64,000 bases of DNA. Origin: Verrucomicrobiota bacterium (lineage in GTDB: Bacteria > Verrucomicrobiota > Kiritimatiellia > CAIQIC01). Position numbers and translations under genes: made by a program. The notes under the pieces are model-generated. The model had not been told where the DNA came from and searched no databases. It worked only from the letters and a program-made list of their open reading frames with translations. The stretch spans positions 1-64,000 of the forward strand of contig SCQF01000009.1 of the NCBI GenBank assembly GCA_004321905.1, in the 5' to 3' direction. Positions 1 to 64,000 of the stretch are shown here, piece after piece. Positions within the stretch are counted from its first letter, which is position 1. Each line of letters begins with the position of its first letter.

Positions 1-50
1 TGGTGATTCAAAAATACATTCAGCACCATCGTGTGTTAGGGCAAGGGCCT

Positions 51-104
51 GCGCAGCTTGCTTTGAAGCTGCGCTGAAGATGCCCCGCGGCTTGCCGCGG
101 GGTA
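51..104. repeat. Two hairpins before acnA
   Basis: Two adjacent perfect or near-perfect dyads: GCGCAGCTT pairing with AAGCTGCGC (about 51-75), then CCCCGCGG with CCGCGGGG around a CTTG loop (about 82-102). They lie between the window edge and acnA and could be the terminator or REP-like tail of an unseen upstream gene. No poly-T tract follows. A half-decayed TTGGAA palindrome arm sits at 114-119. Confidence 0.5.
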
Positions 105-159
105 TTTCACGCCTTGGAAACGCGAGAAAAAACTTCCCTCCGCGCCGCCAATCCGTAAG

Positions 160-2997
160 ATGCCGCGCATGAAATTGACACACCAAACCCGACAAACGTT
201 GACGTTGGCCGATGGCAGCACGGTAGATTATTTCAGTTTGTCCGCTTTGGAAAAAGCGATTGGCATTTCGCTCGCGCGACTGCCGTTTTCGATCCGCATC
301 CTGCTCGAATCGGTGTTGCACAACAGCGATCATCCCGCGTTCGAAGACGCGCACGCGTTGGCGCTGGCCAAGTGGACGCCCGATGCGGCGGGGTTTGAAT
401 TTCCGTTTCTGCCGGCGCGCGTGCTATTGCAGGACTTCACGGGCGTGCCGTGCGTCGCCGATCTCGCCGCGATGCGGAGCGCGATGCAGCGCGCGGGCCA
501 AGACCCCGGTAAAATTGAGCCGCAGATTCCGGTGGACCTCGTCATTGACCACTCAGTGCAAATTGATGAGTACGAGGGCGCTGACGCGCTCGAAAAGAAT
601 GTGGCGCTGGAATTCACGCGCAACGTCGAGCGCTATGTTTTTCTCCGCTGGGGGCAGGGCGCGTTCAAAAAGCTACGCATCGTTCCGCCGGGCCTCGGCA
701 TCTGTCATCAGGTGAATCTCGAATATCTCGCGCAGGGTGTGATGACGAAAACCGATGGACAGGGCCGTACGATTGCCTTCCCGGATTCGCTCGTCGGCAC
801 GGATTCGCACACGACGATGATCAACGGTCTCGGCGTGCTGGGGTGGGGCGTCGGCGGTATCGAAGCCGAAGCCGCGATGCTTGGCCAGCCGATTCCGATC
901 ACGACGCCGAAGGTCACCGGCTGCCGGCTCATCGGCAAGCTGCCCGCGGGTGCGACCGCCACCGACATCGCACTCGCCGTGACGCAACTGTTGCGCAAGG
1001 TGGGCGTCGTCGAACAGTTCGTGGAATTCTTTGGCCCCGGCCTCAACGGCCTCGCGCTCGCCGACCGCGCGACGGTTGCGAACATGGCACCGGAATACGG
1101 CGCGACGATGGGCTTCTTCCCCGTGGACGAAGAAACGATCCGCTATCTCCGCGAAACCGGTCGCTCCGCCAAGCAGGTCGAACTCGTCGAGAAATATTGC
1201 AAGGCGCAGGGCCTCTGGCGCGCCGCCGATGCCCCCGAGCCGATGTTCACCCAAGTGGTGGAACTCGACCTCTCGAAACTCGAAGCGAGCGTTGCGGGGC
1301 CGAAGCGCCCGCACGACCGGCTGAAAATTGGCGACGTGAAATCGCAATTCACCAAGGCGCTCACCGTCAGTCCGAAAGAACGTGGCTTTGGCCTCACGCC
1401 CGAAAAACTCGACGCGACCGCCGAGGTCGCCGGTATGGGTGCAAAGCTGCACCACGGCTCCGTGGTCATCGCCTCGATCACCAGTTGCACGAACACCTCG
1501 AACCCGAGCGTACTGCTCGGCGCGGGCCTCCTTGCGAAGAAGGCCATCGAACGCGGGCTGACCGTCTCGAAGACCGTGAAGACCAGCCTCGCGCCGGGCT
1601 CGCGCGTCGTCACCGCCTATCTGAAAAAATCGGGTCTGCTGCCGCATCTCGAACAACTCGGCTTCCGCGTTGTCGCCTATGGCTGCGCGACCTGCATCGG
1701 TAACTCCGGCCCGCTGAAACCCGAAATCGAGGACGCCATTCGCAAGAGCGATATCGTCGCCGCGGCGGTATTGAGCGGCAATCGCAACTTTGAAGGCCGT
1801 GTGCATCCGCTGACGAAGGCCAACTACCTCATGTCGCCGCCGCTCGTCGTCGCCTACGCGCTCGCGGGGCGGGTGGATATTGATCTGACCACCGAACCGC
1901 TCGGCATGGGCAAGGATGGGAAGCCGGTATTCCTTAAGAACATCTGGCCGACGCCGGAAGAGGTTGCGCAGAACCTCGCGCTCGCCGCCGATCCGAAGAC
2001 CTACACCGCGCTCTATACCGGCATCGCCGAGAGCAATCCCGCGTGGAACAAACTCGCGCTGAAGAAGGAGCCGGTCTATGCGTGGAGCACGAACTCCACC
2101 TACATCCTCGAACCGCCGTTCCTCAAAGACGTGGTTCTGCTGGGGAGCGCACGCGCCCCCGCGTGCGTTGCGACGCGCCTCGCGTCGCAGGAAACCGACG
2201 CTGATCGCGAGGGCGCGATCAGCAACACGCGAGGCGCGTGTTCTCCCAAACTGCGGGACATTGAAGGGGCGTATTGCCTCGGCTACTTCGGCGACTTCAT
2301 CACCACCGACCACATCTCGCCCGCCGGCTCGATCCCGGTGAAGAGCCCCGCCGGCCAGTACCTGATCGCCAACGGCGTCAAGAAAGAGGAGTTCAACTCC
2401 TACGGCGCGCGCCGCGGTAGCCACGAAGTGATGATGCGCGGTACGTTCGCGAACATCCGCATCCGCAACCTGCTCGTCGAAAAAGAGGGCGGCTACACGA
2501 TCCACATCCCCAGCGGCAAAGAGGAATTCATCTACGATGCGGCGATGCAATATCAGGCTGCACAGCAGCCGCTCGTCATCCTCGCCGGCAAGATGTATGG
2601 CGCGGGTTCATCGCGCGATTGGGCCGCGAAGGGCACCTATCTGCTCGGCGTCAAAGCCGTCATCGCGGAGAGCTTCGAGCGCATCCATCGCAGTAACCTC
2701 GTCCAGATGGGCGTCGTCCCCTGCGAGTTCGTGGACGGCCAAACCGCCGCCAGCCTCGGCCTCACCGGCAAGGAACAGTTCACCATCAAAGGCATTGAAT
2801 CGCTGACCCCCGGCAAGCTGCTCGAAGTTGTAGCCGGGATCGCTGATCCCGGCTCTTCCGCCGGCCAACCGGGGTCACCGACCCCGACTACAACCAAAAC
2901 CTTCAAGGTCAAAGCCCGTGTGGATTCCATGGTGGAAATTGACTACTACCGCAACGGCGGTATCCTGCCCTACGTCGTCCGCGCGGCGATGAAATAG
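160..2997 (+). CDS. acnA: Aconitate hydratase (AcnA/IRP1 type)
   Basis: Interconverts citrate and isocitrate in the TCA cycle through a [4Fe-4S] cluster. Cluster ligands are visible as C443 (SCTNTSN) and C509/C512 (GCATCIGNSGPL), and the swivel-domain motif YGAGSSRDWAAKG is intact near the C-terminus. At 945 residues it is about 50 longer than the usual ~890. The excess is explained by two palindromic elements read in frame: 2141-2248 (about residues 661-697, in the linker before the swivel domain) and 2830-2891 (about residues 891-911). ATG at 160 and ATG at 169 are both possible starts; neither has a clear Shine-Dalgarno (SD) sequence. The gene stands alone. Confidence 0.96.
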   Translation: MPRMKLTHQTRQTLTLADGSTVDYFSLSALEKAIGISLARLPFSIRILLESVLHNSDHPAFEDAHALALAKWTPDAAGFEFPFLPARVLLQDFTGVPCVADLAAMRSAMQRAGQDPGKIEPQIPVDLVIDHSVQIDEYEGADALEKNVALEFTRNVERYVFLRWGQGAFKKLRIVPPGLGICHQVNLEYLAQGVMTKTDGQGRTIAFPDSLVGTDSHTTMINGLGVLGWGVGGIEAEAAMLGQPIPITTPKVTGCRLIGKLPAGATATDIALAVTQLLRKVGVVEQFVEFFGPGLNGLALADRATVANMAPEYGATMGFFPVDEETIRYLRETGRSAKQVELVEKYCKAQGLWRAADAPEPMFTQVVELDLSKLEASVAGPKRPHDRLKIGDVKSQFTKALTVSPKERGFGLTPEKLDATAEVAGMGAKLHHGSVVIASITSCTNTSNPSVLLGAGLLAKKAIERGLTVSKTVKTSLAPGSRVVTAYLKKSGLLPHLEQLGFRVVAYGCATCIGNSGPLKPEIEDAIRKSDIVAAAVLSGNRNFEGRVHPLTKANYLMSPPLVVAYALAGRVDIDLTTEPLGMGKDGKPVFLKNIWPTPEEVAQNLALAADPKTYTALYTGIAESNPAWNKLALKKEPVYAWSTNSTYILEPPFLKDVVLLGSARAPACVATRLASQETDADREGAISNTRGACSPKLRDIEGAYCLGYFGDFITTDHISPAGSIPVKSPAGQYLIANGVKKEEFNSYGARRGSHEVMMRGTFANIRIRNLLVEKEGGYTIHIPSGKEEFIYDAAMQYQAAQQPLVILAGKMYGAGSSRDWAAKGTYLLGVKAVIAESFERIHRSNLVQMGVVPCEFVDGQTAASLGLTGKEQFTIKGIESLTPGKLLEVVAGIADPGSSAGQPGSPTPTTTKTFKVKARVDSMVEIDYYRNGGILPYVVRAAMK
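2141..2248. repeat. 108-nt palindromic element inside acnA
   Basis: Near-inverted ends (TGGGGAGCGCACGCGCC at the left; the right end reads TGGGAGAACACGCGCC on the other strand) with nested GC-rich dyads between them. The length is exactly 36 codons, so the reading frame is kept. The encoded peptide is rich in A, R, T and S and interrupts conserved aconitase sequence between the FLKDVVLL and LRDIEGAY segments. Confidence 0.75.
2830..2891. repeat. 62-nt GTAG...CTAC palindromic element inside acnA
   Basis: Starts GTAGCCGGGATC and ends ACCCCGACTAC, with internal dyads CCGGGATC/GATCCCGG and GGGGTC/GACCCC. It encodes a Gly/Ser/Pro-rich stretch near the aconitase C-terminus. The element inside the RsmC-like gene at 47861-47922 has the same 62-nt length and the same GTAG/CTAC ends. 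Confidence 0.7.
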
Positions 2998-3003
2998 GAT
3001 GAC

Positions 3004-3018
3004 TTCCAATCATTGGAA
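3004..3018. repeat. TTCCAA-N3-TTGGAA palindrome
   Basis: Perfect single copy, centre TCA, starting 7 bp after the acnA stop codon. The rest of the gap to 3169 shows nothing recognisable. Confidence 0.8.
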
Positions 3019-3169
3019 TTTTACTTCGGCCAACTATCCATTTGTTGAAAACAGCCAAACACTAAACTTTCATCGTTGGGAATTCATAAATGCTTGGCTC
3101 GCAAGACGCCGATGTTTCTGATAAGAAAATTGCGCGACTCTAGAATGATGTGGTGTACAGTGGTTTGCG

Positions 3170-4531
3170 ATGATTCGATCTGCCCATATCTTAGGCGCCC
3201 ACGAAATTTGTCGTGGATTTGGCCCTGAACAGCAGGATCTGTTTGAACTGCCGATCTCTACCCTGATTCAGAGAAGAACTGCGGTGCGGTCAGCTCGGTC
3301 TGGAACATTTACTGATAACATGAAGTTGCCGGTTCATCGGTGGTTCCGATACTCCGCTGGATTTTCTGCTGAATGGGCAGAGCAACTTATTCGTGAGCGC
3401 AATCCCTCCACCGTATTAGACCCGTTTGCAGGCTCTGGAACAACGCTCCTTGCTGCCGAGTCCGTGGGTTCATTGGCTTACGGTTATGAGAGCCATCCGT
3501 TCGTGGCTCGGATAGCAGCGGCAAAAACACATTGGAACCAAGCCGATGGCAGGCTGCTCGGTGCAGCGGAAGAGTTGTTGAGGATTGCGCGTCAACACAC
3601 ACTCCCAAAATTGGACAATGTCCCTAATCTTCTTGGTAAATGCTACACGCCTGATGTGCTTCAAAAACTTTATAGTCTTCGCGACGCGTATACTTGTTGT
3701 ACCGACCTGTTTGACCATGCAATTTCCGAGCTACTGTGGCTGGCAATTACATCAATTCTGCGTTCATGCAGTTTTGTTGGAACGGCACAGTGGCAATACG
3801 TTCTTCCCAATAAACGCAAGATAAAGACAGCAGACCCATTCCAGGCCTTTGGGCAGAAGATTGCAGATTTCGCTGCTGACATGATTGTCCTTCGAGACTC
3901 AGGCTGTCGCAGCGATTCAAAGGTCTTATTGCATGATGCGCGCGCTGCGCCCGACGCTATTCCGCGCGAATCCATTGATCTTGTAGTCACATCACCACCG
4001 TATCCAAACAACTATGACTATGCAGACGCTACAAGGCTAGAAATGACCTTTTGGGGCGAAATTCAAGGGTGGGGTGATCTTCAGGAGGTCGTTCGACAAT
4101 TCATAATACGGTCTTGCTCACAGCACGCGACGGCCGAAAAATTAAATCTGCAAATTCTTCTGCGAACCCCTGTCGTTGACTCCATTCGCGACGAATTGAG
4201 CGCGGTCTGTAATGAATTGGCAACGATACGACAGACGAAGGGTGGTAAGAAGGCTTATCACACAATGATCGCGGCCTATTTTTGTGATCTTTCCAAAGTA
4301 TTCCAAGCGTTGCGCACCGTGTGCAAAGCCGGTTGTACTCTTTGTTTCGTGATTGGTGATTCGGCCCCCTATGGGGTTTATGCACCGGTTGAACTCTGGC
4401 TCGGAAAGTTGGCTCTTGCAGCCGGATTTAAATCTTATTCGTTCGAAAAGCTTAGAGACAGAAATATAAAGTGGATGAACAGGAAGCACAGGGTTCCATT
4501 AAAAGAGGGACGTCTTTGGATCAGAGGTTAA
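3170..4531 (+). CDS. Type II DNA methyltransferase (probable N4-cytosine)
   Basis: SAM-dependent DNA methylase of a restriction-modification pair. The SAM-binding motif DPFAGSGTT begins near residue 84 and the catalytic motif TSPPY lies at about 274-278; SPPY is typical of N4-methylcytosine enzymes, although N6-adenine cannot be excluded. 453 residues. The next gene starts 2 bp after the stop and encodes the likely cognate nuclease. The coding sequence is visibly more AT-rich and codon-relaxed than acnA or thyX on either side, which suggests horizontal acquisition. No target-recognition domain is recognised by name. Confidence 0.85.
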   Translation: MIRSAHILGAHEICRGFGPEQQDLFELPISTLIQRRTAVRSARSGTFTDNMKLPVHRWFRYSAGFSAEWAEQLIRERNPSTVLDPFAGSGTTLLAAESVGSLAYGYESHPFVARIAAAKTHWNQADGRLLGAAEELLRIARQHTLPKLDNVPNLLGKCYTPDVLQKLYSLRDAYTCCTDLFDHAISELLWLAITSILRSCSFVGTAQWQYVLPNKRKIKTADPFQAFGQKIADFAADMIVLRDSGCRSDSKVLLHDARAAPDAIPRESIDLVVTSPPYPNNYDYADATRLEMTFWGEIQGWGDLQEVVRQFIIRSCSQHATAEKLNLQILLRTPVVDSIRDELSAVCNELATIRQTKGGKKAYHTMIAAYFCDLSKVFQALRTVCKAGCTLCFVIGDSAPYGVYAPVELWLGKLALAAGFKSYSFEKLRDRNIKWMNRKHRVPLKEGRLWIRG

Positions 4532-4533
4532 AT

Positions 4534-5403
4534 ATGGCTAAATCACCAGCGCATAGATTTGGACAGGTTATCGGCGAGCTACTTGAGTCGGTTGTTCGTC
4601 CACAACTCGAGACCTTTTGTCGGCAGCAGCGACTTTATTTGGATCACCAGAAAAAAATCCGACCAGCCCGTCCGGGGAAGAAAGTTTCATGGATGGATCA
4701 ATATGGAAACACCCATGATCTCGATTTTGTGATTGAACGCGATGGCACAGATCAAAAAACAGGAACTCCACTTGCCTTTATCGAGACGGCGTGGCGTCGA
4801 TATACAAAGCATTCGAGGAACAAAGCACAAGAAATCCAAGGCGCTATCTTGCCACTAGCCGAAAAATACGAATGGAACAATCCGTTTCTTGGCACAATTT
4901 TAGCAGGTGTATTTACCGATGGCTCGCTTGATCAACTTCGTTCAATGGGTTTCAATGTTCTGTATTTCCCCTATGAATCACTTGTCGCGGCGTTCGAGTC
5001 TGAAGGAGTTAACATTGCATTTGACGAAAAGACTCCTCGTCAAATTTTCAGTAAGACTACCAAACAAATTGAGCATACGTCAGTCGCCGTCATGGCGAAG
5101 ATTCGCGCACATCTTGTCAGAACGAACCAAGCTGCAATAACCGGATTCTTTGCCGCGCTGAACAAGAGACTCGGAAGGCGAGTTACTCGAGTTGTCATTA
5201 TTCCAATGTATGGACGTGTTAACGAATTTGAGACGCTTGAGGACGCTGTTCAATTTCTTGATCGCCACGTGGTCACTGAAGGTTCTGGGGAATTTCGGAA
5301 GTATGACATAAGAATTGAATTCTCCAATGGAGACAAAGTTGACGCGTGCATGGAAGCGAAGGACAAGGTCAGAGAGTTTCTTGCTTTCGTCATAAGGCAA
5401 TAG
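4534..5403 (+). CDS. Putative type II restriction endonuclease
   Basis: 289-residue protein directly downstream of the methyltransferase, probably its cognate nuclease. ATG 4534 follows the methylase stop by 2 bp and has an AGAGG SD; an earlier in-frame ATG at 4471 would overlap the methylase by 61 bp and is less likely. A PD-(D/E)xK-like pattern is visible: D62/D64 in HDLDFVIE and E84 in AFIETAW, where the usual lysine position is alanine. That could mean a variant active site or a wrong assignment. The function rests mainly on position; I do not recognise the exact family. Confidence 0.6.
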   Translation: MAKSPAHRFGQVIGELLESVVRPQLETFCRQQRLYLDHQKKIRPARPGKKVSWMDQYGNTHDLDFVIERDGTDQKTGTPLAFIETAWRRYTKHSRNKAQEIQGAILPLAEKYEWNNPFLGTILAGVFTDGSLDQLRSMGFNVLYFPYESLVAAFESEGVNIAFDEKTPRQIFSKTTKQIEHTSVAVMAKIRAHLVRTNQAAITGFFAALNKRLGRRVTRVVIIPMYGRVNEFETLEDAVQFLDRHVVTEGSGEFRKYDIRIEFSNGDKVDACMEAKDKVREFLAFVIRQ

Positions 5404-5757
5404 CCTGAACATCGGGGATCAGAAAATCGCCCCGCCAACCAAGCTGACAAGTACGCGGGGGTCTTCGTGGCGTCAGGAATCCAGATCATCGGAATTTGGG
5501 TTCCATTCGCGACCTACGGGGAAAATTGCCACCAAGTGTCGCGTAGATTTCATGATTGGGATGGATTATCACTGCCGTTACGGTATCTTGCTCTGCGTTT
5601 TGCGCGAAGAAATGAAGAGTTACACCACGAAGATACGAAGAGCACAGAGAGGCGTTCCAAGCCTTGGAAAAACCGGTAGTCCAAACTTCCAAGGCTTGGG
5701 AATGGTTCCAACTCGGTGACCTCTGTGTCTCGGTGGTGAAAGTTTAGGAGAACGACG
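5404..5757. other. 354-bp gap between RM cassette and thyX
   Basis: No convincing gene. It holds a palindrome pair (5655-5701) nested between imperfect inverted arms, CCACGAAGATACGAAGAGCA on the left and CTCTGTGTCTCGGTGGTG on the right. Nesting of the palindrome inside a larger CACAGAG-type inverted repeat recurs at 49991-50076. Confidence 0.6.
5655..5702. repeat. Palindrome pair, 32-bp period
   Basis: Copies at 5655-5669 (perfect, centre GCC) and 5687-5702 (one extra G). Start-to-start distance is 32 bp. Upstream of thyX. Confidence 0.85.
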
Positions 5758-6594
5758 ATGGCACATTCAATTAGCGCGGCGGCAGAAGCGTTGCTGGATA
5801 AAGAAATCAAGGTGTTGGACAAGGGCTTTGTCAGGCTGGTGGATTACATGGGCAGCGATGACCGCATTGTGCAGGCGGCGCGCGTCTCCTATGGCGCGGG
5901 CACGAAGACCGTGCGCGAGGACGCGGGGCTGATTGACTATCTGCTGGCGCACGCGCACACTTCACCCTTCGAGCACGTCGTGGTGGAGTTGCACTGCAAG
6001 ATGCCGATCTTCGTCGCGCGGCAGTGGGTCCGGCACCGCATGGCGCGGATCAACGAAATCTCCGGACGCTATAGCGTGATGAGCGACGAATTTTATGTGC
6101 CCGATCCCGAACAGGTGCAACTCCAGAGTACCGATAACAAGCAGGGCCGGTCCACCGAAGAAGTCCCGGCGGAGTTGCGGCAGAAGGTCATCGAGCTGCT
6201 GAAAAAAGATCAGGGCGATGTTTATGCCAGCTATGAGGACTTGCTGAAGGACAACATTGCGCGCGAACTGGCGCGCATCAACCTGCCGCTCTCGCTCTAT
6301 ACGGAGTGGTACTGGCAGATGGATCTGCACAATCTTTTCCACTTCCTGCGGCTGCGGCTCGATGCGCACGCCCAGTGGGAAATCCGCAAGTATGGCGAAG
6401 CCATTGCCGAGATCGCCAAGGCCGTCGCGCCGCTGGCCTATGCCGCGTTCGAGCGTCACATGCTCAAGGGCAAGCATTTCTCCGGCGACGAGATGGAAGC
6501 GCTCAAGAAGATGCTATGTGGCGAACCCAATCCGCTGGAAGGTCGTCGTCGCCGAGACTTTGAGGCGAAGATGGGAATAGCGGATAGCAAATAG
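5758..6594 (+). CDS. thyX: Flavin-dependent thymidylate synthase ThyX
   Basis: Makes dTMP from dUMP using methylene-tetrahydrofolate and FAD/NADPH. The ThyX signature appears as RHRMARINEISGRYS (residues about 93-107), matching the RHR...NE.S.RYS pattern; SPFEH upstream is also typical. 278 residues, within the family range. ATG 5758 is preceded by an AGGAG SD. It replaces ThyA, so folate is not oxidised to dihydrofolate here; no dihydrofolate reductase gene is in the window. Confidence 0.95.
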   Translation: MAHSISAAAEALLDKEIKVLDKGFVRLVDYMGSDDRIVQAARVSYGAGTKTVREDAGLIDYLLAHAHTSPFEHVVVELHCKMPIFVARQWVRHRMARINEISGRYSVMSDEFYVPDPEQVQLQSTDNKQGRSTEEVPAELRQKVIELLKKDQGDVYASYEDLLKDNIARELARINLPLSLYTEWYWQMDLHNLFHFLRLRLDAHAQWEIRKYGEAIAEIAKAVAPLAYAAFERHMLKGKHFSGDEMEALKKMLCGEPNPLEGRRRRDFEAKMGIADSK

Positions 6595-6609
6595 CAGACC
6601 AGGCAGAAG

Positions 6610-6696
6610 TTAACCACGGATCACACGGACTGCACGGATTGGAAGAACAGACACGTTTTATATCTGCGAAATCTGCGTAATCCGTGGTTCGTTCAG
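6610..6696. repeat. Inverted repeat AACCACGGAT...ATCCGTGGTT
   Basis: Outer arms AACCACGGAT and ATCCGTGGTT (near 6611 and 6679) flank material of the widespread CACGGA/TCTGCG repeat type. It sits between the convergent thyX and lytic transglycosylase genes, where it may act as a bidirectional terminator. Confidence 0.55.
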
Positions 6697-6697
6697 A

Positions 6698-7291
6698 TCA
6701 GAGAGTGGCAATGCGCGCGATGGTGACCGCATTCTGCGCCAGCAATTGCGTCGCATACTGTTGCTGCGTAACACGAGCAATCTCTGTGAGCATCGCGTCG
6801 TGGAGGTTGGTGACGCGTTCGACGTAGTCGCGGGTCGAGGCCGGCATTTTCTTTAGATCAAAATTCTTCTGGGCGAGCAACGTCGGGCCGGCGTTATAGG
6901 CCGCGATCAAGAGTGCGCGCTCGTCGGCTTGCCATTTTTCGCGGTGTTGCGCGATCTGTGCTTGCAGGCGCGCGAGATAGGCGCGGCCCACGCGGCGGTT
7001 GAGCGCCGGATCAAAAGCCTTCTGGAAAGGTTGCGGATGTCCAAAGATTTCCCGCGTGGTTTCGCGCCACGTCGGCAGCCGGATTTGCATCAGGCCGCGT
7101 TCGCCCATGCTGCCGACGCATTGCGGGTTGCCTTGCGATTCCACTTGGATGATCGCATCCACCAGCCGCTCACCAATCTCGCGGGCGCTGGGTGCGGCGG
7201 GAGTCACATTTTGGGCCCAGCACGTGCCCCACAGGCAGAGCGCAGCCAGTAACGCAAAAGGCGCACGGCAAGCATGACTCAACAGCTTCAT
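6698..7291 (-). CDS. Lytic murein transglycosylase (SLT domain)
   Basis: Cleaves the peptidoglycan MurNAc-GlcNAc bond. A signal peptide is clear (basic MKLLSHACR, hydrophobic core, cleavage near CWA-Q), so it acts in the periplasm. The goose-lysozyme-like SLT fold shows the catalytic Glu in IIQVESQGNP, then GERGLMQIRLPTW and the AAYNAGPTLL motif. 197 residues. Divergent from hypF, sharing a promoter region that contains three palindromes. Confidence 0.88.
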   Translation of the reverse strand: MKLLSHACRAPFALLAALCLWGTCWAQNVTPAAPSAREIGERLVDAIIQVESQGNPQCVGSMGERGLMQIRLPTWRETTREIFGHPQPFQKAFDPALNRRVGRAYLARLQAQIAQHREKWQADERALLIAAYNAGPTLLAQKNFDLKKMPASTRDYVERVTNLHDAMLTEIARVTQQQYATQLLAQNAVTIARIATL

Positions 7292-7444
7292 GTTTCAGCC
7301 TCGCAATCACCGGTTAATACCGGCGGGAATTTACGCGACGAACAACGGGAACAACCAGGACAACGCCCGGACAAAAAAGAGAAATAGAAAATACCTGAAT
7401 TTTTTGGGAACGCAACAACAAAAAATATTTTTCGGCAGTGCGGT

Positions 7445-7521
7445 TTCCCATCCTTGGAAAAGTAACCGACCTTTTTCCCAAGGGTTGGAAAAGATAATCA
7501 GCCTTTTTCCAACCTTTGGAA
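7445..7521. repeat. Palindrome triplet, about 31-bp period
   Basis: Three copies at 7445-7459, 7476-7490 and 7507-7521; the first two have TTCCCA in place of TTCCAA. Period is 31 bp. It fills the divergent junction between the transglycosylase and hypF. Upstream, 7292-7444 contains an A-rich tract and no gene. Confidence 0.85.
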
Positions 7522-7579
7522 CGCAGGCCCGAAACGCGGATTGTCCCGGCATCGTTTTCCCGCTACATTTTCGCCCCAC

Positions 7580-9850
7580 GTGAAGCGACGGATCAGCATA
7601 ACCATTACCGGACGGGTCCAAGGCGTGGGTTTTCGGCCGACGGTCTACCGCTATGCCCAAGCCGCCGGGCTGACCGGTTTCGTCAAAAACACGCCGGCCG
7701 GCGTGGTGGTCGAAGCCGAAGGCGGGGCCGCCGCCGTTGCGGAATTCGTCGAGCGCCTGCGGCAGCAGCCGCCGGTACAGGCACGGGTGGATGAATTCAA
7801 AACCGCTGCCCTGCCGCTCGGCGGGGAAAAAGATTTCCAGATCGCGGGCAGTCAGCCGTCGGGTGACTTGCTCATCGGTATTCCGCCCGACCTGGCCACG
7901 TGCGCCGATTGCGGACAAGAAATCCGCGACCCGACCAACCGCCGCCACGGCTATCCGTTCACGAACTGCACCTGCTGCGGGCCGCGTTTCACCATCGTCC
8001 GCGAGCTGCCCTATGATCGCGTCAAGACCGCGATGTCCACTTTTCCAATGTGCCCGGCGTGTCAGGCGGAATATGCCGATCCGGCCAACCGCCGGTTTGA
8101 TGCGCAGCCGAACGCGTGTGCCGTATGTGGGCCGGCGCTGCGGCTGATCAACACCCACAGCGAGCCGGTGTCCACCGCTGATCCCATCGCCACCGCCGCC
8201 GATTTGCTGCGGCAAGGTCATGTACTGGCGCTCAAAGGCCTCGGCGGTTATCACCTCTGCTGCGACGCCACCAAACCCGAACCGATCCGCCGCTTGCGCG
8301 ATCGCAAGCAGCGACCAGACAAGCCCTTCGCCGTGATGTTCCAATCCTTGGAAGAAGTCCGGCGGCATTGCGTCGTGGAGGACCACGAAGCCGCCGAACT
8401 GACGTCCATCGCCGCGCCCATCGTCATTTTACGCCGACGAGAAGAGCGCACTTTGCCTCCGGACATTGCACCGGACACGCGAGATTTGGGCGTATTTTTG
8501 CCCTACACGCCGCTGCATCACCTGCTGCTCGACCGTTTGAGTCCGCTTGTCATGACCAGCGGTAATCGCTCCGAAGAACCGCTCGCCGCCGACGAGGCCG
8601 AGTTGGAACATCTGCTCGGCACGTTCGCCGATTATGCGCTTGTGCACAATCGCCCGATTGTCCGGCGTTGCGATGATTCCGTGTTGAAAATGACCGGCAG
8701 GCAACGCCTGTTCATCCGCCGCGCACGCGGCTTTGTGCCGGCGGCGATTCGGTTGCCGCACCGCGGGCCGCCGGTGCTCGCGGTTGGCGGTGACTTGAAA
8801 AACGTTTTCGCGCTGACGCGTCGGCAACAGGCGATTCTCTCGCAGCACATCGGCAATCTCGATGAGTTTGCCGGCTATCGTTTCCTCGAAACAGCGGTGG
8901 ACGATCTCGCACGCTTGCTGGGCATTCGCCCGGAAATCGTCGCGCACGATCTCCATCCCGACTACGCCGCGACGCGCTTCGCACGCGAGTTTGTTGCGCC
9001 GACGCATATCGCCGTGCAGCACCACCACGCACATGTCGCCGCATGCATGGTCGAGCACAACTTGCGCGGACCGGTGATCGGCGTCGCGCTCGATGGCTTG
9101 GGTTATGGTCCGGATGGCACGATCTGGGGCGGCGAGGTATTGCTGGCCGACTACCGCACCTTCCAGCGTGTCGCCCACTTCAAACCCTGCCGCCTGCCCG
9201 GTGGCGACGAAGCCACGCGCCATCCGCTCCGCATGGCTTGGAGTCAACTCGTCACCGAATTTGGCGCAGAGGCCGATGCTATGGCCGCCGAATTTTTACC
9301 CGCGCTCGCGGCGGAGGAGCGCACCACGCTGCGCCAGGTCATCAGCCAGGGTGTCAACTCGCCGTGGACCACCAGCGCGGGCCGCTTATTCGACGCCGTC
9401 GCCGCGCTACTCGGCTTCCAGCGACCGATTTCCTACGAAGGCCAGGCGGCCATCCGGTTGCAGGCGCTCGCGGAGACCGCGCCGCTAGCGCCTTACGCCT
9501 TCGCCCTCGAAAAAGCGCGCGACCCGTGGATCATTTCTTTCGGCCCGACCTTGCGCGCCATCGTCGGCGATTTGCGCGCCGGTCAAGCGCGGTCGCACAT
9601 CGCCGGACGCTTCCATCGCGCCGTGGCGGCGGCCATCACCGAAACCTGCGCGGGGTTGCGCGTCCGACATTCACTACGCGAGGTCGTGTTGAGCGGTGGC
9701 GTGATGCAAAACGATTTTCTGTTGGGCCTGCTCCACGAAAGCTTGCACAGTAAAGGATTCCGGGTACATTCCCAGCAGCTTGTTCCGCCCAACGACGGCG
9801 GCCTCGCGCTGGGACAGGCGGCGGTAGCTTTGGCGCGATTTTTTGAGTGA
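7580..9850 (+). CDS. hypF: Hydrogenase maturation carbamoyltransferase HypF
   Basis: Transfers the carbamoyl group of carbamoyl phosphate to the C-terminal Cys of HypE, the first step in making CN ligands of [NiFe]-hydrogenases. Domains in order: acylphosphatase (ITGRVQGVGFRP, near residue 8), two zinc-finger-like CxxC pairs from C108, YrdC/Sua5-like domain (about 200-380) and Kae1-like C-terminal domain with HHHAHVAACM near 481. GTG 7580 gives the usual VKRRISI start; TTG 7541 is an in-frame alternative and neither has a good SD. One palindrome copy (8339-8353) is read as FQSLE. The stop overlaps the hypC region. About 756 residues, normal length. Confidence 0.94.
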   Translation: MKRRISITITGRVQGVGFRPTVYRYAQAAGLTGFVKNTPAGVVVEAEGGAAAVAEFVERLRQQPPVQARVDEFKTAALPLGGEKDFQIAGSQPSGDLLIGIPPDLATCADCGQEIRDPTNRRHGYPFTNCTCCGPRFTIVRELPYDRVKTAMSTFPMCPACQAEYADPANRRFDAQPNACAVCGPALRLINTHSEPVSTADPIATAADLLRQGHVLALKGLGGYHLCCDATKPEPIRRLRDRKQRPDKPFAVMFQSLEEVRRHCVVEDHEAAELTSIAAPIVILRRREERTLPPDIAPDTRDLGVFLPYTPLHHLLLDRLSPLVMTSGNRSEEPLAADEAELEHLLGTFADYALVHNRPIVRRCDDSVLKMTGRQRLFIRRARGFVPAAIRLPHRGPPVLAVGGDLKNVFALTRRQQAILSQHIGNLDEFAGYRFLETAVDDLARLLGIRPEIVAHDLHPDYAATRFAREFVAPTHIAVQHHHAHVAACMVEHNLRGPVIGVALDGLGYGPDGTIWGGEVLLADYRTFQRVAHFKPCRLPGGDEATRHPLRMAWSQLVTEFGAEADAMAAEFLPALAAEERTTLRQVISQGVNSPWTTSAGRLFDAVAALLGFQRPISYEGQAAIRLQALAETAPLAPYAFALEKARDPWIISFGPTLRAIVGDLRAGQARSHIAGRFHRAVAAAITETCAGLRVRHSLREVVLSGGVMQNDFLLGLLHESLHSKGFRVHSQQLVPPNDGGLALGQAAVALARFFE
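8339..8353. repeat. Palindrome copy inside hypF
   Basis: Perfect TTCCAA-TCC-TTGGAA within the YrdC-like domain, encoding FQSLE. Confidence 0.7.
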
Positions 9851-9858
9851 GCAAAATT

Positions 9859-10086
9859 ATGTGTCTGGCCATTCCAGCGAAGGTTCTCGAAGTCAACGGC
9901 AACGAAGCCGTTATTTCCGTCCAAGGTGTACGCCGCACCGCCAACCTGATGCTGCTCGAAGACGGCGCGCAACCGGGCGAATATGTCTTGCTGCATGCCG
10001 GTTTTGCCCTGCGCAAATGGACGGAGCAGGAAGCCAAAGAAGTCGAAGAACTACTACAAGAAGTCACACTCACAGGAATCGGCTGA
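9859..10086 (+). CDS. hypC: Hydrogenase maturation chaperone HypC/HybG
   Basis: Small chaperone that carries the Fe(CN)2CO unit with HypD. The protein must begin Met-Cys, and MCLAIPAKV fits exactly from ATG 9859; a GTG four codons upstream would bury the essential Cys2 and is rejected. 75 residues. Starts 9 bp after the hypF stop. Confidence 0.94.
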   Translation: MCLAIPAKVLEVNGNEAVISVQGVRRTANLMLLEDGAQPGEYVLLHAGFALRKWTEQEAKEVEELLQEVTLTGIG

Positions 10087-10103
10087 CCCCCAACAAATGA
10101 CTT

Positions 10104-10150
10104 TTCCAAGGGTTGGAAAAAAACCGTGAATGATTTTCCAAGCCTTGGAA
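10104..10150. repeat. Palindrome pair, 32-bp period
   Basis: Perfect copies at 10104-10118 (centre GGG) and 10136-10150 (centre GCC), 17-bp spacer. Located between hypC and hypD inside the hyp operon, so it is not simply an operon-terminal element. Confidence 0.9.
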
Positions 10151-10172
10151 TAATCGTGGCGGTGAATAAAAA

Positions 10173-11225
10173 ATGGACGCTAAACTGCAAGAAATCCGCG
10201 AACTGGCCCAGCAGGTCGGCCATCCGGTACAGCTCATGGAAGTCTGCGGCACGCACACCACCGCCGCGTTTCGCGTCGGCTTGCGCAGTCTGCTGCCGGA
10301 AAGCGTCAAATTACTTTCCGGGCCGGGCTGCCCGGTCTGCGTCACCCACGACCGCTTTCTCGAGCACGCGCTGGCCATCGCGGCCCAGCCGGATACGGTC
10401 GTGGCGACATTCGGCGACATGCTGCGCGTGCCCGGTTGCAGCGGTTCGCTCGAATCGGCGCGTGCGCGCGGCGCGCAGATTCAGGTGGTCTATTCGCCGC
10501 TCGACGCGTTGCAGACCGCCAAGCAGCACCCGGAACTGCGCGTCATTTTCCTTGGCATTGGTTTTGAAACCACCGCGCCCACCACCGCCGGCGCGCTGGT
10601 CGCCGCCAAAGCTGGCGTGCCGAATTTCTTTGTTTTGAGCGCGCACAAAACCATGCCGGCGGCCTTGCGCGCGCTGCTGGTCAGCGGCGAAATGAAAATT
10701 GACGCGTTTCTGATGCCTGGCCATGTCAGCGTCATCACCGGTATGCACATCTATGAGTTTGTGGCCGAGGAATTCAAGCGCCCGTGCGTCATCACCGGTT
10801 TTGAACCGAACGATTTGGTCGCGGGTATCGCGCAGGCCTTGCGCCTGATCGCAGCGGGCCGCGCCGTGGTGGATAATCAATATCAACGCGCGGTGTCTGC
10901 GGAGGGTAATCAGAAGGCGCAAGAATTGATCAACGAAGTTTTTGAACCGTGCGACACCGAGTGGCGCGGGTTGGGCAAGATTCCCGGCAGCGGGCTGGCG
11001 ATTCGGGCGGCGTATGCCGCACACAATGCGGCCCACGTCTTTCCCGCGCCGACGAAGGATGTTCCTGAAACCAGTCGCGGCTGCCGGTGTGGCGAGGTGC
11101 TACGCGGTGCGATCACACCGCCCCAATGCCCGCTGTTCCGCAATGTCTGCACGCCTTCCACGCCGCACGGCGCGTGCATGGTTTCCGGCGAAGGCACCTG
11201 CGCGGCTTACTATCGTTATTCCTGA
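10173..11225 (+). CDS. hypD: Hydrogenase maturation protein HypD
   Basis: Iron-sulfur scaffold on which the Fe(CN)2CO moiety is assembled with HypC. The N-terminal MEVCGTHT motif (C at about residue 25), the GPGCPVC motif (about 50-56) and a Cys-rich C-terminal region (GCRCGEVLRG, CPLF, ACMVSGEGTCAAY) correspond to the conserved redox and [4Fe-4S] cysteines. 350 residues, normal. hypE follows after 7 bp. Confidence 0.95.
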   Translation: MDAKLQEIRELAQQVGHPVQLMEVCGTHTTAAFRVGLRSLLPESVKLLSGPGCPVCVTHDRFLEHALAIAAQPDTVVATFGDMLRVPGCSGSLESARARGAQIQVVYSPLDALQTAKQHPELRVIFLGIGFETTAPTTAGALVAAKAGVPNFFVLSAHKTMPAALRALLVSGEMKIDAFLMPGHVSVITGMHIYEFVAEEFKRPCVITGFEPNDLVAGIAQALRLIAAGRAVVDNQYQRAVSAEGNQKAQELINEVFEPCDTEWRGLGKIPGSGLAIRAAYAAHNAAHVFPAPTKDVPETSRGCRCGEVLRGAITPPQCPLFRNVCTPSTPHGACMVSGEGTCAAYYRYS

Positions 11226-11232
11226 GCCACCG

Positions 11233-12246
11233 ATGCCCAGCGACGAAATCATCCTGATGAGTCACGGTGGCGGTGGCCGTCGCACCCAGCAACTCTTGCG
11301 CGACCACGTGCTGCCACCGCTCGATAATCCAATTTTGCGGCAGATGGACGACGCCGCCTGCCTCGAACTGGCCGGTGTGCAGCTTGCGTTCACTACAGAC
11401 TCCTACGTTATCCGTCCGCTGTTCTTCCCCGGCGGCGATATTGGCCGGTTGGCCGTTTGCGGTACGGTCAATGATCTCGCCATGCAGGGTGCACAGCCAC
11501 TGTACCTCACCCTGGGTTTAATCCTCGAAGAAGGTCTGCGGGTGAACGACCTCGACACGATCATGCAATCGGCGGCCGCTGCCGCACGCGAAGCCGGCGT
11601 TCAGATTGTCGCCGGCGACACCAAGGTTGTCGAGCGCGGCGCGGGCAGCGGCTTGTTCATCAATACCGCCGGCCTCGGCCTGCGTCGGTCCGGCGTAGAT
11701 ACGCACATCGCCAACGCGCGGCCCGGCGACGTCATTCTCATCACCGGCACGCTCGGCGATCACGGCGTCGCCGTATTGAGCCGCCGCGAAGGGCTCGCGT
11801 TTCAGACGGAGCTGGTCAGTGATGTTGCTCCGCTCAATGGACTCACCGCCGCGTTGCTCGACGCCGTCCCCGGCGTGCATGCGCTGCGCGATCCAACACG
11901 CGGCGGCCTGGCTGCCGCGCTGAACGATGTGGCCGCCGCGGCACACGTCGGCATCCGCATCGAAGAGAAGGCGCTGCCCGTGCGCCCGGATGTACGCGGA
12001 GCCTGCGGCTTGCTCGGACTGGAGCCGCTCAGCGTGGCCAACGAAGGCAAGGCGCTGGTGATCTGCGCCGCGGCCGATGAGGAGCGCGCCTTGGCGGCGC
12101 TGCGCGCGCATCCGCTGGGCCACGATGCATGCCGCATCGGCGCGGTACTCGCCGCGCCTGCCGGCAAAGTGCTCTTGCACACCCGTATCGGCGGCGAACG
12201 CTTGGTGGAAATGCCGCTGGGCGACGATTTGCCGCGGATTTGTTAA
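11233..12246 (+). CDS. hypE: Hydrogenase maturation protein HypE
   Basis: PurM-like ATPase that dehydrates the carbamoyl group on its C-terminal Cys to a thiocyanate. The C-terminus is PRIC, the required PR(I/V)C tail. The N-terminal SHGGGGRRTQQL and internal DPTRGG motifs are typical. ATG 11233 (MPSDEIILMSHGGG) is chosen because the longer reading frame to 10942 overlaps hypD. 337 residues. Last hyp gene here; hypA and hypB are absent from the window. Confidence 0.95.
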   Translation: MPSDEIILMSHGGGGRRTQQLLRDHVLPPLDNPILRQMDDAACLELAGVQLAFTTDSYVIRPLFFPGGDIGRLAVCGTVNDLAMQGAQPLYLTLGLILEEGLRVNDLDTIMQSAAAAAREAGVQIVAGDTKVVERGAGSGLFINTAGLGLRRSGVDTHIANARPGDVILITGTLGDHGVAVLSRREGLAFQTELVSDVAPLNGLTAALLDAVPGVHALRDPTRGGLAAALNDVAAAAHVGIRIEEKALPVRPDVRGACGLLGLEPLSVANEGKALVICAAADEERALAALRAHPLGHDACRIGAVLAAPAGKVLLHTRIGGERLVEMPLGDDLPRIC

Positions 12247-12264
12247 CCCAAACAGGAGGACAGC

Positions 12265-13143
12265 ATGCAAAAGCAATGGATCGTTGGAGTGTTCGGATTA
12301 GCGTTGATCGTCGGAACAGCCCGTGCCGGTTGGGAATACACGGCTGTGACCAAAGGCGAAGGCGGTAAACACACGGCGATGGTCAACAACCAAATGCATG
12401 CGTTGATTGACGGAACCAAAGCACGGATGGAATTCGTCGAAAGTGGCAACCCGATGATGGTCGCGGGTAATTACCTCGTCACCGAAGACGCCGGGAAAAC
12501 GGTTTATATGGTGAACCCGACGGAGAAAACCTATAGCACGTGGAATATGGAAGCGATGCTGGGCCTGGCCGGCAACATGATGAGCATGATGAACATGAAG
12601 GTCAAAGACCAGCAGATTGAAAAACTGGTGGAAGAAAAGGGCGAGCGGATGCTCGGCCAGCCGACCACGCATTATAAATTCCACACCAGCTATACGGTGG
12701 AAATGAATTTCATGGGCATGCAACACTCCACCCCCACCAGCCTTGATGAAGAAATCTGGACAACCGCCGCGCTGACGGATGCTGCCGCCGCCTTCGTGCC
12801 GCTACGCAACAGCATGAAAACAGGCAATGCTGAATTGGATAAACTCATTGCCGACCAGAAGAGCAGGATGAAGGGCTTCCCGCTCAAGATGATTACCACC
12901 CATCACACCACCGATCCACGCGGCCAGGCACGGGAAACCACGACCACGATGGAAGTGACCAACCTCAAACAAATCAGCCCGTCCGCCAGCGAATTCAAGC
13001 TGCCGTCCGGCTATCAAGCGCAGGAAACACCGGTAATGCCCGGCCTAGGCGGCGACGCCGGCAAGCAGGGTGGCGGCGAAAAATCGAATGGTGAAAATCC
13101 ATTTCTGAAATTGCTCCAGCAGCAGCTTCAAAAACAACAGTAA
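12265..13143 (+). CDS. Secreted DUF4412-like protein
   Basis: 292-residue exported protein with signal peptide MQKQWIVGVFGLALIVGTARA. The body has the look of DUF4412 proteins: a beta-rich domain describing a KARMEF/GNYLVTEDAGKTVYMVNPTEKTY core, a Met-rich segment (GNMMSMMNMKV) and a Gln-rich C-terminal tail. A strong AGGAGG-type SD lies at 12252. It follows hypE by 18 bp in the same direction, so it may be co-transcribed, but no link to hydrogenase maturation is evident. The family call is from memory and the function is unknown. Confidence 0.6.
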   Translation: MQKQWIVGVFGLALIVGTARAGWEYTAVTKGEGGKHTAMVNNQMHALIDGTKARMEFVESGNPMMVAGNYLVTEDAGKTVYMVNPTEKTYSTWNMEAMLGLAGNMMSMMNMKVKDQQIEKLVEEKGERMLGQPTTHYKFHTSYTVEMNFMGMQHSTPTSLDEEIWTTAALTDAAAAFVPLRNSMKTGNAELDKLIADQKSRMKGFPLKMITTHHTTDPRGQARETTTTMEVTNLKQISPSASEFKLPSGYQAQETPVMPGLGGDAGKQGGGEKSNGENPFLKLLQQQLQKQQ

Positions 13144-13160
13144 GGATTTTCCCGCTGCAA

Positions 13161-13214
13161 GGTAGGGCCGGACTGCCGGTCCGGCCGCGGCGGCGCAGAC
13201 TGTGCCGCCCTGCC
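13161..13214. repeat. GTAGGG-type inverted repeat
   Basis: GGTAGGGCCGGAC... ends ...GCCGCCCTGCC, with inner dyad CCGGAC/GTCCGG. Fills the convergent gap between the DUF4412-like gene and the SDR gene; a possible terminator. Confidence 0.55.
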
Positions 13215-13226
13215 TGAAAATTCCGG

Positions 13227-14081
13227 TTAATCAGCGACGCGGTGCGTCAGCAGCCGATCCACCAATGTATCCGGCGCAAAGCGTCGCAACGCTGCGCCCG
13301 CCCACGCCACGAACGTCACCGGATAGCGCCGGTGCGGATGCGGCGACGCTAAAGCGTGCAGAATTTTTTGCGCGACGGCTTCCGGCGGAAGTTGAAAATG
13401 GTCGCGCGTTTTCCCCCGATCGGGTTGCTCCGCGTTGCGCCGATAGATGTGCGCGAAAGGCGAGGCGGTCGCGGCGGTCAGATGCCGCCAGCCTGCCGCT
13501 TCTGCGTTGGCCCGAAACTCCGTCGTAATCGGCCCAGGCTCAACGATCGAGACGGCCACTCCGGCATTGCGTAATTCGATCCGCAGGCAATCGGAAAGCG
13601 CTTCCACGGCGTACTTGCTCGCCACATAGGCGCCCATCAGCGGCAGTGGAATCCGCCCGAGCACGCTGCTGACGTTGACGATCCGCCCCCAACCTTGTTT
13701 CCGAAAGAACGGGATGAAGTGATTGGTCAAATCCTGCAAACCGATCACGTTGACCTCGAACTGCTCACGCAACGCGGCGCGACTCAAATCCTCCAACGCG
13801 CCCGGCTGGCCGAACCCCGCGTTATTGACCAGTGCACCCAACGCGCCGCCGGTCAGCGTAAGCACTTCGGTCGTCGCCGTCTTGACCGATTCGGCATTCG
13901 CGATGTCAAGCGTGATAGGCGTGAAACCTGCCGCACGCAGCTTTTCCCTGTCCGCGGGCTTACGCGCCGTTGGCAGAACCCGCCAGCCGTGGGCGCGCAA
14001 ACACTCCGCGGTGGCCAGCCCGATGCCCGATGAGCAGCCGGTGACTAACGCCGTCTGCTCTTTGACCCGTGGGAAATTCAT
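13227..14081 (-). CDS. Short-chain dehydrogenase/reductase
   Basis: NAD(P)-dependent oxidoreductase of the classical SDR family. Rossmann motif TGCSSGIG (about residues 15-22), NNAG structural motif, catalytic Ser in VNVSSVLG and YVASK active-site pair. 284 residues. The C-terminal extension with RRYPVTFVAW resembles SDRs acting on lipophilic substrates, but the substrate cannot be told. Confidence 0.88.
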   Translation of the reverse strand: MNFPRVKEQTALVTGCSSGIGLATAECLRAHGWRVLPTARKPADREKLRAAGFTPITLDIANAESVKTATTEVLTLTGGALGALVNNAGFGQPGALEDLSRAALREQFEVNVIGLQDLTNHFIPFFRKQGWGRIVNVSSVLGRIPLPLMGAYVASKYAVEALSDCLRIELRNAGVAVSIVEPGPITTEFRANAEAAGWRHLTAATASPFAHIYRRNAEQPDRGKTRDHFQLPPEAVAQKILHALASPHPHRRYPVTFVAWAGAALRRFAPDTLVDRLLTHRVAD

Positions 14082-14134
14082 ACCGTGATTTTAGCCGCCG
14101 TCCGCCTCAAAATCCATCCACAAGACACACTTGT

Positions 14135-14180
14135 TGCCAAGGTTTGGAAAAGCAACGGTTGGTTTTTCCAGGGATTGGAG
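14135..14180. repeat. Palindrome pair abutting tRNA-Gly, 31-bp period
   Basis: Copies at 14135-14149 (TGCCAA left arm) and 14166-14180 (degenerate). The second copy's right arm, ATTGGAG, overlaps the encoded CCA and discriminator base of the tRNA gene. Confidence 0.75.
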
Positions 14181-14250
14181 CGGGAGAGGGGAGTCGAACC
14201 CCCGACGTTCAGCTTGGGAAGCTGACATTCTACCACTGAATTACTCCCGC
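14176..14250 (-). tRNA. tRNA-Gly (anticodon CCC)
   Basis: On the minus strand: 7-bp acceptor stem GCGGGAG/CTCCCGC, D-arm, anticodon stem TCAGC/GCTGA enclosing loop TTCCCAA (anticodon CCC, reads GGG), T-arm with GGTTCGACTCC, U73 discriminator as expected for glycine. The 3' CCA is encoded (14176-14178). 75 nt. Confidence 0.95.
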
Positions 14251-14299
14251 ACAGAACGACGGCACTTTACTCCAGCAAGCTGGAAACGCAACGGCAAAA

Positions 14300-15052
14300 T
14301 CACCAGTTCACGCCCGCAAAAACCGTCGGACCGGAAAGCTTCAGGTCTGCGGTGACTGGATAGGTGCTGTCTTCGCCATTGATCGCCACATAGCGGTAAC
14401 CGCCACCGGCAAAAAACCAATCGAGTTTGATCATCGCGCCGACTTCGGCATCCACAAATTTAGCGGTGATCTCGCCAAAATCCCACTTGAAACCACAGAT
14501 GCTGCCCCGCACCGCCAGCCAATCCACCGGACTGAGTTCCAAAAACGCACCCACGTACGGCATGCCGGTCTTCACATCTTTTTCCGTCGAACCGATGAGC
14601 GAGCTGGACGCTTTGGCGGAGAAATCCATGTACTGCCCGCCGCCCAGAATGCCGCCATGAAGCGCCTCGGTGCCGAGGTTGATGCGCGCAAAACCACGCG
14701 CAAACGTGGCGTCGAGAGCTGTCGAAACATCGGCGTCCACCGGAAACACCAAATCGTGAAACCGCACATCACGATGAATGGCGTTATTGGCCGACATGCT
14801 GAACTTGAAAAATTCCGCGCCGATTTCCACATATTTACCGATGATGATACGCGCATCGGGCACGCCGATGCGGCTGCCGTAGCCAAGATCATTTTCCAAG
14901 TCCACCGTTGTACCCTCAAGGCCGTCAATGCCAATGGCCATGTTGCCGGAAGGCCGCATGAACCAGTAGGAACCTTCCACTTCAAGCCACGCGTGGGCGG
15001 GCGACGCGGTGAACGCAACCAACAGAATAAACACGAGCAGTACCTTTTTCAT
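14300..15052 (-). CDS. Outer-membrane beta-barrel protein
   Basis: 250 residues with signal peptide MKKVLLVFILLVAFTASPAHA. The mature part alternates amphipathic strands with Gly/Asp turns and ends in an aromatic residue (FAGVNW), the usual C-terminal signal for barrel insertion. No enzyme motif. It resembles OmpW/opacity-like small barrels in size; exact family not recognised. Confidence 0.65.
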   Translation of the reverse strand: MKKVLLVFILLVAFTASPAHAWLEVEGSYWFMRPSGNMAIGIDGLEGTTVDLENDLGYGSRIGVPDARIIIGKYVEIGAEFFKFSMSANNAIHRDVRFHDLVFPVDADVSTALDATFARGFARINLGTEALHGGILGGGQYMDFSAKASSSLIGSTEKDVKTGMPYVGAFLELSPVDWLAVRGSICGFKWDFGEITAKFVDAEVGAMIKLDWFFAGGGYRYVAINGEDSTYPVTADLKLSGPTVFAGVNW

Positions 15053-15388
15053 GCGCTTCCTTTCAGTTCAGATGGGCAAAAGATAGCGGGCGGCGGCGAC
15101 GCAGGCAATAGGATTCAGCGGAAGCAAACGGGTGCACGTATATGTTCCCAGCCTCCTGAAAACCGAAGTTGAAGTGTTTTGGCGGGTTGTTTTGGGGGTC
15201 AGGCGCGGGTTCCGCGCAGGCCGGCGGTCAACTGCGGCGTAGTTGGGGTCTGCGTTGCTCTTAATCTGTCCGGCAAGGGGTTACGCGGCGTGAGTCCGCC
15301 CCAACTCTGCGGTAGAAACAGGACCAGGTGGTGTCCGCGGCGCCCCAGCGCCGCTCCGCTTCGGTTTTCAGGAGGCTGGGAAACTATT
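15053..15388. other. 336-bp gap upstream of the beta-barrel gene
   Basis: No coding signal. It is largely occupied by the inverted-repeat element at 15145-15382; the remaining left part holds the SD (GGAAGCGC) of the beta-barrel gene. Confidence 0.6.
15145..15382. mobile_element. MITE-like element with perfect 24-bp terminal inverted repeats
   Basis: Ends 15145-15168 and 15359-15382 are exact reverse complements over 24 bp (left begins TTCCCAGCCTCCTGAAAACC). An inner imperfect dyad (GTAGTTGGGG against CCCCAACTC) lies between them. About 238 bp, no coding capacity, no obvious target-site duplication. It ends 7 bp before the leuS stop codon. Confidence 0.65.
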
Positions 15389-18010
15389 TCAACCGACCAC
15401 CAAATTGAGGAGCCGACCCGGAATATAAATTTGTTTACGAATTGCCTTGCCTGCAAGATGCGGGGCAACGGTTGCATCGGCTTGCGCCGCGGCGACGATC
15501 TGTTCCTGCGTCGCGCCGGTGGGCAGGGTGACCTTACCGCGCAGCTTGCCGTTAACTTGCACGGGAATCTCGATGGAATCCTGCACGAGATATTCCTGCC
15601 GCCAGACCGGCCACGGTTCGTAGGCGAGCGTGTTCGCATGGCCGAGCCGCTGCCAGAGTTCCTCGGCGAAGTGCGGCGCGAACGGCGCGAGCAGTAGCAC
15701 GAAGGTTTCCATGACGGACTTCGGGCGCTGCGTCCAGCGCTGGCACTCGTTGGAAAATTCCATCATTGTGGAGATCGCGGTGTTGAAGCGCAGACCTTCG
15801 ATATCGCCGGTGACTTTCTTGATCGTCTCGTGCAACCAGCGGAGTTGATCCTTCGTCGGCTCGACGTCGGCGATCTCCGGCAGGAGAGAATCGGCGCGGT
15901 CATCCATGAACAACCGCCAGACGCGGTTGAGGAAGCGGTGGGTGCCCTCGACGCCCTTCATGCTCCACGGTTTGACCTGCTCCAGCGGGCCCATGAACAT
16001 CTCGTAGAGGCGGAGCGTATCGGCGCCATAGTCGCGGACGACGTCGTCGGGATTGATGACGTTGCCGCGGCTCTTGCTCATCTTGAAGGCGCGCGCATTG
16101 ACGCGGATCGCGGGGTTTTCCTTGAGCACGAAGAAGTCACCCTTCTTCTCGACGAACTCGTCCTCGATGCGCTCGGCGGTCAGCTTGGCGTGGGTGCGCG
16201 CGTCGTGGTGCTCCTCGCCAACGAACTCGGCGGAAACCGGCTCGCCGGACTCGTTATAGAACGCGGTGTATTCCACCTCGCCGAGGATCATGCCCTGGTT
16301 GACGAGGCGCTGGAACGGCTCCTTCGTGGAGACCACGCCCGCATCGTAGAGCACCTTGTGCCAGAAGCGCGCGTAGAGCAGATGCAACACCGCGTGCTCC
16401 GCGCCGCCCACATAGAGGTCCACCGGCATCCAATATTTTTCCTTCGCCGGGTCCACCAGCCGCTGCTGGTTCTTCGGGTCAATGAAGCGCAGGTAGTACC
16501 AGCACGAGCCCGCCCACTGCGGCATCGTGTTCGTCTCGCGCGTCGCCGGCGCGCCGGTCTTTGGGTCGGTCGTGTGGATCCACGAGGGAATCGTCGCGAG
16601 CGGACTTTCGCCGGTGCCGGAGAGCGTGTAGGTGGCCACTTCCGGCAGCGTCAGCGGGAGCGAATCCACGGATACCGGCTGCGATTCGCCGTCCACGAAG
16701 ATCACCGGAAACGGCTCGCCCCAGTAGCGCTGACGGCTGAAGAGCCAGTCGCGCAGCTTGTAGTTCACCTTCGACTGCCCGATGCCCTTGCCTTGTAGCC
16801 ACGCGGTGATTTTCGCTTTGGCTTCTGGCGTCGGCAGGCCATTGATCGAGATTTCCGCGTTGGCGGAATTGACGTTCACGCCATCGCCGGTGAACGCCTC
16901 TTTCGTGATGTCACCGCCGCTGATGACCTCGACCATCGGCAGATGGAAGGTCTTGGCGAACGTGTAGTCGCGCTCGTCATGCGCGGGCACGGCCATGATC
17001 GCGCCGGTACCGTAAGTTGCAAGGACGTAGTCGGCGATCCAGATCGGAATCTTTTGACCGTTGACCGGATTGATGGCATACGCGCCGGTGAAGCAACCGG
17101 TCTTGGTCTTCTGCAGCTCGGTGCGCTCGAGATCACTCTTGCGCGCGGCCGCCTCCTGATAGGTCTTGATTGCGGCGCGCTGTTCCAGCGTCGTGATCTG
17201 GTCCACCAGCGCGTGTTCGGGCGAGAGTACCATGTAGGTGGCGCCGAACAGCGTGTCCGGTCGCGTGGTGAAAACGGTGATCTGCTGTTTGGAGTCTGCC
17301 ACCTTGAACTGGACTTCCGCGCCTTCGCTCTTGCCAATCCAGTTGCGTTGCATCTCCTTGATGCTCTCGGTCCAGTCGAGGCCGTCGAGGTCGGCGAGCA
17401 GGCGCTCGGCGTAGGCGGTGATGCGCAGCATCCATTGGCGCATCGGACGGCGGATCACCGGGTGGCCGCCGCGCTCGCTCTTGCCATCAATCACTTCCTC
17501 GTTCGCGAGCACCGTGCCCAGCGCGGGGCACCAGTTCACCGCAACCTCGGCCTGATAGGCGAGCCCGCGCTCGTAGAGCTTGAGGAAAATCCACTGCGTC
17601 CACTTGTAATAATCCGGATCGGTCGTGGCGACCTCGCGCTCCCAGTCATAGGAGAAACCGAGCGACTGGAGCTGCTGGCGGAAGCGGTTGATGTTGCGCT
17701 CCGTGGTCACGCGCGGATGCGTGCCGGTCTCCAGCGCGTACTGCTCCGCCGGCAGGCCAAACGCGTCCCAGCCCATCGGGTGCAGCACGCTGAAACCCTT
17801 CATGCGTTTGTAGCGGGCGAGGATGTCGGTGGCGGTGTAGCCCTCGGGATGGCCCACGTGCAGGCCCGCGCCGCTCGGATAGGGGAACATGTCGAGGATG
17901 TAGTACTTGGGCTGATCGGCCACCGACTCGTCCGGCGTGCGGAACGTTTTGTGCTCCGCCCAGAACGCCTGCCACTTTTTCTCGATCGTATGAAAAGGAT
18001 ACACGGCCAT
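15389..18010 (-). CDS. leuS: Leucyl-tRNA synthetase
   Basis: Class I synthetase that charges tRNA-Leu. HIGH motif as HVGH (residues 51-54, within [15 protein letters not shown]), editing CP1 domain in the middle, KMSKS motif intact at about 642-646 (FKMSKSRGN) and C-terminal anticodon-binding domain. 873 residues, normal for bacterial LeuS. Start ATG 18010. A GGGCGGGA-type palindrome lies 16 bp upstream; no T-box features are visible. Confidence 0.97.
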
Positions 18011-18026
18011 AGCTACGCCTTTACTC

Positions 18027-18077
18027 TTGTGGGCGGGACCTCCGGTCCCGCGCGCGGGAGCGTGAGCTCCCGCCCAC
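18027..18077. repeat. GTGGGCGGGA palindromic element upstream of leuS
   Basis: Begins TTGTGGGCGGGACCTCCGG and ends CTCCCGCCCAC, made of two hairpins. A close relative (54 nt) is read in frame inside the U32 gene at 43814-43867. Confidence 0.7.
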
Positions 18078-18128
18078 CGAACCCGCGAAACGCCGCGCAG
18101 AATAACGCATCACCGCCGGCGGGTGCGA

Positions 18129-18332
18129 CTAGATTTTGTGGCTGGCCACGAGGCGGGCGAAGTGCTCAAAACTGCGGTCAAAGGTCGCTTCAGCCGCCGG
18201 CGAGAAACAGCAGGCGGGCAATTCACGGCTGCTCAAGTGATAGCGCAGACAGTCGCAGCACATCCCTTTGCGCGAACAGGGCTCATAGGTGCAGTTGCAC
18301 CCGGTTTGATTGGTCGTTTGTTTGCAGTTCAT
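18129..18332 (-). CDS. Cys-rich DUF6485 family protein
   Basis: 67-residue protein with nine cysteines, including CNC, CC-DC and PACCF clusters (MNCKQTTN... SRKGMCCDCLRYH). The pattern matches the small DUF6485 family as I remember it; a metal-binding role is plausible but unproven. ATG 18332 is chosen over longer reading because similarity begins there. Downstream of, and co-directional with, the KimA-like permease, separated by a palindrome pair. Confidence 0.75.
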   Translation of the reverse strand: MNCKQTTNQTGCNCTYEPCSRKGMCCDCLRYHLSSRELPACCFSPAAEATFDRSFEHFARLVASHKI

Positions 18333-18371
18333 GATGCGCGAGGATAGGTGACGCGGCGGGCCGGCAGCAAG

Positions 18372-18418
18372 TTCCAATGCTTGGAAAACCGATCGAGCGC
18401 TTTTTCCAAGCTTTGGAA
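18372..18418. repeat. Palindrome pair, 32-bp period
   Basis: Copies 18372-18386 (centre TGC) and 18404-18418 (centre GCT). The spacer AACCGATCGAGCGCTTT is nearly the same as the spacer of the pair at 21545-21591 (AACCGCTTCAGCGCTTT), so these two arrays look like recent copies of one unit. Confidence 0.9.
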
Positions 18419-18427
18419 CCGGCGGCG

Positions 18428-20371
18428 CTAGGCCCGTACGCGCACCGGCAGAACGACGGTCGGCAGGCCTTCCCACTGCAAGCGCCGTTGGATGGCGGTG
18501 GCGGTTTCGTTGTGCAGAACGCGCTGATACCACGTGTCGCGCCGGAAAATCAGTTTGCCGGCGAAGAACGTGGCTTTGGGGAACTGCCGCCCAATCTCTG
18601 TGCAGAGTGACTCGATTTCGGCGAGCGGTTCGGCGCCCAGCGACATGCGGCAGGTGGCGGCCAGACCGAAGCCGCGCGCCAGCGTCACGTATTTGTCGAG
18701 AGCTTGCCGGGTTTCGGCCTTCAGGTTTTCCAGTTCCTCCAAGCCTTTGAAATGGCCCGAATCTATGACGGCCACCGAGACGAAGACCACCTGTTTATAA
18801 AAACCGGGAAACTGCCGGAAGATTGTGAGCAGCGAATGAATACCGAGACCACCGTAGCCGCCGACGAGCAATGCGGCGATAGGCTGATACGGGTCCAACT
18901 CCGCCGCCGTGGCGGCAGTGGCGGTCGGCAAGTTGTCGAGCATTTGCGACAGTACGGCCAACTTCCGCGACACCTTTTGGTAGTGACGCCGAATGAGCCA
19001 GCAGAACGCGATCAGCAGCGACGTGACGAGAATGGTCATCCATGCGCCCTCGGAAAATTTCTCCACCACGACCATCACCAAAATGCCGATGCACAACACT
19101 GCGCCGATGACGTGGAGGGACAACGCGCGCAGCCAGCGGGGATGTTTCTGACGTTCCGTGATCCAGAACTTGCACATGCCAAGTTGGGTCAGCGAAAAGG
19201 TCACGAAGACGTTGATGGAGTACATGGTGACGAGTTGATCAATGCCGCCACGGGTGTAGAAGAGCGTCAGTACGGCGGCCACGCCCATGAGAACGACGCC
19301 GTAGTGCATGGTCAGCCGTTCGGAGAGCGAACTGAAGCGGCGCGGTAACCAGGAATCCAACGCCATGTTGGCCATCACGCGCGGGCCATCAATGAAGCCG
19401 GTCTGCGCCGCCAGCAGCAGCAAGGCACCCTCGGCCACGAGCGCGAGGACGACGAACCAGCCGCCGAACGGCAGGGCTTCGAACATCACGGCGTTCAGCG
19501 TCTTGCCCTCTACTGGTTTTACATCCAGCAGCAGGTAACATAGCAGGATGCCGCCGGCGGTGACCGCCAGCGAGATCGCCATGTAGAGCATGGTGCGTTT
19601 GGCGGTGGCAACGCGCGGCTCGCGCATGATCTGCAGACCGTTGGAGACGGCCTCGATGCCGGTGTAGGTGCCTGCACCACGCGAGTAGGCTTGGGCGAAG
19701 AGCAGCAGTAGTCCGCCCACGCCAATGGTCGAAAGGCCCTCGCGCAAACCACCGACCGTGTGCGCGGTCACGGCAGGGATCTGATGAAAATGGAAGACGA
19801 AGGTGCCCAGCAAGGCGACGGCATGGGTGACGATGAATAGCAGAAAAACGGGCACGAGCAAACTGATGGATTCCTTCACGCCGCGGATATTCATGATGAT
19901 CAGCAGACCGATGGCCAACGCTTCCAACGGCAGCTTCCAACCGTGCCACGCCAGCGGCAGAAAGCTGAAAATTTGGTCCGCACTCGAGGCGATGGACACC
20001 GTGATGGTCAGTACATAGTCCACCAGCAGCGCGCAACCGGAGACGAGGCCCAACGCAGGGCCCAGCAACTTGGAGGCGACCACGTAGCCGCCACCACCCG
20101 ACGGGAAATGTTCAATGATCCGGCTATAGGTATAGGAGATGATGAAGACGGTCAGCGCCGTGGCCAGCGCCAAAAAGATCGCCAGATAGGTGTGTTGCCC
20201 CAGCGCGCGAAACGCTTCGTCGGGGCCGTAGGCCGAGGAACTCAAGCCATCGGAACCCAAGCCAACCCAGGCGAGGAACGCGAGCAGCGAAATTTTATGG
20301 AACAGCCGCGGGTCGCGGATGTCCCGTGGCTTGCCGAACATCAACTCTTTCAGTCGCTCAAACGCCGTCAT
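18428..20371 (-). CDS. KimA-like APC-superfamily potassium/amino-acid permease
   Basis: 647-residue inner-membrane transporter with about 12 hydrophobic segments followed by a soluble C-terminal domain of about 150 residues. Sequence landmarks SDGLSSSAYGPDEAF, FPSGGGGYVVASK and LLVDYVLTITVSIASSADQ match Bacillus KimA (YdaO), a c-di-AMP-inhibited K+ importer. ATG 20371 (MTAFERLKELMFGKP) is chosen because upstream codons are riboswitch-like leader, not protein. The leader carries a probable c-di-AMP riboswitch, the usual control of this family. Other APC amino-acid transporters remain an alternative. Confidence 0.85.
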   Translation of the reverse strand: MTAFERLKELMFGKPRDIRDPRLFHKISLLAFLAWVGLGSDGLSSSAYGPDEAFRALGQHTYLAIFLALATALTVFIISYTYSRIIEHFPSGGGGYVVASKLLGPALGLVSGCALLVDYVLTITVSIASSADQIFSFLPLAWHGWKLPLEALAIGLLIIMNIRGVKESISLLVPVFLLFIVTHAVALLGTFVFHFHQIPAVTAHTVGGLREGLSTIGVGGLLLLFAQAYSRGAGTYTGIEAVSNGLQIMREPRVATAKRTMLYMAISLAVTAGGILLCYLLLDVKPVEGKTLNAVMFEALPFGGWFVVLALVAEGALLLLAAQTGFIDGPRVMANMALDSWLPRRFSSLSERLTMHYGVVLMGVAAVLTLFYTRGGIDQLVTMYSINVFVTFSLTQLGMCKFWITERQKHPRWLRALSLHVIGAVLCIGILVMVVVEKFSEGAWMTILVTSLLIAFCWLIRRHYQKVSRKLAVLSQMLDNLPTATAATAAELDPYQPIAALLVGGYGGLGIHSLLTIFRQFPGFYKQVVFVSVAVIDSGHFKGLEELENLKAETRQALDKYVTLARGFGLAATCRMSLGAEPLAEIESLCTEIGRQFPKATFFAGKLIFRRDTWYQRVLHNETATAIQRRLQWEGLPTVVLPVRVRA

Positions 20372-20475
20372 GGTCAACACGCTTTCCGTTAGGTCACAAC
20401 GGTGCGATAAAGCGCCGCTGTGGCCATAGCTCAAACGGGAGATCGTTGGTCGCCTCGCACGCGCGAGGCCAAGGG

Positions 20476-20622
20476 GATCGCCCTTCCATATGCCGACGGA
20501 GTTAGCTGACGGGCTCGGTCTTGGAAGTGACCGCGTGCGATGGTTACCCACCGCCGTACGCCCCGTCCCCGACTCATGCCGGGGAATTGGGTCCTCCGCA
20601 ACGACCCGTAGGAAGGCGGATC
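20476..20622 (-). promoter_or_regulatory. Probable c-di-AMP riboswitch (ydaO-yuaA class)
   Basis: On the minus strand the leader contains the class's conserved blocks in order: GGACCCAA (20587-20594), a GGGTAACC block, and CCGTCAGCTAAC (20501-20512). The ends GATCCGCCTTCC and GGAAGGGCGATC are nearly complementary and would form the closing P1 helix. It lies about 105 nt upstream of the KimA-like permease, a known target of this riboswitch class. The GC hairpin that follows may switch transcription or translation. Confidence 0.85.
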
Positions 20623-20700
20623 GCATTAGGCTGCGGGGCGGGAGTGAAGCACAGGCGACTCGGTCTGTCAACGCAGTTACGGCAAGTGAAAACACCGTTT

Positions 20701-20715
20701 TTCCAAGCCTTGGAA
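20701..20715. repeat. Palindrome, single copy
   Basis: Perfect TTCCAA-GCC-TTGGAA in the divergent permease/corrinoid region, with no partner at 31-32 bp on either side. Confidence 0.85.
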
Positions 20716-20885
20716 CTTTTTACGCGCCGTACGAAAATCCACGAAAAAAGCACCAGCGCACAAGAATTTACGAGACGCCGCCGACATAATGACGCACAGT
20801 TCGTGTGCAAAGAGAGGCTTGTCGGATCGGCAAAGAAGAGTTAAAAATCATGGGGTCAGTGGAATTTAGAAGAAAGGAAGCAGCG

Positions 20886-21512
20886 ATGAGTCAGAATGAA
20901 GCATTATTCACGGCGATTACCAAGGGCAATCGGAAGATCGTCGAAGAACAGGTCAATGCGTGCGTCGCTGCGGGCGGCAACGTGGTCGAACTGTTGACCG
21001 GGACCATGATTCCTGCGATGCGGACCATCGGCGAGCGGTTCTCGCGTAACGAAGTCTATGTGCCCGAAATGCTGATCGCCGCGCGCGCCATGGGCGCCGG
21101 CCTCAAGATCATCGAGCCCATTCTGGCCAAGGCTGGGCATAAGCCGCTCGGTAAAGTGTGCGTTGGCACGGTCAAGGGCGACCTGCACGACATCGGCAAA
21201 AACTTGGTGGCCATGATGCTCAAGGGTGCCGGTTATGAAGTGGAAGACCTTGGCGTGGACTGCGATACTGCCAAATTCCAAGCCGCCGTGGATCGTGGCG
21301 CGCAGGCGGTCTTGTGCAGCGCACTGCTGACCACCACGATGCCCTACATGAAGACCGTCACGGAAGCGTTGAAGGGTAAAAACGTCAAGGTCGTGATTGG
21401 CGGCGCGCCCGTCACGCAGCAGTACGCCAACGACATCGGCGCACACGGCTACGGTGAAGACGCCAATTCCGCCGTCAAGGTGGTGGACGCCCTGTTGGCG
21501 GTGGGCCGCTAA
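20886..21512 (+). CDS. Corrinoid (B12-binding) methyltransferase protein
   Basis: 208 residues with the MtaC/MtbC/MetH-like architecture: N-terminal helical cap (about 1-85) and a cobalamin-binding Rossmann domain beginning at GKVCVGTVKGDLHDIGKN, where DLHDIG is the D-x-H-x-x-G cobalt-ligating motif. ATG 20886 has an AAGGAAG SD. No partner methyltransferase, MtbA-like protein or reductive activase lies nearby, so the methyl donor is unknown. Confidence 0.88.
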   Translation: MSQNEALFTAITKGNRKIVEEQVNACVAAGGNVVELLTGTMIPAMRTIGERFSRNEVYVPEMLIAARAMGAGLKIIEPILAKAGHKPLGKVCVGTVKGDLHDIGKNLVAMMLKGAGYEVEDLGVDCDTAKFQAAVDRGAQAVLCSALLTTTMPYMKTVTEALKGKNVKVVIGGAPVTQQYANDIGAHGYGEDANSAVKVVDALLAVGR

Positions 21513-21544
21513 TCGGTACACGCGCCGTCGAAAACGGGTCTGGT

Positions 21545-21591
21545 TTCCAAGGCTTGGAAAACCGCTTCAGCGCTTTTTCCAAACCTTGGAA
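21545..21591. repeat. Palindrome pair, 32-bp period
   Basis: Perfect copies at 21545-21559 (centre GGC) and 21577-21591 (centre ACC) in the convergent gap between the corrinoid protein and lpdA genes. Confidence 0.92.
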
Positions 21592-21596
21592 ATTGC

Positions 21597-22991
21597 TCAC
21601 GTTTTCTTCCGTGGCGCGGCGTGAATGCACTCGCCGTGGAGGGCGTGCGCCGCTTCCATCCAAATTTCGCCGAACGTCGGATGCGCGTGAACCGTCCGAC
21701 CAAGTTCGGCCGAAGTTAGTTCCGCACGAATCGCGGCGGTCGCTTCGGCGATCAAGTCGGTGGCATGTGCGCCGACAACTTGTGCACCGAGTAATTGATC
21801 CGTCTGCGCGTCGGCGAGCAGCTTGACGAAACCTTCCGGGTGGCCGGCGGCAAGCGCACGACCCAGCGCGGCGAACGGGAAGCGGCCCACCTTGACGGCG
21901 CGGCCTTGCTTCTGCGCCTCGGCTTCGGTCAATCCAACGAGTGCGACTTCGGGGATCGTGAAGATGACGCCGGGAATCAGCGTTTCATTTTTGCGTGGCT
22001 TGTGTCCGCAGGCAGCTTCAGCAGCGATTATCGCTTGCGCAGTCGCGGCGTGCGCGAGTTGCATCCCGCCATTGACGTCGCCGATGGCGTAGATGGTGGC
22101 CACGGCGGTACGGTTGGAATCGTCCACGGGGATATAACCACGTTCATTGGTCTTGAGGCTCGCGCGTTCCAGTTCCAAACCGTCAGTCACCGGCTTACGG
22201 CCCACGGCAACGAGCAAGACATCGGCTTCAAGTTTCTCGCCGCCCACGCTGGCGCTGACGCCGGTGTCGGTGGCTTTGACGTTCTCCAGCGCCTTGCCGG
22301 TCATGATCTTGATGCCGAGCTTGGTTTCCATGGATTTGCGGACTTCGCGGCGGACATCGCCATCGAGCAGCATCAACACGTCGTCGAGCAACTCGACGAT
22401 GGTCACTTGGCTACCCGCCGCGGCGGCGAGGCTGGCGAGTTCACAGCCGATATAACCACCGCCCATGACGATCAGGCGCTTGGGCAACGCGGTGAGTTCC
22501 AGAAAGCTGCGGCTCTCGACGACGCGCGAATGCTTGGGCAAAAAGCCCGGCACGGCGGAGGTCGAACCGGTGGCGATGATGAACTTGCCGGCCTTGATGC
22601 GCAGCTCGCCTTCCTTCTGGCTGACGACGATCTGATCGCGCGCCTCGAACGAGGCCTGGCCCTGAAAAACTTTGACGCCATTCGCGGAGAGCAAACCTTG
22701 CACGCCTTTACGGAGTTGAGCGACGACAGCCTGCTTATGGGTCATCATACCGGCGAAGTCGGCTTCGACGCCGCTCACTTTGACGCCGAGTTGGGCTGCG
22801 TGGCGCACTTGGAGCAACAAGTCCGCGCCGGCAATCAGCGATTTGGTCGGGATACATCCAAAGTTCAGGCAGGTCCCACCAAGTAGCTCGCGCTCCACAA
22901 TCGCAATCTTCGCGCCGAGTTGCGCGGCACGAATCGCTGCCGGGTAGCCACCCGGCCCGGCGCCAATAACCACGACATCAAAGTTTTCCAT
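21597..22991 (-). CDS. lpdA: Dihydrolipoyl dehydrogenase (E3)
   Basis: FAD flavoprotein that reoxidises dihydrolipoamide of the pyruvate dehydrogenase complex with NAD+. FAD-binding GAGPGGYPAAI (residues 10-20), redox disulfide C41/C46 in GGTCLNFGCIPTKS, NAD-binding GGGYIGCELAS, and C-terminal HAHPTFGE with the catalytic His-Glu. 464 residues. Separated from aceF and pdhAB (25-29 kb) by two genes. Confidence 0.96.
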   Translation of the reverse strand: MENFDVVVIGAGPGGYPAAIRAAQLGAKIAIVERELLGGTCLNFGCIPTKSLIAGADLLLQVRHAAQLGVKVSGVEADFAGMMTHKQAVVAQLRKGVQGLLSANGVKVFQGQASFEARDQIVVSQKEGELRIKAGKFIIATGSTSAVPGFLPKHSRVVESRSFLELTALPKRLIVMGGGYIGCELASLAAAAGSQVTIVELLDDVLMLLDGDVRREVRKSMETKLGIKIMTGKALENVKATDTGVSASVGGEKLEADVLLVAVGRKPVTDGLELERASLKTNERGYIPVDDSNRTAVATIYAIGDVNGGMQLAHAATAQAIIAAEAACGHKPRKNETLIPGVIFTIPEVALVGLTEAEAQKQGRAVKVGRFPFAALGRALAAGHPEGFVKLLADAQTDQLLGAQVVGAHATDLIAEATAAIRAELTSAELGRTVHAHPTFGEIWMEAAHALHGECIHAAPRKKT

Positions 22992-23018
22992 ATGTTTTTC
23001 CTTTTGTATTTCTGCTGC

Positions 23019-23073
23019 GGTAGGGACGGCACTCCGCTGCCGTCCGTGGCGCGTTCTCCGAACACGCCCTACC
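23019..23073. repeat. GGTAGGG...CCCTACC inverted repeat
   Basis: Outer arms GGTAGGG and CCCTACC, with inner GACGGCA/TGCCGTC dyad; between the small ORF at 23080-23202 and lpdA. Confidence 0.6.
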
Positions 23074-23079
23074 TAAATT

Positions 23080-23202
23080 TCACAATTTTTTATTTTCCCG
23101 ATATTTTGTCCACTCCGGTTCGTTGGCGAAGAGCCAGCGATAATAATCTTTCCCCTGCAAGCGTGCGGCGGACTCCGCTGTTGGACGAATAATCACTTCC
23201 AT
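23080..23202 (-). CDS. Small 40-residue ORF overlapping the PIG-L stop
   Basis: ATG lies within the last codons of the PIG-L deacetylase (10-bp overlap) and reads MEVIIRPTAESAARL then a Tyr/Trp-rich tail ending at 23080. The first 15 residues resemble the N-terminus of glucosamine-6-phosphate deaminase (NagB-like), whose gene often sits beside PIG-L genes; the rest does not. It may be a truncated or decayed nagB, or a real small protein. Confidence 0.35.
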   Translation of the reverse strand: MEVIIRPTAESAARLQGKDYYRWLFANEPEWTKYRENKKL

Positions 23203-24041
23203 GATTGCAACTTCCCCTTGGTTTCCGCCTTAAACTCCTCGATCAGACTTTCCACATAACCGGCAATGGAAAGCGACGGGTTCTGCACCAGCGGCATCAA
23301 ATCCATCGCGAACGTCAGCATCTCGGCGGTATCTACGCCGTGGCTCTCGAAAAACGTCGCATGGGCGCGCCGCCGACCCAGTACGGCCAAGTCATAGCGC
23401 TTGCCACCGGTAATCTGCGAATCGAATACGCCGTTGAGTGCGGCGGCCAAATTTTCGTGGCGGCTGACATCCAGCATCACTTTGCGCCGGTCGGGCAGCC
23501 AATCCAGATCGCGCCAGACCTCACAACCCAGCACCTGTTTGGGTCGCTGTGGTGCCGGCAGTTCGCGTAGCGCCGCGATGACCGCCGCCATCACACCGAT
23601 GTGCGTGTCGTGTTTATCCGCCGGGTTGTGCGTATAGACCACGTCCGGCTGCGTCGCGCGGAGAATCTCCGTCAAGTCCTGGCGCAACGCCGGATTCGCC
23701 GCGGTTTTCACCACGGAACTCGGATGATCGAGTTGCAGCATCGCGCCATAATGTCCAATGCTTGCCGCCGTCCGCTGCTCCACACGCCGAATCGCACGCA
23801 TCTGTTCGTCGGTGCAATTCGCATAGACACCCGCACGCGGACTGCCCGCGCCATTGGTGCAAACCACACCACAAAACCACCGGTCGTCACGGCCAAAACA
23901 TTCCAATACGCCATGCAGCGCCATGAATTCAAGGTCATCCTGATGCGCGCCGACCGCCAAGTGTGTCGTACGTTTGAGCGCCGCCGCTACGTCCGCGCCG
24001 TCGGGGATGAAAACATCTGCTGTGGCAAGATTCAGTTTCAT
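23193..24041 (-). CDS. PIG-L family deacetylase
   Basis: Zinc-dependent N-acetylglucosaminyl deacetylase family (LmbE/PIG-L). Metal-binding motif AHQDDLEF (usual AHPDDE type) near residue 33 and HNPADKHDTHIGV with the downstream metal His. 282 residues. The substrate is probably an N-acetylated amino sugar, but not determinable. Initiation is unusual: the start codon directly follows a hairpin whose loop is the SD (24042-24059). Confidence 0.85.
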   Translation of the reverse strand: MKLNLATADVFIPDGADVAAALKRTTHLAVGAHQDDLEFMALHGVLECFGRDDRWFCGVVCTNGAGSPRAGVYANCTDEQMRAIRRVEQRTAASIGHYGAMLQLDHPSSVVKTAANPALRQDLTEILRATQPDVVYTHNPADKHDTHIGVMAAVIAALRELPAPQRPKQVLGCEVWRDLDWLPDRRKVMLDVSRHENLAAALNGVFDSQITGGKRYDLAVLGRRRAHATFFESHGVDTAEMLTFAMDLMPLVQNPSLSIAGYVESLIEEFKAETKGKLQSWK

Positions 24042-24059
24042 CGTGTTTCTCCAAACACG
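24042..24059 (-). promoter_or_regulatory. SD-in-loop hairpin before the PIG-L start codon
   Basis: On the minus strand CGTGTTT-GGAG-AAACACG forms a perfect 7-bp stem with the SD GGAG as its four-base loop, and the ATG follows the stem immediately. Such a structure could present or occlude the ribosome site. Confidence 0.6.
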
Positions 24060-24085
24060 AGCAACGTAGAACGAATTTGACGCTT

Positions 24086-24132
24086 TTCCAAGCCTTGGAA
24101 AAAGATCGTACGCGCGCTGCCAAGGTTTGGAA
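24086..24132. repeat. Palindrome pair, 32-bp period
   Basis: Copies 24086-24100 (perfect, centre GCC) and 24118-24132 (left arm TGCCAA). Located in the divergent region between PIG-L and glycosyltransferase genes. Confidence 0.88.
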
Positions 24133-24181
24133 AACGGCTGCGCGCTTGACTTCCGTTGCGCGTTCGCGTTGCATCGCGGCC

Positions 24182-25249
24182 ATGTCGCCAGGGAAAACCA
24201 TTCTTTATCTGCAGAAGTCGCTGCTCAAACGCGAGCGGCAACCCGTTTTGCGCGGCGTCGAATTGTTCGATGCGTTGCTCATTCGTGATTTGATGGCCGC
24301 GGGTCATCGCGTCACATTGCCGTTGGTATGCTGTTGGGAACCGCTGCTGCGCGAACGGTTGCCGACGGGCTGTCGTTTGCAAATCATATCGTGTTTCGGC
24401 GGTTCGGCGCTTAATGGCCTGCTGGCGGCGTTGTTCGCGGGCCGGCATGATGCCCTGATCATCGGCAACGTCGGCAACGGTTTGGTGCCGGCCATCAAAC
24501 TTCTGTTTGCCACGCGCAGGGTCGGTCGCGCCGCACTGATCGCCAACCGCGAAGCCGCGCCCCGCTTCGTGGCCGCGCTGCGCCGGTACGCCGTCCGCAT
24601 ACTGGCCGTGAACAATCAAATCGCCGCGCCGTTCCGCACCGCGGGTTATCCGTTGGTGGATACCGATTACGGCATCCCCAACGCGGAAGAATTCTTTCCG
24701 GCAGCCGAAGCCAAACCTGCCGATGCGCCGGTGGATTTCTGCGTCGTCGGCCAGCTCGACAACGCGTGGAAGGGTGCCGACACCGCCATCGCCGCGTTCC
24801 AGAAACTGCCCGACGCCGTTCGCGCACGCTGTCGCCTGCATCTGGCCTCGTTCGTAAATCCGCCAACCATCACGACACCGGGCATCCAAATCTATCCGTG
24901 GTTGCCGGCGGCGGCGATACCCACTTTCTTGCGGCGCATGGATGTGATGCTCGTGCCGTCGCGCGACGAGCACGTCATGCGCGAGACGTTTTCGCAGGTG
25001 ATCGTCCAAGGCATGTTGACCGGTCTGCCGATCATCGCCAGCGACCGGCCGGTACTGATGGAAAAACTCGACACCGGAGGCGGGCTGATTTTCCAAACCT
25101 TGGAACAACTCGTCCAAGGTTTGGAAAAACTCGCCGGCGATGCAGCGCTGCGCCGACGCCTTGGCGCCGAAGCCCGCCGCATCGCGCTGGAGCGTTACGT
25201 TTGGAACACGGACCGCTTCATCCGTAAATACTTGTTCCCGGACGAATGA
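24182..25249 (+). CDS. Glycosyltransferase, GT4-like
   Basis: 355 residues, two Rossmann-like halves of the GT-B fold. The C-terminal half shows VVGQLDNAWKGADTAIAAFQKL, PWLPAAAIPTFLRRMDVMLVPSRDEHVMRETFSQVIVQGMLTGLPIIASD, the region that binds the nucleotide-sugar donor in GT4 enzymes. ATG 24182 is chosen because the frame further upstream translates the palindrome pair. Acceptor unknown. Two palindromes at 25091-25126 encode FQTLEQLVQGLEK in the C-terminal helix region. Confidence 0.78.
   Translation: MSPGKTILYLQKSLLKRERQPVLRGVELFDALLIRDLMAAGHRVTLPLVCCWEPLLRERLPTGCRLQIISCFGGSALNGLLAALFAGRHDALIIGNVGNGLVPAIKLLFATRRVGRAALIANREAAPRFVAALRRYAVRILAVNNQIAAPFRTAGYPLVDTDYGIPNAEEFFPAAEAKPADAPVDFCVVGQLDNAWKGADTAIAAFQKLPDAVRARCRLHLASFVNPPTITTPGIQIYPWLPAAAIPTFLRRMDVMLVPSRDEHVMRETFSQVIVQGMLTGLPIIASDRPVLMEKLDTGGGLIFQTLEQLVQGLEKLAGDAALRRRLGAEARRIALERYVWNTDRFIRKYLFPDE
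25091..25126. repeat. Palindrome pair within glycosyltransferase, 21-bp period
   Basis: Copies 25091-25105 (perfect) and 25112-25126 (GTCCAA left arm). The 21-bp spacing (seven codons, two helical turns) differs from the 31-32 bp seen between genes and keeps frame. Confidence 0.7.
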
Positions 25250-25255
25250 CATTCG

Positions 25256-26602
25256 TCACACCAGCGTCTTCCAGAGCTCCACGTTTTCCAGCTTCGCCTT
25301 GATGGCGTTGGCAAACTGCGCGGCATGCGCGCCATCAATAATCTGATGATCACTGGAGAGCGTAATCTTCATTATCTGCCGGACAACGACTTTATCGTCT
25401 TTGACCACCGGCTGCTTGGTGGTGCTGGAAACCGCGAGGATCGCGGCCTCGCCCGGATTGATGATCGCGGTGAAGTTCTCGACGTTCATCATGCCCATAT
25501 TGGACATGGTGAACGTGCTGCCGCTCATTTCGTCGGGCAATAACTTGCCGTTGCGCGCCTTTTCAACCAACGTCGCGGAACGATCATGCAGTTCCAGCAA
25601 CGTCAGATCATCGGCATCGCGAATCACGGGCACAACGAGACCGCTTTCCAGCGACACCGCGAGCCCGAGGTTAACCTTGCTGTGCCACCAGACACTCTTA
25701 CCATCGGTGGAACTGTTGACCGCCGGAAATTCCTTCAGGCTCAACGTCACGGCCATCGCAATGAAATCGGTGACGGAATACGGCATGTTTTTCGCCTTCA
25801 ACGTCGCGCGGTAGGCGACGAGATCGGTCATATCCACCGACACGGTGACGAAGAAGTGTGGCGTACTGGTGAAGCTCTGCGTGAGCCGCTGAGCAATCAC
25901 CTGCCGCATCTTGCTCATCGCCTTGGGCTTCTCGGCCACGGCACGTTTGATGTCCTCAACCGTGATCTTGCCCGCATCGCCGGTGCCACGAATGGAAAGC
26001 AAGTCGAGTTTTTCCTTCGCGGCCATCTCTTTGGCGGTCGGCGTGATCTTGAGTTGCGCATAGCTCTTGGCTTCGAGATAGGCGACCACGTCTTTTTCGA
26101 CGATACGGCCCCCCGGCCCGGTGCCGCGGATTGGCGCAGGATTGATCACGCTACGCTCCGCGAGCACCTTGGCGCGCGGGCTGATCTTCAGCTTGCGCGG
26201 AGCCGCCGGCTGTACCGCTTGCGGCTTTTGAATGACCACTTGAGGTGCAGCGACGTCCGCCGTCTGCGTCTGACTGACCGCTGATTTCTGAACGCTGACC
26301 TCTGGCTGCGCCGCCGGCTTGGCGGCGGGAGTGGGCGGTGGCGGCGTGGCCGGGATCGCCTCGCCGGGCTGACCAACCCACGCGACGACGGCTTGTACCG
26401 GCACGGTGCCGCCTTCGGGCGTCAGAATTTTCAGCAGCGTCCCTTCGAAAAAGCTCTCGACCTCCATATTGGCTTTGTCGGTCTCGATCTCGAAAAGGAT
26501 GTCGCCCTTGGCAACCTTGTCGCCTTCCTTCTTGAGCCACTTCACGATGGTACATTCCTCGGTGAACTGGCCCGGCTTCGGCATAGCTATTGGTGATGGC
26601 AT
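25256..26602 (-). CDS. aceF: Pyruvate dehydrogenase E2 (dihydrolipoamide acetyltransferase)
   Basis: Core of the PDH complex. N-terminal lipoyl domain with the lipoylated Lys in ETDKANMEV, an Ala/Pro/Gln-rich linker, two peripheral-subunit-binding domains (KISPRAKVLAERS and KITPTAKEMAAKE), then the catalytic CAT domain ending DHQIIDGAHAAQF with active-site His and Asp. 448 residues. SD AAGGAG precedes ATG 26602. The linker contains a TCAGC-iterated repeat (26269-26302). Upstream in the same direction are a GxxExxY gene and pdhAB. Confidence 0.95.
   Translation of the reverse strand: MPSPIAMPKPGQFTEECTIVKWLKKEGDKVAKGDILFEIETDKANMEVESFFEGTLLKILTPEGGTVPVQAVVAWVGQPGEAIPATPPPPTPAAKPAAQPEVSVQKSAVSQTQTADVAAPQVVIQKPQAVQPAAPRKLKISPRAKVLAERSVINPAPIRGTGPGGRIVEKDVVAYLEAKSYAQLKITPTAKEMAAKEKLDLLSIRGTGDAGKITVEDIKRAVAEKPKAMSKMRQVIAQRLTQSFTSTPHFFVTVSVDMTDLVAYRATLKAKNMPYSVTDFIAMAVTLSLKEFPAVNSSTDGKSVWWHSKVNLGLAVSLESGLVVPVIRDADDLTLLELHDRSATLVEKARNGKLLPDEMSGSTFTMSNMGMMNVENFTAIINPGEAAILAVSSTTKQPVVKDDKVVVRQIMKITLSSDHQIIDGAHAAQFANAIKAKLENVELWKTLV
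26269..26302. repeat. TCAGC-iterated repeat in the E2 linker
   Basis: On the minus strand it reads as tandem TCAGC/ATCAGC units (GTCAGCGTTCAG..., ATCAGCGGTCAG). A related unit is inside the U32 gene at 42437-42470. It encodes part of the flexible, variable linker, where extra sequence would be tolerated. Confidence 0.5.
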
Positions 26603-26626
26603 TTCAATTCTCCTTTTGACGCTGAT

Positions 26627-27025
26627 TTACACAGATTTCGCGAGATGCTTGTGTGAAAGAATTCGTCGGCGCACTTCGACAGAACCTCCAAAATTGATCA
26701 ATAATCCCACTTCAATTCCTGTAGCTTTCAGATAGTTGACCAATTGAACCTCGTGCGTCTTATCCAGATTGGAAACTGCTTTAATTTCCAAAATCAGGAC
26801 ATCATTCACCACGGCATCAGCAATATAATCGCCAACGATTTCGCCGGCATAGCACACTGGAATTGCACGTTGCTGTTCCACGTGAAGCCCTGCATTACGT
26901 AAGTCCAAACACAAGGCGTTTTCATAGACCTTCTCAAGGAAGCCAGCGCCCAAGGTGTTATGAACCTTGAACGCGGCCCCGATTATGGTTTCCGTTAATT
27001 CCTTAAGTTTGAAATCTGCGCTCAT
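26627..27025 (-). CDS. GxxExxY family protein
   Basis: 132 residues; the naming motif appears as GAGFLEKVYENAL, followed by DYIADAVVNDVLILEIKAV, the PD-(D/E)xK-like core of this nuclease-related family of unknown function. ATG 27025 is chosen because the frame further upstream overlaps pdhAB in another frame. The gene sits between aceF and pdhAB and is flanked by AATCTGTG/GCGTAAATC-type repeats in inverted orientation, which suggests it entered the operon with them. Confidence 0.85.
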   Translation of the reverse strand: MSADFKLKELTETIIGAAFKVHNTLGAGFLEKVYENALCLDLRNAGLHVEQQRAIPVCYAGEIVGDYIADAVVNDVLILEIKAVSNLDKTHEVQLVNYLKATGIEVGLLINFGGSVEVRRRILSHKHLAKSV

Positions 27026-27047
27026 CGGCGTAAATCGGCGTCTGATT

Positions 27048-29339
27048 TCACAGAATTTGTTTCGCGGCGGCGATGATGTCGTTCGCGTTCGGCAGGAACG
27101 CGGCCTCCAGAATGTGCGACTGCGGCGCGATGCCGTTCTTCGCACCCACGCGGATAACCGGCGCATCGAGTTCGTCAAACGCCTTTTCCATGATGGTCGA
27201 GGCGATTTCGCCGGTGAAGCTGCCGATGTGCACCGCTTGACTGACGACCACGCACTTGCCGGTCTTGGCGACTGAGCGCAGGATCGTCTCGATATCGAGC
27301 GGCACGAGCGTGCGGATATCTACGACTTCGGCGCTAATCCCTTCGGCGGCGAGTTTCTCGGCGGCCTTGAGTGCGTCGAGAATCGCCGGGCCCCAACCGA
27401 CGAGGGTGATGTCCTTGCCTTCGCGTTTCACGTCAGCGACACCGATCGGAATCACATAATCTTCTTCCGGCACGACGCCCTTCTCGCTGTAGAGGAGTTG
27501 CGACTCGACGAACATGATCGGGTTGTCGTCACGGATCGAGGCCTTGATTAGACCTTTCGCATCATAGGCGGTTGCGGGATAAACCACGTACATGCCCGGG
27601 ATGTGGGCGAACATACTTTCCAAGGTTTGGGAATGCTGTCCGCCGTAACCCTTGCCGCCGCCAACCGAGGCGCGAATGACGAGCGGCACCTTGGTCTGCG
27701 CGCCGCTCATATAGTGCCACTTCGCGGCTTGGTTGCTGATCTGGTCCGACGCCATCAGCGCGAAGTCCATATACATCAATTCCGCGATGGGTCGCAGGCC
27801 GGCCATCGCGGCACCGACCGCCGTACCGCAGATGCACGCTTCGGAAATCGGTGTGTTGAACACGCGGTCGCGACCGAACTGCTCCAGCAGGCCCTTGGTC
27901 AGCTTGAACGCGTTGCCATATTCGGCCACGTCCTCGCCGTAGACGATGACGCGGTTGTCACGCATCATTTCCTCGACCATGCCTTCCTTGATCGCATCGC
28001 GATAGTTGATCTTGCCGTCCTTGTCGCGTTTGACCTTGGCGGCATCCGCTTTGATGACTTTGACTTTTTGGAATTCCGCCGGGACCACGTCCACCTTGGT
28101 GTCGGTGTACATGAACTTGAGCACGTCCTCCGCCGCCGGATCGGCCGCGTTGGCGGCACGCACCGCGGCGCGGGCATTGCGGTCGCGGACCAGTTTTTCA
28201 CGCGCGTCAATTTCTTCGGCGGTGGCGGCCTTGGCGTCGAGCAATTGCTTCTTGAAGGTTTCGATGGCGTCAATCGCGCGCCACGACGCTTCTTCGTCTT
28301 TCGTGCGGTATTCCATGCGCGGATCGCCGAGCGAGTGACCGTAGTAGCGGTAGGTGTTCACCTCGAGCAGCACCGGACCTTCGCCTTTGCGGCAAATATC
28401 GGCGGCGCGGCTGACGGCCTCGCGCACAGCGAGCACATCCATGCCGTTGACGACCTCCGCGTGCATGTTGTTGTCGGAGAAACCAACGGCGCGGCGTACC
28501 AGATTCTTGACACCCATGACTTCATCTTCGGCGCGACCGGTCATGCCGTATTGGTTGTTCTGGACGAGGAAGATGATCGGCAGGCCGAATTTATGATTCT
28601 TCGCGAGGTGATTGGTCCATTGCACCTGCGCGGCCCAGTTGAGCGCCTCGAGTACAACGCCATTCGCGTAGGCGCCATCGCCCGCGAAGCAGCAGATTAC
28701 GCCGTCGCTGTGCTGATAGCGCATGGCCATCGCCGCGCCCGTCGCAATCGGCACGCCGCCGCCGACGATTGCATTGGCGCCCAAGTGGCCAATGCGGAAG
28801 TCGGCGATGTGCATGCCACCGCCACGGCCTTTGCAATAACCATCTTCCTTGCCGAACAATTCGGCGATGGTGCGATAGACGTGATCTTCCAAAACTTCTT
28901 CGAGCAATTCGGCGCCCTTCTTGGTGGAGCCGGGTACGCGTGAACGCAAGGTCGCCTCGTCCATCTGGCGAATCGCCACAGAGCCTTTGGCCATGCTGTC
29001 GCCGTGGCCGCGGTGCGTACTGGTGATTTTATCCATCAAACGCAAGGCGGCGCACGCGCCGACGGCGGTGCCTTCCTGGCCGATGGAAACGTGCGTCGGG
29101 CCACGATAGTTGAAGGTGGGGATCGGCTCATAGGCGCCGGAGCGTAGGCGGACGATCATGTCCTCGACCTCGCGCACCATCAGCATATCCTCGTAGATGT
29201 CCAGCGCCTGCGCCTTGGTCAGGTGCTTGGCCTGCAGTTCGCTGGCGAGATCGCCCTTGAACTGGTATGCGGAAATCTTTCCGCAGTCCATGGTGAACGG
29301 CTTGAAATCGGGCCGTTTGTTGCTCAGATAATTCGGCAT
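27048..29339 (-). CDS. Pyruvate dehydrogenase E1, fused alpha-beta subunit
   Basis: 763-residue thiamine-diphosphate enzyme that decarboxylates pyruvate and acetylates E2. Residues about 20-400 are the alpha part (GHGDSMAKGSV, TPP motif CFAGDGAYANG...NN-QYGM), and about 440-763 the beta part (YGEDVAEYG, GGKGYGGQHSQTLES). In most bacteria these are separate PdhA and PdhB chains, so this is a natural fusion. ATG 29339 has the strong SD AGGAAGAGG; an in-frame ATG at 29372 is possible. A branched-chain 2-oxoacid substrate cannot be fully excluded. One imperfect palindrome (27618-27632) coincides with the conserved SQTLE residues. Confidence 0.93.
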   Translation of the reverse strand: MPNYLSNKRPDFKPFTMDCGKISAYQFKGDLASELQAKHLTKAQALDIYEDMLMVREVEDMIVRLRSGAYEPIPTFNYRGPTHVSIGQEGTAVGACAALRLMDKITSTHRGHGDSMAKGSVAIRQMDEATLRSRVPGSTKKGAELLEEVLEDHVYRTIAELFGKEDGYCKGRGGGMHIADFRIGHLGANAIVGGGVPIATGAAMAMRYQHSDGVICCFAGDGAYANGVVLEALNWAAQVQWTNHLAKNHKFGLPIIFLVQNNQYGMTGRAEDEVMGVKNLVRRAVGFSDNNMHAEVVNGMDVLAVREAVSRAADICRKGEGPVLLEVNTYRYYGHSLGDPRMEYRTKDEEASWRAIDAIETFKKQLLDAKAATAEEIDAREKLVRDRNARAAVRAANAADPAAEDVLKFMYTDTKVDVVPAEFQKVKVIKADAAKVKRDKDGKINYRDAIKEGMVEEMMRDNRVIVYGEDVAEYGNAFKLTKGLLEQFGRDRVFNTPISEACICGTAVGAAMAGLRPIAELMYMDFALMASDQISNQAAKWHYMSGAQTKVPLVIRASVGGGKGYGGQHSQTLESMFAHIPGMYVVYPATAYDAKGLIKASIRDDNPIMFVESQLLYSEKGVVPEEDYVIPIGVADVKREGKDITLVGWGPAILDALKAAEKLAAEGISAEVVDIRTLVPLDIETILRSVAKTGKCVVVSQAVHIGSFTGEIASTIMEKAFDELDAPVIRVGAKNGIAPQSHILEAAFLPNANDIIAAAKQIL
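27618..27632. repeat. Imperfect palindrome inside pdhAB
   Basis: TTCCAAGGTTTGGGA; encodes the conserved SQTLE of E1-beta on the minus strand, so it may be coincidental. Confidence 0.35.
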
Positions 29340-29367
29340 TTCCTCTTCCTTTCCTGTTTTTTCGTTG

Positions 29368-29435
29368 TTCATTTTTTGACACTGATAAACGCCGATTCCA
29401 CAGGTTTTTTTATCTGCGTAAATCTGCGTCTAAAC
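29368..29435. repeat. GACACTGATAAACGCC / ATCTGCGTAAATCTGCGTC repeat
   Basis: Member of the same repeat type that flanks the GxxExxY gene; lies between pdhAB and the deoR-type gene. Confidence 0.45.
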
Positions 29436-30209
29436 CTTCTGAACTTTCACGCCACGCCTGGCCAATTCCTTGGCCCATTCCGCGGCGAGCCGCTTGTCGG
29501 TGATCAATCGGTTCACTTGCTCCAACCGCCCCGAGCGTGCAAACAAAATTTTCCCAGCCTTGGAACTATCGGCCAGCAACACCACCTCGCGCGCGCGACG
29601 CATCACGAGTTCTTTCGTGAACGCTTCGCCGGTATCGGTCGTCGTCAGACCCTCCGTCCCGAAGCCCATTGTGCCCATAAACGCGCGGTCCACATGCAAT
29701 TCTTCCAATACGGCCCGCGTCAAGGGCCCCACCACCGTCTGACTCAAGCGCCGCAACTCGCCGCCAACCAAAATCAGCCGCGGTCCCGCGCCGCCCAGCT
29801 CGCTCGCCGCGCGCAGCGAATTCGTCACCACCGTCAGATTCGTTCGGTCGCGCAGCAGCCGCGCCAGCGCCAGTACCGTCGAGCCGCCGTCGAGATAGAC
29901 CGTCTCGCCCGGCTTGATCAGTTCCAGTGCGGCTTCGGCGATATGCTGCTTCTCGCGCGCCGCCACGGCGGTTTTGTCATCGAACAGCGGCTCTTCCAGC
30001 CGGCTTTCCACGCTGACCGCGCCGCCATGTACGCGCCGCAATTCACCACGCTTTTCCAGTTCTTCCAGATCGCGCCGCGCCGTCGCGGTGGAAATCGCCA
30101 ATTCCCGGCAGATTTCCTGCAACCGCACTACCCGCCGGGCGCGCACCAATTCGCGTAATTGGGCCAGCCGTTCCGGCGCGAGCGCTTTTTCTGATGCATC
30201 CTTTTGCAT
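29430..30209 (-). CDS. DeoR-family transcriptional regulator
   Basis: 259 residues. N-terminal winged helix-turn-helix (RLAQLRELVRARRVVRLQEICRELAISTATARRDLEELEKRGELRRVHGGA, residues about 14-62) and C-terminal DeoR sensor domain (YLDGGSTVLALARLL; DRAFMGTMGF). These regulators usually bind phosphosugars and repress sugar genes. The target is uncertain; it lies upstream of, and co-directional with, pdhAB and has its own promoter with an overlapping dyad. Confidence 0.9.
   Translation of the reverse strand: MQKDASEKALAPERLAQLRELVRARRVVRLQEICRELAISTATARRDLEELEKRGELRRVHGGAVSVESRLEEPLFDDKTAVAAREKQHIAEAALELIKPGETVYLDGGSTVLALARLLRDRTNLTVVTNSLRAASELGGAGPRLILVGGELRRLSQTVVGPLTRAVLEELHVDRAFMGTMGFGTEGLTTTDTGEAFTKELVMRRAREVVLLADSSKAGKILFARSGRLEQVNRLITDKRLAAEWAKELARRGVKVQKV
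29551..29565. repeat. Imperfect palindrome inside deoR gene
   Basis: TTCCCAGCCTTGGAA; encodes SSKAG in a conserved part of the sensor domain. Confidence 0.4.
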
Positions 30210-30223
30210 GAGCGAACGTGAGC

Positions 30224-30252
30224 GATATATGATTGATCGTGATCGAAGTCAA
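30224..30252 (-). promoter_or_regulatory. Sigma70-like promoter of the deoR gene
   Basis: Minus strand: -35 TTGACT (30247-30252), 17-bp spacer, -10 TATATC (30224-30229), about 15 bp before the start codon. Confidence 0.6.
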
Positions 30253-30255
30253 TCA
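30230..30255. promoter_or_regulatory. Candidate DeoR operator dyad
   Basis: TGATTGA (30230-30236) and TCAATCA (30249-30255) are perfect 7-bp inverted arms around 12 bp, covering the -35 box and spacer: the expected place for autorepression. Confidence 0.5.
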
Positions 30256-30260
30256 CAATT

Positions 30261-30275
30261 TTCCAAGCCTTGGAA
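30261..30275. repeat. Palindrome, single copy
   Basis: Perfect TTCCAA-GCC-TTGGAA just upstream of the deoR promoter and downstream of the cupin stop. Confidence 0.85.
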
Positions 30276-30282
30276 ATCTACG

Positions 30283-30645
30283 TTATGCGTCGCGGTGGAC
30301 GGTCTGCGGGCTGAAGGCGGGGAGGCAGACGGCGATATATTCCGCGTCACCGGCGTGCGGCGTGGAATATTGTACCCATTCGTTTTTGGCGATTAGCACC
30401 GCCTGACCGGCGTGGACGTCCAAAACCTGGTGGCGCGTGGTGACGCGAAGCGTGCCGGCGAGCACGACGGTGTGTTCATCGAATTCCGGCGTCTGGCCCG
30501 GCTCGCTCCACCCGGTAGGGCTTTTCATACGGGCGATGCTGATGGTTTCCGTGCCGGAGTTCACCCAGCCAAAAAATTCCTCGATGATCTTCGGCGGTTT
30601 CCCGGCGGCCTCGATCTTCGTTGGCGCAGTAATGAGTCGCGGCAT
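30283..30645 (-). CDS. Small cupin-domain protein
   Basis: 120 residues, a single cupin barrel (EFDEHTVVLAGTLRVTTRHQVLDVHAGQAVLIAKNEWVQYSTP), similar in layout to EutQ-type or sugar-binding cupins. ATG 30645 has a GGAG SD about 10 bp upstream. Co-directional with deoR downstream; function unknown. Confidence 0.75.
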   Translation of the reverse strand: MPRLITAPTKIEAAGKPPKIIEEFFGWVNSGTETISIARMKSPTGWSEPGQTPEFDEHTVVLAGTLRVTTRHQVLDVHAGQAVLIAKNEWVQYSTPHAGDAEYIAVCLPAFSPQTVHRDA

Positions 30646-30758
30646 AATTTTCTCCGGGTTCACCGGGCGAGTTATAGGATTTTACTGAACCGAGTCAAGG
30701 CGGCGAAAATCTTGCCAAATGCCAAATCCGGGGCACACTAGGCGTGCGCGGCGGTGTT

Positions 30759-30805
30759 TTCCAAGGGTTGGAAAAGCCAGCCGTTGCTTTTTCCGAGCGT
30801 TGGAA
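30759..30805. repeat. Palindrome pair, 32-bp period
   Basis: Copies 30759-30773 (perfect, centre GGG) and 30791-30805 (TTCCGA left arm). The right arm TTGGAAAGC ends 4 bp before the mntH start codon and may supply its SD. Confidence 0.88.
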
Positions 30806-30810
30806 AGCAT

Positions 30811-32121
30811 ATGCCCGAAGAGCGCGTCATAAAGTCGGCCGATGCCGGTACGATCACCGCCGCAGAGCAGGTGCTCGGCGGCGCGAGCGGCCAGCGCGGG
30901 CCAGCGCGGCTCTTGCCGTTCCTCGGCCCGGCGTTCATTGCCAGCATCGCCTATATGGACCCCGGGAATTTTGCCACAAACATTCAAGGCGGCGCGCAAT
31001 TTGGCTATACGCTGCTGTGGGTGGTCGTCGCCAGCAATCTCATGGCGATGCTGGTACAGACGCTTTCCGCCAAACTCGGCATTGCCAGCGGTCGCAACCT
31101 CGCCGAATTGTGCCGCGAATATTTTCCCGCGCCGGTGGTTTGGGTGATGTGGGTCATCATGGAAGTGGTGGCGATGGCCACCGACTTGGCCGAATTTCTT
31201 GGTGCTGCCATCGGCTTCAACCTGCTCTTCGGCATTCCGTTATGGCTGGCTGGACTGCTTACGGCGGCGTTCACCTTCATGCTGTTGGGCTTGGAGCGCC
31301 GCGGCTTCCGGCCTTTGGAAGCGGCGATCACGGCATTCGTCGGCGTCATCGCGGTTTGCTACCTCATTGAAACTTTTCTGGGCCGCCCCGATTGGGGCCA
31401 AGTGGCGTTCCATGCGGTGGTGCCGCAATTCCGCGGTGTGGAAAGTGTATTGCTGGCCACCGGCATTCTCGGTGCCACAGTCATGCCGCACGTCATCTTC
31501 CTGCACTCGTCGTTGACGCAAGGCCGGATCGTCACACGCGAACCGGTGCTGCTAAAAAAACTTTTCCGTTTCCAGATCGCCGATGTCACCATCGCGATGG
31601 GCTTGGCGGGGTTGATCAACATGGCGATGCTGATGATGGCCGCGGCCACTTTTCACAAGGCCGGCATGACGAGCGTCGGTACGCTCGAGGAAGCCTATAA
31701 AACACTGGAGCCGTTGCTGGGCAAGGCGGCGGGCGTGGTGTTTGCGATCTCTCTGCTGGCCTCGGGGCTTTCGTCCTCGTCGGTGGGCACCATGGCGGGA
31801 CAGGTCATCATGCAGGGCTTTTTGCGCTGGCACATCCCCGTTTGGCTGCGGCGACTGGCGACAATGCTGCCCTCGCTGATTGTTATCTGGATGGGGCTTG
31901 ATCCCACGCGTACGCTGGTCATCAGCCAGGTGGTGTTGAGCTTCGGCCTGCCGTTTGCGGTGGTGCCGTTGATTCTCTTCACGCGTCGGGCCGATGTGAT
32001 GGGTGTGCTCGTCAATCGCCGCCTGACCACCGCCATCGCCATGGTTGTGGCCACGCTGATTGTCGCGTTGAATTTCTATCTGCTCTGGCAGCTTTTTGCA
32101 GGAGGTTCCGGCCATGTTTAA
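30811..32121 (+). CDS. mntH: Nramp-family divalent metal transporter (MntH-like)
   Basis: 436 residues with about 11 membrane segments; proton-coupled Mn2+/Fe2+ uptake. The metal-binding motif of TM1 is intact as DPGN (residues 50-53) and TM6 has MPHVIFLHSS. ATG 30811 follows the second palindrome by 5 bp; the frame further upstream would translate both palindromes. No manganese riboswitch is visible. It overlaps the start of the uspA gene by 8 nt. Confidence 0.92.
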   Translation: MPEERVIKSADAGTITAAEQVLGGASGQRGPARLLPFLGPAFIASIAYMDPGNFATNIQGGAQFGYTLLWVVVASNLMAMLVQTLSAKLGIASGRNLAELCREYFPAPVVWVMWVIMEVVAMATDLAEFLGAAIGFNLLFGIPLWLAGLLTAAFTFMLLGLERRGFRPLEAAITAFVGVIAVCYLIETFLGRPDWGQVAFHAVVPQFRGVESVLLATGILGATVMPHVIFLHSSLTQGRIVTREPVLLKKLFRFQIADVTIAMGLAGLINMAMLMMAAATFHKAGMTSVGTLEEAYKTLEPLLGKAAGVVFAISLLASGLSSSSVGTMAGQVIMQGFLRWHIPVWLRRLATMLPSLIVIWMGLDPTRTLVISQVVLSFGLPFAVVPLILFTRRADVMGVLVNRRLTTAIAMVVATLIVALNFYLLWQLFAGGSGHV

Positions 32122-33004
32122 GCATATCCTTGTTCCGCTCGACGGTTCCGCACCAGCGGAAGCCGCATTGCCTGCCGCCGCGTTTTTGGCAGCGCAAGGC
32201 AACGCACGCGTCACGCTGCTGCACATCATCGAACGCGACGCGCCCGCCACTATCCACGGCGCGCGGCATCTGCGGCAGTGCGACGAAGCCTGCGCCTATC
32301 TCGACGAAATCCGCCAGCGTGCGTTTGCGCCGGAAGCTGCCGTGACCTGCCACGTCCACGAGGCTGCTTTCGCGGATGTCGCGCGCGGCATCGTGGAGCA
32401 CGAAGATGAACTCGCGCCCGATTTGATTGTGCTGTGCGCGCACGGCAGCCGCGGCCTGCGCGAGCGAATTTTCGGGCGCATTGCGCAACAGGTCGTTGGC
32501 ATGGGCCGCGTACCGGTGTTGCTAATCCATCCGCCGGCCAGCGGCGCGGCAGCCTTCGACTGCCGCAGAATTCTCGTGCCGGAAGATGGTCAAGCGGAAC
32601 ATGAAATCGGCTTGCAAGTGGCCGCCGATCTCGCGCGCGCGACCGCTGCGCAATTGGAACTGCTTTTCGTCGTACCGACCACTGCCACGCTCTCCGGTAG
32701 CGAGGCCGCGGCGAGTCAGTTATTGCCCGGCGCAACGCGGGTGATGCTCAATCTGGCTGAACTCGGTGCGCGCCAACATCTCCAGCAACATCTCATCACT
32801 TTGGTTGGTGTCCAGGCACAGGCGCACGTGCTACGCGGCGACCCCGCGCGCGAAGTTTGTGCCACCGCGGAAAAGCTGAATGCCGATCTTGTCGTCTTGG
32901 CGACCCACGGCAAGGCCGGAGCGGAGGCCTTTTGGAGCGGCAGCGTCGCCGCGAAAATCATTCGCACCTGTACGCGTCCACTATTGCTCGTTTCGGCGCG
33001 GTAG
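32114..33004 (+). CDS. Universal stress protein, tandem UspA domains
   Basis: 296 residues with two Usp domains: residues 1-145 (FKHILVPLDGS ... VLCAHGSRGLRERIFGRIAQQV) and about 155-296 (RILVPEDGQ ... VVLATHGKAGAEAFWSGSVAAKI). The G-2x-G-9x-G-S/T ATP-binding pattern is partly degenerate in both. Strong AGGAGG SD lies within the mntH end, so the two are probably translationally coupled. Confidence 0.88.
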   Translation: MFKHILVPLDGSAPAEAALPAAAFLAAQGNARVTLLHIIERDAPATIHGARHLRQCDEACAYLDEIRQRAFAPEAAVTCHVHEAAFADVARGIVEHEDELAPDLIVLCAHGSRGLRERIFGRIAQQVVGMGRVPVLLIHPPASGAAAFDCRRILVPEDGQAEHEIGLQVAADLARATAAQLELLFVVPTTATLSGSEAAASQLLPGATRVMLNLAELGARQHLQQHLITLVGVQAQAHVLRGDPAREVCATAEKLNADLVVLATHGKAGAEAFWSGSVAAKIIRTCTRPLLLVSAR

Positions 33005-33053
33005 TTTTGGAGGCAGCGGGCGGGTTTGCTATAACATGCGGCACGGAGACGCG

Positions 33054-33464
33054 ATGATGAAGAAAATTGAATGGAGCCAGAAACTGGCTGTGGGCGTAGA
33101 AGTGATTGATGGGCAGCACCAGCAATGGATTCAGCGGTTCAACGACGTAGCCGCCGCGATTGCCACCCAGGAAGGGCCTGTGCAAATCGGCAAGACACTC
33201 ACCTTCCTGGTGGACTACACCCGGCAACATTTTGCCACCGAAGAAAAAATCATGACTGCCGCCGGTTACCCAGATTTGCCCGCACATCTCGCGCAACATC
33301 ACGAGTTGACCCAAACGCTACAGGACTTGCTGCGCGACTTTGAAGAGGAAGGCGCGACGCAGAAATTGGCGGAGATCGTCGGTTCCTATCTTCGCCACTG
33401 GCTCATCAACCACATCCAAGAAACCGACCGCAAGTTCGGCGCATACGCACAGCAGAAGAAATAA
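33054..33464 (+). CDS. Bacteriohemerythrin
   Basis: 136 residues, four-helix O2-binding protein with a diiron site. All seven ligands are present in register: H22, H59, E63, H78, H82, H120 and D125. Two tandem ATGs (33054, 33057). Soluble, cytoplasmic, no fused sensor domain. O2 storage or scavenging next to a metal importer and stress protein is a sensible but unproven grouping. Confidence 0.93.
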   Translation: MMKKIEWSQKLAVGVEVIDGQHQQWIQRFNDVAAAIATQEGPVQIGKTLTFLVDYTRQHFATEEKIMTAAGYPDLPAHLAQHHELTQTLQDLLRDFEEEGATQKLAEIVGSYLRHWLINHIQETDRKFGAYAQQKK

Positions 33465-33471
33465 GCACAGT

Positions 33472-33486
33472 TTCCAAGCCTTGGAA
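33472..33486. repeat. Palindrome, single copy
   Basis: Perfect TTCCAA-GCC-TTGGAA 7 bp after the hemerythrin stop, in the convergent gap to ppdK. Confidence 0.87.
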
Positions 33487-33495
33487 AAGTAGTTT

Positions 33496-33570
33496 GTAGG
33501 GGCGCAGACTTGCTGCGCCCAATGTGTATTGCGTGCGAAATAAACGGGCGCAGCAAGTCTGCGCCCCTAC
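33496..33570. repeat. Perfect 25-bp-arm inverted repeat
   Basis: Arms start GTAGGGGCGCAGACTTGC and end with its exact complement GCGCCCCTAC, around 25 bp. Same GTAGGGGC...GCCCCTAC class as near 63.9 kb. Confidence 0.8.
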
Positions 33571-33579
33571 GTAAAAACG

Positions 33580-33615
33580 AATCGGCCGGATTCCCGTAAG
33601 GAAATCCGGCCGATT
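33580..33615. terminator. Bidirectional terminator-like hairpin between hemerythrin and ppdK
   Basis: AATCGGCCGGATT pairs with AATCCGGCCGATT around CCCGTAAGGA; located just downstream of the ppdK stop on the minus strand. Confidence 0.65.
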
Positions 33616-33631
33616 GCTTTGAACCTTACGC

Positions 33632-36400
33632 TTACTTGCCGGCGATGGCCGCCTGGGCCGCCGCGAGGCGCGCGATCGGTACGCGATAGGGCGAACAGCT
33701 GACGTAGTTCAAGCCCACTTTGTAGCAGAACTTGACGCTGTTCGGATCGCCACCGTGTTCGCCGCAGATGCCGCACTTCAGCTCAGGCCGGGTCTCGCGA
33801 CCGGCCTTCACCGCCATCTGCACCAATTGGCCGACGCCACCCTGATCCAAGGTCTGGAACGGGTCGGTCGGGAGGATCTTCTCGGCGAGGTACGCCGGGA
33901 GGAACGTGCCGATGTCGTCGCGGCTGAAACCGAACGTCATCTGCGTGAGGTCGTTAGTGCCGAAGCTGAAGAACTCCGCGCTTTCCGCGATCTGGCCGGC
34001 GACGAGCGCCGCGCGCGGAATCTCGATCATCGTGCCGACCATATACTTCACCTTGGACTTGCGATCCTTGATGATCTTGTCGGCGGTTTCGCGGATGATC
34101 TTCGCGCAGAAGTCCACCTCGGCCTTCGTGCCGACGAGCGGGACCATGATCTCCGGGAAGACCTTGATCTTCTGCTTCTCGACGTTGCACGCGGCCTCGA
34201 TGATCGCCTGGGTCTGCATGACGCAGAGTTCCGGGTAGGTGATCGAGAGGCGGCAGCCACGGTGACCGAGCATCGGGTTCATCTCGTGGAGCTGCTTGAC
34301 GCGCTGGGCCACCACTTCGACGCTGACGCCGAGGCGCTGGGCCATTTCTTCCTGCGCGGGGCCGTTATGCGGCACGAACTCGTGCAACGGCGGGTCAATC
34401 AGCCGGATGGTGACGGGCAGATTGTTCATCGCCGTGAAGATGCCTTCGAAGTCGCTGCGTTGCAGCGGCAGGAGCTTCGCAAGCGCTTTCTCGCGGCCGG
34501 CGAGATCGGCGGCCAAGATGAACTCGCGGACGGACCAGATGCGGTCGCCCTCGAAGAACATATGCTCCGTACGGCAGAGGCCGATGCCTTCCGCGCCGAA
34601 GTTGCGCGCGGCTTGCGCGTCCTTCGGCAGGTCGGCGTTGGTGCGAACTTTCATCTTGCGATATTTGTCCGACCAGTCGGAAACCTGCTTATAGAGTTTG
34701 TAGATCGGGTGCTTCTGGGCTTCTTTGCTGCCATTGACCACGCCGTTGACCACCGGGCTCGCCTCGGTCGGAATCTGGCCGAGATAGACGATGCCGGTCG
34801 AGCCGTTGAGGCTGATCCAGTCGCCCGCCTTGAGCATCGTGCTGCCGCAGGTGACGGTCTTGTTCTTGTAATCAATCTGCATCGTGCTCGCGCCGGTGAT
34901 GCAGCACTTGCCCCAGCCGCGCGCGACGACGGCCGCATGGCTCGTCATGCCGCCGGTGGTCGTCAGGATGCCCTGCGCGGCCCACATGCCGCCGACGTCT
35001 TCCGGGCTGGTCTCGTGACGGACGAGGATCAGCTTCTCGTTCGGGCTGGTCTTGATGATCGCTTCGGCTTCGTGCGCGTCGAACACAATCTTGCCGACGC
35101 CGGCACCCGGGCCCGCGGGCAAACCGGAGGTCAACTGTTTGGCCTTCTTCTCTTCCTTGATGTCGAAGATCGGGAAGAGCAACTGTTCGAGGTCGCCGCC
35201 GCTGACGGTCATGAGCGCCTGTTCCGGGGTCAGGACTTTTTCCTGCGCCTTGCCGGTATAAACATCTTTGCCCGTCGCCATTTCCACTGCCCAGCGGACG
35301 CCGGCGAGACCGGTGCGCTTGGCGTTACGGGTCTGGAGCATCCAGAGTTTGCCGCGTTCCACGGTGAACTCGACATCTTGCGGATACTTGTAGTGCTTCT
35401 CGAGCTTTTTCATGATCTCGTGAAGCTGCTTGCTCGCGGCTTTCCACAGCGGGTTGGTCTCGTTGACCATCTCGTCGAGGTGCTTCGGCGTGCGGATGCC
35501 GGCGACGACGTCTTCGCCCTGCGCGTCAATCAGATACTCGCCCATTGCCTTGCTGTCGCCGGTCGAGCCGTCGCGCGTGAACGCCACGCCCGTGCCGGAA
35601 TCTTCGCCCATGTTACCGAACACCATCGAACAGATGTTGACCGCGGTGCCGATCATGCCGGTGATCTTGTTGATCTGGCGGTATTTCTCGGCGCGTTCGC
35701 TGTTCCACGAACCGAACACGGCGTTGATTGAGAGGCGGAGCTGTTCCATCGGATCTTGCGGGAACGGCTTCTTGACGTGTTCTTGATAGACGCGCTTATA
35801 AATTTCGACGAGTTCCTTGAGTTGCGTCGCCGTCAGGTCGTTGTCCTGTTTCGCGCCGTATTTTTGTTTCAGCGCGCTCATCTGGTGCTCGAAATGCTCG
35901 TGCTCGAGGCCGCTGGAAGGACCCATCACCACGTCGCCGAACATGTCAATGAACCGGCGGTAGCAATCCCAGCCTGTACGTTCGTTGCCGGTTTCCTTGA
36001 TGAAACCGAGCACCGACTTGTCGTTGAGACCGAGGTTGAGGACGGTGTCCATCATGCCCGGCATCGAAACCGCGGCGCCGGAGCGGACGCTGACGAGCAG
36101 CGGATTCACCGGCGCGCCGAGCTTCTTGCCCATCATCTTCTCGAGCTGGCCGAGCTTGGCTTTGACCTGATCCATCATGCCCGGCGCATATTCGCCGTGG
36201 TGCTTGCTGTAGTAGGCACACGCCTCGGTGGAGATCGTGAAGCCCGGGGGCACCGGCAGGTTCGCGTGGGCCATCTCGGCCAGGTTCGCGCCTTTGCCGC
36301 CGAGGACGGCCTTCATCGTCTGGTCGCCTTCGGTGTGTTTCTTGCCGAAGCCGTAGAAAAAGACGTATTGCTTCTTCGTTTTCTTTACTGTTTTAGCCAT
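33632..36400 (-). CDS. ppdK: Pyruvate, phosphate dikinase
   Basis: Interconverts pyruvate + ATP + Pi with PEP + AMP + PPi. N-terminal ATP-grasp domain (GGKGANLAEMA at about 32), central phosphohistidine domain TGGMTSHAAVVARGWGKCC (catalytic His near 489) and C-terminal PEP/pyruvate barrel ending CGICGEHGGDPNSV. 922 residues, intact. SD AAGGAAG. In an anaerobe it can serve in glycolysis with PPi or in gluconeogenesis. Confidence 0.97.
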   Translation of the reverse strand: MAKTVKKTKKQYVFFYGFGKKHTEGDQTMKAVLGGKGANLAEMAHANLPVPPGFTISTEACAYYSKHHGEYAPGMMDQVKAKLGQLEKMMGKKLGAPVNPLLVSVRSGAAVSMPGMMDTVLNLGLNDKSVLGFIKETGNERTGWDCYRRFIDMFGDVVMGPSSGLEHEHFEHQMSALKQKYGAKQDNDLTATQLKELVEIYKRVYQEHVKKPFPQDPMEQLRLSINAVFGSWNSERAEKYRQINKITGMIGTAVNICSMVFGNMGEDSGTGVAFTRDGSTGDSKAMGEYLIDAQGEDVVAGIRTPKHLDEMVNETNPLWKAASKQLHEIMKKLEKHYKYPQDVEFTVERGKLWMLQTRNAKRTGLAGVRWAVEMATGKDVYTGKAQEKVLTPEQALMTVSGGDLEQLLFPIFDIKEEKKAKQLTSGLPAGPGAGVGKIVFDAHEAEAIIKTSPNEKLILVRHETSPEDVGGMWAAQGILTTTGGMTSHAAVVARGWGKCCITGASTMQIDYKNKTVTCGSTMLKAGDWISLNGSTGIVYLGQIPTEASPVVNGVVNGSKEAQKHPIYKLYKQVSDWSDKYRKMKVRTNADLPKDAQAARNFGAEGIGLCRTEHMFFEGDRIWSVREFILAADLAGREKALAKLLPLQRSDFEGIFTAMNNLPVTIRLIDPPLHEFVPHNGPAQEEMAQRLGVSVEVVAQRVKQLHEMNPMLGHRGCRLSITYPELCVMQTQAIIEAACNVEKQKIKVFPEIMVPLVGTKAEVDFCAKIIRETADKIIKDRKSKVKYMVGTMIEIPRAALVAGQIAESAEFFSFGTNDLTQMTFGFSRDDIGTFLPAYLAEKILPTDPFQTLDQGGVGQLVQMAVKAGRETRPELKCGICGEHGGDPNSVKFCYKVGLNYVSCSPYRVPIARLAAAQAAIAGK

Positions 36401-36981
36401 GTTTCGCTTCCTTTTGGATGTAACGGTTTATGCTAGCTGCCGAACAAAAACGGCGCGCATGTTACGGATGCCTCCCGATGGTGTCAAGGTTAGGTTTGGG
36501 TGCATTTTCCAAGGCTGGGGATTCAAGGCTAAAGGGCAACCGGGCGATGAGACCTGTGGTCGTTAGGGACTTGGTAGTGATGGCGTTTGTGGGGCCGCGC
36601 GTTGAGTGGCCCTTCAACCCAGCGTAGTTCGGCCCCGGTGATCGTCCGGAAGGCGCGGTTTTTCGGGAAGTATTGCCGCACCCCTGGAAAAGCCATCGTT
36701 CTTCCAGTTTGCACGGTAGATCCTCTCTACTGTAGCTCAATCATTTTTTCATCCTTCCGCAATCTGAATTAAACAAAAGGACTTGACCTTGTGCCCGAGC
36801 TTTACCTGAAAAGAGGTTTGGGTGGCTGATTAACTCCAGCAGGCCCAACCGGTAGTGTTTTGAGCAGATGAAGCCGACGGCGCAGAGATAGCTCAAGCCC
36901 GGCATGGGTTGCCCGGTCAGGGGCCGGGTCTACAGATCAAAGTTGCAGGCCGCGTGCCCTCACGCGGCGCGGTTCTGCGGT
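36401..36981. other. 581-bp gap with gene remnants
   Basis: No convincing intact gene. It includes a degenerate palindrome (36507-36521), open stretches of low coding quality, and a 54-codon minus-strand frame (36741-36905) beginning MPGLSYLC. Its first bases (36881-36902) match 21 of 22 bases of the sulfatase-maturase 3' coding region (37673-37694), in the same orientation. Confidence 0.5.
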
Positions 36982-37206
36982 TCACAAATGTGTCAACAAC
37001 TCTTCGGCGGTGAGTTCGGCATCGCGGAGAATTTTGTTGAGCAAGCCGGGGCCGATGACTTCGCCGGCGTGAATGGGCACCACGGTGCAACGGCCATCGG
37101 GATGGCGTAGAAAATGATGACTACCCTTGATGCGGATGACTTCGAAACCGGCGTGCTTCAATGCGGCCACTAATTCACGTCCACGTAGGCGGGGCAAGCG
37201 CGGCAC
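36982..37206 (-). CDS. hicA: HicA-type mRNA interferase toxin
   Basis: 74 residues, double-stranded-RNA-binding-like fold: RGRELVAALKHAGFEVIRIKGSHHFLRHPDGRCTVVPIHAGEVIGPGLLNKILRDA. The catalytic His lies in GSHHFLRHPDG. A GTG start 1 bp after the hicB stop is chosen; no ATG exists in frame at this position. Order is antitoxin first, toxin second. Confidence 0.88.
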   Translation of the reverse strand: MPRLPRLRGRELVAALKHAGFEVIRIKGSHHFLRHPDGRCTVVPIHAGEVIGPGLLNKILRDAELTAEELLTHL

Positions 37207-37207
37207 A

Positions 37208-37417
37208 TCACACCTCGACCATCTGCATGCCGACAAATTCTGCGGACGGTGTTTTTTCCGCTTCGACCTCCAAGCAGAGTGCAATGGCTTCACGCACCCG
37301 CTTCATCAGTGTGTCGAGCGACTTGGCTTGGGTGTGGCAGCCGGGCAGTTCCGGCACCGTGGCCACAAAGTAGTTCTCGGAATCCTTCTCGATAATGACT
37401 TTGTATACTTTTTTCAT
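37208..37417 (-). CDS. hicB: HicB-type antitoxin
   Basis: 69 residues; partial RNase-H-like HicB fold (YKVIIEKDSENYFVATVPELPGCHTQAKSLDTLMKRVREAIALCLE). It lacks a DNA-binding C-terminal domain. ATG 37417 preferred over a GTG two codons upstream. Confidence 0.88.
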   Translation of the reverse strand: MKKVYKVIIEKDSENYFVATVPELPGCHTQAKSLDTLMKRVREAIALCLEVEAEKTPSAEFVGMQMVEV

Positions 37418-37477
37418 ACGCACCTGTGCGGACTCTACCGCGCACTCCTGCCATGCGCAAGCCCGGCGCGCTGCACT

Positions 37478-37562
37478 GAAAATTTTGACAGGATGAACAA
37501 GGTCAATCGGATGACAAGCGGCTAACTTTGTCGGCTATCCTGCCGATCCTGTTCATCCTGTC
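37478..37562. repeat. GACAGGATGAACA...GTTCATCCTGTC inverted repeat
   Basis: Arms of the common ACAGGATGAACA type between hicB and the sulfatase-maturase gene; possible terminator of the latter. Confidence 0.55.
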
Positions 37563-37568
37563 TAAGGC

Positions 37569-38810
37569 TCACTTCTTCTTCATGATCTCTGCGGCGGGGC
37601 GACCGGCTTGCACCAACTTGGCCATGGCGTCCATGTGCGGGGCGACGTGCGCGAAGTAGCGTTTGAGGCCGACGCAGAGATAGCTCAAACCCGGTTCACC
37701 GCTCGGCGTGTGCATAAAGCGGTGCTTCGGGCATTCGCCGTTGCAGGCGAAGAGGAATTCGCACTCGCGGCAATAGCGCGGCAACAACGTTTTTTTGTCG
37801 CGCCCGAATTTCTGCTGCTGCTCGCTCCACGCCATGGTCGTCAGCGGCTGGTCGCGCAGGTTGCCCAGCTTGTACTGCGGATAGACGAAGTGGTCGCAGG
37901 AATAGACGTCGCCGTTGTGCTCCAGAATCATGGCGTTGCCGCATTCCTCCGCATAGATGCAGAGCGTGCTGCCGTGGCCCACCCACGCGGCGAGCGTGGC
38001 ATCAAAGAGTTGTACGTAGATCTGGCCCACGTCGTGCCGCACCCATTCGTCGAAGATGGCGACCAGGAAATCGCCATAATCTTTCGAACGCACGCTCCAA
38101 TCCGTCACCACGGCTTGTTCACCTTGCGCTTGCAATTCCGGCGGGGTGGCCAGCGGCAGGCCGAGTTGCGCGGCCTGCGGGTTGGCGACGCGTTCGACGA
38201 TGGGGATGAACTGATGGAACGTGCTGCCGAGTTCCTTGAGGAATTTATAGACCTTCAGCGGATGCTGCGAATTGACGCGGTTGACCACCGTCAACGTGTT
38301 GAACTGCGCGCCGTGTTTCCGTAGCCGTGCGACGGCGGCGCAGACGGCATCGAAGGTGGATTGACCGCGCTTGTCGAGCCGGTAGGCGTCGTGCAATTCG
38401 CGCGGCCCATCAATGCTGACGCCGACCAAGAATTCGTTGGCGGCCAGAAACGCGCACCATTCGTCGTTGAGCAGCGTGGCATTGGTCTGGAAAGCATTGG
38501 TGATGCGGAGGCCGTCCGCGTATTTTTTTTGCAGCGCCACCACCTTGCGGAAGAAATCCACACCCATCAACGTCGGCTCGCCGCCTTGCCACGCAAAATT
38601 CAATTCCGGCGCGCCGCGGTGCGCCGCGATGTACTGTTTGACGTAGCTTTCCAGCACGTCGTCGCTGATCCGTGGGCTACGGTCGTCGCCGAACAACTTG
38701 GACTTTTCCAGATAAAAACAATAGGTGCAGTCCAGATTGCAGACCGGCCCAATCGGCTTGGTCATGATGTGAAAAGGCCGACCCGCGATTTTGCTGGTTG
38801 TCGTGCTCAT
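37569..38810 (-). CDS. Anaerobic sulfatase-maturating enzyme (radical SAM, SPASM)
   Basis: 413 residues. Converts an active-site Cys or Ser of sulfatases to formylglycine. Radical-SAM cluster C24/C28/C31 in CNLDCTYC; WQGGEPTLMG; C-terminal SPASM cysteines (CNAMILEHNGDVYSCDHF; LPRYCRECEFLFACNGECPKHR) bind two auxiliary [4Fe-4S] clusters. No sulfatase gene is in the window. Divergent from the PLD gene with a palindrome pair between them. Confidence 0.93.
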   Translation of the reverse strand: MSTTTSKIAGRPFHIMTKPIGPVCNLDCTYCFYLEKSKLFGDDRSPRISDDVLESYVKQYIAAHRGAPELNFAWQGGEPTLMGVDFFRKVVALQKKYADGLRITNAFQTNATLLNDEWCAFLAANEFLVGVSIDGPRELHDAYRLDKRGQSTFDAVCAAVARLRKHGAQFNTLTVVNRVNSQHPLKVYKFLKELGSTFHQFIPIVERVANPQAAQLGLPLATPPELQAQGEQAVVTDWSVRSKDYGDFLVAIFDEWVRHDVGQIYVQLFDATLAAWVGHGSTLCIYAEECGNAMILEHNGDVYSCDHFVYPQYKLGNLRDQPLTTMAWSEQQQKFGRDKKTLLPRYCRECEFLFACNGECPKHRFMHTPSGEPGLSYLCVGLKRYFAHVAPHMDAMAKLVQAGRPAAEIMKKK

Positions 38811-38852
38811 GCGCGGCGGAACCCTACGTCATTGGATGGCGCGCTGCAACTT

Positions 38853-38899
38853 TTCCAAAGCTTGGAAAAACGGCGCTTCGGGTTTTCCAAACGTTGGAA
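38853..38899. repeat. Palindrome pair, 32-bp period
   Basis: Perfect copies at 38853-38867 (centre AGC) and 38885-38899 (centre ACG) in a divergent junction. Confidence 0.92.
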
Positions 38900-38948
38900 G
38901 CCACGGTCCCGTGATTGGCAGAAAATTGGCGCAATGCTAGGATGCACC

Positions 38949-40100
38949 ATGTCTTTGCCGCTCACACAACCGAATGCCGACGCGGCCTTCACCTGGTATG
39001 CCGAAGGCCAGACATTTTTTGCCGCCATGCTCGCCGCCATTGCCGCGGCTCGCGTGAGCGTACGGCTGGAGACCTACATCTACGAAGCTGGTGGTGTGGG
39101 CGCACGTGTTGCCGCGGAACTCGAGGCGGCGGCCCGGCGCGGCGTGCGGGTGCAGGTGTTGGTGGACGCTTTTGGCAGCAGTGCGTTGCCGGGTTCATTT
39201 TGGGACAGCTTGCGCGCTGCCGGTGGCGAGGCGCGTGTGTTCAATCCCGTCCGGCTCAACTGGTTCGCCATCCGCAATCATCGCAAGCTGCTGGTGTGCG
39301 ACGATGCTGTGGCGCTGCTCGGTGGTTTCAACATCGCGCCGAATTATGAGGGCAATGGCGTCACGCACGGTTGGCGCGACGTGGCCGTACAAATGATCGG
39401 CGCACTGGCCGCAGCGTTGGGCGAAACGTTTGATCGGCTGTTCGTTCGTGCGTCGTTTGAGCATAAGCGCTGGTTACGTTTTCGACGGTCGGGCGAGAAA
39501 CTGGCGGTTAGCACCGACGGTTGTCAGTTGCTATTGAGCGGGCCGGGGCGCGGCGGCAGTCCGCTGGAGCGGGCGTTGCGACAGGATCTGCAGCGCGCGG
39601 CCACGGCGCAGCTCATGGTCGCCTATTTTCTCCCATCCCGACGGTTGCGCTATGCCTTGACGCGGATGGCGCGGCGCGGCGGCGCGGTGAAACTGATGCT
39701 GCCGGGCGAAACCGACATTGCGTTGTCCAAGCTGGCAGCGGAGAGCTTCTATCGCCGCTTGTTGGGCGCGGGCATCCACATCATGGAATATCAGCCACAG
39801 ATTTTGCATGCCAAGCTGTTCATTATCGGGGCTGCGGTTTATGTCGGCTCCTCGAATCTCGACCCGCGCAGCCTGAAGCTGAACTACGAAGTGATGGTAC
39901 GGCTGGAAGACCCGGCGGTGGCCGCGGCGGCGCGGGAAATTTTTGCCACGTGCCAGACGCATTGCCGCGAGGTGACGCGGGCCGAGTGGCGGCACGGGCG
40001 GTCGCTCTGGACGCGCTTGAAACAGCGTTTCGCCCGGTTCGTGCTGGCCCGACTGGATCCGTGGATCTCGCTGGCGCAATGGCGTGCGCTGCCGGATTAA
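38949..40100 (+). CDS. Phospholipase D/cardiolipin synthase family protein
   Basis: 383 residues with two PLD repeats. First HKD is canonical (HRKLLVCD near 116). The second reads HAKLFIIG, with Gly where Asp is expected, followed by the usual VYVGSSNLDPRS. There is no N-terminal membrane segment of the ClsA type, so it resembles ClsB/ClsC-like synthases. ATG 38949 with upstream AGGA chosen. Likely makes cardiolipin or another phosphatidyl transfer product, with some doubt due to the altered second motif. Confidence 0.8.
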   Translation: MSLPLTQPNADAAFTWYAEGQTFFAAMLAAIAAARVSVRLETYIYEAGGVGARVAAELEAAARRGVRVQVLVDAFGSSALPGSFWDSLRAAGGEARVFNPVRLNWFAIRNHRKLLVCDDAVALLGGFNIAPNYEGNGVTHGWRDVAVQMIGALAAALGETFDRLFVRASFEHKRWLRFRRSGEKLAVSTDGCQLLLSGPGRGGSPLERALRQDLQRAATAQLMVAYFLPSRRLRYALTRMARRGGAVKLMLPGETDIALSKLAAESFYRRLLGAGIHIMEYQPQILHAKLFIIGAAVYVGSSNLDPRSLKLNYEVMVRLEDPAVAAAAREIFATCQTHCREVTRAEWRHGRSLWTRLKQRFARFVLARLDPWISLAQWRALPD

Positions 40101-40114
40101 TCCAGACCTTGGAA
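40100..40114. repeat. Decayed palindrome copy
   Basis: ATCCAGACCTTGGAA overlapping the PLD stop; left arm decayed, right arm intact. Confidence 0.45.
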
Positions 40115-40171
40115 AACGGACGGCTGGCCGCGCCGCATTTTCCGTGGTAGTTTGCCGCCGTCACATCGCCG

Positions 40172-40903
40172 ATGAAAATCCGACTCGATCAACAACTCGT
40201 ACAGCGTGGACTGGCCGAAAGCCGTGAGAAAGCGCAACGCCTGATTCTCGCGGGCGAGGTGCGCGTCAACGATCAGGTGGCGACCAAGCCGGGCCACGAG
40301 GTGGCGGATGATGCCGCGATCACGGTGGCGCAGCCGGAACGGTTCGTCAGTCGCGGCGGCGAAAAATTGGAAGCGGCCTTTAAGGCGTTCCCGCTCGATG
40401 TGACCGGCAAAATCTGTTTGGACATCGGCGCTTCCACCGGCGGCTTCACCGATTGCCTGCTTCAGCATGGTGCGGCGCGCGTCTATGCCGTGGATGTGGG
40501 GCGTGGCCAGTTGCATCGGCGCTTGCACGATGACCCGCGGATCGTGGTCATGGATGGCGTCAACGCGCGCTACCTCCGGCCCGGCGATCTGCCGGCGCAG
40601 CCCACCGTGGTCACGATAGACGCGGCGTTCATCTCCTTGACCCTGTTGCTGCCCGCTGTTAAAGAACTGCTGGCGTCGGGCGGCGAGATCGTCACGCTCA
40701 TCAAGCCGCAGTTCGAGGCCGGTCGCGCGGAGGTCGGCAAAGGCGGTGTGGTGCGCGACGAGCGTATCCGCCAGCAGGTGATCGAACGCGTGCACCTGTT
40801 TGGCGAGCGTACGCTGGGGTTGCAGTGGTGTGGCCTGTGCGAATCGCCACTGCACGGCCCGGCGGGTAATGTGGAGTTTCTTGCGTATTGGAAAAAGCCA
40901 TGA
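40172..40903 (+). CDS. tlyA: TlyA-family rRNA 2'-O-methyltransferase
   Basis: 243 residues. S4 RNA-binding domain at the N-terminus (RLDQQLVQRGLAESREKAQRLILAGEV) and FtsJ-like methyltransferase domain with SAM motif DIGASTGGFTD near 84 and KPQFEAGR. TlyA methylates rRNA cytidines in several bacteria. Overlaps nadK by 4 nt (ATGA). Confidence 0.92.
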   Translation: MKIRLDQQLVQRGLAESREKAQRLILAGEVRVNDQVATKPGHEVADDAAITVAQPERFVSRGGEKLEAAFKAFPLDVTGKICLDIGASTGGFTDCLLQHGAARVYAVDVGRGQLHRRLHDDPRIVVMDGVNARYLRPGDLPAQPTVVTIDAAFISLTLLLPAVKELLASGGEIVTLIKPQFEAGRAEVGKGGVVRDERIRQQVIERVHLFGERTLGLQWCGLCESPLHGPAGNVEFLAYWKKP

Positions 40904-41760
40904 AAACCATCGGTGCGGTCATCAACGTTCATAAACCGGAAGCAGCGGATACGCTCAAGCGGCTGGTGACCAAGACCAAAGCGCTCGGTCTCAAGTTGCT
41001 CATCACCGCCGATGCCGCCGCGTTGCTGCCGAGCCTCAAGCCGGTGAATGAAGCCGAGCTGCTGAAGCAAGCCGAAGCGCTGATCGTGCTCGGCGGCGAT
41101 GGCACGATGCTCAACGCCGTACGACTGCTGGCCGGACGCGATATTCCGCTCTTGGGTGTCAACATCGGCAGCCTTGGTTTTATGACCAGCGTGCCGGAAG
41201 AGGAAATGGAAAATGCCTTGGTCGCGCTCGCCGCTGGGCACTGTGCCTTGGAAACGCGCAGTCTGATGGAGTGCCGTTTTCAGCCGGCTCATGGCGCGGC
41301 AAAAACGCTTCACGCGCTCAACGAAGTCACGGTTGGCTGGGGCGCTTCTTCCAAAATGATTACGCTCGAACTCGCCGTGGATGATGAACCAGTGACCGCC
41401 TACGCCTGCGACGGGCTGATTATCGCCACGCCCACCGGCAGCACGGGCCACTCGCTTTCCGCCGGCGGCCCGCTGCTGCACCCGCAGGTGGCGGCGTTTG
41501 TGATCAACGTCATTTGCCCGCACTCGTTGAGCACGCGCCCGTTGGTCGTGGCCGACCGCAGCACCATCAGCGTACGGGTGTCGGCTTCCTCCAAGCAACT
41601 GCTGTTTTCCGTGGATGGCAGCGAACATCCGCTCGGGCAGGGTGACCGGATCGAGGTGCGGCGCAGTCCGCACCATGTGCGCTTTGCCCATCTGCCGAAC
41701 TATAGCTACTTCGCCGTGCTGCGCCAGAAACTCCACTGGCGCGGCTCCAGCCTGCTGTGA
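40900..41760 (+). CDS. nadK: NAD kinase
   Basis: Makes NADP from NAD. GGDGT motif (near 66), NIGSLGFM and TPTGSTGHSLSAGGP substrate motifs all present. 286 residues. ATG 40900 overlaps the tlyA stop (ATGA), and its own stop overlaps the next gene's GTG (GTGA), so three genes are tightly coupled. Confidence 0.95.
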   Translation: MKTIGAVINVHKPEAADTLKRLVTKTKALGLKLLITADAAALLPSLKPVNEAELLKQAEALIVLGGDGTMLNAVRLLAGRDIPLLGVNIGSLGFMTSVPEEEMENALVALAAGHCALETRSLMECRFQPAHGAAKTLHALNEVTVGWGASSKMITLELAVDDEPVTAYACDGLIIATPTGSTGHSLSAGGPLLHPQVAAFVINVICPHSLSTRPLVVADRSTISVRVSASSKQLLFSVDGSEHPLGQGDRIEVRRSPHHVRFAHLPNYSYFAVLRQKLHWRGSSLL

Positions 41761-44387
41761 AAAGTGACGTTGCCATGCCGCCGATTTCCAAGCCTCGGAA
41801 AAAGGAATCTGTTGTTTCTCCAAACCTTGGAAAAGCGCCGGAATTGCTCGCGCCCGCCGGTGACCGCGCCGCCGCGTTGGCCGCGTTGCACTACGGCGCG
41901 GACGCGATTTACCTCGGACTGGAAAAGTTTTCCGCGCGCGCCGAGGCGACTAATTTTTCGGCGGAGCAACTGGGCGAGATCGTAGTCTATGCTCACGCAC
42001 TCACGCCACGGCGGCGTGTATTTGCCACAGTCAACACGGTGGTGCTCGAACGCGAACGCGCCGAACTTTTAACTACGTTGGATGCGCTGGAGCAAGCGGG
42101 CGCGGATGCAGTCATCGTCCAAGATTTGGGCGTGGCGCGGATTGTGCGCAAATGGTTTCCGCGGTTGACGCTACACGCGAGCACGCAACTGGCGGTGCAT
42201 AATTTGGCAGGGGCGGAAGCGCTGAAGGAACTGGGCTTTCGGCGCGTGACGCTGGCGCGCGAGTTGATGTTGGACGAAATTCGCGACATCAGTGCGCAGG
42301 CCGGAATCGAAACCGAAGTCTTTCTCCATGGCGCACTGTGCTATTGCTATAGCGGCCTGTGTCTCTATTCCAGTTTGCTACGCGGGCGGAGCGGCAACCG
42401 GGGTCGCTGTGCCTATCCGTGCCGCGAGGCCTTTCAAGCTATCAGCGATCAGCCGTCAGCGATCAGCCAGCGGCAGGACGTCGGGTTTGTCTTTTCCATG
42501 AAGGACCTTGCCCTGCCCAAGCATGTGGAAGCATTACGGGCGGCGGGAGTGGGGAGCCTCAAAATCGAGGGCCGCAAAAAGAGCGCGCTTTACGTTGGCG
42601 CGACCGTGGATTTCTATCGGCGCGTATTGGATGGCCAATTACCGGCGGGCGAACACGCGGCGCGGCAGGCGGACTTGCAGACGATTTTTGCCCGGCCTTG
42701 GACCAGCCTCTATGCCGATGGACACGGCCGGCGCGCGGTGGTGGATCGGGAACTGGTGGGCCATCGCGGCACGCCGATTGGCAGGGTCGAAGCGGTGGTG
42801 GCGTACGGCGGCGGACAAGCGCGGCTGCGCTTTCATACACAGCGGTCGCTGGAGCGGCATGATGGCTTGCAGATTGACATCCCCGGTGGGGGCAAGCCGT
42901 TCGGCTTTCCGATTGATGTCCTGCGTATCGGCGGGAAAAATGTAATTACCGCGCCAACCGGTTCCGCAATTGAGGTAGAGTTGCCGCGTGAGCGTCCGCA
43001 AATTCCACTGGGCGCAGCGCTATATTGTTCCTCTTCGCAAGCCGTGAAGCGCAGCTATCCCTTTCCGCGGCCCAAACCCGGTGCGTGCAAAATCCGTCAT
43101 CCGATCTCAATTGTTTGCACGCTCGCGTTGGACAAAATTTTAGCGCGGGCAAGTAGGGCGCCGCCTCCGGCGGAGCCGCACGTGGCGGCTCACCCGGAGG
43201 GTTCACCCTACCAAATCTATTCGGAAATCCCTGCCGCGCTATCGCCAGCCAAGGATGCGGCACGGATGGAAGTGGCGGCGCGCGGCGCGTTCGAGAAACT
43301 CGGCGACACCGCTTTTGAACTGGCAGATTTCACACTGGAAAATCCGCAGGGGTTGTTTGCGCCGGTTTCTTTGCTCAATGAACTGCGGCGCAAGCTATGC
43401 GACGAACTTGGTCAAACTTTTGCCAAACAAACGACCGAACGCTTGCAGCGCATCGGTGTGGAAATGGCCAGTGAGCCGTCAGCTTCGTCTAAGGGGATTG
43501 CGGAGGAGCGCTGGCTGATCAAGGTTGATCGTCCCGTGTATCTGGAGGCCTTTACGGCGGATGATTGGCGTGTGGTCGAGGAAGTGAGCATCGCGGTGGA
43601 AGTCGAACCGCTGCCCCAGTTGCTCGTGGCGCTGGAGCGCTTGGCGGGCGTGATAGGGCGTGAGCGGATTCGCCTCGCCTTGCCGATCATCACGCGTTGC
43701 TGGGAAGAAAAAGATTTGCTCCAGCGCATTTACGCGTTGCGTGAAGCCGGTTGGCAAAAGTGGGAGGCTGCCAATATTTCCGCGTGGTCGTTTCTGAAAA
43801 TTCCCCAAGCGATTTGTGGGCGGGACTTCCAAGTCCCGCGCGCGGGAGCTGTAGCTTCCGCCCACAATACAGATTTTGATCTCGTCACCGATTGGCCGCT
43901 CTATACGCTCAACACCTCGGCAGCGGCGCAACTTTTTGAAATGGGTGCGACGCGCGTGACGCTTTCGCCGGAGGATGGACTCGACAATATCTGCCAACTG
44001 TTGCCGCGACTGGGTGATCGCGCGACGGTGATCGTCTATCAGGATGCACCGTTGTTTATTTCCGAGTCGTGCCCCGAAGCGACGCGCACGGGCGGTTGCG
44101 TGGGACCCAGCCAATGCCGGTTTTCCCAGATGGAGTTGGTTTCCGATGCAGGCGAACACGTGATCAGCGTAAACCGGCGTTGTCGCACCTACACCCTGAA
44201 TCGCCATCCATTTTGTCTTTCCATGCGGTTGGCGGCTCTTCGTCAGGCTGGTGCGCGGCGGCTGCGCGCGGATTTCATCTATCGCCCCTACACAACCGCC
44301 GAGGTCTGCCGTATCTGGCGCGAAGTACGTGCCGGGCGCACGGTGTCCGGCGCCCACATCGGCAATTTTGATCGCGGCTTGTTGTGA
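41757..44387 (+). CDS. U32 family protein (RlhA-like, DUF3656-containing)
   Basis: 876 residues; RlhA proteins are nearer 650. U32 hallmarks: ELLAPAGDRAAALAALHYGADAIYLG, the Cys-rich HGALCYCYSGLCLYSSLLRGRSGNRGRCAYPCR, and C-terminal SCPEATRTGG and NRRCRTYTLNRHPFCLS cysteines. RlhA hydroxylates C2501 of 23S rRNA; that function is an inference. GTG 41757 overlaps nadK; ATG 41775 is an alternative. Several repeats are read in frame: a palindrome pair (41786-41832), a TCAGC repeat (42437-42470), a GTAGGG element (43153-43211) and a GTGGGCGGGA element (43814-43867). These account for part of the extra length. Confidence 0.88.
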   Translation: MKSDVAMPPISKPRKKESVVSPNLGKAPELLAPAGDRAAALAALHYGADAIYLGLEKFSARAEATNFSAEQLGEIVVYAHALTPRRRVFATVNTVVLERERAELLTTLDALEQAGADAVIVQDLGVARIVRKWFPRLTLHASTQLAVHNLAGAEALKELGFRRVTLARELMLDEIRDISAQAGIETEVFLHGALCYCYSGLCLYSSLLRGRSGNRGRCAYPCREAFQAISDQPSAISQRQDVGFVFSMKDLALPKHVEALRAAGVGSLKIEGRKKSALYVGATVDFYRRVLDGQLPAGEHAARQADLQTIFARPWTSLYADGHGRRAVVDRELVGHRGTPIGRVEAVVAYGGGQARLRFHTQRSLERHDGLQIDIPGGGKPFGFPIDVLRIGGKNVITAPTGSAIEVELPRERPQIPLGAALYCSSSQAVKRSYPFPRPKPGACKIRHPISIVCTLALDKILARASRAPPPAEPHVAAHPEGSPYQIYSEIPAALSPAKDAARMEVAARGAFEKLGDTAFELADFTLENPQGLFAPVSLLNELRRKLCDELGQTFAKQTTERLQRIGVEMASEPSASSKGIAEERWLIKVDRPVYLEAFTADDWRVVEEVSIAVEVEPLPQLLVALERLAGVIGRERIRLALPIITRCWEEKDLLQRIYALREAGWQKWEAANISAWSFLKIPQAICGRDFQVPRAGAVASAHNTDFDLVTDWPLYTLNTSAAAQLFEMGATRVTLSPEDGLDNICQLLPRLGDRATVIVYQDAPLFISESCPEATRTGGCVGPSQCRFSQMELVSDAGEHVISVNRRCRTYTLNRHPFCLSMRLAALRQAGARRLRADFIYRPYTTAEVCRIWREVRAGRTVSGAHIGNFDRGLL
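41786..41832. repeat. Palindrome pair, 32-bp period, in the U32 5' coding end
   Basis: Copies 41786-41800 (one mismatch) and 41818-41832 (left arm CTCCAA). If GTG 41757 or ATG 41775 is used they are translated as a non-conserved N-terminal tail. Confidence 0.82.
42437..42470. repeat. TCAGC-iterated repeat inside U32 gene
   Basis: AGCTATCAGCGATCAGCCG then TCAGCGATCAGCCAG; encodes AISDQPSAISQ right after the conserved CAYPCREAF block. Confidence 0.65.
43153..43211. repeat. GTAGGG...CCCTAC palindromic element inside U32 gene
   Basis: 59 nt; begins GTAGGGCGCCGCC and ends GGTTCACCCTAC with inner dyads CCTCCGGCGG and GAGCCGC/GCGGCTC. Encodes a Pro/Ala-rich stretch near residues 466-485. Confidence 0.72.
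43814..43867. repeat. TTGTGGGCGGGA...CCGCCCACAA element inside U32 gene
   Basis: 54 nt with outer arms TTGTGGGCGG/CCGCCCACAA; same family as 18027-18077. Read in frame at about residues 687-704. Confidence 0.75.
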
Positions 44388-44397
44388 GCCACGGGCA

Positions 44398-45225
44398 TCA
44401 CACCGCGACGCAGGTGAAGATCGTATAGGGTAGGAAGGCCGTGAACCCGCGGGGTGTTGTTTCGAAAACCTTTGGGCATTCGCCGCATTCCTTGGTCAGC
44501 GTGGCGTGAATTTGTTTCAGTCGTGCGGCGGAAAGGGCGTAGCGACGCGCGAGGCCGAGCGAGTCCAGCGGTAACGCCGGGGCGGCGGTCATCGCTTCGA
44601 CCTGCCAGCCGGCCTCCACGAGCGCCATGCACAAACCCGCGCGTAACGGAAACCATTTGTCCGTATTCATCAACGCATGCAGCCGGTTGAGACAAGCCGC
44701 CTCGCGCGCATCCTCGAAGCAGGCCGTCTGGTGAATGAAGTATTCGCCGGGCTGCATCAAGCGACGTAGTTTTTGCAGGATAGGCGTCAAGCTTTCACGG
44801 CCAAAGAAGTGCAACACCGACCGCATCACAAACAGCACGGCTTCCTCTTTTTCGGCGAGTTGCCGCCGCCGCAAGCTCGTCAGGGTGCCCTGTATGCGGC
44901 TGACGCGGGGATCGTGCCGCTGGCTCAGTTGCTCGGCGGAGTAGTCGAAATTGACCAACCGGGCCTGCGTGGCGAGTCCACGCCGCGCCAGCTCGTGGAG
45001 CAGAAATCCCGTGCCACCACCGAGGTCGGCGATCACTTGCGGTTTGGCGCGTTCTGCCGTGGCACAGATCAGCTTGGCTAGGGGCGTCACAAGGGTTGGA
45101 TTGGAAAAATAGCCGCCATGGACGCGATCCCACTCCGCGCCATGCACGGCGCACTCGCGGCTATATTCCTGTAGTGCGGCGGCCTCTTGTGCGACCAGAG
45201 CGGAGGTATTGTTGTGTTTGTTCAA
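44398..45225 (-). CDS. Class I SAM-dependent methyltransferase
   Basis: 275 residues. SAM motif I as VIADLGGGTGFLLHELA near 85, motif II NFDYSAEQL, and VLFVMRSVLHFFG at the motif IV position. Overall layout resembles small-molecule methyltransferases. No substrate clue from neighbours; divergent from ilvD. Confidence 0.75.
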   Translation of the reverse strand: MNKHNNTSALVAQEAAALQEYSRECAVHGAEWDRVHGGYFSNPTLVTPLAKLICATAERAKPQVIADLGGGTGFLLHELARRGLATQARLVNFDYSAEQLSQRHDPRVSRIQGTLTSLRRRQLAEKEEAVLFVMRSVLHFFGRESLTPILQKLRRLMQPGEYFIHQTACFEDAREAACLNRLHALMNTDKWFPLRAGLCMALVEAGWQVEAMTAAPALPLDSLGLARRYALSAARLKQIHATLTKECGECPKVFETTPRGFTAFLPYTIFTCVAV

Positions 45226-45315
45226 TCGAAAAATCCTTTCGCGGCGCGAAGTCTAGCGCGGGTGTGGCGGTGGCGCACGGAAAAACATTCGCGGCGGCGG
45301 CCAACGTGTGGTAAT

Positions 45316-45362
45316 TTCCAACCCTTGGCAATTCCGGTGGGCTGTTTTTCCAAACCTTGGAA
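45316..45362. repeat. Palindrome pair, 32-bp period
   Basis: Copies 45316-45330 (TTGGCA right arm) and 45348-45362 (perfect, centre ACC) in the divergent junction before ilvD. A lone right arm CCTTGGAAAGGG at 45407-45418 lies just before the ilvD start and may supply its SD. Confidence 0.88.
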
Positions 45363-45424
45363 AATACGCCAGGTCCGGTTTCCTCGGTCGCCTTAGGCGA
45401 CTAAGCCTTGGAAAGGGATACAAC

Positions 45425-47092
45425 ATGAGAAGTGATATCGTTAAAAAAGGTTTTGAACGCGCCCCGCATCGTAGCTTGCTGCGGGCGACGGGCTTGAGCG
45501 CCGCCGCCATCGACAAGCCCTTTATTGCGGTTTGTAATTCGTACACCGACGTCATCCCCGGCCATGTCCACCTGCGCGAGGTGAGCAAACTTATCAAGAA
45601 GGAAATCATCAAAGCCGGTGGCACGCCGTTCGAGTTCAACTGCATCGGCGTCTGCGACGGCATCGCCATGGGCCACACCGGTATGAAGTATTCGCTGCCC
45701 AGTCGTGAGTTGATCGCGGACTGCGTCGAGACCATGGCCAACGCGCATGCTTTCGACGCGATGATTTGCATCGCCAACTGCGATAAAATCGTCCCCGGCA
45801 TGATCATGGGCGCGCTACGCGTGAACATCCCGACAATCTTTGCCAGCGGCGGACCGATGCTTGCCGGGAAGATGAAGGATGGCAAGGCCGTGGATTTGAT
45901 CAGCGTCTTCGAGGGCGTCGGCGCACTCAAGGCCGGCAAGATCACCGAGCAGCAGTTGGAAGAAATCGCCTGCGCGGCGTGTCCCGGTCCCGGCTCATGC
46001 TCCGGTATGTTCACGGCAAATTCCATGAACTGTCTGTGCGAGGCGATTGGTCTTGCGCTGCCCGGCAACGGGACGATTCCCGCCGTGGATCATCGCCGGC
46101 GCAAACTCTGGCGTAAGGCGGCGCACCGTATCGTTGAGATGGTGAAGGAGAACCTGCTGCCACGGGACATCGTTACGCAAGACTCCATTGATAACGCGTT
46201 TGTCCTCGATATGGCGATGGGCGGCAGCACGAATACGATCTTGCATACGCTGGCCATCGCGCACGAGGCAGGCGTCGCCTATGACCTTGAGCGCATCAAC
46301 GACCTTTCCAAACGTACGCCGAACATCTGCAAAGTGTCGCCGTCATCCTCCTATCACATCGAGGATGTGGATAAGGCCGGCGGCATCAGCGCAATCCTCA
46401 AGGAAATCACCCGCGTCAAGGGTTTGCTGAATATCAAAACCCCCACGGTCACCGGCAAATCTCTTGGGCGGAATATTGTCCGCGCCCAGACGCACGACAA
46501 AGTCTGCATCCGCCCGATCGAAAACGCCTATAGTCCTGAAGGCGGTCTGTTTGTGCTGCGCGGTAATATTGCCACCGATGGTGCGGTCGTCAAAGCCGCC
46601 GGCGTGGATCCGAAGATGCTCAAGCACACCGGTCCGGCGATCATCTTTGAGTCGCAGGAAGAAGCATGTGAGGGCATCCTCGCCGGCAAGGTGCAGCCGG
46701 GGCATGTCGTCGTCATCCGCTACGAAGGCCCAAAGGGCGGCCCCGGCATGCAGGAGATGTTGGCGCCGACCAGCTACATCATGGGTCGCGGCTTGGGCGA
46801 CAAGGTGGCGTTGATCACCGACGGTCGTTTTAGCGGTGGTACGCGTGGCGCGTGCATTGGCCACGTCTCGCCGGAAGCGGCCGAGGGCGGCGCCATCGGG
46901 TTGTTGCGCGATGGCGATATCATCGAAATTGATATCCCAGCGCGCAAGCTGCAGGCGCAAGTCAGTGATGTGGAGTTTGCGACGCGCAAAACCCAGTGGC
47001 ATGCGCCGGAACCGCGTTTCAAGACCGGTTGGCTCGCGCGCTATACCAAGTTCGCCACCAATGCCTCGAATGGCGCGGTCCTGAAAATTTAG
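45425..47092 (+). CDS. ilvD: Dihydroxy-acid dehydratase
   Basis: Third common step of valine/isoleucine synthesis. Iron-sulfur ligand motifs [11 protein letters not shown] and [19 protein letters not shown] are intact; [10 protein letters not shown] is typical. 555 residues, normal. ATG 45425 ([10 protein letters not shown]) is chosen because sequence upstream is palindrome-derived. No other ilv gene is nearby. Confidence 0.96.
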
Positions 47093-47103
47093 TATTTTTC
47101 TCA

Positions 47104-47158
47104 CGCCAAGGCGCAAAAAACAACTTTGCGACTTGGCGTCCTTGCGTGAGGTCATATT
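47104..47158. repeat. CTCACGCCAAGGCGCAAA inverted repeat
   Basis: Left arm CTCACGCCAAGGCGCAAA, right arm TTTGCGACTTGGCG...TGCGTGAG. The right end provides the GAGG SD of the next gene. Confidence 0.6.
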
Positions 47159-48349
47159 TTGATCACCATCACTCTCGCCGGCGAAGGCCGAACTTGGCAA
47201 TTGGCCGGTCCCGGCGGTGTGGAGCTTTGCGTGGAAAATCTACGCGAGGCGCAGCCTGCGGAAATGGCGCTGCTGCCGCACTTGCCGGCGTTCGCCGGGC
47301 GGGTCGTCATTCCGCACACGGGCGGCTCACCGCTCGTGCCGGCGGTCATCGCCGCGCTCAATCCTGCCGCCATTGTCGAGATCGTCGAGCTTGATCAGCA
47401 CGACGCACGGCTGCTCCGCGAGAAACTTTCCACGTTGCGTAATGTCCGCGTACTTTGCGCTGCCGATGCCGGGCCGGTGGATTCATCGCGACAATCCGGC
47501 GTACTGTTGGTGGATGAACGCTTGGACCGGCTGCTGGCTTTCGACTTTATCGAACGGCTTGACCACATCCTGCCCGCCGGCAGTCCTGTGCTGGCCATGA
47601 TGCCGAAGAAACGCGCGCCAGATTTTTCGCGTAAGCTGGAGGAGCACTTGCTTAAGCGGCGCATGCTGCCGACCGGTAAGGGCATTGTGGTCATGCAGGG
47701 CGTCAGCGGTGGCGCTCCCGCGGTGTGGACGCCGCGCGAACATGTTTTCGACGCTAGTACGCCGACGGAAAAGATCCAGCTCGTAACCCGGCCCGGCGTT
47801 TTTGCGCACGCGCGTCCCGATTCCGGTGGTTTGGCGTTGGCGGAATCTTTTCAACTGGAGGTAGGAGCCGCAAAACTTTGCGGCGACCTTCCTGAATCGT
47901 GGCAAGGTTTTGCCGCTCCTACGGAAAACAAGGGATCTCTCCGCATCTTGGAACTCGGCTGCGGCTGCGGTTTGGTCGGTCTGCTGTTGGCCGCGCGACT
48001 CAAGGGCGACACCGAATTTGTACTCGTGGATTCCAACGCGCGCGCCGTGGAATGTGCGCTGCGTGGTGTGGAGTTGAACGGTTTTGCCAAAATCAAAATC
48101 GAAAACTCCGATGTATTTCAGCCGGAAACCGGCGCGTTTGATGTCGTGCTTGGTAATCCGCCTTACTTCGCCCAGCGGCGCATAGCGGATTATTTCATCG
48201 AAGTCGCCGCTCACGCACTACGACCCGGCGGTACGCTCTGGTTGGTCTCCAAGCACGGCGACGAGATTGAGCGCCTCGCTTCCGCTCACCATTTTCAGGT
48301 CGAAACTCGCCATCGCCGCGGCTACGACATCAGCGTTTGCCGGAAATAA
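47159..48349 (+). CDS. RsmC/RlmG-like rRNA guanine-N2 methyltransferase
   Basis: 396 residues with a two-domain layout: an N-terminal degenerate methyltransferase-like half and a C-terminal catalytic MTS domain (LRILELGCGCGLVGLLLA near 261, VVLGNPPYFAQ near 329). NPPY with this layout is typical of RsmC/RlmG enzymes acting on G in rRNA. Start is TTG 47159, preceded by GAGG. A 62-nt palindrome is read in frame (47861-47922) between the two halves. Confidence 0.78.
   Translation: MITITLAGEGRTWQLAGPGGVELCVENLREAQPAEMALLPHLPAFAGRVVIPHTGGSPLVPAVIAALNPAAIVEIVELDQHDARLLREKLSTLRNVRVLCAADAGPVDSSRQSGVLLVDERLDRLLAFDFIERLDHILPAGSPVLAMMPKKRAPDFSRKLEEHLLKRRMLPTGKGIVVMQGVSGGAPAVWTPREHVFDASTPTEKIQLVTRPGVFAHARPDSGGLALAESFQLEVGAAKLCGDLPESWQGFAAPTENKGSLRILELGCGCGLVGLLLAARLKGDTEFVLVDSNARAVECALRGVELNGFAKIKIENSDVFQPETGAFDVVLGNPPYFAQRRIADYFIEVAAHALRPGGTLWLVSKHGDEIERLASAHHFQVETRHRRGYDISVCRK
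47861..47922. repeat. 62-nt GTAGGAGC...GCTCCTAC element inside RsmC-like gene
   Basis: Arms GTAGGAGCCGCAAAACTTTG and the near-complement CAAGGTTTTGCCGCTCCTAC. Encodes VGAAKLCGDLPESWQGFAAP, just before the catalytic domain. Confidence 0.75.
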
Positions 48350-48360
48350 ACCATTTCCAT

Positions 48361-48422
48361 CATAGCCACAAAGAAGCACAAGAAACCCAAACAGCTTGTG
48401 TCTTTTGTGCCTCTTTGTGGCT
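48361..48422. repeat. AGCCACAAAGA...TCTTTGTGGCT inverted repeat
   Basis: Arms AGCCACAAAGAAGCACAA and TTTTGTGCCTCTTTGTGGCT fill the convergent gap between the RsmC-like gene and rsmE; a possible bidirectional terminator. Confidence 0.65.
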
Positions 48423-49152
48423 AAAATTTTAGCGTGGCGTGTGCGAGCGTAAGCAATCCAATACAGGCGGTGTCGGTGCGGAGTGTCCGCGGGCCAAGGC
48501 CGATGGCCACGAAACCGGCGCGCACAAAGAGGACGCGCTCGAAATCATTCCAGCCACCTTCCGGGCCGATCGCGAGTAGAACTCGCCCTAGAAAATCCTT
48601 GGGGACCGCGGCTGCGATGGGTTGTGTCGCAGCGGGATCAGCCAGCAGGCGGAGTGTGTTCGGGAAAAGTTCGTCGAGTTGGTCTTCGACCAGCGGCTTG
48701 AGTTGTTTGTGGATGGTGATATGTGGCAGGTGCGTGTCTTGTGCTTGCTGCAAACCTTCGAGCAGCAGCGGACGATAGGTGGCAGGTTGGATGACGTGCG
48801 TGTCGAAATAGTTCCGTTCCACTTTTTCTGCATTGGTCAGTGCGATATGGCCGACGCCGAGCGCGGCGAGTTGTGCCCAGAGCCGTCGCATCACCTTGGG
48901 ACGTGGTAGCGCGAGCAGCAAATCCACCGCAGGCCGTTGTGGCGACTCCTGCTCCCACGTGCAACGCAGACCCACTTGCTCAGGGGTTATCGTTTCAATC
49001 CGTGCCGTGCCGCGCGGACCATCGAGCAAGCCGACGCGAATGGTGTCGCCGGGTTTGGCGCGTAACACCTCACGGATATGCACGGCCCGCGCGCCACGGA
49101 GCGAGGCATATTGATCCACGAGTTCGTGCGGCTCGATCAGGATTAAGTTCAT
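48421..49152 (-). CDS. rsmE: 16S rRNA m3U1498 methyltransferase RsmE
   Basis: 243 residues of the SPOUT superfamily. N-terminal PUA-like part (ARAVHIREVLRAKPGDTIRVGLLDG) and C-terminal trefoil knot with IGPEGGWNDFE and LGPRTLRTDTA, the SAM-binding signatures. ATG 49152 overlaps the larE stop by 3-4 nt; longer frames upstream are not supported. Confidence 0.93.
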   Translation of the reverse strand: MNLILIEPHELVDQYASLRGARAVHIREVLRAKPGDTIRVGLLDGPRGTARIETITPEQVGLRCTWEQESPQRPAVDLLLALPRPKVMRRLWAQLAALGVGHIALTNAEKVERNYFDTHVIQPATYRPLLLEGLQQAQDTHLPHITIHKQLKPLVEDQLDELFPNTLRLLADPAATQPIAAAVPKDFLGRVLLAIGPEGGWNDFERVLFVRAGFVAIGLGPRTLRTDTACIGLLTLAHATLKF

Positions 49153-49982
49153 TTTCTCTGCAAGGCTTCGTTCAAACTGCCAAGGCGGTAGCCGGTAAGA
49201 TCGAGTGTGACGTAGCGAATACCAGCAGTTTTTAGCAAAGCCAGAATCTTTTCCCGTAACTTGAGTGCGCGGCCAAGTTCGGTGGGCGCCAGTTCGATGC
49301 GGCCGACGTCGCCGTGCAGCCGGACACGGAGTTGTTTGAAGCCCAGCGAACGCAACGCCAGCTCCGCGCGTTCGACCGTGGTCAGGCCGCGCTGCGTAAT
49401 CTGCGAGCCATAGGGGAAGCGCGAAGCGAGGCACGCCATCGCCGGTTTCTCCGCCGTCGGTAATCCGAGTTTACGCGACGCCGCGCGGATGTCGGCCTTG
49501 GTGAAGCCAAACATTTTGAGCGGGCTTTGCGAGCCAACCTCCGTGAGCGCTTTGCTGCCGGGCCGGTAATCGCCGACATCGTCCACGTTGGTGCCATCGC
49601 AGACGCAGGCGATACCTGCCGCGCGGGCAACCTCAAAGATCCGCGTGAAATCAATTTTTTTGCACCAATAGCACCGGTCGGTCGGGTTGCCGGCGATGTT
49701 CTGCTCTTCGAGCACGTTGATGCGTTCGACGCAAAGGCGGATACCGATCTGCCGCGCCAGTGTGCGCGCCTCACGCAATTCCGAACGCGCCAGCAGCGGC
49801 GTATCAATCGTCACGGCCAGTGCTTTTTTACCAAGCGCCAACTGTGCCGCCGCCGCGAGGAACGTGCTATCCACGCCACCGCTGAACCCAATCGCCACGC
49901 TGCCTTGCGAGCGGAGCCAATTCAGCAGCGCCACGACTTTCTTCCCGACCGCTCCACGCCAGATGATTTTTTTCTTTTTCAT
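49149..49982 (-). CDS. larE: LarE-like ATP-dependent sacrificial sulfur transferase
   Basis: 277 residues. PP-loop motif FSGGVDSTFLA (near 33), RCYWCKK and PAMACLASRFPYG, whose Cys corresponds to the sulfur-donor cysteine of LarE. LarE builds the thiocarboxylates of the nickel-pincer cofactor. No larA, larB or larC occurs in the window, so the partner is elsewhere or the protein has another thiolation role. It lies at the end of the sulfur gene string, after mnmA. Confidence 0.85.
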   Translation of the reverse strand: MKKKKIIWRGAVGKKVVALLNWLRSQGSVAIGFSGGVDSTFLAAAAQLALGKKALAVTIDTPLLARSELREARTLARQIGIRLCVERINVLEEQNIAGNPTDRCYWCKKIDFTRIFEVARAAGIACVCDGTNVDDVGDYRPGSKALTEVGSQSPLKMFGFTKADIRAASRKLGLPTAEKPAMACLASRFPYGSQITQRGLTTVERAELALRSLGFKQLRVRLHGDVGRIELAPTELGRALKLREKILALLKTAGIRYVTLDLTGYRLGSLNEALQRK

Positions 49983-49990
49983 TTTCTATT

Positions 49991-50076
49991 TGCCACAGAG
50001 AACACAGAGTTCACAGAGTAAACTTCCAAGGTTTGGGAAACCTACACTCGGTGACCTCTGTGTTCTCTGTGGCTGC
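49991..50076. repeat. GCCACAGAGAACACAGAG inverted repeat with palindrome inside
   Basis: Arms GCCACAGAGAACACAGAG and CTCTGTGTTCTCTGTGGC are near-perfect complements, and an imperfect palindrome (50024-50038) lies near the middle. Between mnmA and larE. Confidence 0.7.
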
Positions 50077-50078
50077 TA

Positions 50079-51167
50079 TCATTTTTCAATCCAACCGCCG
50101 CCGAGAACTTCGTCGCCGTGGTAAAAAACAGCGGCCTGGCCGGGCGTGACGGCGAACTGCGGTTCGGCAAAGTCGGTGCGCCAAACGTCCTCGGATTCAC
50201 AATGCAGTGTGGCTTGCACACCGGTATGACGATAGCGCAGGCGCGCCAAACAAGTAGTTCCTGTGGCGGGCGGCGTACCACTGATCCAGCTTGCTTTCTC
50301 GATGCGGCAACCGTCGCTGAAAACTTCGTCACGACGACCCAGCACAATCGTGTTGGTCGCGGCGCGCAGTTCTTTGACGTAGAGGCGTTCGGCGGCGGCC
50401 ACACCCAAGCCTTCGCGTTGGCCGATGGTGTAGTGGATGATGCCGCGATGCTGGCCAAGCACCTTGCCGGTGGTGTCCACAATCGGGCCGGGCTTGCTCT
50501 CGCCGGGTTGGAAGAGCGGCGAATAGTCCTCGCTCTCGATGAAATCCTGGCTCTCCTCTTTTTCGGCGATGTCGCCGAAACCAGCCTCGCGGGCCATCTG
50601 CACCACTTCGGGTTTTCGCAAGGCACCGAGTGGAAAGAGTGTCTGCCGGAGTTGCTCCTGCGTCAGTCGGGCGATGAAATAGGACTGGTCCTTTTGCGGA
50701 TCCACACCACGTAACAATCGGAACAAGCCGCTCTGCGGGTCTTGGACGATCCGCGCGTAGTGGCCGGTGGCGAATTTGTCGAAGGCGATGCCTTGTGCGC
50801 GCGCCTTTTCAAGTAGCAGGCCGAACTTCATGCGTTGGTTGCAAACCACGCACGGATTGGGTGTGCGACCGGAGCGATATTCCTCGCGAAAATAATCGAG
50901 AACACAATTCTTATACTCGCCGGCGAGCGGTACGGTGATGTGTCGGATGCCCAGTTGCTCGGCGGCGGCGCGGGCGGCGGCCAAATCGCGCGCCTCGCCG
51001 GGGCCGTAGCAGCCGGAGCGCCCTTCGTCGGGCAGCGCCACCGAGCCGTCCCAGATTTGCATGGTCAGGCCGACGACGTTGTGGCCGGCACGTTTGAGCC
51101 GCCACGCGGTCACGGTCGAATCAACACCGCCGCTCATGCCGACGGCTATGGTCAAAGGTGTAGACAT
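50079..51167 (-). CDS. mnmA: tRNA-specific 2-thiouridylase MnmA
   Basis: Thiolates U34 of tRNA-Lys/Glu/Gln. PP-loop GMSGGVDSTVTAW, catalytic Cys in NPCVVCNQRMKFG and the second active Cys in the ATGHYARI...TSCLAR-like region (TGTTCLARLRYRH). 362 residues, normal. Downstream of metC in the sulfur block, 36 bp away. Confidence 0.94.
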   Translation of the reverse strand: MSTPLTIAVGMSGGVDSTVTAWRLKRAGHNVVGLTMQIWDGSVALPDEGRSGCYGPGEARDLAAARAAAEQLGIRHITVPLAGEYKNCVLDYFREEYRSGRTPNPCVVCNQRMKFGLLLEKARAQGIAFDKFATGHYARIVQDPQSGLFRLLRGVDPQKDQSYFIARLTQEQLRQTLFPLGALRKPEVVQMAREAGFGDIAEKEESQDFIESEDYSPLFQPGESKPGPIVDTTGKVLGQHRGIIHYTIGQREGLGVAAAERLYVKELRAATNTIVLGRRDEVFSDGCRIEKASWISGTPPATGTTCLARLRYRHTGVQATLHCESEDVWRTDFAEPQFAVTPGQAAVFYHGDEVLGGGWIEK

Positions 51168-51203
51168 AAAAGCGCAGGGAGCATAGCCGATGGCGGGCTG
51201 AAA

Positions 51204-52346
51204 TCAATCAGCCGTCAAGGCGCGCGCAAGGTCGGTAGTGAGATCATCAACATCTTCCAAGCCGACGGAAAGGCGGAGCAGGCCATCGGTGATGCCGCGC
51301 GCCAGCCGTTCGCTACGCGGCATGGCGGCGTGCGACATCATCGGCGGATAGGAGAGGATGCTTTCCACGCCGCCGAGACTGACCGCCGGGAGCATTAGCT
51401 CGACGCGTTTGAGCAGTGCCTTGGCAGCCGCGCCGCCACCGGCGAGTTCAAACGAAACCACGGCACCGCCACCAGCGGCTTGGCGCAGGTGCAGTTCATG
51501 GCCGGGATGGTTGGGCAGGGTGGGATAGAAAACTTGTTTCACTTCCGATCGCGTCTGGAGCCATTGTGCGACTCGTTCGGCGGCCTGCTGCTGCGCGGCG
51601 AAGCGCACGCCGAGCGTTTTCAGTCCACGCAAGGTCAACCACGCGTCCTGCGGACCGAGGATTGCGCCAAAACTGTTTTGCAGGCTTTTCAACCGTTTGC
51701 CAAGCGTTTCGTCGCGCGTCACGGCGAGGCCGGCAATCAAATCGCTATGGCCACCGATAAATTTCGTGGCGCTGTGGACGACGATGTCGAACCCCAGTTC
51801 GAGCGGACGCTGGGCCGCGGGCGTCATGAAGGTGTTGTCGGTGATCGCCAGCAGCTTGTGTTCGTGCGCCAGCTTGGCCACAGTGGCGAGGTCGGTGATT
51901 TTAAGCAATGGATTCGAAGGTGACTCGACGAACACGGCACGGGTCGTCGGCTTGATGGCGCGCCGAATATTTTCAATATCAGTGGTATCTACGAAAGTCA
52001 CGTCGAGTTGCCACTGCTTGAAGACCGTCGTCAGTACGCGGTAAGTCCCGCCATAGATATCCTCACCGGCGATGATGTGATCGCCGGGTTTGAACAGCAG
52101 CAACACGGTCGAGGTCGCCGCCATGCCAGAGGCGAAGGCGAGGCCGCGCGCACCGCCTTCGAGATCGGCGATGGCTAGTTCCAGCGCCTCGCGCGTCGGG
52201 TTGTCGCTGCGCGAGTAGTCATAGGGCTGGCGCTGTTCCGGGTCTTTTTGCGCGAAGGTGGAGCACTGATAGATCGGCACGCTGGACGCACCGGTGTAGG
52301 GGTCGCGGTCGCGGCCGGCATGGAGGAGGCGGGTGGCAAGTTTCAC
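51204..52346 (-). CDS. metC: Cystathionine beta-lyase-like PLP enzyme (MetC type)
   Basis: 380 residues, Cys/Met-metabolism PLP family. PLP Lys in [34 protein letters not shown]-terminal [21 protein letters not shown] and [15 protein letters not shown] closely match Bacillus MetC. It cleaves cystathionine to homocysteine. Cystathionine gamma-lyase is the main alternative. Start overlaps the metI stop by 4 nt. Confidence 0.85.
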
Positions 52347-53482
52347 AGGACAGCCTCCAAGTCGCCGATCAAATCGGCGGTATTCTCGATGCCCGCGGAT
52401 AGGCGCAGCAAGCGATCGTTGATACCAAGTCGGTCGCGAATTTCTGCCGGGATGTCGGCATGGGTTTGCGCGAGCGGATAGGTGATGAGCGATTCGACGC
52501 CACCGAGGCTCTCGGCAAAACGGAAGACCCGCACACGCTTGAGGATTTCCGCCACACGCGAGGCACTCTCCACCTCGAAAGCGAGCATGGCGCCAAAACC
52601 GCTGCTTTCCCGTGCGAGTACGGCGTAGCCGGGATGGCTGGGCAGGCCGGGATAGAAAACTTTCCGGACGCGCGGATGGTTGGCGAGGAGTTCGGCGATA
52701 CGTTGCGCATTTTGTTGCTGCTGGCGCAGACGCAACGGTAGCGTCTTGAGGCCGCGTAGCAATAACCAGGAATCTTGCGGGCCGAGCACGCCACCGACCG
52801 CGTTTTGGAAAAAGGCGAGGCGTTCACCCAGCTCCGGCGTGCGGGCGATCAGCGCGCCGGCGACCACATCGTTGTGTCCGCCGAGATACTTGCTCGCGCT
52901 ATAGACCACTACGTCAGCGCCCAATTCCAGCGGACGCTGGAGATAAAACGTCAGGAAGGTGTTGTCCACCATCGTCAGCAACCCGCGCGCCTTGGCCAGC
53001 TTGGCAATGGCCGGGATGTCGGCGATCTTCAGCAGCGGATTGCTCGGTGTTTCCAGCAACACGGCGCGTACGTTGGGTTGCGCCAGCGCAGCCTTGACCA
53101 ACTCCGTCTGCGACGTATCCACATAAATCGCCTCGACACCGGCGGGCCGGAAAATTTTTTCCAACAACCGGTAGGTGCCGCCATACAGATCTTCGGTGAC
53201 GACCACCCGGTCGCCGGGCTGAAACAGTCGCAACAATGCGTCGAGGGCCGCCATCCCCGATGCGAAGGCGAGGCCGCGCGCACCGCCCTCGGCAGCCGCG
53301 AGCGTCTCTTCTAACGCGAGGCGGGTTGGGTTCGACGTGCGCGAGTAGTCGAAGCCGGTACTGCGTCCGAGTTCGGGATGTTCAAATGTTGCGGTCTGAT
53401 AAATAGGCGTCGCCAACGCTCCGGTTTTCGCGTCGCGGCCGCAGCCGGCCTGCGCCAACAAAGTTTCGATTTTCACACTCAT
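52343..53482 (-). CDS. metI: Cystathionine gamma-synthase/acylhomoserine thiolyase (MetI type)
   Basis: 379 residues. RSTGFDYSRTSNPTR, PLP Lys in VVYSASKYLGGHNDVVAG, and FAESLGGVESLITYPLAQTHADIPAEIR track Bacillus MetI. Makes cystathionine from an acylhomoserine and cysteine. The metI-metC pair arrangement is the same as in Bacillus. No SAM riboswitch precedes it. Confidence 0.85.
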   Translation of the reverse strand: MSVKIETLLAQAGCGRDAKTGALATPIYQTATFEHPELGRSTGFDYSRTSNPTRLALEETLAAAEGGARGLAFASGMAALDALLRLFQPGDRVVVTEDLYGGTYRLLEKIFRPAGVEAIYVDTSQTELVKAALAQPNVRAVLLETPSNPLLKIADIPAIAKLAKARGLLTMVDNTFLTFYLQRPLELGADVVVYSASKYLGGHNDVVAGALIARTPELGERLAFFQNAVGGVLGPQDSWLLLRGLKTLPLRLRQQQQNAQRIAELLANHPRVRKVFYPGLPSHPGYAVLARESSGFGAMLAFEVESASRVAEILKRVRVFRFAESLGGVESLITYPLAQTHADIPAEIRDRLGINDRLLRLSAGIENTADLIGDLEAVL

Positions 53483-53546
53483 GTTTTTCTCCGCGGTCGG
53501 AGCGCGGTTAGGTTAGCCCCCGCGCGGGCCGGGTCAAGCCCTCATC

Positions 53547-53593
53547 TTCCAGGGCTTGGAAAGGGGAATCACCGGTTTTTCCAAACCTTGGAA
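53547..53593. repeat. Palindrome pair, 32-bp period
   Basis: Copies 53547-53561 (one mismatch, TTCCAG) and 53579-53593 (perfect, centre ACC). Between metI and the DUF2061 gene within the sulfur block. Confidence 0.88.
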
Positions 53594-53598
53594 AAGCA

Positions 53599-53832
53599 TC
53601 AGATGCCTTCGCCTTCCTTGACCACCGTGGTATCCACAAGGCCCCAGCGCAACTTGAGCCAGAGGCGCTCGTGAAAATAGTAGGTGCCGATCTTGATTGC
53701 AAAATCCAGACCGCCGATGAGGAAACCCGTTTTGACCGAGCCGCTAATCAGCCAGGCGGCGAGTGTGGTTTGCAGCAGCGCAAAAAAGCGCCAGCTCACC
53801 GCTTTGGTCAGGCTGCGTTTATGCGATTCCAT
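53599..53832 (-). CDS. DUF2061 small membrane protein
   Basis: 77 residues; KAVSWRFFALLQTTLAAWLISGSVKTGFLIGGLDFAIKIGTYYFHERLW is the DUF2061 pattern, with two hydrophobic helices. It follows cysN by 10 bp. DUF2061 genes are often seen beside sulfate-activation genes, so a role at the membrane in sulfate use is possible but unproven. Confidence 0.8.
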   Translation of the reverse strand: MESHKRSLTKAVSWRFFALLQTTLAAWLISGSVKTGFLIGGLDFAIKIGTYYFHERLWLKLRWGLVDTTVVKEGEGI

Positions 53833-53842
53833 AAAACTCCAT

Positions 53843-55651
53843 TCAAATTTGGTAATCCACGATCACGTGGCGTTGCCGTAGTAAATTCCAGACGGCCTCG
53901 ACGCCGGTGGTCACGGGGGTATCGGCGGCGAGATTCAGCGCCGGTTCGAAGCGGTTGAAGCTGTTCTCGCCGATGTTGATGACCATGATCTCGTGCGGGC
54001 TGTTGAGCAACGCCAGCGCTTGCAAATCGTAATCGTCCACGCCTGCGAGCGAGGTGATGAAAATCTGGCCGGCGTCGGTGAGGATACGCGCCAGTTCGCC
54101 GAGCCGCCGGATGTGGTCGTCGTGAATCTCGCCTTCCGCGCGCAGATCGGCGTCGAGGCCGCGTTTCACATTTTCGATGCCGAGGTAGTAGGTTTTGAAT
54201 TGCTTGGCGAACAGTTGCTTTTCCAAGGTTTGGGCAAAGGTTTCGCCCAGCGCGGCGTCGGCGCTGGTGAAGACGACGAATTTTGCGCCGTGGCCGTAGC
54301 TGGCGGTGCGCTCCTCACGCGCGATGGTGCTGTTTTTCCAGGCAATTTCGCGCGAGCGGATGTGCTCCTCCAGCGTGGAACTGTGCGCGGCCTCGGCGGC
54401 GAGGATGATGCCGGCGCCGGCGATCTCGTAGTTGTCCACGATCACCAAACGACCGGTTTGCTCAATATCGCCGACAATGTCGAAAGCGACCGGTTTGGGC
54501 GTTTCCAAAATTACTTCCGCCACATCATGGCGCTCAACGGCCTGCTTATTGGCCACCGTGCTCAATTCGGTGGCGTCGAGGACGGCGAGCACGTCCACCA
54601 ACTTCACCGGCGAGCGAATCGCGCCGAGTTTGAGCTTGTAGGTTTTGCTCTTGATGAGCGGGGCGCGGCCCATCCAAAACAAGTTGACACGAAAACGCGT
54701 GCTGGTTTTCAGCGGCGGCTGGTCGGCTTTGGTCATCCACTCGCCGCGCTTGACATAGAGCTGGGTGTCCAGCGTGAAGCCGGGCGCTTCGCCGGCGGAG
54801 GCGGAGGTTTTGGTCGGTCCGTTGAAATACTCGATGGACTGGATACGCGAGCGCTTACCGGAGGGCTGGAACACGACTTCGTCGCCCACGGCGATGCTGC
54901 CGGTCTCGATGGTGCCGGCGAGGATGCGACGCTCGTCGCCTTGCTCGGTGAATTTATAAATATCCTGCACCGGTAAACGGAACGGCAGTTTGTCGGGGAA
55001 TTCTTTATTGCGGAAACGGTCAATCTGCTCCAACACGGTCGGGCCGGTGTACCACGGTGTTTCGGCGGAGCGCGCCGCGATGTTGACGCCTTGCATGCCG
55101 CTGACCGGAATGAAGCTGACCGGTTGCAGTTGCAGGCGTTCGAGGAAGGCGGTGTAGTCCGCGCGGATTTTCTCGAAGACTTCCTGGCTGTAGCCGACCA
55201 AATCCATCTTGTTCACCAGCACGGAAAGCTGGCGCAGACCGAGCATGGACATCATGTAGCCGTGCCGCTTGGTGTTCTCGCGGATGCCTTCCTTGGCATC
55301 AATGACGAGCAACGCCGCCTCGGCACGCGAGGCGCCGGTGATCATGTTTTTCAGAAACTCCACATGGCCGGGCGCATCAATCAAAATATAGCGCCGTTGG
55401 GCCGTACGGAAGAAGCAGCGCGCGGCATCAATGGTGATGCCTTGCGTCTGCTCATCTTTCAGCGCGTCGAGCAAAAACGCGTACTCGAATGGCTTGGCGT
55501 TGCGGCGGCAGGTCTCGCGCACCTGCTCCAGTTTGCCCTGCGGCAGCGCACCGGTCTCCGCCAGTAGGCGGCCGATGATGGTGCTTTTGCCGTGGTCCAC
55601 ATGGCCGGCCATCACGACGCTCAACGGTTCTTCGTTCTTCGCCGTGCTCAC
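53843..55651 (-). CDS. cysN: Sulfate adenylyltransferase large subunit CysN with degenerate APS-kinase-like tail
   Basis: 602 residues. The GTPase part (1 to about 425) has [14 protein letters not shown] and NKMDLVG and drives APS formation by CysD. The C-terminal part (about 440-602) aligns in layout with APS kinase ([39 protein letters not shown]), but the P-loop region reads [11 protein letters not shown], without GxxGxGKS/T, so kinase activity is unlikely. GTG 55651 overlaps the cysD stop by 4 nt; longer frames run into cysD. An imperfect palindrome lies at 54221-54235. Confidence 0.92.
54221..54235. repeat. Imperfect palindrome inside cysN
   Basis: TTCCAAGGTTTGGGC; encodes QTLEK in the kinase-like tail. 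Confidence 0.35.
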
Positions 55652-56526
55652 ATGTAACCTCCGCGCCGCAGCGTCTCCAAGCCGCCATCTTCCTTGTCCT
55701 GCTCGCGGCCCGAACGTTCCGCGATGTTCACGAATTTTCCGCTCTGTAATTCCGCGATGATCTCGCGCACGTTGCGCGCCTCGGACTCCACCGGTTTGGT
55801 GCAGGGATAGCAACCGAGCGAGCGATAGCGGCAACCATCGCCGTGGTTGAAGTAGAGCGGAATGATCGGAATGTTTTCGCGCTCGATATATTCCCAGATA
55901 TTTAGCTCTGTCCAGTCCAGCAGCGGATGGACACGCACGTGTGTGCCAGGCGCGAAGTCGGTCTTGAACTGCTTCCACAACTCCGGCGGCTGATCGCTCA
56001 CATCCCATTCGTGTTGCTGATCGCGCGCCGAGAAATAGCGCTCCTTGGAGCGGCTACCTTCTTCGTCGGCGCGTACGCCGACGATTACGCCGGTGAACGC
56101 CTCGCGTTTTTCCTCCGGCATATAGCGGCCAAGGGCGTGATCCATGCGGAGCCGCGGCCATTCGCCCGAAAGTGTATGCCGGAGCGCCTCGCTCTTGAGC
56201 GCCTTGCAGCAATCCACCCGCGAGAGCGTGCCTGCCGGGAACGTCTGCTTCGCGGCCAGCGCCGCGGTGTTTTGGCCGACGATCAAATCCAGCCGCCACT
56301 CCAGCGCCAACCGGTCACGGTAGGCGATCATCTCCGGGATTTTGAAGCTGGTGTCAATGTGCATCAGCGGAAACGGCACATGGCCGAAGAACGCCTTGCG
56401 CGCCAGCCAGAGCAGGACGGTGCTGTCCTTGCCGATGGACCACAGCATCACCAGACTTTTGAATTCCTTGTAGGCCTCGCGCAGAATATGCACACCCTGC
56501 GCTTCCAGTTTGTCCAAATGTGTCAT
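55648..56526 (-). CDS. cysD: Sulfate adenylyltransferase small subunit CysD
   Basis: 292 residues, PP-loop ATPase ([23 protein letters not shown]) that forms APS from sulfate and ATP together with Cys[23 protein letters not shown] and the C-terminal [16 protein letters not shown] are typical. Follows cysH by 9 bp, overlaps cysN. Confidence 0.95.
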
Positions 56527-56535
56527 CGTGATCCT

Positions 56536-57243
56536 TCAACGTTTTGTATGGCGGACGTGCAGTCCGCACTCTTTGTGTTCCGGGTTTTCCCACCACCAGC
56601 GCCCGGCGCGCGGATGCTCGCCGGCTTGAATCGCGCGCGTGCACGGCGCGCAGCCGATGGAGGCGTAGCCGCTGTCATAGAGCCGATTATAGGGCAACTT
56701 GTGCTCCCGCGTATAAGCCCAGACTTCGTCGGTCGTCCAATCGGCCAGCGGATTGAGCTTGGTGATGCCGCCATGCACCACGTCCACTTCCACCTGCCGC
56801 AGTTCGGTGCGCGTGACGCTCTGCTCGCGCCGCATACCCGTGATCCACGCCTGCAAACCGGTAAGCGCGCGCGCCAGCGGCACCACTTTGCGAATATGGC
56901 AGCAGGCGTGGCGTGCCTCCAGCGACTCGCGGAACGAAAACAAACCCTGTTCCCGCTCCAACCGCTCCACGTCCTCGCGGTCAGGAAAGTGCCACTCGAT
57001 TTTCACGCCGTATCGCCGGCGTAACGCCTCGGCGCACTCGAACGTTTCCTCGTTCAGCCGGCCGGTATCGAGTGCAAAGATGCGCATATCGGGCCGGATC
57101 GCTTGCAGCATGTGCACGAGGATCACGTCCTCCAAGCTGAAGCTGCAGGCGAGTGCCAGCCGGGGATGGAATTGCTCCACCGCCCAAGCCAGCACGTCCT
57201 GCGGGCTGCCGCGGATGGCCGCGATGTCGGTCGCTGATTTCAT
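56536..57243 (-). CDS. cysH: APS reductase (iron-sulfur CysH type)
   Basis: 235 residues; reduces APS to sulfite. Four cluster cysteines C114/C115 (ACCHIRKV) and C198/C201 (GCAPC) mark the [4Fe-4S]-containing APS-type enzymes rather than PAPS-only E. coli CysH; catalytic C226 in KECGLH. This agrees with the lack of a working APS kinase in the locus. Sulfite reductase genes are not in the window. Confidence 0.93.
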   Translation of the reverse strand: MKSATDIAAIRGSPQDVLAWAVEQFHPRLALACSFSLEDVILVHMLQAIRPDMRIFALDTGRLNEETFECAEALRRRYGVKIEWHFPDREDVERLEREQGLFSFRESLEARHACCHIRKVVPLARALTGLQAWITGMRREQSVTRTELRQVEVDVVHGGITKLNPLADWTTDEVWAYTREHKLPYNRLYDSGYASIGCAPCTRAIQAGEHPRAGRWWWENPEHKECGLHVRHTKR

Positions 57244-57257
57244 CGGGTGCGCTTGTT

Positions 57258-58229
57258 TTAGGCTGCCGGTTGAACACCGATGCCTTCGAAGAGCAGCGTG
57301 GAGAGATAGCGCTCGGAGGCGTCGGGCAGCACGACGACAATGGTCTTGCCGGCAAACTCCGGCAACTTCGCCAACCGCACCGCCGCGACTACCGCCGCGC
57401 CGCCGGAAATACCGGCGAGCACGCCTTCTTCCTTCATCAAGCGCCGCGCCATGATCATGGATTCCTCGCCGGTCACTTGCTCGACGCGATCCACGACGGA
57501 AAGATCGAGCGTATCGGGCACAAAGCCCGCGCCGATACCCTGAATCTTGTGCGGGCCCGGTTTGAGGTCCTGCCCCGCGCGCTTTTGCGTCAGTACCGGA
57601 CTTTCCGCCGGTTCCACCGCCACCGAAATCAGTTTGGCCTTCTTGGTGTTCTTGATGTAGCGCGAGACACCGGTGATCGTGCCGCCGGTGCCGACGCCGC
57701 TGACGAGCACATCCACTTTACCGTCGGTGTCGTTCCATATTTCCGGGCCGGTTGTCTTCTCGTGAATCGCTGGATTTGCCGGATTCTTGAACTGCTGCGG
57801 AATGAAATAGCGCTTCGGATCGGACGCGGCGATTTCTTCCGCCCGCCGGATCGCGCCCTTCATGCCTTCGGGGCCCGGCGTCAGAATCAGATTCGCGCCC
57901 AGCGCCGCCAAAATCCGCCGCCGCTCGATGCTCATCGTCTCCGGCATCGTCAGCGTCAGCTTATAGCCCCGCGCCGCCGCCACATAGGCCAACGCGATAC
58001 CGGTGTTACCGCTGGTCGGCTCCACGATTTCCACACCGGGCTTGAGTACGCCACGCTGCTCGGCGTCCAAAATCATGGCGGCTCCGATGCGGTCCTTGAC
58101 CGAGTAGGCGGGGTTGCGGCCCTCTGTTTTGGCCAGTACCGTCGCCTTCGCGCCATCCGTGACGCGGTTGAGTTTGACCAGCGGCGTATTACCGATGGAC
58201 TGCGAGTTATCACTGAATATACGGCTCAT
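57258..58229 (-). CDS. cysK: Cysteine synthase (O-acetylserine thiol-lyase)
   Basis: 323 residues, PLP enzyme. [16 protein letters not shown] Lys in [27 protein letters not shown] and the Gly-rich phosphate loop [10 protein letters not shown] are all present. Last step of cysteine synthesis. cysE is not in the window. Confidence 0.96.
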
Positions 58230-58264
58230 GTTTTCTTTCCTTTCTAGTTTTTCGTTTTAGTTGA

Positions 58265-59008
58265 TTACGAAATCTTCCCGCACAACGGGCACGCCGCGTT
58301 GCGTCGCACGGCAATCTCCCGGAATTGCATGGTCAGCGCGTCGAACGTCAACAGGCGATTTGTCAACAGTTTGCCGGCACCCGTCACGAACTTGATCGCC
58401 TCTGCCGCCTGAATCGTGCCGATGACGCCCGGCACCACACCGAGCGGCCCGACCGCCGGGGTAGGGGGCGGCGGCGGATCGGCGAACACGCAGCGATAGC
58501 ACGCGGTCTGGCCCGGCAGCACCGTCAGCGTCTGTCCAAAAAACCGCAGAATACCCGCGTGCGAATAAGGCTTGTCCGCAGCGTGGCAGGCGGCGGCGAT
58601 CAGATATTTGCTCTCGAAATTATCCGTTGCATCAATCACGAAGTCATAGTCGCGCAGCAGTGCGCCAGCATTGACTTCCGTCAATCGCTCGGCGTGCTGA
58701 CGAATTTGTACCGCCGGATTCAGTGCTTGGAATGTTCGCGCGGCACTCTCCACTTTCAGCCGCCCGACGTCTGCCGTCGTATGTGCGATCTGCCGTTGCA
58801 AGTTGCTCAAATCCAGCCGGTCGCCATCGGCGAGGCCCAGAGTACCGATGCCCGCCGCTGCGAGATAAAATCCCGCCGGCGAACCGAGTCCGCCGACGCC
58901 GACAAGCAACAGGCGCGCCGCGGCCAATTTGGCCTGACCCGCCGCGCCGATCTCCGGCAACGCCAGTTGGCGCGCATAGCGTTGTTGGGCTGACTCGTCG
59001 AAATTCAT
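58265..59008 (-). CDS. ThiF/MoeB/HesA-family E1-like adenylyltransferase
   Basis: 247 residues. ATP-binding LLLVGVGGLGSPAGFYLAAAGIGTLGLADGDRLDLSNLQRQ; zinc cysteines CYRC and CPLC. Such proteins adenylate the C-terminal Gly of a small sulfur carrier (MoaD/ThiS/CysO-like). No carrier gene is visible nearby. Its place between ridA and cysK suggests sulfur transfer for cysteine or cofactor synthesis; MoeB and ThiF are alternatives. Confidence 0.85.
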   Translation of the reverse strand: MNFDESAQQRYARQLALPEIGAAGQAKLAAARLLLVGVGGLGSPAGFYLAAAGIGTLGLADGDRLDLSNLQRQIAHTTADVGRLKVESAARTFQALNPAVQIRQHAERLTEVNAGALLRDYDFVIDATDNFESKYLIAAACHAADKPYSHAGILRFFGQTLTVLPGQTACYRCVFADPPPPPTPAVGPLGVVPGVIGTIQAAEAIKFVTGAGKLLTNRLLTFDALTMQFREIAVRRNAACPLCGKIS

Positions 59009-59011
59009 GGC

Positions 59012-59380
59012 TCACTCAACGGCGGCAATCGCCTCGATCTCCACCCGCGCGCCTTTCGGCAGCGCCGCGACTTGAAAACTCGACCGCGCCGGCGGCTGCG
59101 CGCCGAAATAGCGCGCATACATTTCGTTCATCGCCGCGAAATCGCGGATGTCGGCCAGAAAAACGGTCGTCTTGACCACGTTGGCGAGATCAGCGCCCGC
59201 GGACTGCAACACCGTACGCAGGTTTTCAATCGCTTGCGCGGTCGCTGCGCCAATCTCCGTCGCCAGTTCGCCATCCCACTTCACCGGCAACTGGCCGGAG
59301 ACGAAGATCAAGTTGCCCGCGCGGCGAAAATGCGAATAGGGCCCGGCGGGCGGCGGCAATTTATCTTTTCCTGCACTCAT
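59012..59380 (-). CDS. ridA: RidA family enamine/imine deaminase
   Basis: 122 residues; hydrolyses reactive 2-aminoacrylate released by PLP enzymes such as those in this block. GPYSHFRRAGNLIFVSGQLPV, a KTTVFLADIRDFAAMNEMYARYF core and C-terminal RSSFQVAALPKGARVEIEAIA. The substrate-binding Arg is in ARSSF. ATG 59380 (MSAGKDKLPPP) is chosen; the frame further upstream only translates the palindrome triplet. Confidence 0.93.
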   Translation of the reverse strand: MSAGKDKLPPPAGPYSHFRRAGNLIFVSGQLPVKWDGELATEIGAATAQAIENLRTVLQSAGADLANVVKTTVFLADIRDFAAMNEMYARYFGAQPPARSSFQVAALPKGARVEIEAIAAVE

Positions 59381-59384
59381 GTTT

Positions 59385-59463
59385 TTCCAAGGTTTGGAAT
59401 TTGATGGTTTCATTTTTTCCAAGGCTTGGAGAAAGCGGTGTTCCACTTTTCCAAGCCTTGGAA
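59385..59463. repeat. Palindrome triplet, exact 32-bp period
   Basis: Copies at 59385-59399 (centre GGT), 59417-59431 (centre GGC, last base G) and 59449-59463 (centre GCC). Both intervals are exactly 32 bp. Between ridA and metY. Confidence 0.92.
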
Positions 59464-59471
59464 GATTCGCT

Positions 59472-60779
<1,308 letters not shown>

Positions 60780-60800
60780 TTATTTTTTATTTTCTGTCGT

Positions 60801-61310
60801 TCAAATCGAATAATTCGGCGCCGCCGTCTGCGCATCATATTGCTCCAGCGCGCCGCGTAGCGTCAACGCGTGCAGATGCGCCACGAGCGCCCGTTCCAGC
60901 TCGCGCCAGATCAGCCCCGCGGCGCCATCTTCGTGCTCCGCCGCCGGCACCAACTGGCACGGCCCTTCCAGCGCCTCAATGATGTCTTGCAGCGTGATCG
61001 TCTCCACCGGCTGCGCCAGCCGGTAGCCGCCGTGCGCGCCGCGTACGGCGCGGATCAGTCCCGCCGAGGTCAACAGGCGCGCGATGTGCCAGAGATACTT
61101 TTCCGAAATGGTCAACCGCTGCGCTAGGTCCCGCAATGCCACCGCCGCCGGTCCGGTGTGCCGGGCCAACTCCACCATCACGCGTAGGCCGTAGCGCCCC
61201 TTGGTCGTAATGCGTAGCCCGCTTCCAAGCCTTGGAAAAGCTTCCACCTCGGTTTTCCCAGCTTTGGAAACCGTTGCCGCCTGCTGCTTGCTGCCGTTAC
61301 CGTTTCGCAT
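60801..61310 (-). CDS. Rrf2-family transcriptional regulator
   Basis: 169 residues. Winged HTH GRYGLRVMVELA...LRDLAQRLTISEKYLWHIARLLTSAGLIRAVRGAHGGYRLA. Only one Cys (GPCQL), so the three-Cys cluster of IscR is absent; it is more like CymR, the cysteine regulator. It heads the co-directional sulfur block, which is likely its regulon. The usual start MRITTKGRYG reads LRITTKGRYG here (CTA, not a start codon), so initiation must be upstream, at ATG 61310 or a GTG nearer the domain, and at least part of a palindrome pair (61223-61269) is translated. Confidence 0.88.
   Translation of the reverse strand: MRNGNGSKQQAATVSKAGKTEVEAFPRLGSGLRITTKGRYGLRVMVELARHTGPAAVALRDLAQRLTISEKYLWHIARLLTSAGLIRAVRGAHGGYRLAQPVETITLQDIIEALEGPCQLVPAAEHEDGAAGLIWRELERALVAHLHALTLRGALEQYDAQTAAPNYSI
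61223..61269. repeat. Palindrome pair, 32-bp period, in the rrf2 5' coding end
   Basis: Copies 61223-61237 (perfect, centre GCC) and 61255-61269 (TTCCCA left arm). Confidence 0.88.
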
Positions 61311-61343
61311 ATGTAATCACCAGTATGTCCATCAACAAGGTGG

Positions 61344-61371
61344 AGTATATGATAAAATTCCGATCCGTCAA
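61344..61371 (-). promoter_or_regulatory. Sigma70-like promoter of the rrf2/sulfur block
   Basis: Minus strand: -35 TTGACG (61366-61371), 16-bp spacer containing GGAATT, -10 TATACT (61344-61349). About 34 bp upstream of ATG 61310. Confidence 0.7.
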
Positions 61372-61534
61372 GTGGGAGCGTGAAACATTTTTTGATACGC
61401 TCGGTGTGCAGCCACATAGGCGCGGCAAGCTCGTCTGAATTCTATTATTTTCCCGCCTTGACGGTGGCTCTGGATTTCACCACCATGCCTTTGCGCTATT
61501 GATTCGCTTGGTAATTTCTTGGAGCAGGAAATAG

Positions 61535-62389
61535 ATGAAAACAACAAGCGTAGCCTTTGACCTTTTCCGTTATCAAATCCTACCCAGAAGTCGTTCGTTC
61601 CAGCCCGAACTTTTTAGTAATATCTCCTCGCTAGAGGACCTTTTGGCCAAAAAGAACAATATATTTTTTGCGGCATTGTTAAGTGTACGTGAATTTCACA
61701 CCCGAAAGACAGTTGTCCGACACAAAATCCTATTTCAAGATAGCACCAGTATTCTCTATCGCTTCGCTGCCAATAGATCATTGACTCGAGAAACAGAAAA
61801 TTTTACTGAAGAGGAAATAGAAAACTGGCCGTCCTTCTTCGTCTATATTTGGAATGCTCCAGATGAACAATTAATTGCTGTGCAAGAGCGCTGGAATGCA
61901 TTTCAGCAGACGGAAGTTGTGGCGAAAGCAATAATTGACTCTGTCGATCTCGATCTTGGCCGCAACAATCTCCGTGCTCACATAGAAGCACTCTTCTTTG
62001 AAAATGCGTTTTGGGATCTTGTCAGCCAAAATGTGGGTAAAATAAAAGATATTCGTTTTGAACTGATTACGCCGAATATGGCTAATATCTCCGGCGTTCT
62101 GAGCGATGATCTGAAGCAGTTTGCCAAAAGTACAAACGCTGCGCAGACGACATTAGATATTCAGGCTGACCCTGACTCTGCAATCACCATAGATGTAAAA
62201 GACGAAAAGCTCAAAGGACTTGTCACTTACTCCAGCGAAGGTGGCGGGAATATTTCAGTTAAAATTAGAGGGATTTCTAGGCGAATTCACACGAAAAAGA
62301 GTAAGAAGCATCTTGATGTAGATGAAGTAGAGTTTACAGGAAGAGACCCAAAGGAAATAGTTGATCTATTGAAGGGGCTGTTGTCGTGA
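61535..62389 (+). CDS. Unrecognised soluble protein of a two-gene cassette
   Basis: 284 residues, no signal peptide or membrane segment. I recognise no family. Visible: an N-terminal beta-rich part, WPSFFVYIWNAPDEQLIAVQERW in the middle, then FENAFWDLVSQNVGKIKDIRFELITP, SDDLKQFAKSTNAAQTTLDIQ and a basic segment RGISRRIHTKKSKKH before the C-terminus. SD is within GGAGCAGGAA. AT-rich with codon use unlike the sulfur block. Its stop overlaps the next gene by 4 nt. Size and pairing recall lambda RexA (279 residues), with no claim of homology. Confidence 0.7.
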   Translation: MKTTSVAFDLFRYQILPRSRSFQPELFSNISSLEDLLAKKNNIFFAALLSVREFHTRKTVVRHKILFQDSTSILYRFAANRSLTRETENFTEEEIENWPSFFVYIWNAPDEQLIAVQERWNAFQQTEVVAKAIIDSVDLDLGRNNLRAHIEALFFENAFWDLVSQNVGKIKDIRFELITPNMANISGVLSDDLKQFAKSTNAAQTTLDIQADPDSAITIDVKDEKLKGLVTYSSEGGGNISVKIRGISRRIHTKKSKKHLDVDEVEFTGRDPKEIVDLLKGLLS

Positions 62390-62826
62390 AAGGTCTCCTT
62401 GCAAATGTTCTGATCGCTATAGGGGGAGCGTTTTTGCTTTTACAAGCCCAAGACCTGCTCAATTCAAAATATATTATAAATTTTCTTAACCAAAACCTTG
62501 TTTCCCTGTTAATCGCTTTGTTGGCCATTAACTCGGCTTCCTTAGGAATTGTTCTTTCGAAAATTCGAGAACTTATTGATGAGGAAAAAGGAAACGGTGA
62601 CTTCTCTAAAACAAAAAACGAAATGCTTTTTTCCATTAAGGAGCAAATAGTGCTCATCTTCCTATCGCTCATCCTGCTCATGCTGAACGACTCTAAATGG
62701 GGTGCAAGTCATCCAGAGTATAAGCCCGCTATGGAGATGGCGGTAATTACGTGTTTTACATACGCAATGTTGATTCTCTTTGATTCAGCGCGAAGTATAT
62801 TTGTTGTATTGAGTTTTAAAAAGTGA
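62386..62826 (+). CDS. Unrecognised four-helix membrane protein of the cassette
   Basis: 146 residues starting GTG 62386, overlapping the upstream stop (GTGA). Four hydrophobic segments at about 3-24, 34-56, 84-103 and 118-142, with a charged loop (SKIRELIDEEKGNGDFSKTKNE) between the second and third. Small four-helix inner-membrane protein, comparable in size and topology to lambda RexB (144 residues). AT-rich like its partner. A membrane-acting effector is a reasonable guess only. Confidence 0.68.
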   Translation: MKGLLANVLIAIGGAFLLLQAQDLLNSKYIINFLNQNLVSLLIALLAINSASLGIVLSKIRELIDEEKGNGDFSKTKNEMLFSIKEQIVLIFLSLILLMLNDSKWGASHPEYKPAMEMAVITCFTYAMLILFDSARSIFVVLSFKK

Positions 62827-63034
62827 TGATCGCAGTTGGTTCGTGCGCGCTACCAGTTGCCGCGCCTTGGTCTTTTCCGACGGGCCGGCCGATGGAAGTC
62901 AGTCGGCCGCGTAGGGAGAAATTGCAATGTGCGCCGTCTTCGCGGATGCAGGCCTTGGCAGGATAAATCTCATAGCGCGCGCGGTACTTCAGCGGCGTGA
63001 ACTTTATCCCCGAGAAGAATTGACGGACGGTAAA
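62816..63034 (-). pseudogene. 5'-truncated gene fragment
   Basis: A minus-strand frame of about 72 codons without any start codon reads VRQFFSGIKFTPLKYRARY then EIYPAKACIREDGAHCNFS and further sequence to a stop at 62816-62818, overlapping the membrane-protein stop. The composition is GC-rich like the core genome. It looks like the C-terminal end of a host gene broken when the flanking cassettes arrived. Family not recognised. Confidence 0.35.
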
Positions 63035-63048
63035 TCAGAGGTATAATC
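63021..63048 (+). promoter_or_regulatory. Promoter of the mazEF-like operon, probably leaderless
   Basis: -35 TTGACG (63021-63026), 16-bp spacer, consensus -10 TATAAT (63043-63048). The ATG at 63054 is only 5 bp further, so transcription should start at or next to the start codon. Confidence 0.75.
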
Positions 63049-63053
63049 GTGGT

Positions 63054-63284
63054 ATGAAAGTCAAGACATCAATCACACTGGAAAGCGACTTGGTTGGGGC
63101 CATAGATCGGCAGGTTGCCGCTTACGGCAGTCGCTCCGAGTTCCTTGAATTGGCCGCGCGGCGTTTGCTCGCCCGCCTCGCCAAGGAGGCACAGGAACAG
63201 CGCGACTGCGAGATCATTGAGCGGCGTTCAACGGCGTTAAACCGCGAAGCCGAAGACGTGTTGGACTATCAGGTGGGCGCATGA
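63054..63284 (+). CDS. Ribbon-helix-helix antitoxin (MazE-like partner)
   Basis: 76 residues. [42 protein letters not shown] is a ribbon-helix-helix DNA-binding domain; the acidic/polar C-terminal tail ([21 protein letters not shown]) would bind and block the toxin. No SD room because the transcript is probably leaderless. Stop overlaps the toxin start by 4 nt. Confidence 0.82.
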
Positions 63285-63610
63285 GGCGCGGCGACCTGTA
63301 TCGCGTGACGCATCCTTCCGCGCATGATCCCAAGCGATATCGGGTTTTTGTGGTCGTTAGCCGGCAAGTGGCCATCGCCTCACGCTTTTCTACTGTAATC
63401 TGCGCGCCGGTGTATACCGTGCATGATGGGCTGTCCACGCAGGTGCCTGTAGGGCCTGATGAAGGACTGAAACATGCCAGCAGCATTCATTGTGATGAAT
63501 TAGTCAGTTTGCCCAAAGCGCGACTGACCCACTACCTTGGCACACTGGCTTCGCCTAAATTGCAACAGTTGAACGAAGCGCTAAAAATTGCCCTGAACCT
63601 TGATGAGTAA
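63281..63610 (+). CDS. MazF/PemK-type mRNA interferase toxin
   Basis: 109 residues; [27 protein letters not shown] at the N-terminus, VICAPVYT and [20 protein letters not shown] follow the MazF fold. ATGA overlap with the antitoxin. Cleaves mRNA when free of antitoxin. Confidence 0.85.
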
Positions 63611-63857
63611 CAAGAGTGTGCCACTGTCGCCGGTTGAAGTCGGCAATATTGATCGGCATGGATTTTGGCTCCTTGTCGCTGACCAGGAATATTTTCTGCC
63701 CTACGGCGATTTTCCGTGGTTCCGCCAAGCGCGGGTGGAACAAATTATGAATGTGGAACTCTTGCACGGCGACCATTTGCGCTGTCCCGACCTCGACGTG
63801 GATTTGACCCTCGATTCGCTCGCGCGATCGGAGTCGTTCCCGCTGGTCTACATATGA
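63603..63857 (+). CDS. DUF2442-like small protein
   Basis: 84 residues ([53 protein letters not shown]), matching DUF2442 as remembered. It overlaps the toxin stop by 8 nt, so it is translated as a third gene of the toxin-antitoxin operon. Role unknown; DUF2442 genes often sit beside DUF4160 or toxin genes. Confidence 0.72.
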
Positions 63858-63858
63858 C

Positions 63859-63928
63859 GGGCTGCGCCAGCGCAGCCCCTACAAGAAAATTCCTGCATGT
63901 AGGGGCGTCGCTTGCGACGCCCGCTTCC
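63859..63928. repeat. Two GTAGGGGC-class hairpins
   Basis: GGGCTGCGCCAGCGCAGCCC (63859-63878), followed by CTAC, then GTAGGGGCGTCGCTTGCGAC ... GCCC (63899-63923). Same class as 33496-33570. The last bases to 64000 hold no recognisable gene. Confidence 0.55.
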
Positions 63929-64000
63929 TGTTTGCTTACTGTGGCAGTTCACGCTCTTGACGGGTGGCTACGATGTAATTACGGTGCGGCTATGGAAACG

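Follow-up and report, generated by a model that had tools for sequence, protein, structure and literature searches.

A putative pseudo-APS-kinase tail on two types of CysN adjoining APS-type CysH in bacteria of about a dozen phyla

The window is a stretch of 64,000 nucleotides from the contig of a Verrucomicrobiota bacterium. It contains a cysN gene whose product ends in a domain that is homologous to APS kinase (CysC) and that has almost certainly lost its kinase site, as judged from the sequence. The same tail is present on two deeply separate types of CysN. The preferred reading, to which we assign a probability of roughly 0.55 as a whole, is a PAPS-free route of sulfate assimilation in which the tail is a portable pseudokinase. 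In this route, CysDN would convert sulfate and ATP to APS, driven by the CysN GTPase, and the iron-sulfur APS reductase CysH would reduce APS directly to sulfite, with no PAPS made. The tail, a descendant of APS kinase, would neither bind ATP at a P-loop nor phosphorylate APS. It would be retained within the sulfurylase as a non-catalytic component, most likely one that serves assembly or conformational control. For example, a kept APS-kinase dimer contact could join CysDN units.

The cysK, cysH, cysD and cysN genes form one tight run on the minus strand of the window. The upstream member is cysK (57258..58229), which encodes cysteine synthase. It is followed by cysH (56536..57243), which encodes an APS-type reductase (TIGR02055 APS_reductase, 261.2 bits, cut-off 235.3), and by cysD (55648..56526), which encodes the type A catalytic subunit of ATP sulfurylase (PRK05253 CysD, 353 bits, cut-off 195) and contains the SIGKDS PP-motif. 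The cysN gene (53843..55651) encodes a protein of 602 aa that comprises the GTPase subunit of ATP sulfurylase and the C-terminal pseudo-APS-kinase. Its start is a GTG at 55651 that overlaps the cysD stop as ATGTGA, and it ends at 53843. A 721-aa ORF with an ATG start was rejected as an over-extension upstream. The protein is assigned to CysN by its score against TIGR02034 (339.7 bits, cut-off 336.1), its intact GTPase motifs ([14 protein letters not shown] and NKMD) and the adjoining cysD. The GTPase core (residues 1-420; 54392..55651, minus strand) is of type A in the core trees, and its best solved matches are EF-1alpha (3wy9) and CysN (1zun_B). The tail consists of the last 181 residues (422-602; 53846..54388, minus strand).

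The initial annotation described the tail as having the layout of an APS kinase without the P-loop, and both parts of this description hold. The Pfam APS_kinase profile matches the tail with 40.1 bits (cut-off 21.1) and covers only profile positions 5-81 of 152. Two other models score below their cut-offs, with 44.4 bits for TIGR00455 apsK (cut-off 138.7) and 428.1 bits for the bifunctional CysN/CysC model PRK05506 (cut-off 715). AlphaFold2 models the tail with high confidence (pLDDT 89.2, pTM 0.87), and the best Foldseek matches of this model are APS kinases, with E values down to 1e-10 and query TM scores of about 0.74-0.77. In the alignment with CysC, the catalytic motifs are lost throughout. 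The former P-loop, [11 protein letters not shown] (54239..54271, minus strand), aligns exactly at the position of FTGLSGSGKST in CysC and contains neither the Walker A lysine nor the Ser/Thr. The former catalytic and APS-binding loop LDGDNV is represented by LGIENV (54167..54184, minus strand) in the alignment and motif counts. The DGDN, FISP and lid (KGLYKKAR...FTGI) motifs are absent from the window tail.

These losses are shared by the homologous tails. Walker A (G....GK[ST]) is found in 0 of 79 tails and in 19 of 20 live CysC domains, the exception being a fragment. A loss common to all 79 tails is not due to chance. Among the 70 non-redundant tails, the lid is deleted in essentially all, DGDN is replaced, with the first D mostly changed to G, and a stretch that ends in DD takes the place of FISP.

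The tail is widely distributed. The whole design recurs, with 60-63% identity, in three relatives that belong to the same class as the window but to other families. Of 388 genomes searched in the phylum, about 40 have the tail. Among named genomes, a scan yielded 51 dead-tail loci in Verrucomicrobiota, Lentisphaerota, Kiritimatiellota, Bacillota, Spirochaetota, Thermodesulfobacteriota, Chlorobiota, Bacteroidota, Acidobacteriota, Nitrospinota, Omnitrophota, Hydrogenedentota and a lambdaproteobacterium, so that the tail spans about a dozen phyla. The order cysH-cysD-cysN is found in nearly all of the named loci.

The tail is under purifying selection, with dN/dS of 0.03-0.24 in 13 pairs, and evolves somewhat faster than the CysN core. 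Eleven positions are invariant across 69 tail sequences, and the C-terminus is conserved. The columns of the former P-loop count among the domain's most variable positions (2.6-3.2 bits). Nearly invariant are the N-terminal arm HxxRExxW, RRxGELARIxTDxGQIFIT and LNxPxE. The most conserved stretch, [19 protein letters not shown] (54053..54109, minus strand), has an entropy of 0 to 0.6 bits at most positions and contains the family-specific residues R (of GELAR), T and F. The R and T of GELARIxT are invariant in 70 of 70 dead tails and are not invariant in live kinases. Such a pattern is indicative of selection on the fold and on a protein contact surface, and not on a nucleotide site. In two Acetivibrio species, A. 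mesophilus (L083:9452-9454) and A. straminisolvens (L082), cysH and cysD are intact and cysN is broken, in one species by an in-frame stop and in the other by a split across several frames. These breaks may be sequencing errors or real losses.

In the tail tree, the dead tails are all united in a single clade that excludes every live CysC domain (100/100). The cores of the dead-tail CysN proteins do not mirror this topology and emerge in two places. Type A, which includes the core of the window, is a deep sister group of all classical CysN/NodQ sequences; type B branches within them. That the entire dead-tail CysN protein arose only once was rejected, since forcing the cores into one clade gives an AU p of 7e-6 while the tails still form one clade. 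The CysD sequences of type B operons are likewise distant from the CysD of the window (about 190-215 bits, compared with about 500-570 in type A). One tail clade on two core clades implies that the tail was transplanted or that the sulfurylase was exchanged beneath it. By these phylogenies, the tail has a single origin and has moved between ATP sulfurylases. In a tree rooted with EF-1alpha and EF-Tu, type A and the classical CysN sequences, including 1zun_B, group together apart from EF-1alpha (100/100). A separate recruitment of type A CysN from EF-1alpha, a possibility raised by the better score of 3wy9, was therefore rejected, because all CysN sequences form one branch. In a relative from the same genus as the window (L006, G002), an intact, live CysC tail follows a type-A-related CysN core, and the genome also encodes a plain CysDN that has no tail and adjoins a CysH with about 69% identity to that of the window. 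Sulfurylase types have been exchanged within this genus.

The CysH of the window is a cluster-bearing reductase of the APS type by sequence. The [4Fe-4S] motif, located by alignment, consists of a CC pair at residues 114-115 (56899..56904, minus strand) and a CAPC pair at C198-A-P-C201 (56641..56652, minus strand). The nearest solved relative is the APS reductase of P. aeruginosa (2goy, 207.6 bits, compared with 84.4 bits for the PAPS reductase of E. coli, 1sur). With the TIGR02055 match, this bears out the earlier assignment of the cysteines to an APS-reductase cluster. The protein has both the CC...CxxC and the ECGLH motifs of the Pseudomonas/plant-type enzymes; it is an ordinary member of its kind and presents nothing new. 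The motif is an imperfect test of specificity, as CysH of the B. subtilis type can carry the cluster and yet use PAPS.

All 62 CysH proteins that adjoin a dead-tail CysN have CC...CxxC, and all fall on the cluster-bearing side of a split with 100% support. The nine cluster-less CysH proteins are all from genomes with an APS-kinase match. The tail had been described as matched to CysH, and this is correct in one direction: no dead tail in this set is accompanied by a cluster-less CysH. CysH does not in turn require the tail. Sequences 69-73% identical to that of the window adjoin plain, tail-less CysDN in its own genus and class, so a CysH of this type can do without the tail, and an obligate partnership between the two was rejected.

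The genome of the window (2.53 Mb) is 94% complete, so that a cysC could be hidden, and within it no other APS kinase, no sulfotransferase match and no CysQ above the cut-off were found. In the phylum, 29 of 40 dead-tail genomes, including that of the window, are without a live APS kinase. Sulfotransferase matches are present in 2 of these 29 genomes, compared with 5 of the 11 that have a live kinase. CysQ scores above the cut-off in only two of the dead-tail genomes, both of which also have a live kinase, and in none of those searched among the 29. The combination of a dead kinase, a cluster-bearing, APS-type CysH and no other APS kinase in the genome argues for a route that skips PAPS, as the initial annotation proposed. 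Assimilation from sulfate through APS to sulfite is the simple reading and a well-supported inference.

Matches to the haem-copper oxidase family are less frequent in genomes with the dead tail (6 of 39) than in comparison genomes (25 of 41; Fisher p 3e-5), which is a lead only, as the two sets are phylogenetically non-independent. The match in the genome of the window is a 759-aa frame that is possibly a nitric oxide reductase.

That the domain is kept for some role other than catalysis, also suggested in the initial annotation, is supported by purifying selection, the single tail clade and the occurrence on two CysN cores. A non-catalytic assembly or regulatory domain has about an even chance of being the specific role, going by the conservation pattern. 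A broader form of this reading is tentative and has the odds against it. In this form, the tail would be a portable control or scaffold domain for sulfate assimilation through APS alone, in bacteria that are mostly anaerobic; it would have arisen once, spread over about a dozen phyla, reached a second, deeply separate CysN/CysD pair, and set sulfurylase assembly or the commitment of APS to reduction.

The role first put forward for the tail was APS binding or channelling, in which it would bind APS and hand it to CysH by docking. The constant cysH-cysD-cysN neighbourhood is consistent with such a hand-over, as are the pairing solely with cluster-type CysH (62/62) and the persistence of this kind of CysH when the tail is on either CysN/CysD type. 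However, the positions by which APS kinases contact APS (DGDN-R, LGF and the N of ENIRR) are lost or variable in the tails, and the close CysH relatives that adjoin a CysDN without a tail, within the genus and class of the window, also argue against it. APS binding or channelling is therefore an unlikely role, and this part of the earlier interpretation was not supported; the dead kinase, the APS-type CysH, the route without PAPS and the retention for another role were.

The second alternative, an allosteric nucleotide sensor, is somewhat less probable than channelling. Its model is the fungal ATP sulfurylase, which carries an inactive APS-kinase-like domain documented as regulatory (PMC3779200). 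That domain binds PAPS and inhibits the enzyme. The architecture is alike in principle, as the sulfurylase of Penicillium chrysogenum also has a kinase-inactive domain of the APS-kinase fold fused C-terminally to a sulfate-activating enzyme, and this protein (1m8p) is among the Foldseek matches of the tail. It is the nearest known parallel. The fungal enzyme is, however, a homohexamer of the PF01747 type that is unrelated to CysDN, whereas the window tail is fused to a CysN GTPase. Moreover, in the bacterial tails the P-loop region is hypervariable, the APS site has disappeared and the binding residues are not conserved, and in most hosts there is apparently no PAPS for a sensor to detect.

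A vestige drifting toward loss is congruent with the missing catalytic site and with the somewhat faster evolution of the tail, but it is quite improbable given dN/dS well below 1, the conservation of a single clade across about a dozen phyla, the invariant positions and conserved C-terminus, and the presence of the tail on a second core. That the tail still works as an APS kinase through a rebuilt ATP site can be dismissed almost entirely: the fold is kept and some members have GxxGxGK with R or E at the next position, where Ser/Thr would be expected, but the lid, DGDN, FISP and the Walker A Ser/Thr are all absent, and the lysine is also missing in most members, including that of the window.

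The bifunctional CysN/CysC proteins (NodQ and the CysNC of M. tuberculosis) share with the CysN of the window a CysN core, a C-terminal domain of the APS-kinase fold and a CysD partner. The CysH of M. tuberculosis is an APS reductase, as in the window. Unlike the tails described here, in which the P-loop, LDGD and lid are all lost, the kinase of CysNC is intact and active, with all three present (PMC4373884). No description of dead CysC tails on CysN was found in the open-licence papers searched.

In photoferrotrophic Chlorobi, CysH, CysD and a cysN/C of 1800 bp are located in one cassette, and labelled sulfate was used to show that sulfate is assimilated (PMC5498476). The authors read the product as a CysN/C with a PAPS-making APS kinase and suggested sulfolipids (PMC5498476). 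In a family of Chlorobiaceae, about 38 of 61 genomes contain a dead-tail CysN, which is about 602 aa long in the eight sequences read, in agreement with the published 1800 bp. By family and length, the published CysN/C is probably a member of the dead-tail family. Family models and published pathway reconstructions call such proteins CysN/C and credit their hosts with PAPS and sulfation. For the dead-tail family this credit looks wrong, since the occurrence of a dead domain in about a dozen phyla, next to an enzyme with no need of the kinase product, is not congruent with a working APS kinase. The tail would be the second instance, independent of the first, in which an APS kinase fused to a sulfate-activating enzyme has become a pseudokinase. 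It makes possible a direct test of what such domains do once the ATP and APS sites are gone, and the operons, in which one tail is combined with two CysN/CysD types, offer a natural experiment for this test.

The genome of the window, at 2.5 Mb, is smaller than those of its same-genus relatives (5.3-7.2 Mb). Directly 3' of cysN is a small gene (53599..53832, minus strand) that we take to be DUF2061-like; homologues of this ORF adjoin cysH or cysN in many dead-tail loci. Upstream of the run, at 58265-60767, the window encodes a ThiF/HesA-like protein, a RidA-like protein and a MetY-like sulfhydrylase. Homologues of ThiF and MetY recur across dead-tail loci from several phyla, a pattern suggesting that the sulfide produced is passed on by a sulfur-carrier route.
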